From: Streptomyces laculatispora
GTDB lineage: Bacteria; Actinomycetota; Actinomycetes; Streptomycetales; Streptomycetaceae
NCBI RefSeq assembly: GCF_017353455.1
Contig: NZ_JAFMPZ010000082.1
Coordinates: 1-35,974 of the forward strand
Length of the DNA: 35,974 bases
Direction of reading: 5' to 3'
How positions within the stretch are numbered: position 1 is the stretch's first letter; the number at the start of each line of letters is the position of its first letter. The notes below the pieces were generated by a model. It saw only the letters and a list, made by a program, of their open reading frames with translations, searched no databases and was not told the DNA's origin. Position numbers and translations under genes: made by a program. Shown in pieces: positions 1 to 35,974 of the stretch.

Positions 1-197
1 AGGGCTACCAGGTGCACCTGGGCGGCGCGCTCGGCCTGGAGGCCGGATTCGGCCGCAAGGTCCGCGGCCTGAAGGTCACTTCGGACGAACTGCCCGACTA
101 CGTCGAGCGGGTGCTGGGGAACTTCCAGAAGGAGCGCGAGCCCGACGAGCGCTTCGCGACCTGGGCGGCACGGGCCAGCGCGGAGTCGCTGTCATGA
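1..197 (+). CDS. Sulfite reductase (assimilatory, ferredoxin type), C-terminal end only
   Basis: Only the last 65 or so codons are inside the window; the reading frame is entered at base 3 and ends with TGA at 195-197. The visible tail contains a G-x-L-G-L-E-A-G-F-G-R-K stretch followed by a region ending in ERFATWAARA, which resembles the C-terminal end of actinobacterial nitrite/sulfite reductases. The enzyme would reduce sulfite to sulfide with siroheme and a [4Fe-4S] cluster. The call rests mainly on context: the next genes are the zinc-ribbon protein and cysH, cysC, cysD, cysN, and a sirohydrochlorin chelatase lies at the far end of the cluster. The stop overlaps the next start by 4 bp (ATGA), so the genes are very likely co-transcribed and translationally coupled. 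A nitrite reductase cannot be excluded from the tail alone. Confidence 0.8.
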   Translation, partial: GYQVHLGGALGLEAGFGRKVRGLKVTSDELPDYVERVLGNFQKEREPDERFATWAARASAESLS

Positions 198-373
198 GCG
201 AGCGCGCCGCCCCGTTCCACTGCCCCTACTGCGGTGACGAGGACCTGCGCCCGCACGAGGCGGGGCACGGGGCCTGGGAATGCGCCTCCTGCAACCGAGC
301 GTTCCAGCTGAAGTTCCTGGGCCTGCTGACCCGGGGACTGACGCGCAACGACGGTGAAGGGGACGGGATATGA
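194..373 (+). CDS. Small zinc-ribbon-like protein between sulfite reductase and cysH
   Basis: A 59-codon gene too short for many gene callers. It starts with ATG overlapping the sulfite reductase stop (ATGA at 194-197) and its own TGA (371-373) overlaps the cysH start in the same way. The protein begins MSERAAPFHCPYCGDEDLRP and has two Cys pairs, C-P-Y-C near residues 10-13 and C-A-S-C near residues 33-36, with an H-E-A-G-H-G stretch between them. This spacing is what a one-domain zinc ribbon or rubredoxin-like knuckle looks like. A protein of this kind lies at this position in Streptomyces sulfur clusters, but I know of no proven function. A role as an accessory or electron-transfer partner of sulfite or APS reductase is inference. 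Both 4-bp overlaps argue strongly that it is really translated. Confidence 0.85.
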   Translation: MSERAAPFHCPYCGDEDLRPHEAGHGAWECASCNRAFQLKFLGLLTRGLTRNDGEGDGI

Positions 374-1086
374 CGGACACCCTGAAGATCGAAGAGCTCA
401 CGTCGGAGGACCTCAGGGAGCTGGCCGAGCGGGCCGGCCGCGAGCTGGAGGACGCCTCCGCACCGGAGATCCTGCAGTGGGCCACCCGGACCTTCGGCCC
501 GCGTTTCTGCGTCACCTCCTCGATGGAGGACGCGGTCGTCGCGCACCTCGCCTCCCGGGCCCTGCCCGGCGTGGACGTCGTCTTCCTCGACACCGGCTAC
601 CACTTCCCCGAGACGATCGGCACCCGCGACGCGGTGGAGGCGGTGATGGACGTCAACGTCATCACCCTGACCCCGCGGCAGACCGTGGCCGAGCAGGACG
701 CGGAGCACGGGCCGAAGCTGCACGACCGCGACCCCGACCTCTGCTGCAAGCTGCGCAAGGTCAAGCCGCTGGAGGAGGGCCTGACCTCGTACACGGCCTG
801 GGCGACCGGACTGCGCCGCGACGAGTCCCCCACCCGGGCGAACACACCGGTGGTCGGCTGGGACGAGAAGCGGCAGAAGGTGAAGGTCTCGCCGATCGCC
901 CGCTGGACCCAGGACGACGTCGACGCGTACGTCGCGGAGCACGGTGTCCTCACCAACCCGCTGCTGATGGACGGATACGCCTCCGTGGGCTGCGCGCCCT
1001 GCACCCGACGGGTGCTGGAGGGCGAGGACGCACGCGCCGGCCGCTGGGCCGGGCGGGGCAAGACCGAGTGCGGGCTGCACGGCTGA
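370..1086 (+). CDS. cysH: Phosphoadenylyl-/adenylyl-sulfate reductase CysH
   Basis: A 238-residue enzyme that reduces activated sulfate (APS or PAPS) to sulfite with thioredoxin-type electrons in the cytoplasm. The nucleotide-binding fold appears in the N-terminal half (FCVTSSMEDAVV near residue 47, VVFLDTGYHFPET near 70-82). The four cysteines that ligate the [4Fe-4S] cluster in APS-type reductases are present: C125-C126 and C208-x-x-C211. The catalytic C-terminal cysteine is C234 in the E-C-G-L-H motif. A full cluster-binding set predicts an APS reductase rather than a cluster-free PAPS reductase, although an APS kinase gene follows. Start and stop both touch neighbouring genes (ATGA overlap upstream, 23 bp to the cysC start downstream), so it sits inside one operon. 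Confidence 0.95.
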   Translation: MTDTLKIEELTSEDLRELAERAGRELEDASAPEILQWATRTFGPRFCVTSSMEDAVVAHLASRALPGVDVVFLDTGYHFPETIGTRDAVEAVMDVNVITLTPRQTVAEQDAEHGPKLHDRDPDLCCKLRKVKPLEEGLTSYTAWATGLRRDESPTRANTPVVGWDEKRQKVKVSPIARWTQDDVDAYVAEHGVLTNPLLMDGYASVGCAPCTRRVLEGEDARAGRWAGRGKTECGLHG

Positions 1087-1109
1087 TGACGACTGATCAG
1101 GAGAATTCG

Positions 1110-1655
1110 ATGAGCGTGACGGAGACGGGAGCCACCATCTGGCTGACCGGTCTGCCGAGCGCGGGCAAGACCACCATCGCGTACGAACTCGCCGGGCGGC
1201 TGCGCGGCGAGGGCCACCGGGTGGAGGTGCTGGACGGCGACGAGATCCGGGAGTTCCTCTCCGCGGGCCTCGGCTTCTCCCGCGAGGACCGGCACACCAA
1301 CGTCCAGCGGATCGGCTTCGTCGCCGGACTGCTGGCGGCCAACGGCGTGAAGGTCCTGGTCCCGGTCATCGCGCCGTACGCGGACAGCCGGGACGCGGTC
1401 CGCAAGCGTCACCAGGCCGAGGGCACCGCTTATCTGGAGGTGCATGTCGCCACTCCGGTCGAGGTGTGCTCGGTGCGCGATGTGAAGGGGCTCTACGCCA
1501 AGCAGGCGGCGGGCGAGCTCAGCGGGCTGACCGGGGTGGACGACCCCTACGAGGCCCCCGAGTCGCCGGATCTGCGGATCGAGTCGCACCAGCAGACCGT
1601 GCAGGAGTCCGCGGCGGAGCTGTACGCGCTGCTGAGCGAGAGGGGTGCAGCGTGA
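1110..1655 (+). CDS. cysC: Adenylyl-sulfate kinase CysC
   Basis: A 181-residue APS kinase that phosphorylates APS to PAPS. The Walker A motif GLPSAGKT lies at residues 14-21, followed by the usual EVLDGDEIRE segment and a R-E-D-R-x-x-N-V-Q-R-I-G substrate-binding segment. I chose the ATG at 1110 rather than the in-frame ATG at 1086 because AGGAG at 1099-1103 is spaced 6 bp before it, while the 1086 ATG only overlaps the cysH stop and has no ribosome site. The final TGA overlaps the cysD GTG by 4 bp (GTGA at 1652-1655). Standing alone here, it matches the short CysN downstream, which lacks a fused kinase domain. Confidence 0.95.
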   Translation: MSVTETGATIWLTGLPSAGKTTIAYELAGRLRGEGHRVEVLDGDEIREFLSAGLGFSREDRHTNVQRIGFVAGLLAANGVKVLVPVIAPYADSRDAVRKRHQAEGTAYLEVHVATPVEVCSVRDVKGLYAKQAAGELSGLTGVDDPYEAPESPDLRIESHQQTVQESAAELYALLSERGAA

Positions 1656-2587
1656 CGACCGTCGCGACTGTGTCGGAAGGCACCGACAATCCGTACGCAC
1701 TCAGCCACCTGGACTCCCTGGAGTCCGAGGCGGTGCACATCTTCCGTGAGGTGGCGGGAGAGTTCGAGCGGCCGGTGATCCTGTTCTCCGGCGGCAAGGA
1801 CTCGATCCTGATGCTGCACCTGGCGCTCAAGGCGTTCGCGCCCGCGCCGGTGCCGTTCACGCTGCTGCACGTGGACACCGGGCACAACTTCCCCGAGGTC
1901 CTGGAGTACCGGGACCGCACGGTCGCCGAGCACGGACTCCGTCTGCACGTCGCCTCCGTCCAGGAGTACATCGACGCGGGCAAGCTCCGCGAGCGCCCCG
2001 ACGGCACCCGCAACCCGCTGCAGACCGTGCCCCTGACCGAGGCGATCCAGCAGCACCGCTTCGACGCGGTGTTCGGCGGCGGCCGCCGCGACGAGGAGAA
2101 GGCGCGCGCCAAGGAGCGGGTCTTCTCGCTGCGCGACGAGTTCTCCCAGTGGGACCCGCGCCGCCAGCGCCCCGAGCTGTGGCAGCTGTACAACGGCCGG
2201 CACGCCGCCGGTGAGCACGTCAGGGTGTTCCCGATCTCCAACTGGACCGAGCTCGACGTGTGGCAGTACATCGAGCGCGAGGGCATCGAGCTCCCGGAGA
2301 TCTACTTCGCCCATGAGCGCGAGGTCTTCAACCGCTCCGGGATGTGGCTGACCGCGGGCGACTGGGGCGGTCCCAAGGAGCACGAGAAGACCGAGACCCG
2401 TCAGGTCCGCTACCGCACCGTCGGCGACATGTCCTGCACCGGCGCCGTCGACTCCGACGCCACCACGCTGGACGCCGTGATCACCGAGATCGCCGCCTCC
2501 CGGCTCACCGAGCGGGGCGCGACCCGTGCCGACGACAAGATGTCCGAGGCCGCGATGGAAGACCGCAAGCGCGAGGGGTACTTCTAA
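1652..2587 (+). CDS. cysD: Sulfate adenylyltransferase subunit 2 CysD
   Basis: The 311-residue catalytic subunit of ATP sulfurylase, which makes APS from sulfate and ATP together with CysN. The PP-loop motif SGGKDS lies at residues 46-51 (in VILFSGGKDSILML). Other family landmarks follow: HVDTGHNFPE, FGGGRRDEEKARAKER and NWTELDVWQYI. The start is the GTG at 1652, overlapping the cysC stop and preceded by a GAGAGGGG purine run. The gene ends TAA at 2585-2587, one base before the cysN ATG. Length and motif order are normal for the family. Confidence 0.96.
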   Translation: MTTVATVSEGTDNPYALSHLDSLESEAVHIFREVAGEFERPVILFSGGKDSILMLHLALKAFAPAPVPFTLLHVDTGHNFPEVLEYRDRTVAEHGLRLHVASVQEYIDAGKLRERPDGTRNPLQTVPLTEAIQQHRFDAVFGGGRRDEEKARAKERVFSLRDEFSQWDPRRQRPELWQLYNGRHAAGEHVRVFPISNWTELDVWQYIEREGIELPEIYFAHEREVFNRSGMWLTAGDWGGPKEHEKTETRQVRYRTVGDMSCTGAVDSDATTLDAVITEIAASRLTERGATRADDKMSEAAMEDRKREGYF

Positions 2588-2588
2588 A

Positions 2589-3932
2589 ATGACCACACCC
2601 ATCCAGCTCGCCGAGAGTCTGTCGACCACCACCCTGCTGCGGTTCGCCACCGCGGGGTCCGTCGACGACGGCAAGTCCACCCTCGTGGGACGGCTTCTGC
2701 ACGACTCCAAGTCGGTCCTCACCGACCAGCTGGAGGCGGTCCAGGACGCGTCCCGCAAGCGCGGCCAGGAGGCGCCGGACCTGGCGCTGCTGACCGACGG
2801 ACTGCGGGCCGAGCGCGAGCAGGGCATCACCATCGATGTCGCCTACCGCTACTTCGCCACCCCCCGGCGCCGGTTCATCCTCGCCGACACCCCGGGCCAT
2901 GTGCAGTACACCCGCAACATGGTGACGGGCGCCTCCACGGCCGAGCTGGCCGTGGTCCTGGTCGACGCCCGCAACGGGGTCGTCGAGCAGACCCGTCGGC
3001 ACGCCGCCGTCGCCGCCCTGCTCCGCGTCCCGCACGTGGTGCTGGCCGTGAACAAGATGGACCTGGTCGACTACGCGGAGCCGGTGTTCGCCGCCATAGC
3101 CGAGGAGTTCACCGCCTACGCGGCCTCCCTCGGCGTACCGGAGATCACCGCGATCCCGATCTCCGCACTGGCCGGCGACAACGTCGTGGAGCCGTCCGCC
3201 CACATGGACTGGTACGGCGGCCCCACCGTTCTGGAGCACCTGGAGACGGTCCCGGTCAGCCATGACCTCACCGCCTGCCACGCCCGCTTCCCGGTCCAGT
3301 ACGTGATCCGGCCGCAGACCGCCGAGCACCCCGACTACCGGGGCTACGCGGGCCAGATCGCCGCCGGTGTGTTCCGGGTCGGCGAGCCCGTCACCGTACT
3401 GCCCTCGGGCCGTACATCGACGATCGCCGGGATCGACCTGCTCGGCGACAGCGTGGACATCGCCTGGGCCCCGCAGTCGGTGACCGTCCGGCTCGCCGAC
3501 GACGTCGACGTCTCGCGCGGCGACCTGATCGCACCGTCGGACGACGCTCCGGCGGTCACCCAGGACGTCGAGGCGACCGTCTGCCATGTCGCGGACCAGC
3601 CGCTCACCGTGGGCCAGCGGGTGCTGATCAAGCACACCACCCGCACGGTCAAGGCGATCGTCAAGGACATCCCGTCCCGCCTCACGCTGGACGACCTCTC
3701 GCAGCACCCGGCCCCGGGGCAGCTCGTCGCCAACGACATCGGCCGGGTCGTGGTGCGCACCGCCGAGCCGCTCGCGCTCGACGCGTACGCCGACTCGCGC
3801 CGCACCGGTTCCTTCCTGCTGATCGACCCGGCGGACGGCACCACGCTGTCGGCCGGCATGGCGGGCGTCTCGTTCGCCGCCGTGACGCAGGCACCGGCTC
3901 CGGCGGGCGACGACGCCGAGTGGGACTTCTGA
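2589..3932 (+). CDS. cysN: Sulfate adenylyltransferase subunit 1 CysN (GTPase)
   Basis: A 447-residue elongation-factor-like GTPase that couples GTP hydrolysis to APS synthesis by CysD. G1 motif GSVDDGKST spans residues 23-31, DTPGH is at 100-104, and NKMD is at 155-158; the EF-Tu-like beta-barrel domains follow. The protein stops after the barrel, so it is a plain CysN and not the CysNC fusion; the kinase is the separate cysC just upstream. The ATG at 2589 is one base after the cysD stop; a GAGGGG run lies about 11 bases upstream, inside cysD. It is the last gene of the tightly packed block before a 243-bp gap. Confidence 0.96.
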   Translation: MTTPIQLAESLSTTTLLRFATAGSVDDGKSTLVGRLLHDSKSVLTDQLEAVQDASRKRGQEAPDLALLTDGLRAEREQGITIDVAYRYFATPRRRFILADTPGHVQYTRNMVTGASTAELAVVLVDARNGVVEQTRRHAAVAALLRVPHVVLAVNKMDLVDYAEPVFAAIAEEFTAYAASLGVPEITAIPISALAGDNVVEPSAHMDWYGGPTVLEHLETVPVSHDLTACHARFPVQYVIRPQTAEHPDYRGYAGQIAAGVFRVGEPVTVLPSGRTSTIAGIDLLGDSVDIAWAPQSVTVRLADDVDVSRGDLIAPSDDAPAVTQDVEATVCHVADQPLTVGQRVLIKHTTRTVKAIVKDIPSRLTLDDLSQHPAPGQLVANDIGRVVVRTAEPLALDAYADSRRTGSFLLIDPADGTTLSAGMAGVSFAAVTQAPAPAGDDAEWDF

Positions 3933-4033
3933 TGAGCACCGACATCTTCTCGACCTTCGCGAAGGAGGGCGGCCGCGTCGGCAGCGGCGCCCTCGGCAGC
4001 GGCCAGGGCGGGGTTGCGCGATGTGCGCGATGA
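3932..4033 (+). CDS. Possible short ORF overlapping the cysN stop
   Basis: A 33-codon frame starts with an ATG that overlaps the cysN stop (TGATGAG) and ends at TGA 4031-4033. The peptide begins MSTDIFSTFAKEGGRVGSG and is rich in Gly and Ala. Its position suggests translational coupling to cysN, but there is no clear ribosome site and no recognisable domain. It may only be readthrough noise in a leader region, or part of an upstream-ORF system acting on the next gene. I cannot assign a function. Confidence 0.3.
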   Translation: MSTDIFSTFAKEGGRVGSGALGSGQGGVARCAR

Positions 4034-4146
4034 CGTACGCGCACTGCCTGCGCGCCCGGCAGCACCAACCGCACCGCCTGCAACGCCAGTTCAGACGAAG
4101 ACCTGCCGACCTCCCGGCCGCGTCCCCGGACTTCCGAGGGACGTGA
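4021..4146 (+). CDS. Candidate cysteine-containing leader ORF ahead of the sulfonate importer
   Basis: A 41-codon frame begins MCAMTYAHCLRARQHQPHRL and ends at TGA 4144-4146, 29 bp before the lipoprotein start. Cysteines fall at residues 2 and 9 among the first ten codons, an arrangement that would make ribosome progress sensitive to charged tRNA-Cys. Short Cys-containing leader peptides ahead of sulfur-transport genes are a known theme in actinobacteria. This one does not match the common leader-peptide pattern I know, and its ribosome site is weak (GGGCGGGG 8 bp upstream). It overlaps the 33-codon frame before it by 13 bp, so at most one of them may be translated efficiently. Confidence 0.35.
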   Translation: MCAMTYAHCLRARQHQPHRLQRQFRRRPADLPAASPDFRGT

Positions 4147-4178
4147 GCACCGGGCCTCCGAGAGGAAATCCTCCCGTG
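4147..4178 (+). promoter_or_regulatory. Ribosome site of the lipoprotein gene with competing complementary segments
   Basis: The ribosome-binding GAGG at 4162-4165 is flanked by two copies of its complement, CCTC at 4155-4158 and CCTC at 4170-4173. Either could form a small hairpin (CCTC-CGA-GAGG or GAGG-AAAT-CCTC) that hides the ribosome site of the gene starting at 4176. The stems are only 4 bp, so this is suggestive, not proof of a switch. Confidence 0.3.
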
Positions 4179-5291
4179 CCTGCCCCCCGTACCACCCTGC
4201 GCCGCAGCATCGCCGCTGCCGCCGCCCTGCCGCTGCTCGCCGTGGCGCTCACCGCCTGCGGTTACGGTTCCGAGGCGAAGGACGACGACGCCAAGAAGGC
4301 GAACGTCTCCGCCGGGGACAAGAAGCTCTCCGCGGACACCGTGAAGATCGGCTACTTCCCGAACCTCACGCACGCCACCGCCCTGGTCGGCATCCAGGAA
4401 GGCATCATCGCCAAGGAGCTCGGCGGAACCGAGGTCAAGCCCTCGACGTTCAACGCGGGCCCGTCCGAGATCGAGGCGCTCAACGCCGGTTCGATCGACA
4501 TCGGCTTCATCGGCCCGTCGCCCTCCATCAACGGCTTCACGAAGTCCGGGGGCAAGAGTCTGCGCATCATCGGCGGTTCGGCCTCCGGCGGAGTGAAGCT
4601 GGTCGTGAACCCGAAGAAGATCAAGACCCTGGACGACCTCAAGGGCAAGAAGATCGCCACCCCGCAGCTCGGCAACACCCAGGACGTGGCCTTCCTCAAC
4701 TGGATCTCCGAGAAGGGCTGGAAGGTCGACGCCCAGAGCGGCAAGGGCGACGTCTCCGTGGTCCGCACGGACAACAAGGTGACCCCGGACGCCTACAAGT
4801 CCGGCTCCATCGACGGCGCCTGGGTGCCCGAGCCGACCGCGTCCAAGCTGGTCGCGCAGGGCGCGAAGGTGCTCCTGGACGAGTCGACGCTGTGGCCGGA
4901 CAACAAGTTCGTGATCACGAACATCATCGTGTCGCAGAAGTTCCTCACCGAGCACCGGGACGTCGTCGAGGCGGTGCTGCGCGGTTCGGTCAACACCAAC
5001 GCGTGGATCAACGCCAACCCGGACAAGGCGAAGGCGTCCGCCAACACCGCGCTCAAGACGCTGTCCGGCAAGGAACTGCCGGCGGACGTCATCGACCCGG
5101 CGTGGAAGTCGATCCAGTTCACCGATGACCCGCTGGCCGCCACGCTCGACACCGAGGCGAAGCACGCGGTGAAGGCGGGCCTCCTGGACGGGGCGGACCT
5201 GACGGGCATCTACGACCTGGAGCCGCTGAACAAGATCCTCAAGGCCGCGGGCAAGCCCGAGGTCGCCGACGCCGGTCTCGGCGTCAAGTAA
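4176..5291 (+). CDS. ABC transporter substrate-binding lipoprotein, SsuA/TauA (sulfonate) type
   Basis: A 371-residue secreted lipoprotein that would capture a sulfonate or similar sulfur compound outside the membrane. A signal peptide with twin Arg (LRRS), an Ala/Leu-rich core and the lipobox L25-T26-A27-C28 is visible. The mature part carries the periplasmic binding fold of the nitrate/sulfonate family: KIGYFPNLTHATALVG near the start, GSIDIGFIGPSPSINGF, and DGAWVPEPTASKL. I chose GTG 4176, with AGAGGA at 4161-4166 upstream and a perfect signal peptide following; frames further upstream would add an implausible extension. It is followed 39 bp later by its ATPase. The cluster context makes a sulfur ligand likely; the exact substrate cannot be read from sequence. 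Confidence 0.9.
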   Translation: MPAPRTTLRRSIAAAAALPLLAVALTACGYGSEAKDDDAKKANVSAGDKKLSADTVKIGYFPNLTHATALVGIQEGIIAKELGGTEVKPSTFNAGPSEIEALNAGSIDIGFIGPSPSINGFTKSGGKSLRIIGGSASGGVKLVVNPKKIKTLDDLKGKKIATPQLGNTQDVAFLNWISEKGWKVDAQSGKGDVSVVRTDNKVTPDAYKSGSIDGAWVPEPTASKLVAQGAKVLLDESTLWPDNKFVITNIIVSQKFLTEHRDVVEAVLRGSVNTNAWINANPDKAKASANTALKTLSGKELPADVIDPAWKSIQFTDDPLAATLDTEAKHAVKAGLLDGADLTGIYDLEPLNKILKAAGKPEVADAGLGVK

Positions 5292-5330
5292 CCACCCGAC
5301 CGTTCCAGGATCTCCCAGGAGGTGACGACC

Positions 5331-6122
5331 ATGGCCACGACCACTCTCACCAAGGCCGAGGACCGTACGGCGGTCGGGCACGCCGCCCGTATCGACCACG
5401 TCTCGAAGTCCTTCGGCGGACCGGATGGACAGCAGCTCGTCCTGGACGACATCACCCTCGATGTCGCTCCCGGTGAGTTCGTCACCCTCCTGGGAGCCTC
5501 CGGGTGCGGCAAATCGACGCTGCTCAATCTGGTGGCCGGGCTCGACCGTCCGACCGGGGGGTCCATCGAGACCCCCGGCGGCCGGCCGGCCCTGATGTTC
5601 CAGGAGCACGCCCTCTTCCCGTGGCTGACCGCGGGCAAGAACATCGAACTGGCGCTGCGGCTGCGCGGCGTGGCGAAGCCGGAGCGGCGCACCGAGGCGG
5701 AGCGGCTGCTCGAACTGGTCCGCCTGGGCGGGGCGTACGGCAAGCGGGTGCACGAGCTCTCGGGCGGGATGCGGCAGCGGGTGGCGATGGCCCGCGCGCT
5801 CGCCCAGGACAGCCAACTGCTCCTGATGGACGAGCCGTTCGCCGCACTCGACGCCATCACCCGGGATGTGCTGCACGACGAGCTGACCCGGATCTGGCGC
5901 GAGACGAACGTCTCGGTCCTGTTCGTCACGCACAACGTGCGGGAGGCGGTCCGGCTCGCCGAGCGGGTCGTCCTGCTCTCCTCGCGGCCGGGCCGGATCG
6001 CCCGGGAGTGGACGGTCGACATCGAGCAGCCGCGCCGCATCGAGGACACCGCCGTGGCGGAGCTCTCCGTCGAGATCACCGAACAACTGCGTGGGGAGAT
6101 CCGCCGACATGGCCAGCACTGA
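5331..6122 (+). CDS. ABC transporter ATP-binding protein, SsuB/TauB type
   Basis: A 263-residue cytoplasmic ATPase that powers the adjacent permease. Walker A GASGCGKST is at residues 55-63, Q-loop FQEHALFPW near 90, signature LSGGMRQR at 143-150, Walker B LLLMDEP at 163-169, and the H-loop VTHNV follows. I chose ATG 5331 because AGGAGG (5317-5322) is spaced 8 bp before it; the in-frame GTG at 5322 lies on top of that ribosome site. The 3' end overlaps the permease gene by 14 bp. The sequence groups with nitrate/sulfonate/taurine importers. Confidence 0.93.
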   Translation: MATTTLTKAEDRTAVGHAARIDHVSKSFGGPDGQQLVLDDITLDVAPGEFVTLLGASGCGKSTLLNLVAGLDRPTGGSIETPGGRPALMFQEHALFPWLTAGKNIELALRLRGVAKPERRTEAERLLELVRLGGAYGKRVHELSGGMRQRVAMARALAQDSQLLLMDEPFAALDAITRDVLHDELTRIWRETNVSVLFVTHNVREAVRLAERVVLLSSRPGRIAREWTVDIEQPRRIEDTAVAELSVEITEQLRGEIRRHGQH

Positions 6123-7029
6123 GACCACCGCCAAGGGCAGCACCACCGGGGACGGCGCCCCGAAGGACGCCGCCCAGGACCTGGCCGGCCTCGAAGCGGG
6201 GCTCGACGCCCTCGACGCGGTGCGGGTGAGCCGGACCCCGGTGCGCCAGGTGCTGGTGCAGAAGGTGCTGCCTCCGGTGGTGGCCGTCGCGCTGGTGCTC
6301 CTCATCTGGCAGATCCTGATCTGGGCGAAGGTCACCGACGACTACAAACTGCCCTCACCGGCCCAGGTCTGGGACGAGGTGTCCAACGCCTGGGCCCAGG
6401 GCACCCTGCTCGGCTACATCTGGACCAGCGTCTCGCGCGGTCTGCTGGGCTTCCTCCTCGCGCTCGTCATCGGCACCCCGCTGGGGCTGCTGGTGTCGCG
6501 GGTGAAGGTGGTGCGCGCGGCGATCGGTCCGGTGCTCTCGGGTCTGCAGTCACTGCCGTCGGTGGCGTGGGTACCGCCCGCGGTCATCTGGCTGGGGCTG
6601 GACGACCGGATGATGTACGCGGTGATCCTGCTGGGCGCCGTCCCGTCGATCGCGAACGGTCTCGTCGCCGGTGTCGACCAGATCCCGCCGCTGCATCTGC
6701 GGGCCGGCCAGACGCTGGGCGCCACCGGGCTGCGCGGCACCTGGCACATCGTGCTCCCTGCCTCCCTGCCCGGCTATCTGGCGGGGCTGAAGCAGGGCTG
6801 GGCGTTCTCCTGGCGCTCGCTGATGGCCGCCGAGATCATCGCCTCGTCGCCCGATCTGGGCGTGGGCCTGGGACAGTTGCTGGAGCAGGGCCGTGAGACC
6901 AGCAGCATGTCGATGGTCTTCCTCGCCATCTTCCTGATCCTGATCGTCGGCATCGCCATCGATCTGCTCATCTTCAGTCCGCTGGAGCGGTGGGTGCTGC
7001 GCAGCCGCGGTCTCCTGGTCAAGAACTGA
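6109..7029 (+). CDS. ABC transporter permease, SsuC/TauC type
   Basis: A 306-residue integral membrane protein forming the channel of the sulfonate-type importer. After a polar N-terminal 50 residues there are about six hydrophobic segments, the first being VVAVALVLLIWQILI. The cytoplasmic EAA-like loop that contacts the ATPase appears as LRAGQTLGATGLRGTW followed by HIVLPASLPGYLAGL. The start ATG 6109 is inside the ATPase gene (14-bp overlap) with GGGGAGA 9-10 bp upstream; an in-frame GTG at 6091 lacks a ribosome site. The chelatase gene follows 7 bp after the stop. Confidence 0.92.
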   Translation: MASTETTAKGSTTGDGAPKDAAQDLAGLEAGLDALDAVRVSRTPVRQVLVQKVLPPVVAVALVLLIWQILIWAKVTDDYKLPSPAQVWDEVSNAWAQGTLLGYIWTSVSRGLLGFLLALVIGTPLGLLVSRVKVVRAAIGPVLSGLQSLPSVAWVPPAVIWLGLDDRMMYAVILLGAVPSIANGLVAGVDQIPPLHLRAGQTLGATGLRGTWHIVLPASLPGYLAGLKQGWAFSWRSLMAAEIIASSPDLGVGLGQLLEQGRETSSMSMVFLAIFLILIVGIAIDLLIFSPLERWVLRSRGLLVKN

Positions 7030-7036
7030 GAACGGT

Positions 7037-7807
7037 ATGAACGCTCCGGTCCTCCTCGTCATCGCCCACGGCAGCCGCGATCCCCGGCACGCCGCGACCG
7101 TGCACGCGCTCACCGCGCGGGTACGGGCGCTGCGGCCGGGGCTGCGGGTGGAGACCGGGTTCCTGGACTTCAACGCGCCCTCGGTGCCGCGGGTCCTGGA
7201 GCGGCTGGCCGCGCAGCGCGCGGGTGAGGTGGTGGCGCTTCCGCTGCTGCTGACCCGGGCCTTCCACGCCAAGTCGGACATCCCGGCGGTACTGCGGGAG
7301 GCCCGTACCGGGCTGCCGCGGCTGCGGGTGCGGCAGGCCGAGGTGCTCGGCCCGTCGCCGCTGCTGAACTCCGCCCTGGAACGGCGGTTGCACGAGGCCG
7401 GGGTCCGCCCCGGCGACCGAAGCTCGACCGGGCTCGTCCTGGCCTCGGCGGGCTCCACAGACCCGGAGGCGATCGCAGTGATCGCTGAAATCGCGCGGGA
7501 GCTGCGGCACACCGGTTGGTGTTCCGTGCGGCCTGCGTTCGCCTCCGCTGTATCTTCCGGGGGCTATCCCCGCACCGAGGACGCGGTACGGGCCCTGCGC
7601 GCCGACGGTGTGCGCCGGGTGGCGGTCGCCCCGTACGTCATCGCCCCCGGCCGCCTCCCGGACCGCATCGCGGCGGGGGCGGCCGAGGCCGGTGCCGAGG
7701 TACTGGCCGGGGTGCTGGGCCCGTCGCCGGAGCTGGCGCGGCTGCTGCTCGACCGGTACGACGAGTCGCTGGTGGCGACCGCCCGGACGGCGCCGCTCAG
7801 CGCGTAG
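7037..7807 (+). CDS. Sirohydrochlorin chelatase family protein (CbiX/SirB-like)
   Basis: A 256-residue protein of the CbiX/SirB chelatase family, which inserts iron (or cobalt) into sirohydrochlorin. The N-terminal domain has the catalytic-type histidines: H11 in VIAHGSRDP and H77 in TRAFHAKSDIP. The protein is a double domain; in the second half the equivalent of AHGS reads SAGS, so only the first domain seems to keep the metal-binding site. In this operon the obvious role is to finish siroheme for the sulfite reductase at the start of the cluster. It starts 7 bp after the permease stop and is the last plus-strand gene; the convergent gene ends 7 bp away. Confidence 0.9.
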   Translation: MNAPVLLVIAHGSRDPRHAATVHALTARVRALRPGLRVETGFLDFNAPSVPRVLERLAAQRAGEVVALPLLLTRAFHAKSDIPAVLREARTGLPRLRVRQAEVLGPSPLLNSALERRLHEAGVRPGDRSSTGLVLASAGSTDPEAIAVIAEIARELRHTGWCSVRPAFASAVSSGGYPRTEDAVRALRADGVRRVAVAPYVIAPGRLPDRIAAGAAEAGAEVLAGVLGPSPELARLLLDRYDESLVATARTAPLSA

Positions 7808-7814
7808 CCCCTGC

Positions 7815-8447
7815 TCAGCCGACGTCCAGACTGCCCGTGCGGGTGCGCTTGAGCTCGAAGAGGTCCTCGTGGCCGGCGAGCACCCGGAAGCTGTCGAACA
7901 GCCGCGCCGCCTCCTCACCGCGCGGCACCGCCCGCAGCACCGGGCCGAACCAGACGCTCCCGTCGACATGGATGGTCGGCGTACCCACGTATCCGTCCGC
8001 CTCCGGGTCCTTGCCCGCGTCATGGCTGCGCCGCAGCGCCGCGTCGTAGGTGTCCGTGTGCGCGGCGGCGGCCAGCGCGGCGGGCAGACCCAGCTCGTCG
8101 AGGGACTGGGCGATCACCTCGTCGAAGTCCTCGTTCTTCTGCTGGTGGATCCGGGTGCCGAAGGCCGTGTACAGGTCGCGCAGGACGGCGTCGCCGTGCT
8201 GCTCGGCCGCCGCGACGGCGACCCGCACCGGCCCGATCGACTTGTCGACCAGGGTGCGGTACCAGTCGGGGAGTTCGTTGCCGGTGTTGTGCAGGTGGAG
8301 GCTCATCACGTGGAAACGGAGCTCGATGTCGCGCTGCTGCTCCACCTCCAGCATCCAGCGCGAGGTGATCCAGGCGAACGGGCAGGCCGGGTCGAAGTAG
8401 AAGTCGACGGCGGGCCTGCCCGTGTCCGTGCTGCGGTGAGTGGTCAT
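7815..8447 (-). CDS. DsbA-family protein, Rv2466c (mycothiol-dependent nitroreductase)-like
   Basis: A 210-residue thioredoxin-fold protein beginning [20 protein letters not shown]. The sequence [19 protein letters not shown], then [26 protein letters not shown] and GTPTIHVDG, matches the family of the mycobacterial mycothiol-dependent reductase Rv2466c. The active-site motif reads C-P-F-A, so the second cysteine of the usual C-P-W-C is missing and the protein would act through a single thiol, probably with mycothiol. A frame extends to 8489, but ATG 8447 starts exactly where homologues begin. It is alone on its strand, convergent with the chelatase gene. Confidence 0.88.
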
Positions 8448-8515
8448 GCCCTGAGCGTAGCCAGCCGGTGGCGCAGTTGGGCGGGCCATTCACCGGCTGT
8501 CTGGCTGGGCCACTT

Positions 8516-9100
8516 TCAGGCGGCGGCCCACCGCGGATCGCGCCCGCTCAGGGCCACGGCCCGCTCGAAGCCGGACACCCGGTTCCCGACGGTGATCTCG
8601 GCGGCGAAGCCCTCGTACTGCCGGTAGAGCCCGGCGGTCTTCTCGACGACCTCCAGGACGTAGCCGGCCGCCTCGTCGGAGAGCCGGAACTGCTGGCCGG
8701 TGGCCCGTGCCACGTCCCAGCCGTGCAGCGCCGTCTCCATGATGAGCATCTCGGCGGTGTCCGCGGCCGGGGAGGCCGAGTCGCCCTGTCCGATGGTGCC
8801 CTCCCAGACGGCGGGGTCGGACCAGGCGGCGACGGCGCGGTCCAGCTGCGCCGCGTACCGCTCGGCCCAGTCGGCGTCCGCCGTGAAGTCGCGGGTGGTG
8901 AGTTCCCCGGGGATCTCCGTGCGCAGGGCGCGGTGCTCCATGCCGTGCGAGGTGTAGAGCACCCAGTGGTTGATGAGCCCGCGGACGTCCCAGCCTTCGC
9001 AGGGAGTCGCGGAGTTGTCGAGTTGGGCGGCGCTGACGGCGCGGGCCACTCGGGCCGCCTCGGCGGCGCATTCAGTCATACGGTCGTGCTCGGTCTTCAT
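8516..9100 (-). CDS. TIGR03086-type metal-binding protein (DinB / mycothiol maleylpyruvate isomerase fold)
   Basis: A 194-residue protein of the DinB-like four-helix family common in actinobacteria. Features are the TPCEGWDVRGLINHWV segment (H45), a histidine pair in SHGMEH, and ETALHGWDVARATG (H126), where histidines of this family bind a divalent metal. Members use mycothiol or bacillithiol as thiol cofactor or are uncharacterised; the substrate here is unknown. It lies 68 bp upstream of the DsbA-like gene on the same strand, so the two putative thiol-linked proteins could share a transcript. The ATG at 9100 gives the standard family start. Confidence 0.82.
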   Translation of the reverse strand: MKTEHDRMTECAAEAARVARAVSAAQLDNSATPCEGWDVRGLINHWVLYTSHGMEHRALRTEIPGELTTRDFTADADWAERYAAQLDRAVAAWSDPAVWEGTIGQGDSASPAADTAEMLIMETALHGWDVARATGQQFRLSDEAAGYVLEVVEKTAGLYRQYEGFAAEITVGNRVSGFERAVALSGRDPRWAAA

Positions 9101-9158
9101 GCGGAACAGGCTAGGACCGGCGCCCGCCCAGGGTATTGAAGAAAAGCGACAGCGACGG

Positions 9159-10160
9159 TCAGACGGCCGCGTCGACCAGTGCGGTCAGCTCGGCGACGGA
9201 CATCGAGCCGGGTTCGCGTCGTTCCCGGGCGCAGCTGTTCGCGATCCGCCGCAGCACGTCGTTGACCGGGGTGGGTACGCCGTGGAGCCGGCCGAGCAGC
9301 ACGATCTCGCCGTTGAGGTAGTCGGCCTCGATCGTGCCGGTGCCCCGGCTGAGGCTCTGCCACGAGGAGCCGCCGCTGCGCGGGGAGCCGTCGAAGGGTT
9401 CGAAGCGGATCCGGTCGCCGCGCGCCTCGGCCTGTTCGGCCTGGCCCACCGCCTCGGCGCCGGCCGCCTTGAGCACGGCCTGCCCCTCGGCCAGCGCCCT
9501 CCTGAACAGGGCGGTGGCGTCGTCCCCGGTGAGCGGGCCGGTGGCCGCCTCGATGGCGTTGGCCAGGTTGGAGAGCAGCTTGCCGTACTTCCAGCGCATC
9601 ACGTCCGCCACCACGGGGGCGAGCAGCTTCGCCTGCTCCAGGTCGGCGGAGATCCGCCGGGCGGTGTCGTCGGTCCCCGACGGGTAGCGGCCCAGGTGCA
9701 GGATGCCGGTGAGCGGGGTTCCGGCCGCGGACACCTCGCCGGGCCGCACGAAGGTCGCGGGCAGCCAGACGCACATGCCGTACACCCGGTCGAAGCGGCG
9801 CAGCGCGAGGCGTTCGCCTTCCACGCCGTTCTGCGCGCAGATCAGCGGCAGCCGTTCACCGGCCGTGCCGCCGCCCGCCACCGGCCGGGCGCTCCAGGCG
9901 TCGAGTGCGGCGATGCTGTCCTGCGTCTTGACGGCGAGTACGAGGACGTCGTCCGGGGCCAGCGGGAGCGCCTCGGGCCCGTCGACGACGGGGAGCTCGT
10001 GGGTGCGGGTGCCGTCGGGGGTGGCGAGCCGGAGTCCGCCGGTGCGCAGCGCCGCGTACTGGGCTCCGCGGGCCACGAGCACCACGCGGTGGCCCGCCTC
10101 GGCCAGCCGTCCGCCGATGGCGCCGCCGACGGCGCCCGCTCCCACGATGACGTAGCGCAT
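9159..10160 (-). CDS. 2-dehydropantoate 2-reductase family protein (ApbA/PanE-like)
   Basis: A 333-residue NAD(P)-dependent reductase. The N terminus MRYVIVGAGAVGGAIGGRLA is a textbook Rossmann G-x-G-x-x-G. Later landmarks are LVLAVKTQD, CAQNGVEGE and the helical C-terminal domain with the catalytic-type lysine in RWKYGKLLSNLANAIEA. The family reduces ketopantoate to pantoate for coenzyme A, but many actinobacterial paralogues have other keto-acid substrates, so the true substrate is uncertain. The start at 10160 has GGAGGAG upstream. It is divergent from the aldo/keto reductase gene, with 108 bp between the start codons. Confidence 0.88.
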   Translation of the reverse strand: MRYVIVGAGAVGGAIGGRLAEAGHRVVLVARGAQYAALRTGGLRLATPDGTRTHELPVVDGPEALPLAPDDVLVLAVKTQDSIAALDAWSARPVAGGGTAGERLPLICAQNGVEGERLALRRFDRVYGMCVWLPATFVRPGEVSAAGTPLTGILHLGRYPSGTDDTARRISADLEQAKLLAPVVADVMRWKYGKLLSNLANAIEAATGPLTGDDATALFRRALAEGQAVLKAAGAEAVGQAEQAEARGDRIRFEPFDGSPRSGGSSWQSLSRGTGTIEADYLNGEIVLLGRLHGVPTPVNDVLRRIANSCARERREPGSMSVAELTALVDAAV

Positions 10161-10255
10161 CCCGCTCCTCCGCACGGCCACGGCTCGGGGCGGTGGCCCG
10201 CCGCAGTGGCGGCAAGGCACTCCCCCCGGCCGGAAGTTGCATCCACCATCCAGAC

Positions 10256-10261
10256 TACTGT
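10256..10261 (+). promoter_or_regulatory. Possible -10 box of a leaderless aldo/keto reductase transcript
   Basis: TACTGT (a TAnnnT box) ends 7 bp before the ATG at 10269, and there is no purine-rich ribosome site in the 20 bases before that ATG. Together these suggest transcription starting at or next to the start codon. I see no convincing -35 box. Confidence 0.3.
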
Positions 10262-10268
10262 TTCCCTT

Positions 10269-11138
10269 ATGTCTTCCGTGTCCCGATCCCCCGCCGACTC
10301 CTTCCTCCTCGGCGGCGAGCTGCCCGTGCGCCGTCTCGGCTACGGCACCGCCCAGCTGACCGGCCCGGGGTACTGGGGCCGCCGCGGCGAGCGGCAGGAG
10401 TCGCTGACCGTACTCAGGGCGGCGGTCGACCGGGGCGTGACCCTGATCGACACCGCCGACAACTACGGTCCGGGGGTGGCCGAGGAGCTGGTCGCCGAGG
10501 CGCTGCACCCGTACCGCGACGATCTGGTGATCGCGACCAAGGGCGGCGTCGTCCGGACCGGTGACAGCGCCTGGCACATCGCGGGGCGGCCCGAGCAGCT
10601 GCGGGCGATGTGCGAGGCCAGTCTGCGCCGGCTGCGGACCGACCGGATCGACCTCTACCAGCTGCACCGGCTTGATCCGCAGGTGCCGTTGGCCGAGCAG
10701 CTGGGCGCTCTGGACGCGCTGCGGCAGGAGGGTAAGATCCGGTACATCGGTCTGGACACCCTTACCGCCGACCAGCTGGAGCAGGCGCTCTCCCTGACCG
10801 GGATCGCCTCGGTGCAGAACCGGTTCAATCTCCTCGACCGTTCGTCGGACGCGGTACTGAGGGTGTGCGAGGCCCATGGCCTGGCCTTCCTGCCCTGGTT
10901 CCCGCTGGCGAACGGCGCCCTGACCGGCGAAGGCGCCGCGGCGCTCGCCGGGGTCGCGGAACGCCACGGTGCCACCCGCGGGCAGATCGCCCTCGCCTGG
11001 CTGCTGCACCACTCCCCCGCGCTGTGCCCGACTCCGGGCACCGGTTCGCCCCTCCATCTCGCGGAGAACCTCCGGGCCGGGGAGATCCGGCTGTCGACCG
11101 ATGACATGAGCCTCCTGGAGGCGCTCGCATCCGCATGA
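10269..11138 (+). CDS. Aldo/keto reductase
   Basis: A 289-residue NADPH-dependent oxidoreductase with TIM-barrel fold. The catalytic tetrad is readable: D61 and Y66 in LIDTADNYGPG, K91 in VIATKGG, H133 in YQLHRLDP. The cofactor-binding end is represented by CPTPGTGSPLHLAENL. The substrate is unknown. The start ATG 10269 opens directly into the usual MSSVSRSP / LGGELPVRRLGYGTAQ beginning but has no ribosome site, see the proposed leaderless start. The ABC ATPase gene follows 13 bp after the stop, with its AAGGAG overlapping this stop codon, so the two are probably co-transcribed. Confidence 0.92.
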   Translation: MSSVSRSPADSFLLGGELPVRRLGYGTAQLTGPGYWGRRGERQESLTVLRAAVDRGVTLIDTADNYGPGVAEELVAEALHPYRDDLVIATKGGVVRTGDSAWHIAGRPEQLRAMCEASLRRLRTDRIDLYQLHRLDPQVPLAEQLGALDALRQEGKIRYIGLDTLTADQLEQALSLTGIASVQNRFNLLDRSSDAVLRVCEAHGLAFLPWFPLANGALTGEGAAALAGVAERHGATRGQIALAWLLHHSPALCPTPGTGSPLHLAENLRAGEIRLSTDDMSLLEALASA

Positions 11139-11151
11139 AGGAGTACCGCAC

Positions 11152-11988
11152 GTGACCACCACCGCCCCCCTCGTCCCGCCTTCGCCGACGGCCCCGGTCC
11201 CGGTGATCAGGGCCGACGGCGTCACGCTCGTACGGGACGGCAGGGTCCTGCTCGACTCGGTCTCGCTGACCGTGCGCGGCGGGGAGCACTGGGCGCTGCT
11301 CGGCGCCAACGGTGCGGGCAAGAGCACCCTGCTGGGGCTGCTCGGTGCGATCAGACATCCCACCCGGGGCACGGTGGAGGTGCTGGGCCGCACCGTCGGG
11401 CGGGTCGATCTGCGGGAGCTGCGGACGCTGCTGGGGCATGTCGATCCGCGCCATCCGCTGCGTTCGCCGCTGTCGGTGAACGACGTGGTGCTGACGGGGC
11501 TGACCAACTCGGTCGAGCCGGTGCCGCGCTGGTCGGCGAGCCCGGAGCAGCGGGAGCGGGCGGACCGGCTGCTGAAGATGCTGGGCATGGGCGGCAAGGA
11601 GGGGGCGCGCTGGCCCGCGCTGTCGCAGGGCGAGCGGGGCCGTACGCTCATCGCCCGCGCACTGATGCCGCAGCCCCGGCTGCTGCTGCTCGACGAGCCG
11701 GCCACCGGGCTGGACCTGGCTGCCCGCGAGCAGCTGCTGGACAGTCTGGACGCCCTGCGCGAGGAGCACCCGGAGCTGGCGACGGTGCTGGTGACCCACC
11801 ATCTGGAGGAGCTGCCCGCCTCCACCACCCATGCGATGCTGCTGCGCGGCGGACGATGTGTGGCCTCAGGGCCGGCGGACGAGGTGCTGACCACGGATCA
11901 GGTCAGCGACTGCTTCGGTCATCCGGTACGGATCTCCCGCACGGACGGGCGGTGGACGGCGCGGGCCCGCCCGGCCGCCGGCCGCTGA
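11152..11988 (+). CDS. Orphan ABC transporter ATP-binding protein
   Basis: A 278-residue single ATPase domain. Walker A GANGAGKST is at residues 51-59, Walker B LLLLDEPATGLD and the H-loop VTHHLEEL are present. The signature reads LSQGERGR instead of LSGGQ. There is no membrane protein or binding protein next to it. Single ATPases with LSQGE and this general layout resemble the ModF/YlmA-type group, whose roles are not settled. The GTG start has AAGGAG ten bases upstream. It ends 9 bp from the convergent NTF2-like gene. Confidence 0.87.
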   Translation: MTTTAPLVPPSPTAPVPVIRADGVTLVRDGRVLLDSVSLTVRGGEHWALLGANGAGKSTLLGLLGAIRHPTRGTVEVLGRTVGRVDLRELRTLLGHVDPRHPLRSPLSVNDVVLTGLTNSVEPVPRWSASPEQRERADRLLKMLGMGGKEGARWPALSQGERGRTLIARALMPQPRLLLLDEPATGLDLAAREQLLDSLDALREEHPELATVLVTHHLEELPASTTHAMLLRGGRCVASGPADEVLTTDQVSDCFGHPVRISRTDGRWTARARPAAGR

Positions 11989-11997
11989 CCCGGCCGC

Positions 11998-12381
11998 TCA
12001 GCCGTCGGCCGCCGGTGCGGTGACGAAGGGGGTGGCCTGGTGGTAATAGAGCAGCCACCCCGTCTCGGTGAGCCGCCACAGTGAACTGCGGTGGGCGCAC
12101 TCGCCCTTGGCCTCGGTGTCGAAGGTGACGTGGACGAGTTCGTCGGCGAGCTGGACCCCGCGCATCCGTGAGGCGGTGAGCTGTCCGGGGCCCGCGGCGG
12201 CGCCCGTGACCAGCGAGGTGATGACCATGTCGCGGTCCCGGTGGCGGCCGGTCGTGTCGACCTCGCGGAAGTCGGGGTGCAGGACCTGGACGAGGAGTTC
12301 GGCGGAGGCCTGCACCAGCGGGTCGAGGAGGCGGAGTTCGCCCTCGACCGCCGCGGCCACGCCGGGCGACGGCTCGCTCAC
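11998..12381 (-). CDS. NTF2-like (DUF4440/SnoaL-type) small protein
   Basis: A 127-residue protein with the cone-fold pattern of nuclear-transport-factor-2-like proteins: an N-terminal helix (VEGELRLLDPLVQAS), then LHPDFREVDTTGRH, and a C-terminal W-x-L-T-E-T-G-W-x-L-x-Y-x-H-Q-A-T-P-F. Members include DUF4440 proteins and small enzymes; function cannot be assigned. The start is the GTG at 12381 overlapping the stop of the upstream DUF1697 gene by 4 bp (GTGA), with GGAGG a few bases upstream, so the two are translationally coupled. Confidence 0.82.
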   Translation of the reverse strand: MSEPSPGVAAAVEGELRLLDPLVQASAELLVQVLHPDFREVDTTGRHRDRDMVITSLVTGAAAGPGQLTASRMRGVQLADELVHVTFDTEAKGECAHRSSLWRLTETGWLLYYHQATPFVTAPAADG

Positions 12382-12929
12382 GCGCCACCTCCGGTCATCT
12401 CCACGAGCCGGGTGACGGTGTTCCAGTTGCGTGAGGTGGCGACGAGGCCCTTGCCGACCGCGAGCCGGGACAGGGCGGCGGCGAGCCTGGAGCCACCGAG
12501 GGCGTCCGGGACGTAGAGGTAGAGGGCACGGTCGCCGAGCCGGAACTCCTCGGGGAGATAGGCGGCGGCTTCCAGCGAGGCGAAGTGGGCGGCGTCGACC
12601 GGCTGGTCGAAGTAGGTGACGTGCAATTGCCTGCCCTGGACCTCGGCAGCCGGGAACGGGCAGGCGCCGGCCACGGCGGCGAGGTAGGCGGCATCCCTGA
12701 CCAGGCACTCCACCGCGAAGCCGAACTGCTCCTCGATGGCCCGCTCCAGCTCCGCGGTGAGCGCGTCCTCGTCGCCGGATTCGCTGCTGAAGACCGCGTT
12801 GCCGCTCTGCAGGTAGGTACGGACATCGCCGTGTCCCAGTCCGGTGAGCAGCGCGCGGAGTTCGGCCATCGGCACCTTGCGGTGGCCGCTCACGTTGATC
12901 CCGCGCAGCAGGGCCGCGTACATCGTCAT
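12378..12929 (-). CDS. DUF1697 family protein
   Basis: A 183-residue protein with the hallmark N terminus M-x-M-Y-A-A-L-L-R-G-I-N-V-x-G-H followed by KVPMAELRALL, YLQSGNAVF and a C-terminal SRNWNTVTRL. These define DUF1697, a family without proven function. I chose ATG 12929, which matches the family start, over a GTG two codons upstream at 12935. No good ribosome site precedes either, so a leaderless transcript is possible. It is coupled to the NTF2-like gene downstream. Confidence 0.88.
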   Translation of the reverse strand: MTMYAALLRGINVSGHRKVPMAELRALLTGLGHGDVRTYLQSGNAVFSSESGDEDALTAELERAIEEQFGFAVECLVRDAAYLAAVAGACPFPAAEVQGRQLHVTYFDQPVDAAHFASLEAAAYLPEEFRLGDRALYLYVPDALGGSRLAAALSRLAVGKGLVATSRNWNTVTRLVEMTGGGA

Positions 12930-12961
12930 GGGCACACCATAGGACGATCAGCTCGAGCCGT

Positions 12962-13000
12962 GCGGCCGCCGCGCCCCGTGGGGGAGGGCGCGGTGGCCGC
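12962..13000 (-). terminator. Strong hairpin downstream of the subtilisin-like protease
   Basis: Left arm GCGGCCGCCGCGCCC (12962-12976) pairs with right arm GGGCGCGGTGGCCGC (12986-13000) over 15 positions, with one G-T wobble and a 9-base loop. It begins 18 bp after the protease stop on the minus strand. There is no U tract, as is common for actinobacterial terminators. It also lies just upstream of the DUF1697 gene. Confidence 0.7.
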
Positions 13001-13018
13001 CGGTCAGGGGTGGTGCTG

Positions 13019-14221
<1,203 letters not shown>

Positions 14222-14296
14222 GAAGAGGGGGTCTCCTCGTCATTCTTTGTGGGGGGATTGGCCCTCGGCCGGAAGATCTCCGGGGGTTGGCTCGAA

Positions 14297-14325
14297 ACCC
14301 TGACCGATTGACGCGCCCAGATCAA
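14297..14325 (-). promoter_or_regulatory. Possible promoter of the protease gene
   Basis: Read on the minus strand, TTGATC (14320-14325) is followed after 17 bp by CAGGGT (14297-14302), a reasonable vegetative-type pair for Streptomyces. Transcription would begin about 70 bp before the protease ATG. Not confirmed by any second signal. Confidence 0.35.
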
Positions 14326-14407
14326 GACCCACCCTGTGCCTGTGGCCACCTGAGCAAGGTTTCGTCACAAGAAGTCGACCAGCCGCACCCAAGTCCGTCA
14401 CACGCAC

Positions 14408-14426
14408 TGCCCGTTACCGACGGGCA
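14408..14426. repeat. Perfect 7-bp inverted repeat in the protease/P450 gap
   Basis: TGCCCGT (14408-14414) and ACGGGCA (14420-14426) are exact inverse copies separated by TACCG. It lies about 190 bp upstream of the protease gene and could be an operator or a small hairpin. The rest of the 286-bp gap (14222-14507) holds the proposed protease promoter and the P450 terminator and no gene that I can see. Confidence 0.4.
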
Positions 14427-14459
14427 CACCACCGGTCACGCTCCCGGACACAGCACTGC

Positions 14460-14492
14460 GCCCCGTTCGTGACGATGCATCACGAACGGGGC
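14460..14492 (-). terminator. Perfect terminator hairpin of the atropopeptide-type operon
   Basis: GCCCCGTTCGTGA (14460-14472) and TCACGAACGGGGC (14480-14492) form a perfect 13-bp stem with a 7-base loop. It begins 16 bp after the P450 stop on the minus strand. There is no U tract. It closes the two-gene precursor/P450 unit. Confidence 0.8.
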
Positions 14493-14507
14493 GGAGCAGG
14501 GCGGGGT

Positions 14508-15554
14508 TCAGCGTCGGACGATCCGCACTCCGGTCACGCCCATCAGCCCGGCGAGGGGGACACCGGAGGACGCCTGCGCGGGATCCACCGTCAGACCCCC
14601 GCCGCGCACCATGTCGAGCAGCATCTCGGCGAGCGGCATCACCATGTGCCGCCCCCAGCAGCGCTCGGACACATGGCCGAAGGGCAGATAGCCGGGCTGA
14701 TCGTCCGGGTCGAGGCCGTCCCAGCGCTCGGGCCGGAACACATCAGGGTCCTCCCAGAGCGCGGGGTCCCGGTGGCTCAGCAGGGGCAGGAGCAGGATGT
14801 CGTCGCCGGCGCCGATCCGGGGGTCGAGCGCGGCGTACTCCGGGGACGCCCTTCGCAGGATGTTCCAGGAGGGCGGCAGCAACCGCATCGACTCGTGCAG
14901 GATGTTCCGGTTCGAGGTCTCCTCGTCGAACGGCGATCCGAGCCAGAGCGCGTTGGCGACGAGTGTCGAGACGGTGAAGCAGACCGGGGCCGCAGCTCTG
15001 CGGTACAGGCCCATGGCGTGGCGGCGGTCGCCGTAGCCCTTGGCCTCGGCGGTCAGGCCCGCGATGGCGGAGACGGGGGCGCCCGGCCGGAGCCGCCCCG
15101 GCAGGGCCGCCCCGACGACGATGACCGACCAGGTGAGTTTGGGCGTCAGCTCCAGGGCGCGGTCCATGAGGATGCGAAGCCGGTAGGGATCGGCGCCGAG
15201 GATCAGGTCACGCAGGTATACGTGACCCACGCGCGGCCACTCACCGCGGAGGTCGGCGTTCTCGGGAACGGGCTTCTTCAGAGCCGTCCGCACGTCGCGG
15301 CCGATGGCCTGCATGACGGTGGCGGCCTCGGCGCGCGGAATGGACCGCCCGTGGAGGGGCTTGAACGTGGGGCGCTCGTCCTCGGTGGCCGGCCTGGCGG
15401 CGAGGATGCGGTCGGTCAGCCCGGCCCCGGCGACGCCGACGGTGCCGGGGTCGAGCCGGAAGGCCTCCTCGCCCCGGTGGTCTCGCAGGAGCGCCTGGAG
15501 TCTCGGCGCGAAGACGACGTCCCGGGCACGGCTGCCGGTACCGGATATCTGCAT
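14508..15554 (-). CDS. Cytochrome P450, predicted RiPP cross-linking enzyme (atropopeptide/tryptorubin type)
   Basis: A 348-residue P450. The ExxR motif is E221-S-M-R224, the PERF-like segment is FRPERWDG, and the heme-ligating cysteine is C299 in FGHVSERCWGRH. That loop departs from the usual F-G-x-G-x-[HR]-x-C-x-G: the second Gly is Val and the His/Arg is Glu. The helix I region (AAAPVCFTVSTLVANALW) lacks the usual A-G-x-[DE]-T. It is shorter than the usual 400 residues of bacterial P450s. I chose ATG 15554, with GGAG (15561-15564) 6 bp upstream; a TTG four codons earlier overlaps that site. It follows the precursor gene by 114 bp with a hairpin between. In tryptorubin-type clusters a single P450 oxidatively joins the aromatic side chains of the core, and I infer that role here. 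No ferredoxin gene is adjacent. Confidence 0.92.
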   Translation of the reverse strand: MQISGTGSRARDVVFAPRLQALLRDHRGEEAFRLDPGTVGVAGAGLTDRILAARPATEDERPTFKPLHGRSIPRAEAATVMQAIGRDVRTALKKPVPENADLRGEWPRVGHVYLRDLILGADPYRLRILMDRALELTPKLTWSVIVVGAALPGRLRPGAPVSAIAGLTAEAKGYGDRRHAMGLYRRAAAPVCFTVSTLVANALWLGSPFDEETSNRNILHESMRLLPPSWNILRRASPEYAALDPRIGAGDDILLLPLLSHRDPALWEDPDVFRPERWDGLDPDDQPGYLPFGHVSERCWGRHMVMPLAEMLLDMVRGGGLTVDPAQASSGVPLAGLMGVTGVRIVRR

Positions 15555-15578
15555 CGTGTTCTCCAAGAAGCGGGAGGC

Positions 15579-15619
15579 GTCCGTGCCCGGCGGGCCGTGA
15601 GGCCACGCCGGGCACGGAC
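15579..15619 (-). terminator. Intergenic attenuator-like hairpin between precursor and P450
   Basis: A perfect 14-bp stem, GTCCGTGCCCGGCG (15579-15592) with CGCCGGGCACGGAC (15606-15619), continues past a single bulged base into GGCC/GGCC with a 4-base loop, giving 18 pairs in 41 bases. On the transcript it ends about 12 bases before the P450 ribosome site and is followed by a pyrimidine-rich stretch. Such hairpins in RiPP operons are thought to keep precursor mRNA abundant relative to enzyme mRNA by partial termination or 3' end protection. Confidence 0.75.
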
Positions 15620-15668
15620 TCCGACCGAGAGACCGCGCCCCTCGGTCAACTGGACTCGTATGCCGGGT

Positions 15669-15749
15669 TTAGTACCAGAGGTACCAGGCGTACGCCTTCA
15701 GGCTCTTCTCCGGCGTCATCTTTTCCTTCAGCTGAAAAAGGAACTTCAT
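15669..15749 (-). CDS. Atropopeptide (tryptorubin-like) RiPP precursor peptide, core AWYLWY
   Basis: A 26-codon gene, far below normal gene-calling cut-offs. The peptide starts MKFLFQLKEKMTPEKS, continues L-K-A-Y, and ends with Ala21-Trp-Tyr-Leu-Trp-Tyr26 directly before TAA. The ribosome site is strong: GGAGG a few bases before the ATG. The C-terminal hexapeptide is one conservative change from AWYIWY, the sequence of tryptorubin A, which is known to be made from a ribosomal precursor by one P450. A P450 gene follows on the same strand 114 bp later. The leader is Lys/Glu-rich and probably helical. I infer that the P450 cross-links the Trp and Tyr side chains and that the leader is then removed after Tyr20. 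No protease or exporter gene is adjacent. The unmodified hexapeptide (C49H56N8O9) has monoisotopic mass 900.417, and each oxidative cross-link would remove 2.016. Confidence 0.92.
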   Translation of the reverse strand: MKFLFQLKEKMTPEKSLKAYAWYLWY

Positions 15750-16163
15750 AACAGCACCTCCACCTTTTGCTCTGAATTTACTTTCCGGGACATGGCTTGG
15801 CCGTGTTGCGATACAGGCTTCCCATCTCAACAGGAAATCCGCACCACCGCTGACCGCCGAAAGGAGTACAGCTCAGAGCAATTGAAGTTGTCAATGATCT
15901 TCTCGCCGAAAAAAGCGGCCACGCGTTCCGTTTCAGTCGAAACCAAACGAGCCAAATAAAAACGGAGAATTTCCATGCGGTACCCGCATCCGCAGGTCCC
16001 GGCAAGAGCGTGAAGAGGCGGATTCATGCCGATGATTGTCTGAATCACCACTGTTCAGGATGTTTGCCGTGGCTCCGGGCGCTGCCCCGCGACCGGATCG
16101 CCGGCGCCTCGACGCGGGAAAGATACGTACCGGTCGGTAATAGGTTGAGGTTCTCGTGCGAAG
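15750..16163. other. AT-rich gap upstream of the precursor gene; no convincing gene
   Basis: This 414-bp gap separates the end of the sugar-binding lipoprotein gene from the precursor start. By hand count 15721-15780 is 38% GC and 15721-15960 about 49% GC, against roughly 70% in the flanking genes. It holds the proposed precursor promoter. A 49-codon minus-strand frame (15827-15976) crosses that promoter and has no good ribosome site, so I do not call it. Nothing else recognisable is seen. Confidence 0.6.
15865..15894 (-). promoter_or_regulatory. Promoter of the RiPP precursor gene
   Basis: On the minus strand TTGACA (15889-15894), a perfect -35 consensus, is followed after 18 bp by TGTACT (15865-15870), close to TATAAT. 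Transcription would start near 15858, leaving an untranslated leader of about 110 bases before the precursor ATG. A perfect -35 is rare in Streptomyces and suggests strong expression. Confidence 0.6.
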
Positions 16164-17453
16164 TCATCGCTGATAGCGGGCCAGCACCCGGTTCCCGTCC
16201 TGGACCAGACGCTTTCTCAGTTCCGCCGCGTCGATCGCACCGCTGTAGTACTCCTGGAATGCGGGGGTGGCGACCTTGTCCTTCCACTCCGGATAGCCGC
16301 GCACGGACTGGGCGGGAGCGGAACGCAGTGCGCCCGCGAGAGCGGCGCCGGTGGCCCAGCCCCGGTCGGCGGTGTGCAGCGAGGGGTCCGCCAGGGCCGC
16401 CCTGCCGGTCGGCAGCATCCAGTCCCCCTTGGCGAGGCGCACCGTGTTCGCCGGCCGCAGCAGGAAGTCGATGAACTCCACGGCCTCCTTCTTGTGCGGG
16501 CTGTCCTGGGCGACCGACAGGGTCTGCGGGCTCACCCCCTGGGCCAGGCCCGCGCTGCCGGCCGGGGCGGGCAGCACCGTCCACTCGAAGCCCTTCGGGG
16601 CCTGCTCGGCCACCTGCTGGCGGAAGGAGAACCCCAGCGGCACCATGGCGTACTTGCCGCCGAAGAGACCCGGAAGTGTGTCGCCGCCCCCCATGCCGAG
16701 CGCCGTGCGGGCGGCGCTGTGGTCGGTGCCGACCTGGTCGCGGATGGTCCGGGGGACGACGAGATCGCCCTCGTCCATGGCGAGCGTGACCTTTCCGTCC
16801 GCGCCACGGTGAAACAGTTCGCCACCGGCCGAGAGGCCGAGGTTGAGGGTGGCGGAGACCGGTTCCCTGAGCGGCCAGGCCACTCCGTAACGGCCCTTGC
16901 CCGTCAGCTCCTTGGTGATCCGCCGGAACTCCGTCCAGCTCCAGGGCCTCGCCGGGGTCGGGATGCGGACCCCCGAGGCCCTGAGGATCCTGGTGTTGGC
17001 GATCAGGACGCGGGGCTCCTGGAGGAAGGGCACCCCGTAGACACCGCCGTCGAAGGTGCTGGTGCGCCAGCTCTGCTGCGGGATGTCGGCGGTGAGCCGG
17101 TCCGGCAGCAGGGTGCGCAGATCGGCGAGGTAGCCGCCGTAGGCGAAGTCCGCGAGGTCGTCGGACGCGTCATGGATGACATCCGGTGCCTCGTCCCCCT
17201 CGAACGAGGTGAGGAGCTGGTCGTGGACGCTGTCCCAGCTGCCCTGGACGTACTGGACCCGGACATCGGGATGGCTCGCGTTCCATTCCTTCACCAACTG
17301 CTTGTTGGCGTCGACGGACTCCTTCTGCCAGGCCAGCGACTGGAAGCGGATCGTGATCCTCCCGTCCGCCCGGCCGCCGCCCCCGCCGCACCCGGTGAGC
17401 AGCAGGGCCAGTGCGGTGGCCGCCGCGGCTGCCGTACGCAGCACCGCGCGCAT
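16164..17453 (-). CDS. Sugar ABC transporter substrate-binding lipoprotein
   Basis: A 429-residue extracellular solute-binding protein of the carbohydrate family 1 type. The signal peptide MRAVLRTAAAAATALALL ends in the lipobox L-L-T-G-C followed by a Gly linker. The mature part shows the family pattern: ITIRFQSLAWQ, VKEWNASHPDVRVQYVQGSW, PDVIHDASDDLADFAYGGYLADL, and a C-terminal KKEAVEFIDFLL. The ligand is not predictable. The ATG at 17453 overlaps the permease stop by one base (TGATG), so the three genes form one operon in the order permease, permease, binding protein. GAAGAG lies a few bases upstream. Confidence 0.93.
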   Translation of the reverse strand: MRAVLRTAAAAATALALLLTGCGGGGGRADGRITIRFQSLAWQKESVDANKQLVKEWNASHPDVRVQYVQGSWDSVHDQLLTSFEGDEAPDVIHDASDDLADFAYGGYLADLRTLLPDRLTADIPQQSWRTSTFDGGVYGVPFLQEPRVLIANTRILRASGVRIPTPARPWSWTEFRRITKELTGKGRYGVAWPLREPVSATLNLGLSAGGELFHRGADGKVTLAMDEGDLVVPRTIRDQVGTDHSAARTALGMGGGDTLPGLFGGKYAMVPLGFSFRQQVAEQAPKGFEWTVLPAPAGSAGLAQGVSPQTLSVAQDSPHKKEAVEFIDFLLRPANTVRLAKGDWMLPTGRAALADPSLHTADRGWATGAALAGALRSAPAQSVRGYPEWKDKVATPAFQEYYSGAIDAAELRKRLVQDGNRVLARYQR

Positions 17454-18292
17454 CAGCTCTTCACCGCCCCGGCCAGCATGCCGCCCGTGATCCGCCGCTG
17501 GATGACCGCGAAGAGGACGAGCGAGGGAAGGGTGGCGAGGAACGCGGCGGCGGCGAGCGGCCCCAGGTCGCTCGCACCCTCCGCGCCGAGGAAGTGGGTC
17601 AGTACGACCGGCAAGGTCTGCTTCTCCGGTGTCTTGAGCAGGACGAGCGCGAAGAAGAACTCGTTCCATGCGGTGATGAAGGCGAAGAGTGCGGTGGCGA
17701 CGATCCCGGGGGCCAGCAGCGGGGCGGTGACCGAGACGAGCGTCCGCAGCCGGCTCGCGCCGTCGACCGCCGCCGCCTCCTCCAGTTCGGGCGGGACGGC
17801 CCGTACGTATCCGACCAGCATCCACAGCGCGAACGGCAGCGACCAGACGACGTACACCATGATCAGCCCCCACAGCGTGTTGATCAGATGCAGATACTTG
17901 AGGACCAGGAAGAGCGGAATGATCAGCAGGACGAACGGGAACGCCTGGCTGACCACCACCCAGCCGGTGGCGGCGGTGGAGAGCCGCGAACGGTGGCGGG
18001 CCGTCACGTAGGCCATCGGGGTGGCGATGACGACGGCGATGATCCCGGCCGAGACTGCGGCGATCAGCGAGTTGGCGGCGGCCCGGAGCAGCGGCTGTTC
18101 GTCGAAGGCGGCCCGGAAGTTGTCGAGCGTCGGGTGCTGGGGGATCCAGGTGGGGTGCAGGGAGCCCAGCTCGGGTGCCGGCTTGAAGGCGGTGGAGATC
18201 AGCCACACGAACGGGAACGCCAGGAAGACCAGGTAGCACAGGAGCGCGACGTACTGTCCGGCGCGCGCGGTTGTGCGGGTACGCGGACTCAT
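17453..18292 (-). CDS. Sugar ABC transporter permease, MalG-like
   Basis: A 279-residue membrane protein with about six transmembrane segments, starting with a hydrophobic stretch at residues 14-33. The EAA loop that contacts the ATPase is E-E-A-A-A-V-D-G-A-S near residue 180, and the protein ends ITGGMLAGAVKS, a typical MalG-type C terminus. Its start overlaps the stop of the upstream permease by 4 bp (ATGA). It would pair with the MalF-like protein to form the channel. Confidence 0.94.
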   Translation of the reverse strand: MSPRTRTTARAGQYVALLCYLVFLAFPFVWLISTAFKPAPELGSLHPTWIPQHPTLDNFRAAFDEQPLLRAAANSLIAAVSAGIIAVVIATPMAYVTARHRSRLSTAATGWVVVSQAFPFVLLIIPLFLVLKYLHLINTLWGLIMVYVVWSLPFALWMLVGYVRAVPPELEEAAAVDGASRLRTLVSVTAPLLAPGIVATALFAFITAWNEFFFALVLLKTPEKQTLPVVLTHFLGAEGASDLGPLAAAAFLATLPSLVLFAVIQRRITGGMLAGAVKS

Positions 18293-19242
18293 CGGTCCTC
18301 ACCTCCGCCGAGCCGTCCCACGAGGTACACGGCGAGGATCACGGAGATCACCGCGACCATCACACACCCCATCGCCGCGGCATAGCCGAACTGCCCGTAC
18401 CGGAAAGCCTCTTCGTACGCGAAGAGCATCGGCAGCCGGGTACGGCCGCCCGGCCCCCCGTTGGTCAGCACGTAGACCAGGGCGAAGGAGTTGAAGTTCC
18501 AGATGAAGTTGAGGGCGGTGATGGACAGGGCGACCGGCCTGAGCGCCGGCCAGGTGACGGTGCGGAATCGGCGCCAGGCGCCCGCGCCGTCCAGGGCGGC
18601 CGCCTCGTGGAGTTCGTACGGGGTGTTCTGCAGGCCGGCCAGCAGGGCGACCGTGGTCTGCGGCATACCGGCCCAGACCCCGACGAGGATCACCGCCGGC
18701 AGCGCGGTGGCCAGGCCGGTCAGCCAGTCGCGGCCGTCACCGAGTCCCAGATCACGGATGGTCTCGTTGAGGATTCCGGCGTCCGGGTTGTAGACGAGCC
18801 GCCACATGATGCCGACGACCACCTCCGGCATCGCCCACGGGATGATCGCCAGCGCCCTCGCCAGCCACCGCATTCGCAGGTTCTGGCTGAGCAGCAGCGC
18901 CAGGCCGAGTGCCAGCACGAACTGCGGGACGGTGACGCCGACCGCCCACACGAGGCCGATCCTGAACGACTCCCAGAACAGTCCGTCGTGGAGCAGGTCC
19001 TGGAAGTTCAGCACCCCGGTCCACTGGGTGGATCTCGTCCGGCCCGACTGGGCGTCGGTGAAGGACAGCGCGATGCCGTAGAGCAGTGGGCCGACGCTGA
19101 GGACCAGGATCGGAATGAGGGCGGGAAGCACCAGGAACCAGGTACCGGCGCTCCGGTTGATCCGCGCGGACCCCTTGCCGGGCGGGCCGCCGCCCGGCGG
19201 TTCGTGCCGCTCGGACGGGACCGTTGCGCTCGCCAATGTCAT
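18289..19242 (-). CDS. Sugar ABC transporter permease, MalF-like
   Basis: A 317-residue membrane protein. A polar N-terminal tail of about 30 residues is followed by the first membrane segment (GTWFLVLPALIPILVLSVGP) and about five more. The EAA loop reads H-E-A-A-A-L-D-G-A near residue 220. It is the first gene of the importer operon, with AAGGGGG before the ATG. No ATPase gene is included; in Streptomyces such importers are commonly energised by the shared ATPase MsiK. Confidence 0.94.
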   Translation of the reverse strand: MTLASATVPSERHEPPGGGPPGKGSARINRSAGTWFLVLPALIPILVLSVGPLLYGIALSFTDAQSGRTRSTQWTGVLNFQDLLHDGLFWESFRIGLVWAVGVTVPQFVLALGLALLLSQNLRMRWLARALAIIPWAMPEVVVGIMWRLVYNPDAGILNETIRDLGLGDGRDWLTGLATALPAVILVGVWAGMPQTTVALLAGLQNTPYELHEAAALDGAGAWRRFRTVTWPALRPVALSITALNFIWNFNSFALVYVLTNGGPGGRTRLPMLFAYEEAFRYGQFGYAAAMGCVMVAVISVILAVYLVGRLGGGEDR

Positions 19243-19308
19243 GGATGCGACCCCCTTGCGTCATTCGACCGGCTTGATACCGTTCTGGCCGCTCAGGTGG
19301 CCTCCGTC

Positions 19309-19337
19309 ATCGTGCTGAGGGCCCGCCGGTTCGTCAA
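19309..19337 (-). promoter_or_regulatory. Possible promoter of the sugar importer operon
   Basis: On the minus strand TTGACG (19332-19337) is followed after 17 bp by CACGAT (19309-19314). Transcription would begin about 60 bp before the MalF-like gene. The same 126-bp gap must also hold the promoter of the divergent phosphotransferase gene, for which I see no clear pair. Confidence 0.4.
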
Positions 19338-19368
19338 GACAGCCTGCACGGATGCGAAAATCGGATCC

Positions 19369-20235
19369 ATGAACGACATGCGAGCGCGCGAGGTACTGAC
19401 CGCTGCCGGACACCCCGGCGACGCGGAGCTGCTCGCGCTGGGCGAGAACGCGGTGTTCGCCGTGGGCGACCTGGTGGTCAAGATCGGCCGGGACGCCGTG
19501 CGCAGTCCGGAGCTGCGGGTCCGGGCCGAGCGCGAGGTGGCCGTCGCGCAGTGGCTCGCCGCGTCCGGTGTCCCCGCGGTACGGGCCGCCGAGCCCTCGG
19601 CACGGCTGGTCGAGGACCACCCGGTGACACTGTGGCACCGGCTGCCCGACGCGGTGCGGCCCGCGGAGCCGCGGGATCTGGCGCCGCTGCTCACCGCCGT
19701 GCACGCACTGCCGGCCCCGGAGGGCCTCGTCCTCCCCCGCCGGGAGCTGCTGGGCGGCGTCGAGCGCTGGCTGGGTCTTGCGGGCGACTCGATCGACCCG
19801 GCCGACGCGGCGTATCTGCGCGAGCGCCGCGACGGCTTCGCGACGGCCGCCGCCGCGCTGGTGCCGCATCTGCCCCCGGGCCCGATCCACGGCGACGCGC
19901 TCCCGCGCAATGTCCATGTCGGTCCGGACGGGCCGGTCCTGGTGGACCTGGAGACCTTCTCGACGGATCTGCGCGAGCACGATCTGGTGGTGCTGGCCCT
20001 GTCCCGGGACCGGTACGCGCTGGCGGCCGACGCCTATGACGCGTTCACCTCGGCGTACGGGTGGGACGTCCGGGAGTGGGACGGCTGCGCGGTGCTGCGC
20101 GGGGCACGGGAGACCGCGAGCTGTGCGTGGGTCGCGCAGCACGCGCCGGCCAACCCGAAGGCGCTCGCGGAGTTCCGCAGGCGCGTGGCGTCGCTGCGCG
20201 ACGGTGACGCGGCGGTGCGGTGGTACCCGTTCTGA
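19369..20235 (+). CDS. Aminoglycoside phosphotransferase (APH)-family kinase
   Basis: A 288-residue protein kinase-like fold. Candidate ATP-binding lysine K38 sits in LVVKIGRD. The catalytic loop is H174-G-D-A-L-P-R-N181 (Brenner motif) and the metal-binding D193 lies in VLVDLETFS. The family phosphorylates small molecules such as aminoglycosides, choline or sugars; presence of the fold does not imply antibiotic resistance. Start ATG 19369 has only a weak GGATCC upstream; an ATG three codons later is an alternative. Convergent with the exonuclease gene, with a small GCCCG-CAC-CGGGC hairpin in the 30-bp gap. Confidence 0.85.
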   Translation: MNDMRAREVLTAAGHPGDAELLALGENAVFAVGDLVVKIGRDAVRSPELRVRAEREVAVAQWLAASGVPAVRAAEPSARLVEDHPVTLWHRLPDAVRPAEPRDLAPLLTAVHALPAPEGLVLPRRELLGGVERWLGLAGDSIDPADAAYLRERRDGFATAAAALVPHLPPGPIHGDALPRNVHVGPDGPVLVDLETFSTDLREHDLVVLALSRDRYALAADAYDAFTSAYGWDVREWDGCAVLRGARETASCAWVAQHAPANPKALAEFRRRVASLRDGDAAVRWYPF

Positions 20236-20265
20236 GGGGGCCCGCACCGGGCGGCACGGGCGTGG

Positions 20266-20994
20266 TCAGCCCGACACCCGCACCGGCTCCCGGACCGGCC
20301 AGCGGCCGTCGATCACCGCGTCCGCCTCGCCCTTGCGGCGGAGGAACTGCTGGAAGTCGGCGGCCCACTCCGCGTACCAGGTGATCTGGCGCCGGTGGAG
20401 CTCCGCCCCCGTCAGCGCGGCCACCGAGGCGTGCCGCCCGGCTATCGCGTACGCCACCCGGACCGCGGCCAGGGCGTCCGCCGTCGCGTCGTGCGCTCCG
20501 CCGTGGACCACTCCGTACTCGACGCAGACCGCCTCCAGATTCCGCTTGCCCTTGCGGTAGCGGTCGACGGCCCGGTCGATCGTGTACGGGTCGACGACTG
20601 GACCGATCCCCGCGCCGCCCAGCCGGTCGCTCAGCGACGGAAGCCCGTGGCGGTGCAACTCCGCCGTCAGCAGCGTCAGGTCGAAGGCCGCGTTGTACGC
20701 GACCACCGGCACGCCCCGGCGCCAGTAGCCGGTCAGGGTGTCGGCGATCTCGTCGGCCACCTCGCTCGCCGGCCGGCCCTCCGCCGCAGCCCGCTCGCTG
20801 CTGATGCCGTGGATCGCCGAGGCCTGGGCGGGGATCCGGATCCCCGGATCGGCCAGCCAGGCGTGCCGGCTCACCGGTTCGCCGTCGCTGCCGTCGACGG
20901 CGACGACCGCGGCCGTCACGATCCTGGCCTCCAGTGGTTCCGTACCCGTCGTCTCCAGGTCGAAGCCGACCAGCGCATACCGGTGCCAGCTCAT
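20266..20994 (-). CDS. DEDDh 3'-5' exonuclease (DNA polymerase III epsilon-like)
   Basis: A 242-residue exonuclease domain. ExoI motif F-D12-L-E14-T-T-G is near the N terminus, a middle VAYNAAFDLTLL gives the second Asp, and the C-terminal H-D-A-T-A-D-A gives the His and last Asp, the DEDDh set. Such stand-alone epsilon-like exonucleases proofread or degrade nucleic acid; the target is unknown. I chose ATG 20994, preceded by AAGGAGG, over longer in-frame extensions. It lies downstream of the HEPN gene, 83 bp away, on the same strand. Confidence 0.92.
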   Translation of the reverse strand: MSWHRYALVGFDLETTGTEPLEARIVTAAVVAVDGSDGEPVSRHAWLADPGIRIPAQASAIHGISSERAAAEGRPASEVADEIADTLTGYWRRGVPVVAYNAAFDLTLLTAELHRHGLPSLSDRLGGAGIGPVVDPYTIDRAVDRYRKGKRNLEAVCVEYGVVHGGAHDATADALAAVRVAYAIAGRHASVAALTGAELHRRQITWYAEWAADFQQFLRRKGEADAVIDGRWPVREPVRVSG

Positions 20995-21077
20995 CCCGTA
21001 CCTCCTTCGTGGTGCTTCCCCCAGGTGACGACCACCCTCGCACGGGCCACTGACAGCGCCCTCCCGGGGACGGCCCC

Positions 21078-22310
21078 TCAGGAGACCGGCCGGGAGTCCG
21101 TCCACACGGACTCGAACTCCTCGCGGTACGTCTCGAAGAGTCCGTGCTCGCTGTCCTGCCCGGCCCGGACCACCGCCCGCCCGCCGCCCCGGAGCACCAG
21201 CACGGGCGCCTCCATGCCGCGGGCCCGGCGCAGATAGGTCTGGACGACCCCCACCGCGTCGGCCCCGTCGCCGTCCACCAGGTAGGCGGTGAAGCGCGGT
21301 GTCTCGTCGAAGACATGGATCTCGAAGGCGCCCGGATCGCGGAGCTTGGAGCGAACCCGGCGCATGTGGAGGATGTTCATCTCCACCGTCCGGCTCAGCT
21401 CGCCCTTCTTGAGCCCCAGCTCCCGCTCCCGGCGCTTGACCGCGCTGCTGGCCGGGTTGATGAACAGCAGGCGGACCCGGCAGCCCGACTCGGCGAGCCG
21501 GATCAGCCGGCGGCCGGAGAAGTTCTGCACCAGCAGATTGAGCCCTATGCCGATCGCGTCCAGCCGGCGCGCTCCCCCGAAGAGGTCCTCGGCGGGCAGC
21601 TGGCGCTGGAGCCGCACCCGGTCGGAGTGGACGGAGACCACATCCGCGTACCGGTCGCCCACCAGCTCCTCGACGGCGTCGACGGGGAGCCGGTCGGCGG
21701 ACGGGACCGCGGCGCCGCTGCCGAGGATCTCCAGCAGCCGCGCGGAGGCGCGCTCGGCCTGGGCGAGCACCGCCTCGTTGAGCGCGCGGTTGCGGGAGAC
21801 CACGTTGCGGGCGACCTCCAGCTCGTCGAGGGCCAGCTCCACATCGCGGCGGTCGTCGAAGTAGGCCTCGAAGCAGGGCCAGTGCTGAACCATCAGCTCA
21901 CGCAGTTGAGGCAGCGTGAGGAAGCTCAGGACGTTGTCGTCGGCCGGGTCGAGCAGATAGCCCTTGCGGCGGGAGACCTCGCGCACGGCGACGGCGCGCT
22001 GCACCCACTCCTGCCCGGCGGGTCCCGCAGCGGCCACCACCCAGTCCTCGCCGTGGACCGGTTCGTAGATGGGCCGGAGCACCGCGGAGACCACGGCGCG
22101 CAGCCGCTGCTCCACGAGATTCAGCCAGATGTAGGCGCGCCCGGCCCGCTGAGCGCGGGTGCGCACCTCGCTCCAGGCGTCCGCTCCCCAGTCCAGCTCC
22201 GCACCGATCTCCAGGGGCCGGGCGAGCGAGACCGCCCCGGGCGGCACATCGGTGGCGTCCCCCTCGTGACCAGCGTCACCTGGGGGCAGCTCGAAACCTC
22301 CCGAGCTCAC
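21078..22310 (-). CDS. SAV2148-type HEPN domain protein with PLD-like C-terminal region
   Basis: A 410-residue protein I recognise as the SAV2148 HEPN family of Streptomyces. The N-terminal 30 residues are disordered. A helical domain then runs to about residue 190 and contains R-P-I-Y-E-P-V-H (R79 to H86), which fits the Rx4-6H pattern of catalytic HEPN ribonucleases. The C-terminal third (LLFINPASSAVKRRERELG, later FDETPRFTAYLVDG) resembles the non-catalytic end of phospholipase-D-like or transcription-regulator sensor regions. The function is not established. The GTG at 22310 is chosen because GGAAGG lies about 10 bp upstream and homologues start SSGG-x-E-L; longer starts (TTG 22346, GTG 22316) are possible. 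Confidence 0.82.
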   Translation of the reverse strand: MSSGGFELPPGDAGHEGDATDVPPGAVSLARPLEIGAELDWGADAWSEVRTRAQRAGRAYIWLNLVEQRLRAVVSAVLRPIYEPVHGEDWVVAAAGPAGQEWVQRAVAVREVSRRKGYLLDPADDNVLSFLTLPQLRELMVQHWPCFEAYFDDRRDVELALDELEVARNVVSRNRALNEAVLAQAERASARLLEILGSGAAVPSADRLPVDAVEELVGDRYADVVSVHSDRVRLQRQLPAEDLFGGARRLDAIGIGLNLLVQNFSGRRLIRLAESGCRVRLLFINPASSAVKRRERELGLKKGELSRTVEMNILHMRRVRSKLRDPGAFEIHVFDETPRFTAYLVDGDGADAVGVVQTYLRRARGMEAPVLVLRGGGRAVVRAGQDSEHGLFETYREEFESVWTDSRPVS

Positions 22311-22666
22311 CCGCACACCGCCTTCCACTCCCCCACCAACGATCAAGGAAGGGTACTCCGCGAGCGGGAGCCGGTGCAGCCGGATGCGCAGGCTGCTTTC
22401 TCAACTCCCCTACCGATCAAGCCCGTTCCCTGGGACGAGATCTGCCGTAGTGAGCGGATTCATAGTGATTAAACACCCCACCGCAAGCCGCATACCGGAC
22501 AGCGGGCCGGGTGGGTCCGCCGGATTCCGGTCCCGGGCGACACGGAGGGGCCCGATGTTGACCGGACCGGGCGACGTCCTAGGTAAGGGCCGCTCTTTCG
22601 GGGAAGATCTGCCCCAGGGAGCCCGCATTCCCCAGGCAACCGCATCAGAGTGGAAGAGTCGAATCT
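22311..22666. other. Divergent control region between the HEPN gene and glgX
   Basis: This 356-bp gap separates two divergent genes and holds no recognisable gene. It includes a local AT-rich stretch near 22456-22475 with the proposed HEPN-gene promoter. A weak plus-strand pair, TTGACC (22558-22563) and TAGGTA (22580-22585), could serve glgX; the glgX ribosome site is GGAAGAG about 9 bp before its ATG. Confidence 0.5.
22459..22486 (-). promoter_or_regulatory. Possible promoter of the HEPN gene
   Basis: On the minus strand TTGCGG (22481-22486) is followed after 16 bp by TATGAA (22459-22464). The -10 box is good and the -35 is fair. The leader would be about 140 bases. Confidence 0.38.
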
Positions 22667-24832
22667 ATGCAGGTCTGGCCGGGACAGGCGTACCCCCTCG
22701 GTGCCACGTACGACGGCGCCGGGACCAACTTCGCGGTCTTCTCGGAGGCCGCCCACCGAATCGAGCTGTGCCTCCTGCACGACGACGGCTCCGAGACGGC
22801 GGTGGAGCTGCGGGAGACCGACGCCTTCGTCCGCCACGCCTATCTGCCCGGGGTGATGCCCGGTCAGCGGTACGGGTTCCGGGTCCACGGGCCGTACGAG
22901 CCGCAGCGCGGCGCCCGCTGCAACTCCGCGAAGCTGCTCCTCGACCCGTACGCACGGGCGGTCGCCGGACAGATCCAGTGGGGCGAGGCGGTGTACGGCT
23001 ATCCGTTCGGCCGGCCCGACGCGCGCAACGACCTCGACTCGGCGCCGCACACCATGACATCCGTCGTGGTCAATCCGTACTTCGACTGGGGCGACGACCG
23101 GCGGCCCCGTACGGACTACCACCGCACGGTGATCTACGAGGCCCATGTGAAGGGCCTGACGATGCTTCACCCGGGGCTGCCGAAGGAACTGCGCGGCACC
23201 TACGCGGGGCTGGCCCATCCGGAGGTCATCGCGCATCTGACGGAGCTCGGGGTCACGGCGATCGAATTAATGCCGGTGCACCAGTTCGTCCAGGACCACC
23301 GGCTGGCGGACGCGGGGCTCGCCAACTACTGGGGCTACAACACCATCGGATTCTTCGCCCCGCACAACGCCTACGCCTCCTGGGGCGACCGGGGCGAGCA
23401 GGTGCTCGAGTTCAAGCAGGCCGTACGGGCGCTGCACCAGGCGGGCATCGAGGTGATCCTCGACGTGGTCTACAACCACACGGCGGAGGGCAACCACCTG
23501 GGTCCGACGCTCTCCTTCCGGGGCCTGGACAACGCCTCGTACTACCGGCTCGCCGACGACCAGCGCTACTACACGGACACCACGGGGACCGGGAACTCGC
23601 TGCTGATGCGCTCCCCGCACGTGCTCCAGCTGATCATGGACTCGCTGCGGTACTGGGTGACCGAGATGCACGTGGACGGGTTCCGCTTCGATCTGGCGGC
23701 CACTCTGGCCCGTCAGTTCCACGAGGTGGACCGGCTGTCGTCGTTCTTCGACCTGGTGCAGCAGGACCCGGTGGTCAGCCAGGTGAAGCTGATCGCGGAA
23801 CCGTGGGACGTGGGCGAGGGCGGTTACCAGGTGGGGAACTTCCCACCGTTGTGGACCGAGTGGAACGGGAAGTACCGGGACACGGTAAGGGACCTGTGGC
23901 GCGGTGAGCCCCGGACCCTGGCGGAGTTCGCCGGGCGCCTGACCGGCTCCTCCGACCTGTACCAGGACGACGGCCGGCGGCCGCTCGCCTCGATCAACTT
24001 CACCACCTGCCACGACGGATTCACCCTGCACGACCTGGTCTCGTACAACGACAAGCACAACGACGCCAACGGCGAGGGCAACCGGGACGGCGAGAGCCAC
24101 AACCGGTCCTGGAACTGCGGCGTGGAGGGCGACACGGACAAGCCCGAGGTGCTGGAGCTGCGCGAGCGGCAGATGCGGAACTTCATCGCCACCCTCATGC
24201 TGTCGCAGGGTGTGCCGATGCTGAGTCACGGCGACGAGTTCGGCCGCACCCAGCTGGGCAACAACAACGGGTACTGCCAGGACAGCGAGCTGTCCTGGGT
24301 GCACTGGCCCGACCCGGCCGAGGCCGCGGCGGACGACGGCGAGGAGGCGGAGCCGCAGAGCGGCGACGGGCTCGGCAGCAGCCTGCTGGAGTTCACCCGG
24401 GCCATGGTGTGGCTGCGCCGGGACCATCCGGTCTTCCGGCGCCGCCGGTTCTTCCACGGACGACCGGTGGAGGGCACGCACGACGAGCTCTCGGACATCG
24501 CCTGGTTCACGCCGAAGGGCGAGGAGATGACCCAGCGGGACTGGCAGGCGGCGCACGCCAAGGCCCTGACGGTCTTTCTGAACGGGCACGCCATCTCGGA
24601 GCCCGGCCCGCGCGGCGAACGGATCTCCGACGACTCCTTCCTGCTGATGTTCAACGCGAGCGCCGAGACACTGGAGTTCGCCGTCCCGGTGAACCATGGG
24701 CGGCAGTGGCATGTGGTCGTCGACACGGCGCGCCCGGCCGGAGTGCTGACCGGTGCGGGGCCGAAGGTGGCGGCGGGCGATCGGGTGACGCTGGTGGGGC
24801 GGAGCATGGCGGTGCTCCAGCGGCCGGCGTAG
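22667..24832 (+). CDS. glgX: Glycogen debranching enzyme GlgX
   Basis: A 721-residue GH13 enzyme (isoamylase type) that hydrolyses alpha-1,6 branches of glycogen trimmed by phosphorylase. An N-terminal CBM48 domain (AYPLGATYDGAGTNFAVFSE) is followed by the catalytic barrel. Conserved regions are VILDVVYNHTAEG (near 263-275), nucleophile D342 in VDGFRFDLA, acid/base E378 in LIAEPWDVG, and D450 in TCHDGFTLHD, with GNNNGYCQD later. Leu201 is encoded by TTA at 23267-23269, the only in-frame TTA codon I found in the window, so translation should depend on the bldA leucine tRNA. It is followed 90 bp later by treY. Length is normal for the family. Confidence 0.96.
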   Translation: MQVWPGQAYPLGATYDGAGTNFAVFSEAAHRIELCLLHDDGSETAVELRETDAFVRHAYLPGVMPGQRYGFRVHGPYEPQRGARCNSAKLLLDPYARAVAGQIQWGEAVYGYPFGRPDARNDLDSAPHTMTSVVVNPYFDWGDDRRPRTDYHRTVIYEAHVKGLTMLHPGLPKELRGTYAGLAHPEVIAHLTELGVTAIELMPVHQFVQDHRLADAGLANYWGYNTIGFFAPHNAYASWGDRGEQVLEFKQAVRALHQAGIEVILDVVYNHTAEGNHLGPTLSFRGLDNASYYRLADDQRYYTDTTGTGNSLLMRSPHVLQLIMDSLRYWVTEMHVDGFRFDLAATLARQFHEVDRLSSFFDLVQQDPVVSQVKLIAEPWDVGEGGYQVGNFPPLWTEWNGKYRDTVRDLWRGEPRTLAEFAGRLTGSSDLYQDDGRRPLASINFTTCHDGFTLHDLVSYNDKHNDANGEGNRDGESHNRSWNCGVEGDTDKPEVLELRERQMRNFIATLMLSQGVPMLSHGDEFGRTQLGNNNGYCQDSELSWVHWPDPAEAAADDGEEAEPQSGDGLGSSLLEFTRAMVWLRRDHPVFRRRRFFHGRPVEGTHDELSDIAWFTPKGEEMTQRDWQAAHAKALTVFLNGHAISEPGPRGERISDDSFLLMFNASAETLEFAVPVNHGRQWHVVVDTARPAGVLTGAGPKVAAGDRVTLVGRSMAVLQRPA

Positions 24833-24922
24833 CGGGCCGGGAGCGGTGGGCGGCACCGCCGGTCGGGCAGTTGTGCGCGACCGGGTGACACAGAGGGCCC
24901 GGATCTGGGTACGAACGCCTCC

Positions 24923-27331
24923 ATGACGCCTTCCGCCACGTACCGGCTTCAGCTCCAGCCGGACTTCCCGTTCTCGGCCGCCGAGGACGCCGTGCCGTAC
25001 CTCGCCACGCTCGGCGTCTCCCATCTGCATCTGTCCCCGGTCCTGGAGGCCGTGCCCGGCTCCCGGCACGGCTACGACGTCGTCGACCACGGCCGGGTGC
25101 GCGCCGAGCTGGGCGGCGAGGAAGGGCTGCGGCGGCTCGCCCGCACCGCTCGGGAGCACGGTCTCGGGCTGGTCCTGGACATCGTGCCCAACCACATGGC
25201 GGCCGACCCCCGGCACAATCACGCGCTGCGGGAGGTCCTGCGCGAGGGGCCCGGCTCCCCGTACGCCCGCTGGTTCGACATCGACTGGGCGGCGGGCGAC
25301 GGGCGGATCCTGCTGCCCGTGCTCGGCGGCCGGCTCGGCGAGGAGATCGGCGGGCTCCGGGTCGACGGGGAGGTGCTGCGATACGGCGAGCAGGAGTTCC
25401 CGCTCCGGGCGGGCACCGCGGGTCTCGGCCTGCCTGAGCTGCTGGACGCCCAGCACTACCGGCTCGGCTGGTGGCGGCTGGCCCGGACCGAGCTGAACTA
25501 CCGGCGGTTCTTCACCATCTCGGAGCTGATCGGGGTGCGGGTGGAGGACCCGGAGGTCTTCGCCGCCACCCACGCCAAGATCCTCGAACTGGTACGGGAC
25601 GGGACCGTCGAGGGTCTGCGGATCGACCACCCGGACGGACTCGCCGACCCGGCCGCCTATCTGGAGCGGCTCTCCGAGGCGAGCGGCGGTGCGTGGACCG
25701 TGGTGGAGAAGATCCTCACCGGTCCCGAGCCGCTGCCGGCCGGCTGGGCGGTGGCCGGGACGACCGGGTACGACGCGCTGCACCGGATCGACGGTCTCTT
25801 CGTCGACCCGCTGGGCGCCGCGGAACTGCTGGGCCACTACCGGGAGTCCGCCTCCCCGGCCGGCGACCGGGGAGGCTACTGGAAGGCGACCGTGCGCCGC
25901 GCCGCGTACCGAGTCGTCACCCATGAGCTGGCCGCCGAGACCGCACTGCTGACCCGGCTGGCGTCGCGCATCTGCGCCGGGGACCCCGCTCTGCGCGACC
26001 ACGCCCCGTGGGCGCTGCACACCGCGGTACGCGAACTGCTGGTCCGGGTACCGGTCTACCGCCCGTACGTGACGGCCGGCGGGCCCCGCACGGAGTCGGC
26101 CGGGGCGGCGCTCGACGCGACGGCGGTGAGCGAGGCCAAGGCGGTGTTCACCGTGCGGGAGGAGGCGTCGGCCGTCGATGTGGTGCGGGAGCTGGCGCTG
26201 GGGCGGCTCGGCCCGGGCGGCGACCGGGCGGCGTTCTGCGACCGGTTCGCGCAGACGGCGTCCGCGCTGCGGGCCAAGTCGGTCGAGGACACCGCGTACT
26301 ACCGGTACGTGCCACTGATCTCCGCCAACGAGGTGGGCGGTGATCCGGGGCAGCCGGCGGTGGCTCCGGAGGACTTCCATGCCTTCTGCACCCGGCTCGC
26401 ACGGGACTGGCCCGCCACCGGCACGGCGCTGACCACGCACGACACCAAGCGCAGCGCCGACGTCCGGGCCGCCGTCGCGGTGCTCTCGGAGTGTCCGGGG
26501 CAGTGGTCGCGGCTGGTGGCGGAGCTGGCCCGGACGGCCCCGGCGGCCGCCCCCGATCCGCAGCTGGCCTGGCAGGCGTGGCAGACCGCGTTCGGCTGCG
26601 TGGGGTTCCCGGCCGGTGAGCAGGCGGCGCGGCTGGAGCCCGCGCTGCTGAAGGCGGTGCGCGAGTCGGGGCTGTTCACCAGCTGGACCGAACCCGATCC
26701 GGGGTACGAGCGGGCGATGTCCGACTTCGTCGCCGCCGGTCCGGCCGCCGCCACCGGTCCGGTGCGGGCGCTGCTGGAGAGGTTCGCGGGCACGCTCGCC
26801 CCGCAGGTGCGGGCCAATGTGCTCGGCGCGGCGCTGGTGCAGCTGACGATGCCGGGGGTGCCGGATCTCTACCAGGGCACCGAGCGCGCGTACCTGGCGC
26901 TGGTCGACCCGGACAACCGGCGGCCGTTTCGCCGCCCGTCCGCGTACACGCCTTCCAGCGCGCCCTCCGACGAGAAGGAGGCTCTCACGGTGGCGGCGCT
27001 GCGGCTTCGGCGTGAGCGGCCCGGGGTGTTCGGTGAGTCGGGCACGTACGCCCCGCTGACGGCCTCCGGTCCGGCGGCCGCGCACTGTGTGGCCTTCTGC
27101 CGCTCGGGCGAGGTCGTCACCGCGGTGACCCGGCTGTCGCTGCGGCTGGCCCGGGCGGGCGGCTGGCGCGGGACGGAGCTGACGCTGCCGGACGACGGGG
27201 TGTGGCGGGATCTGCTGGCCCCGGGCCGGGAGTTCTCCGGCGGCACGGCCGCGGTGGCCGAGCTGTTCGCCGAGCGGCCGGTGGCACTGCTCAGCCGGGT
27301 CGTACCAGAAGGGACCGCGGGCCCCGGGTGA
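24923..27331 (+). CDS. treY: Maltooligosyltrehalose synthase TreY
   Basis: An 802-residue GH13 enzyme that converts the reducing end of maltooligosaccharides into a trehalosyl unit. Signature N terminus ATYRLQLQPDFPFSAAEDAVPYL and LGVSHLHLSPVLEAVPGSRHGYDV. Conserved regions: VLDIVPNHMA, nucleophile D235 in EGLRIDHPDGL, acid/base E262 in VVEKIL, and D507 in TTHDTKRSADVR. Its partner TreZ, which releases trehalose, is not in this window. No clear ribosome site precedes ATG 24923 (CGAACGCCTCC). The last 41 bp overlap the 3' end of the convergent P450-like gene. With glgX it forms a glycogen-to-trehalose pair. Confidence 0.96.
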   Translation: MTPSATYRLQLQPDFPFSAAEDAVPYLATLGVSHLHLSPVLEAVPGSRHGYDVVDHGRVRAELGGEEGLRRLARTAREHGLGLVLDIVPNHMAADPRHNHALREVLREGPGSPYARWFDIDWAAGDGRILLPVLGGRLGEEIGGLRVDGEVLRYGEQEFPLRAGTAGLGLPELLDAQHYRLGWWRLARTELNYRRFFTISELIGVRVEDPEVFAATHAKILELVRDGTVEGLRIDHPDGLADPAAYLERLSEASGGAWTVVEKILTGPEPLPAGWAVAGTTGYDALHRIDGLFVDPLGAAELLGHYRESASPAGDRGGYWKATVRRAAYRVVTHELAAETALLTRLASRICAGDPALRDHAPWALHTAVRELLVRVPVYRPYVTAGGPRTESAGAALDATAVSEAKAVFTVREEASAVDVVRELALGRLGPGGDRAAFCDRFAQTASALRAKSVEDTAYYRYVPLISANEVGGDPGQPAVAPEDFHAFCTRLARDWPATGTALTTHDTKRSADVRAAVAVLSECPGQWSRLVAELARTAPAAAPDPQLAWQAWQTAFGCVGFPAGEQAARLEPALLKAVRESGLFTSWTEPDPGYERAMSDFVAAGPAAATGPVRALLERFAGTLAPQVRANVLGAALVQLTMPGVPDLYQGTERAYLALVDPDNRRPFRRPSAYTPSSAPSDEKEALTVAALRLRRERPGVFGESGTYAPLTASGPAAAHCVAFCRSGEVVTAVTRLSLRLARAGGWRGTELTLPDDGVWRDLLAPGREFSGGTAAVAELFAERPVALLSRVVPEGTAGPG

Positions 27332-28322
27332 GCAGGCCGGTGGCGGCCGGTCTGAATCCGTCCGCCCAGCGGAGCCGGGGCATGGCGTCCAGGAGGGCGC
27401 GCAGGCCCTGTTCGGCCTCCAGCCGGCCGAGCACCACGGCCGGGCAGCCCGCCGGGCCGGTGGTGGTGGTGTGGCCCTGGTCGCGGCGGAAGGGGTCGAA
27501 CAGGTCCGGCGCCACGAACCGTTCCGGATCGCGTCCCGCCGCGCCGATCAGGCAGGCGACGGGGGACCGCGCCGGGAGGGTGCCACCACTGAGGGTGACC
27601 TCGGTGAGGGTGCGCCGCAGCACGACCTGGACGGGCGGGTCGCGGCGCATCGACTCCGTCCAGGCCCGGCCGGCGAGTGCCGGTTCGACGCGCAGGGCGG
27701 CCAGCAGGTCGGGGTCGTCCAGCAGGTTGGCCAGGAACGAGGCGAGCGCCGTCTCGCGCAGTCCGGTGCGCCGGGTGCAGGGTCCTTCGTCGGCGGGCGC
27801 GCCGCCACCGGAGCGCGACGAGGACCGGAACGGCCCGGTACCGGCGGGCAGCCATTGGCAGAACTCCTCGACGAGATCGGCCTGCCGGCGCCCGGCGATG
27901 CGCCGGGCCAGCACGTACGCGGTCCGCTCGACGCGTTCGGCCAGGTGCCGGGGCACGGAGCCGGTCTCCACCGTGTACCGGTCACGGGGCAGGCAGCGGG
28001 GGCTGCCGTGGCAGAGGCCGAGCGGTGCGGGGCCGCCGCGAGGTGCCCCGTCGTGCGGGAAGCCGGTGAACCCCGGGCCGGTGAGCGCGGTGACCACATC
28101 GTCGTACCGGCTGATCAGCCAGGCTCCCAGCGGGGCGTCGTAGCTGAGCGGGTACTCCTCGCGCAGCATCCGGTAGAGCCGGTACGGGTCGCGGGCCGCG
28201 CCGGGGGCGAGGAGGCTCGGGCCGCCGGGGCGGGTCGTCCGGCGCGACCTCGGCGGCCCGTCGACGCGGAGGTCCGGCGAGGGCGTCGGGGCGGGTATGT
28301 CTCCGGGGGTGTCGGCCTGCAT
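27291..28322 (-). CDS. Degenerate cytochrome P450-like protein
   Basis: A 343-residue protein with P450 ancestry. The helix near residues 55-75 (EYPLSYDAPLGAWLISRYDDV), ExxR (E223-S-M-R226), and DPERFVAPDLFDPFRR are recognisable. C293 occupies the heme-ligand place, but the loop reads T-T-T-T-G-P-A-G-C-P-A: the usual Phe is Thr, the His/Arg is Ala and the Gly two after Cys is Ala. About 60-70 residues of the F-G helix region are replaced by a low-complexity stretch (GPFRSSSRSGGGAP). It may bind heme poorly, be a pseudo-enzyme or be decaying. Its 3' end overlaps treY by 41 bp. It lies 137 bp downstream of the LysR gene on the same strand, with a GGGGG run before the ATG. Confidence 0.78.
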   Translation of the reverse strand: MQADTPGDIPAPTPSPDLRVDGPPRSRRTTRPGGPSLLAPGAARDPYRLYRMLREEYPLSYDAPLGAWLISRYDDVVTALTGPGFTGFPHDGAPRGGPAPLGLCHGSPRCLPRDRYTVETGSVPRHLAERVERTAYVLARRIAGRRQADLVEEFCQWLPAGTGPFRSSSRSGGGAPADEGPCTRRTGLRETALASFLANLLDDPDLLAALRVEPALAGRAWTESMRRDPPVQVVLRRTLTEVTLSGGTLPARSPVACLIGAAGRDPERFVAPDLFDPFRRDQGHTTTTGPAGCPAVVLGRLEAEQGLRALLDAMPRLRWADGFRPAATGLLTRGPRSLLVRPG

Positions 28323-28459
28323 CCGTACCCCCGGGCGGTCGGTGCGCCGGTGTGCGGCGCGGTCCCCCTCAGGGCATCACCTCAACGGACCCGCCGCAGT
28401 CGGCGCGCGGCCGTCCGGGTGACGGGGCGCTCACCGCCCTGCCCGGCCGCGTCCTGCGC

Positions 28460-29374
28460 TCACCGCCCGCCCGGTGACGGGGCGGTCCCCGGGCCCGGCG
28501 GCCAGGACGCGTCCAGCAGTTCGGTGAACGCGGCGGCGGCGCCGGTCAGTTCGACGCGGGAGAACACCGCGAGCGGGCGGGCCCACGGCGGGTCGACGGT
28601 GAGCACCGCGCAGTCCTCGCCGACCGCTCCCCGGACGACGTGCGCGGGGGCGGTCGCGATGCCGACCCCGGCGGCCGCCATCCGTACCGCGGTCGAGGTG
28701 TGCTCGGTCCGCACCGCCGTACGCGGGACGAAGCCGGCCTCGGCGCAGACCCAGTCCAGGAAAGGCCGGCCGTGCACGACGGCCTCCATCGCGCAGCGCA
28801 CCCAGGCACGGTCAGCGAGCTCCTGGAGGCGGACGGAGGCGCGTCCGGCGAGCCGGTCGTCGAACGGGACGACCAGGACGATCTCCTCCTCGCCGATCGG
28901 GACGACGGGGCCGGGCCAGTCGGCGGGCGGCGGGCCGACGGCGAGGTCGGCGGTGCCGCGCTCGATCTGCTCCTCCAGTGCCTCCGTGGTGGCGTACTCG
29001 TGGAGCACCAGGCCGACGCCGGGGTGCGCGCCGCGCCAGCGGGCGAAGACCTCGGGAAGGATGCCGACGGCGATGGCGTGCACGGTGGCGATGTGGAGTT
29101 CGCCGCCCTCCGCGCCCGCCGCCGCCCGCGCCGCGCGCCGGGCCTGGGCGGCGCTGCGCACGGACCGCTCGGCGTGCGGCAGGAAGGCGCGGCCCATCGG
29201 GGTCAGGCGCACACCGCGCGGCAGCCGTTCGAGCAGGGCGCCGCCGACGGTCCGCTCCAGGGCCTTGATCTGATGGGACAGCGCGGGCTGGGTGACGTGG
29301 AGCAGTTCGGCGGCCCGGGTGAAGGAGGACTCCTCGACGACGGTGAGGAAGTACTCCATCTGACGCAGACTCAT
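28460..29374 (-). CDS. LysR-family transcriptional regulator
   Basis: A 304-residue regulator. The winged helix-turn-helix is at residues 1-60 (MSLRQMEYFLTVVEESSFTR, AAELLHVTQPALSHQIKALE), followed by the periplasmic-binding-like effector domain from about residue 90. ATG 29374 is chosen with GGGGAG a few bases upstream; an open frame continues further but homologues start M-x-L-R-Q-M-E-Y. It is divergent from the dihydrolipoamide-dehydrogenase-like gene, 97 bp apart, and two palindromes fill the gap. By the usual LysR pattern it should control that gene and itself. The effector is unknown. Confidence 0.94.
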   Translation of the reverse strand: MSLRQMEYFLTVVEESSFTRAAELLHVTQPALSHQIKALERTVGGALLERLPRGVRLTPMGRAFLPHAERSVRSAAQARRAARAAAGAEGGELHIATVHAIAVGILPEVFARWRGAHPGVGLVLHEYATTEALEEQIERGTADLAVGPPPADWPGPVVPIGEEEIVLVVPFDDRLAGRASVRLQELADRAWVRCAMEAVVHGRPFLDWVCAEAGFVPRTAVRTEHTSTAVRMAAAGVGIATAPAHVVRGAVGEDCAVLTVDPPWARPLAVFSRVELTGAAAAFTELLDASWPPGPGTAPSPGGR

Positions 29375-29404
29375 CGCGCCGCTCCCCGCCCTCAGCCATG
29401 AACG

Positions 29405-29425
29405 TTGTGCATCGGACCCACACAA
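29405..29425. promoter_or_regulatory. LysR-type operator palindrome, site 1
   Basis: TTGTG (29405-29409) and CACAA (29421-29425) are exact inverse copies around an 11-bp centre, the T-N11-A geometry of LysR binding sites. It is 30 bp from the LysR start codon. Its centre is about 23 bp from that of site 2. Confidence 0.6.
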
Positions 29426-29428
29426 ACA

Positions 29429-29448
29429 TTGCCTTGGACTCATGGCAA
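29429..29448. promoter_or_regulatory. LysR-type operator palindrome, site 2
   Basis: TTGCC (29429-29433) and GGCAA (29444-29448) are inverse copies with a 10-bp centre that is itself partly symmetrical (TGgactCA). It sits 23 bp before the dihydrolipoamide-dehydrogenase-like start. Paired with site 1 it resembles the recognition-plus-activation site layout of LysR promoters. Confidence 0.5.
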
Positions 29449-29471
29449 GGGCCGGGCGGAGGGTGGGAGCC

Positions 29472-30893
29472 ATGACACAGACGGAGAAGGTGACCGGGAC
29501 CGATGTGCTGGTGATCGGCGGGGGGACGGGCGGCTACTCGACCGCGCTGCGGGCCGCGGCGCTCGGCCTGGGCGTGGTTCTCGTGGAGCGCGACAAGGTG
29601 GGCGGCACCTGTCTGCACCGGGGCTGCGTCCCCAGCAAGGCGATGCTGCACGCGGCCGAGCTCGTCGACGGGATCGCGGAGGCCCGTGAGCGGTGGGGGG
29701 TGAAGGCGACCCTGGAGTCGGTGGACTGGCCGGCGCTCGTCGCGACCCGTGACGACATCGTGGACCGCAACCACCGCGGCGTGGCCGGCCACCTCGCGCA
29801 CGCGGCGGTGGAAGTGGTGCACGGCAGCGCGGAGTTGACGGGCCCGCGCAGCGCCCGGATCGGCGGGTACGGGGAGGTCACCGCCCGGCGCGGCGTCGTC
29901 CTCGCCACCGGGTCGCGGCCGCGCATGCTGCCGGGGCTCGTGGCCGACGGGCGGCGGGTGGTGACCAGCGACGACGCGCTGTTCGCCCCCGGCCTGCCGG
30001 AATCGGTGCTGGTGCTGGGCGGCGGGGCGATCGGCGTCGAGTACGCCTCCCTGCACCGGTCGATGGGGGCCCGGGTGACCCTGGTGGAGGCCGCAGACCG
30101 GCTCGTGCCCCTGGAGGACGCCGATGTGTCCCGGCATCTGACCCGTGGTCTGAAGAAGCGCGGGATCGATGTGCGGACGGGTGCGCGGCTGCTGGAGGCG
30201 GCCGTGCTCGACGACGGGGTGCGGGCCACCGTCCGCACCCCGCGCGGTGAGAGCCGCACGGTGGAGGCGGAGCGGCTGCTCGTCGCGGTGGGCCGGGCCC
30301 CGGTGACGGACGGTCTGGGGCTCGCCGCGGCCGGGCTGGGCACCGACGGGCGCGGGCATGTGGCCCCTCGGGACTGGTCCCGGCTGGAGACCGCCGTGCC
30401 GGGCATTCACGTGGTGGGCGACCTGCTGCCGCCGCCGTCCCCCGGGCTGGCCCACGCGTCCTTCGCCGAGGGGCTGCTGGTGGCCGAGACGCTGGCCGGG
30501 CTGCGTCCGGCGCCGGTGGACTACGCCGCGGTGCCCCGGGTGACGTACTCCGCCCCGCAGACCGCGTCGGTGGGGCTCTCCGAGGCACAGGCCCGTGACG
30601 CCGGGCACGACGTCGTGGTCAACACGATGCCGCTGACGGCGGTCGCCAAGGGCATGGTGCACGGGCAGGGCGGCATGGTGAAGGTGGTCGCGGAGCGGGG
30701 CGGCCGGGTCCTGGGCGTCCATCTCGTCGGGCCGCACGTCTCGGAGATGATCGCCGAGAGCCAGCTGATCGTCGGCTGGGACGCGGAGCCGTCCGACGTC
30801 GCCCACCACGTGCACCCCCACCCGACGCTCTCGGAGGCGGTCGGCGAGGCCTTCCTCACCCTGGCGGGCCGCGGACTGCACCAGCAGGCGTGA
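29472..30893 (+). CDS. Dihydrolipoyl dehydrogenase-like flavoprotein
   Basis: A 473-residue pyridine-nucleotide disulfide oxidoreductase. FAD-binding GGGTGG at residues 16-21, redox-active C47 and C52 in GGTCLHRGCVPSK, second Rossmann motif VLVLGGGAIGVEYAS, and the C-terminal catalytic pair H450 and E455 in H-P-T-L-S-E are all present. This is the complete set for lipoamide dehydrogenase, which reoxidises dihydrolipoamide of 2-oxo acid dehydrogenases. No dehydrogenase complex gene is nearby, so it is a separate copy. ATG 29472 has GGGAG upstream; an earlier in-frame ATG at 29442 sits inside the operator region. Probably controlled by the divergent LysR protein. Confidence 0.93.
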   Translation: MTQTEKVTGTDVLVIGGGTGGYSTALRAAALGLGVVLVERDKVGGTCLHRGCVPSKAMLHAAELVDGIAEARERWGVKATLESVDWPALVATRDDIVDRNHRGVAGHLAHAAVEVVHGSAELTGPRSARIGGYGEVTARRGVVLATGSRPRMLPGLVADGRRVVTSDDALFAPGLPESVLVLGGGAIGVEYASLHRSMGARVTLVEAADRLVPLEDADVSRHLTRGLKKRGIDVRTGARLLEAAVLDDGVRATVRTPRGESRTVEAERLLVAVGRAPVTDGLGLAAAGLGTDGRGHVAPRDWSRLETAVPGIHVVGDLLPPPSPGLAHASFAEGLLVAETLAGLRPAPVDYAAVPRVTYSAPQTASVGLSEAQARDAGHDVVVNTMPLTAVAKGMVHGQGGMVKVVAERGGRVLGVHLVGPHVSEMIAESQLIVGWDAEPSDVAHHVHPHPTLSEAVGEAFLTLAGRGLHQQA

Positions 30894-30924
30894 GAGCCGG
30901 CCGGGCGAGCCGTTCGTGGACGCG

Positions 30925-31491
30925 CTACGCGGGCGGTGTGAGCGCGGGTGCGGAGAGCCGGAACATCATCGTGCCGAAGCTCACCTGGTCCCCCTCACGT
31001 ACCGAGACCGTGCCCGTGACGCGCTGTCCGTTGACACAGGTGCCGTTGGTCGAGCCGAGGTCGCGCAGCAGCCACCGGCCGCCGTGCACGGTCAGTTCGG
31101 CGTGCATCCGGGACACGGTCTCGTGGCTGAGGCGCAGCCCGTTGCCCGGATCCCGGCCGATGAGCAGGGGGTGCGGGCTCGGCGCCGGCAGCAGCAGCCT
31201 GGGCAGCCGCTCGGCCCACCAGGCCCTGCGCACCCGCCCGGGAAAGCCGGAGACCCCGCCGACGGCCCGCATCAGCTGCCGCGTCCAGCGGCCCCCGCTG
31301 TCCAGGTCGGCGGTGAGCGCCTCCAGCTCCTCGGAACGGTTCGCGGTCAGGGCCAGTTCCATGCGCCGGATGAAGGTGTCGTGGGAGAGCTTTCCCTGCG
31401 CCGCGCCTTCTCTGAGCACGCCGAGAACACGGTCGCGCTGGGCGTCGGACAGCCGCGCGGGATACGTGTGGAACTCGAAGGAGGACGTCAC
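30925..31491 (-). CDS. DUF1707 plus FHA domain protein
   Basis: A 188-residue protein. The N-terminal part (ARLSDAQRDRVLGVLREGAAQGKLS, then ELALTANRSEELEALTADL) is the DUF1707 domain of actinobacteria. After a basic, Trp-rich linker comes an FHA domain: LLIGRDPGNGLRLSHETVSRMHAEL and RWLLRDLGSTNGTCVNGQ. FHA domains bind phosphothreonine, so this may read the output of a Ser/Thr kinase. The GTG at 31491 (MTSSFEFHTYPARLS) is chosen on family start; it lacks a ribosome site and could be leaderless. It ends 31 bp from the convergent flavoprotein gene. Confidence 0.88.
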   Translation of the reverse strand: MTSSFEFHTYPARLSDAQRDRVLGVLREGAAQGKLSHDTFIRRMELALTANRSEELEALTADLDSGGRWTRQLMRAVGGVSGFPGRVRRAWWAERLPRLLLPAPSPHPLLIGRDPGNGLRLSHETVSRMHAELTVHGGRWLLRDLGSTNGTCVNGQRVTGTVSVREGDQVSFGTMMFRLSAPALTPPA

Positions 31492-31699
31492 AGAGCCAAT
31501 TGTCGGGCCGACCGCCCCAAGGTGTCCAGAACGGCCGCTCCTTCCTCGCTCCCGGCCTGTGCGCGACGGCCCGCCCGGGGCCCCTGCGCACACCTCTCAC
31601 CCGGATATCCAGGGGCGCCCGGAGCGAGACGTTGCTACCGTCTCCCGCCGTGCCGCCCCGACGACCGCCGGGGCGCTCCCGCGTAGTCCTGGAGACTTT

Positions 31700-32653
31700 G
31701 TGCCTGCTGCACCACCCGAACTGACCATCCGTCCGCTCACCGGGGCGCAGGAGCTGGATCTCTTCCGCCGGCTGTCGTACGTCCTGGACCACGAACTGGC
31801 GGACGACCTCCACTCCGGCCGCCGCCGCCCGGAGTGGATGTGGGTGGCGTTGCGGGGCGAGCGGGTGGTGGCACGGATCGCGTGGTGGAGCCCGGACGGC
31901 AGGGCGCCGCTCCTTCTCGACTTCTTCGACCTCGACGACACCCTGCCCGAGCCCGAGCGCGGCGAAGCGGGCCTGCGGCTGCTGGAGACGGCGAGCGCGG
32001 CGGTCGTGCCCGCGGGCGGCCCGCGTCCCGAGTACGGGCGGTACGTGCCGCCGGACTGGCGTGAGGACCCGGTGGTCCGTGACGCCGTCGAGGCCCGGGT
32101 CCGGGTCATGGAGCGCACCGGGGCCCGGATGCTGGTCGAGCGGCTGCGCCTGGAGTGGCGCGCGGGCACCCCGGTGCCCGCCGACAGCGGCCGGCTGCGG
32201 TTCCGCCCGGTCGCCGGGCGCGAGGACCTCCTCGCGCTGATGACGCCCGTGATGGAGGGCACCCTCGACGCCCACGGCCAACAGGACCTGGCCTCCGGGC
32301 TGTCGGCGCGCCGGGCCGCGGAGAAGCATTACGACGAGGAGCTGGCCGGCTACACCACCCCGCGGGAGTGGTGGCGCATCGCGGAACTCCCCGGCGGTGA
32401 ACCGGTCGGCTTCGTGATCCCGGCCCGCAACAGCTACAACCCGGTCATCGCGTACATCGGTGTGCTGCCCGCGCACCGTGGCCACGGCTACATCGACGAC
32501 CTCCTCACGGAGGGGACCCGGGTGCTCGCCGGGCAGGACGGGGTGGAGCGGATCCGGGCCGCGACGGACCTCGGCAACGTGCCGATGGCGAAGTCCTTCG
32601 AGCGTCTGGGGTACGTCAACTTCGAGCGCGCCTTCGACATGGTGTGGGACTGA
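31700..32653 (+). CDS. GNAT-family N-acetyltransferase
   Basis: A 317-residue protein with a GNAT domain in its C-terminal half: YIGVLPAHRGHGYIDDLL is the acetyl-CoA binding segment and NVPMAKSFERLGYVNFERAFDM is the usual last strand-helix. The N-terminal half (LTIRPLTGAQELDLF, MWVALRGERVVARIAWW) looks like a degenerate first GNAT unit, so it is a tandem protein. The substrate is unknown. GTG 31700 has GGAG 5 bp upstream. A short GAGAC/GTCTC inverted repeat lies about 65 bp upstream. Confidence 0.88.
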   Translation: MPAAPPELTIRPLTGAQELDLFRRLSYVLDHELADDLHSGRRRPEWMWVALRGERVVARIAWWSPDGRAPLLLDFFDLDDTLPEPERGEAGLRLLETASAAVVPAGGPRPEYGRYVPPDWREDPVVRDAVEARVRVMERTGARMLVERLRLEWRAGTPVPADSGRLRFRPVAGREDLLALMTPVMEGTLDAHGQQDLASGLSARRAAEKHYDEELAGYTTPREWWRIAELPGGEPVGFVIPARNSYNPVIAYIGVLPAHRGHGYIDDLLTEGTRVLAGQDGVERIRAATDLGNVPMAKSFERLGYVNFERAFDMVWD

Positions 32654-33035
32654 CGGAGCCGCCGCCGCGGCAGGCGGTCCGGGCCGCGTACCGGCCCGCC
32701 CCCACCTCGTGCTCGTCTCCGTGGGCCGGACGCGGGATCGAGGTCTTCCCGGCGGCCGACCTGGGGCCGGGCCGGCCACCGGATCCTGGAGCGGGTTCTC
32801 GCCTCCGCGTCCTGAGGGCTGTCCCGCGAGGGCGATCCGGCAGCCGGGGACCGCGGACGCGAAGCCCGCGGTGCACGGCGCCGGAGGGGCCGTTCGCGAG
32901 CTGCGGCCGGGCCCGGACCACCATGGCATTCGACCTGCGGGAACAGGCATGATGGGCACTCAAGTTCCGTACGCCCCACCACATGCCGCGTGTCCCCGCC
33001 GCCCCACCGGCCCCGGGGGCCGGGAGGTCAGATAC
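32654..33035. other. 382-bp gap, no gene recognised
   Basis: Several frames stay open here on both strands but none has a recognisable product or a good ribosome site. Near 32817 the bases GGGCTGTCCCG recall ends of some Streptomyces insertion sequences, but there is no partner end or transposase. A CCGCGG/CCGCGG inverted pair lies near 32852-32873. The last 14 bases hold the ribosome site GGGAGG (33022-33027) of the next gene. Confidence 0.5.
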
Positions 33036-35974
33036 GTGTCACGCCAGATGCTCACCGTCGCAGTGGACGGTTCGGGCGATTTCCGCACCGTCGCGGAGGC
33101 CGTCGCACGGGCCCGTACCGGGGCTGTCGTCAGCATCGGTCCCGGCCGTTACGAGGAGTCCCTCACCGTTTCCGCCGCGATCACGCTGACCGCGTCCGAG
33201 GGGGCCGGAACGGTGGAGCTGGCGCCCCGGCGCGGCACCGCGCTGACCCTCACCGGCGACGCCGTGATGGTGAGCGACCTGGTGCTGCGCGGCCACGACG
33301 ACGAGCTGCCGGTCGTCGACTCGCCGCGCGGACAGATCGCGATGGACCGGTGCGAGGTGCACGGCTCGGCGTGGGCGGCGCTGTTCGCGCGCGGCAGCGG
33401 GTCCCTCGCCCTGCGCGAGTGCCGGGTCAGCAATCCGGCGGGCGCCGGTGTGGTCTCGACGTCCGGGAACGAGAGCTTCCTGGAGGACTGCGTCGTCCAG
33501 CATCTGGGCACGTCGGCGGTGGTGGCCGGGGAGCGCGGGCGGATCACCGTGCGCGGCGGCAGGCTGCGCGACACCCGGGGCAACGGAGTACTGACGAACG
33601 GTCAGGCACACCTGCACCTGGAGGACTGCGAGATATCCGCGGCGGACAAGCCCGGGGTCGCCGTCGAGGAGGACAGCACGGTGCGCATGGTGCGCGGCTC
33701 GGTCCGCGAGGCGGTGGTCGGGGTGTACGTCAGCTCGACCGGGCCGACCGTGCTGGAGGAGGTGTCGGTGGCCGACACGACCGGGCACGGGTTCGTGCTG
33801 GGCGCCGGAAGCTCCCCCACTCTGACCGCCTGCCGTACGGAACGGACCGCTGGGCACGGTCTGTTCGTGACCGAACGCAGCCGGGGCACGTTCAAGGACT
33901 GTGTGTTCGCCTCCGCGCAGGACGCGGCGATCCGGGTGAACGGGTTCTCCTCGCCGGTGCTGACCGGGACGGTCGTGGCGGACGCGAAGGCCGTCGGGGT
34001 GCTCCTCGACGAGGACTCGGCGGGTGAGTTCGACCGCCTGGAGGTACGGGACGCGGGCGGGTCCGGCATCGTCGTCCGCACCGGCGCCAACCCGTTGTTG
34101 CGCCGCGTCACCGTCACCCGGCCGGGTTCGCACGGGGTGGAGGTCGCCAAGGACGGGCGGGGCCGGCTGGAGGAGTGCGTCGTCGAGGCGTCGGCCGGCT
34201 CGGCCGTGCACGTCTCGGGGCACGGCAGTCTGTACGTCGGCGGCAGCACGCTGCGCACGGCGGCCGAGGCGGGCGTGCACGTCGGGGCACTCGGCACGCT
34301 CACCCTTCGCGACACCACCGTCCAGGACGCGGCCGGGGCGGGCGTCCGGATCGAGGCGAAGGGCGAGCTGTCCGCCGCGCGGGCGCGGGTCACCGGCTCG
34401 GGTGAGCACGGTGTGCTGGTCGCCGCGGGCGCACGGGCGGCCCTGAAGACCTGCGAGGTGTCCGGCTCGGGCGCCGACGGCGTACGGGTCGAGGGCACCG
34501 ACCCGGCGTCACTGATCGGCTGCACGGTACGGGACAACCGGGGCAGCGGGCTGCGCCAGGCGGTGCCCGGCGACCGGCTCGCCGTCGAGGGCCTGAACAG
34601 TGCGGACAACGGTGCTCCCGACGCCTGGGGCAGTGCGGCGGGCGCCGAGGCGGCGGGCGGCGGGCGACTGCCCGGCGGCGCGGTTCCGATGGCCGCCGAG
34701 CCGGACAAGGACACCGGTCCGGTGGCCGAGCTGGAGTCCCTGATCGGTCTCGCCGACGTGAAGCAGCAGGTCCTGACGCTGATCAATCTGAACCGGCTGG
34801 CGCAGCGGCGCGCCAGCCTCGGCATGCCCGCCCCGCCGATGAGCCGCCATCTGGTGTTCGCGGGCCCGCCCGGCACCGGCAAGACGACGGTGGCCCGGCT
34901 GTACGGGTCGATCCTGGCGTCACTCGGAGTGCTGCGCACCGGGCACCTGGTGGAGGTGTCGCGGGCCGACCTGGTGGCACAGATCGTCGGCGGCACCGCG
35001 ATCAAGACCACCGAGACCTTCAACAAGGCGCTGGGCGGCGTGCTGTTCGTCGACGAGGCGTACACACTGCTCTCCGACGGCGGCGGTTCGGGCGCGGACT
35101 TCGGCCGGGAGGCCATCGACACCCTGGTGAAGCTGATGGAGGACCATCGCGAGGACGTGGTGGTCGTGGCGGCCGGCTACCCCGAGGAGATGACCGGCTT
35201 CCTCGCCTCCAACCCCGGTCTGGCCTCCCGGTTCACCCGCACCGTGGAGTTCACCGACTACACCTCGGACGAGCTGGTCACCATCGTCGAGCGGATGTGC
35301 ACGGGGCACCACTACGAGCTCGAACCGGCGGCCCGGACCGCGTTGCACGGCCACTTCGAGGCCATTCCGCGCGACGCGGCCTTCGGCAACGGGCGCACCG
35401 CCCGCAAGGTGTTCGAGGAGATGGTGGACCGTCAGGCATCCCGGCTCGCGGGCATGCCGGAGGTCAACGAACGCGATCTGGCGGTACTGACCGCCAGGGA
35501 CGTCGGCGTGACGGCGGCCGTGGACCGCAAGGCCGACGACGACCCGCTGCTGCGGCTCGACGCGCTGGTGGGGCTCGCAGCCGTCAAGCGGGAGGTGGGC
35601 GACCTGGTCAACCTGCTGGCCACCGCCCGCCGCCGCACCGAAGCCGGACTGCCCGCACCGCGCATCAGCAACCACCTGGTCTTCGCGGGGCCGCCCGGCA
35701 CCGGCAAGACGACGGTGGCCCGGCTGTACGGGGAGCTGCTGGCCTCGCTGGGCGTGCTGCCGCGCGGCCAGTTGGTGGAGGTGTCGCGGGCCGACCTGGT
35801 GGGCCGGTGGGTCGGACACACCGCGCAGCTCACCAAGGAGGTGTTCACGCGCGCGCTCGGCGGTGTGCTGTTCATCGACGAGGCGTACACCCTCACCCCC
35901 GCCGGGAGCGGCGGTTCCGCCGACTTCGGCCAGGAGGCCGTGGACACCCTCCTGAAGCTGATGGAGGACCACCG
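33036..35974 (+). CDS. Right-handed beta-helix protein fused to tandem CbxX/EccA-like AAA+ ATPases (3' end outside window)
   Basis: At least 979 codons without a stop, running off the window. Residues 1 to about 520 are tandem beta-helix repeats of the NosD/pectate-lyase type, with a repeating pattern such as L-E-D-C-x-V, GAGVVSTSG, SPTLTACR and GHGVLVAAGA. A Gly/Ala linker leads to AAA+ module 1 near 565-830 (ELESLIGLADVKQQV, Walker A FAGPPGTGKTTVARLYG, Walker B GGVLFVDEAYTL, sensor-like VVVAAGYPEEM) and module 2 from about 840 (LDALVGLAAVKREV, same Walker A, GGVLFIDEAYTL). These are CbxX/CfxQ-type modules, related to EccA of type VII secretion. There is no signal peptide, so it is cytoplasmic. 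GTG 33036 has GGGAGG 8 bp upstream. Role unknown; a remodelling ATPase whose beta-helix selects a partner is inference. Confidence 0.9.
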   Translation, partial: MSRQMLTVAVDGSGDFRTVAEAVARARTGAVVSIGPGRYEESLTVSAAITLTASEGAGTVELAPRRGTALTLTGDAVMVSDLVLRGHDDELPVVDSPRGQIAMDRCEVHGSAWAALFARGSGSLALRECRVSNPAGAGVVSTSGNESFLEDCVVQHLGTSAVVAGERGRITVRGGRLRDTRGNGVLTNGQAHLHLEDCEISAADKPGVAVEEDSTVRMVRGSVREAVVGVYVSSTGPTVLEEVSVADTTGHGFVLGAGSSPTLTACRTERTAGHGLFVTERSRGTFKDCVFASAQDAAIRVNGFSSPVLTGTVVADAKAVGVLLDEDSAGEFDRLEVRDAGGSGIVVRTGANPLLRRVTVTRPGSHGVEVAKDGRGRLEECVVEASAGSAVHVSGHGSLYVGGSTLRTAAEAGVHVGALGTLTLRDTTVQDAAGAGVRIEAKGELSAARARVTGSGEHGVLVAAGARAALKTCEVSGSGADGVRVEGTDPASLIGCTVRDNRGSGLRQAVPGDRLAVEGLNSADNGAPDAWGSAAGAEAAGGGRLPGGAVPMAAEPDKDTGPVAELESLIGLADVKQQVLTLINLNRLAQRRASLGMPAPPMSRHLVFAGPPGTGKTTVARLYGSILASLGVLRTGHLVEVSRADLVAQIVGGTAIKTTETFNKALGGVLFVDEAYTLLSDGGGSGADFGREAIDTLVKLMEDHREDVVVVAAGYPEEMTGFLASNPGLASRFTRTVEFTDYTSDELVTIVERMCTGHHYELEPAARTALHGHFEAIPRDAAFGNGRTARKVFEEMVDRQASRLAGMPEVNERDLAVLTARDVGVTAAVDRKADDDPLLRLDALVGLAAVKREVGDLVNLLATARRRTEAGLPAPRISNHLVFAGPPGTGKTTVARLYGELLASLGVLPRGQLVEVSRADLVGRWVGHTAQLTKEVFTRALGGVLFIDEAYTLTPAGSGGSADFGQEAVDTLLKLMEDH
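34866..34907 (+). repeat. 42-bp exact direct repeat, copy 1 (Walker A of AAA+ module 1)
   Basis: Identical over 42 bases to 35691-35732, exactly 825 bp (275 codons) downstream in the same frame. It encodes P-P-G-T-G-K-T-T-V-A-R-L-Y-G. Identity at silent positions suggests recent duplication or gene conversion between the two ATPase modules. Confidence 0.85.
35691..35732 (+). repeat. 42-bp exact direct repeat, copy 2 (Walker A of AAA+ module 2)
   Basis: Second copy of the repeat at 34866-34907. A further near-identical stretch (GTGGAGGTGTCGCGGGCCGA) follows in both modules about 45 bp downstream. Confidence 0.85.

What the first reader, a model, noticed from the sequence alone, without database searches (positions are those of the whole stretch)
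14460..15894. Compact atropopeptide (tryptorubin-type) RiPP locus with a new core, AWYLWY
A 26-codon gene (15669-15749, minus) with a strong ribosome site ends in Ala-Trp-Tyr-Leu-Trp-Tyr right before its stop, and a P450 gene follows on the same strand. Tryptorubin A (AWYIWY) is an established P450-cross-linked ribosomal peptide with non-canonical atropisomerism. Here Ile is replaced by Leu, so the product would be isobaric with tryptorubin A but a different compound. The precursor is too short for most annotation pipelines. Seen: peptide sequence, ribosome site, P450, promoter, hairpins. Inferred: cross-linking and leader cleavage.
Basis: partly seen in the sequence, partly recalled or inferred. 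Interest (0 to 1): 0.93.

Follow-up and report, generated by a model that had tools for sequence, protein, structure and literature searches.

The report
Tryptorubin-type peptide gene pair, common core
This genome carries a real two-gene locus, a 26-residue precursor ending in AWYLWY and its P450 enzyme, that is predicted to make a tryptorubin-like cross-linked peptide; the family is known and the same core recurs in many other bacteria, and the least explored part is a strong RNA hairpin kept between the two genes that would likely set their ratio.

Summary
The frame at 15669-15749 (-) scores 60.5 bits against NCBIfam NF038372, tryptorubin family precursor, cut-off 33. Of 80 loci fetched by its P450 (14508-15554, -), 76 show the same kind of precursor upstream. 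By sequence it is an atropopeptide locus. But of 91 distinct P450s with a readable precursor, 22 (the window included) go with AWYLWY, second to AWYIWY with 26, in two phyla; core position 4 needs at least 22 changes on the P450 tree. The pair is a self-contained cassette: relative G070 has 40 nt in place of window 14431-16162 and no such P450, so the neighbouring subtilase is not part of it. One feature that two family papers do not mention in their main text: a strong hairpin between precursor and P450, beating all shuffles in 74 of 91 distinct gaps, with compensatory changes in the window's group. Strong hairpins are also frequent in other same-strand gaps (13 of 32). Product, cross-links and hairpin role are untested.

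The parts
14431..16162 (-). Accessory cassette that holds the whole pair; 40 nt stand in its place in G070 (L152)
   Evidence: blastn of the window against L152 and L160; no P450 of this kind in G070, G170, G171, G116
15865..15894 (-). Predicted promoter: TTGACA (15889-15894), 18 nt, TGTACT (15865-15870)
   Evidence: TTGACA invariant in 6 aligned upstream regions; not listed by the consensus scan
15757..15764 (-). Ribosome site of the precursor, GGTGGAGG
   Evidence: sequence; GGAGG kept in the 6 aligned relatives
15690..15749 (-). Leader, 20 residues, with KSLK
   Evidence: translation; NF038372 match over the whole model
15669..15689 (-). Core AWYLWY and stop codon
   Evidence: translation
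15623..15647 (-). First hairpin of the gap
   Evidence: fold of the 114-nt gap, z -4.46, 1 of 200 dinucleotide shuffles as low
15579..15619 (-). Second, stronger hairpin of the gap, with compensatory changes among relatives
15561..15564 (-). Ribosome site of the P450 gene, GGAG
   Evidence: sequence
14508..15554 (-). Atropopeptide-type cytochrome P450, 348 aa
   Evidence: Pfam p450 52.4 bits; relatives and tree; model pLDDT 87.4
14460..14492 (-). Hairpin after the P450, predicted terminator
   Evidence: fold z -4.30, 0 of 200 shuffles as low

Best explanation
This is a minimal atropopeptide (tryptorubin-type) gene cluster: a 26-residue precursor with core AWYLWY and one P450 that is predicted to bind the leader at its KSLK motif and would cross-link the core's aromatic side chains before proteases of the host would remove the leader. 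The predicted product is a cross-linked hexapeptide, or the pentapeptide WYLWY, isobaric with tryptorubin A if three bonds form, but with Leu at position 4. The two genes are likely read from one promoter, and the strong hairpin between them likely ends or protects part of the transcripts after the precursor, so that precursor would exceed enzyme. Shown: the genes, the family match, the conserved layout, the cassette borders, the hairpin and its compensatory changes. Inferred: cross-links, cleavage, transcription, role of the hairpin.
For: NF038372 at 60.5 bits, cut-off 33. Precursor upstream of the P450 in 76 of 80 loci fetched by the P450. P450 in one tree with the P450 of the sva cluster, 58% identical, whose products are known. 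P450 fold and heme loop present. Cassette border and empty site. Hairpin: 74 of 91 distinct gaps beat all 20 shuffles; 6 of 18 pairs with changes on both sides against 1.4 in shuffles; a compact hairpin of -20 kcal/mol or lower in 88 of 91 gaps.
Against: No product, transcript or enzyme data. The nearest characterised P450 in my set is only 58% identical, and TryB itself was not compared. Published relatives range from one bond to four modifications, so three bonds cannot be read from sequence. Strong hairpins are also frequent in other same-strand gaps (13 of 32 at -35 or lower, against 65 of 91), and five loci with a 49-nt gap lack one. The conserved promoter was not listed by the consensus scan.
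Confidence: 0.88

Rival explanations
1. An atropopeptide locus whose P450 makes only one bond (a monocycle like scabrirubin or varsorubin B2a) or whose product is trimmed further, not a tryptorubin-like three-bond peptide.
For: One P450 can give different patterns: sva gives a product with three bonds and one with a single bond, sca a monocyclic tetrapeptide. Phylogeny is reported to be a poor guide to the product.
Against: The core keeps W2, Y3, W5, Y6 as in the tryptorubin core, and lauB1 with such a core gave tryptorubin B. None of this was tested on the window's P450.
Confidence: 0.25
2. The hairpin between the genes is an ordinary strong terminator and the P450 is read from its own promoter, so that the pair is no operon.
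For: Comparable hairpins occur in 13 of 32 other same-strand gaps; the hairpin model also scores on the opposite strand and at unrelated places.
Against: Only 24 nt lie between the second hairpin and the P450 start in the window, and 21 to 24 nt in its nearest relatives, which leaves little room for a promoter. By my rule only 3 of 91 hairpins are followed by four T in eight bases, though terminators without a T run exist in these bacteria (recalled).
Confidence: 0.2
3. The subtilase downstream (13019-14221) is the dedicated leader protease and belongs to the cluster.
For: Same strand, next gene, secreted-type serine protease; PMC11450843 reports proteases near clusters of Xanthomonas.
Against: Present in 170 of 199 genus genomes, near the pair in 3 of 80 loci, present in G070 without the pair, and a strong hairpin separates it from the P450.
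Confidence: 0.04

Closest known systems
Tryptorubin A and the atropopeptides (NCBIfam NF038372; PMC11450843)
   Same: Two genes, short precursor with KSLK and core right before the stop, Trp at core position 2, one family-type P450
   Different: Leu for Ile at core position 4; that variant is itself common in the family
Varsorubin cluster sva of Streptomyces varsoviensis (L112)
   Same: Same layout, hairpin in the gap, P450 58% identical
   Different: Core SWYQWL; different leader
Biarylitides and aminopyruvatide (P450Blt, ApyO)
   Same: RiPP systems in which a P450 links aromatic side chains
   Different: Biarylitide precursors have five residues (abstract of PMC13417212); ApyO model 62.4 bits, cut-off 525; P450Blt 18% identical by fold alignment

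Membership tests
Atropopeptides (definition in PMC11450843) | KSLK-type motif in the leader | tested here: met
   KSLK at residues 15-18 of the precursor
Atropopeptides (definition in PMC11450843) | Trp at position 2 of the core | tested here: met
   AWYLWY
Atropopeptides (definition in PMC11450843) | Family-defining P450 beside the precursor | tested here: met
   Next gene, same strand; in one tree with the P450 of sva and 89 others. TryB itself and the AtropoFinder classifier were not run
Atropopeptides (definition in PMC11450843) | Product with aromatic cross-links in the peptide | not testable with these tools
   needs LC-MS and NMR
NCBIfam NF038372 tryptorubin_fam | Score above the curated cut-off | tested here: met
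   60.5 bits, cut-off 33
Bitryptides (xWxxWx subfamily of the atropopeptides) | Trp at core positions 2 and 5 | tested here: met
   AWYLWY; definition from PMC11450843
Biarylitides | Five-residue precursor | tested here: not met
   26 residues
Aminopyruvatide P450 ApyO (NF050147) | Score above the curated cut-off | tested here: not met
   62.4 bits, cut-off 525

The most novel reading that the evidence does not exclude
Across two bacterial phyla, atropopeptide loci keep a strong, sequence-variable RNA hairpin between precursor and P450. It is a dosage valve: it stops or protects transcripts after the precursor so that a little P450 serves much precursor, and it is a general, so far undescribed regulatory part of this RiPP family.
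Probability: 0.38. Interest if true: 0.4.

Novelty: new member of a known kind. Interest (0 to 1): 0.27.

Why it matters
It corrects the claim of a new core: Leu at position 4 is one of the two commonest states and has come and gone repeatedly, so position 4 is a natural site of variation, while W2, Y3 and W5 are the same in the cores counted here. The predicted Leu product would be isobaric with tryptorubin A, so mass alone would confuse the two in culture extracts. If the hairpin is a dosage valve, it matters to anyone who moves such two-gene clusters into expression hosts; a 100-fold gain was reported when a ribosome site was put before the sva P450 gene (PMC11450843), which fits an enzyme kept low but does not test the hairpin.

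Tried and rejected
New core: rejected by counting. Dedicated subtilase: rejected by the empty site and the subtilase's spread. New RNA family for the hairpin: a covariance model of 11 sequences put its six best hits in 199 genus genomes (47.9 to 65 bits) at atropopeptide loci, but matches of 45.2 bits and less lie elsewhere or on the opposite strand of the same places, and 51 of 199 genomes have one at E 0.01; over 86 fetched sources it gave 41 matches at E up to 1, many in the gap and often on both strands, some elsewhere; Rfam gave no match in 14200-16200 at E up to 1. I therefore call it terminator-like, not a new RNA family. Solved relatives: PDB sequence matches cover only the C-terminal half of the query among the 60 shown, best 42.2 bits; the 50 fold matches shown are P450s by title or as I recall them, TM-score by query length 0.46 to 0.62.

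AWYLWY in print: no paper in the held library holds AWYLWY; WYLWY anywhere gave 7 papers whose listing shows unrelated subjects. Supplements could not be read and most subscription papers are not held, so core or compound may well be listed in the 683-cluster set of PMC11450843. The core letters of amyxirubin are not in that text, so I cannot exclude that it is AWYLWY. What I saw of papers: PMC11450843, outline, passages and three of four parts of its results; PMC12352619, two of six parts and passages; all others, search listings only.

Hairpin in print: 'hairpin', 'stem-loop', 'terminator', 'intergenic' do not occur in the main texts of PMC11450843 and PMC12352619; one search with lanthipeptide and hairpin terms listed nothing on this family. 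That is not proof of absence.

Corrected while checking: one search counted no hairpin followed by four T in eight bases, but its rule took over-long domains; with compact hairpins it is 3 of 91 (L028, L073, L082).

Rows dropped: L001 and L002 (the window itself) from the counts; 5 of 110 loci without a precursor by my pattern; repeated gaps and repeated P450s counted once, which left 91 of 105 in each case. L003-L032 were fetched by the precursor model, so they have a precursor by construction. Only the best 30 precursor matches and the best 80 of 113 loci were fetched. Shuffles keep base but not dinucleotide content. In one search, gaps shorter than 60 nt were extended into the P450 gene, and the 32 background gaps come from a crude gene finder of mine. 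The 11 sequences were picked by me as alignable. The tree is the quick kind, with 29 of 88 inner branches open.

Full report
What is there. On the minus strand the window holds a 26-codon gene, 15669-15749, reading MKFLFQLKEKMTPEKSLKAYAWYLWY and then a stop. A strong ribosome site, GGTGGAGG, lies at 15757-15764. After a gap of 114 nt comes a P450 gene, 14508-15554, 348 aa, with a GGAG site of its own. The stated coordinates are right. The precursor scores 60.5 bits against NCBIfam NF038372, 'tryptorubin family RiPP precursor', over the whole model, cut-off 33, so a public annotation model finds it, and chance is out of the question.

The P450. Pfam p450 matches residues 217-306 (52.4 bits). 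Residues 221-224 are ESMR (ExxR) and 292-301 FGHVSERCWG, the heme loop. An AlphaFold2 model on 50 aligned sequences has mean pLDDT 87.4 and pTM 0.89. The 50 Foldseek rows shown are P450s by title or as I recall them; P450Blt of the biarylitides is among them at 18% identity. The long helix 174-206 holds VCFTVST (191-197) where, as I recall, other P450s have AGx(D/E)T; a search for that motif hits 1 of 91 family members, while C192, F193 and T194 are invariant in the 50 aligned.

Relatives. NF038372 has a match in 44 of 392 genus genomes, the window's own included, and over the cut-off in 42. A scan of species genomes gave 113 relatives of the P450, the best 80 of which were fetched. Of those 80, 76 have a precursor frame with KSLK-like motif upstream; of the 30 loci fetched by the precursor model, 29 have the P450 downstream. 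Some strains occur in both sets. L112 is record NZ_JOBF01000044.1 of Streptomyces varsoviensis; its P450 lies at record 9531-10571, inside the published sva (varsorubin) interval. That ties the window's P450, at 58% identity, to a cluster whose products are known.

Not a new core. Among 91 distinct P450s the cores are AWYIWY 26, AWYLWY 22, AWYFWY 16, AWYGWI 10, AWYHWY 7, and seven rarer ones with ten rows in all. The 22 include the window and one genome of its own species. AWYLWY occurs in Streptomyces, Streptacidiphilus, a Pseudonocardiaceae bacterium, Xanthomonas maliensis, Luteibacter and Burkholderia. On the P450 tree (quick method) position 4 needs at least 22 changes, and the Leu group 10, of which well-supported branches force 7. 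The window's clade mixes AWYLWY and AWYHWY. A swap at position 4 is ordinary evolution in this family.

The cassette. In G166, G313, G179 and G075 the pair lies between an ABC-transporter binding-protein gene and a subtilase. In G070 the DNA on either side is 88-89% identical to the window's, and 40 nt stand in place of window 14431-16162 (L152). In L160 (G170) the interval also lacks the pair, with other DNA of about 600 nt. G070, G170, G171 and G116 have no P450 of this kind, only matches of at most 53.1 bits. So the pair with its promoter and end hairpin is one accessory unit. The subtilase is present in 170 of 199 genus genomes at E 1e-100 and near the pair in 3 of 80 loci, so it is not a dedicated protease. 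PMC11450843 holds that a ubiquitous protease releases the product (passage).

Control elements. TTGACA at 15889-15894 is invariant in six aligned upstream regions of close relatives, with TGTACT 18 nt on; the simple consensus scan did not list it. The end hairpin, 14460-14492, lies in a stretch that folds with z -4.30.

The hairpin between the genes. The 114-nt gap folds with z -4.46 against dinucleotide shuffles into two hairpins, 15623-15647 and 15579-15619. In 74 of 91 distinct gaps the best local fold beats all 20 shuffles; 88 of 91 gaps hold a compact hairpin of -20 kcal/mol or lower. The gap is more stable than the stretch upstream of the precursor in 89 of 91, inside the P450 in 87 of 91, and after the P450 stop in 84 of 91. 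In 11 aligned sequences, one of them from Burkholderia, 6 of 18 pairs show changes on both sides against 1.4 in shuffles (0 of 500 as high), and sliding the partner drops pairing from 94.8% to 45.4% or less. Only 3 of 91 are followed by four T in eight bases; the window's is not. Against: strong hairpins are frequent in other same-strand gaps too (13 of 32 at -35 or lower, against 65 of 91; medians -30.6 and -39.8), five loci with 49-nt gaps lack one, and the window's hairpin model has weaker matches all over the genus. Two family papers do not mention it in their main text. I take it as a leaky terminator or decay barrier that would give more precursor than enzyme; that is inference.

Verdict. 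A sound observation of a known kind of cluster with a common core. Interest is modest; the hairpin is the part worth a bench test.

Noticed in passing
window 14508-15554 and 91 related P450s: Short P450s (commonest lengths 348 and 349 aa) without the usual I-helix motif AGx(D/E)T (1 of 91 has it); CFT at 192-194 is invariant in 50 aligned. How such an enzyme handles oxygen is an open point.
   Followed up: partly
L020, L025, L027, L096, L100: A small group with a 49-nt precursor-P450 gap and no hairpin: a natural contrast for testing what the hairpin does.
   Followed up: no
window 13019-14221 (-): Subtilase with a likely signal peptide; widespread in the genus (170 of 199), so a core-genome neighbour and not part of the cluster.
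   Followed up: yes
window 16164-19242 (-): Sugar-type ABC transporter genes (binding protein and two permeases) conserved on the other side of the cassette in close relatives.
   Followed up: partly
L085 (Burkholderia multivorans WS-FJ9), L076 and L089 (Luteibacter), L073 (Xanthomonas maliensis): AWYLWY precursors beside related P450s in Pseudomonadota, with hairpins in the gap; the L085 hairpin aligns with the window's.
   Followed up: partly
L030, L031, L079 and other loci of that clade: The gap hairpin there has a different but repeated sequence (GACATCGTTGTCC ... and its complement), a long near-perfect inverted repeat, seen in several related loci.
   Followed up: no
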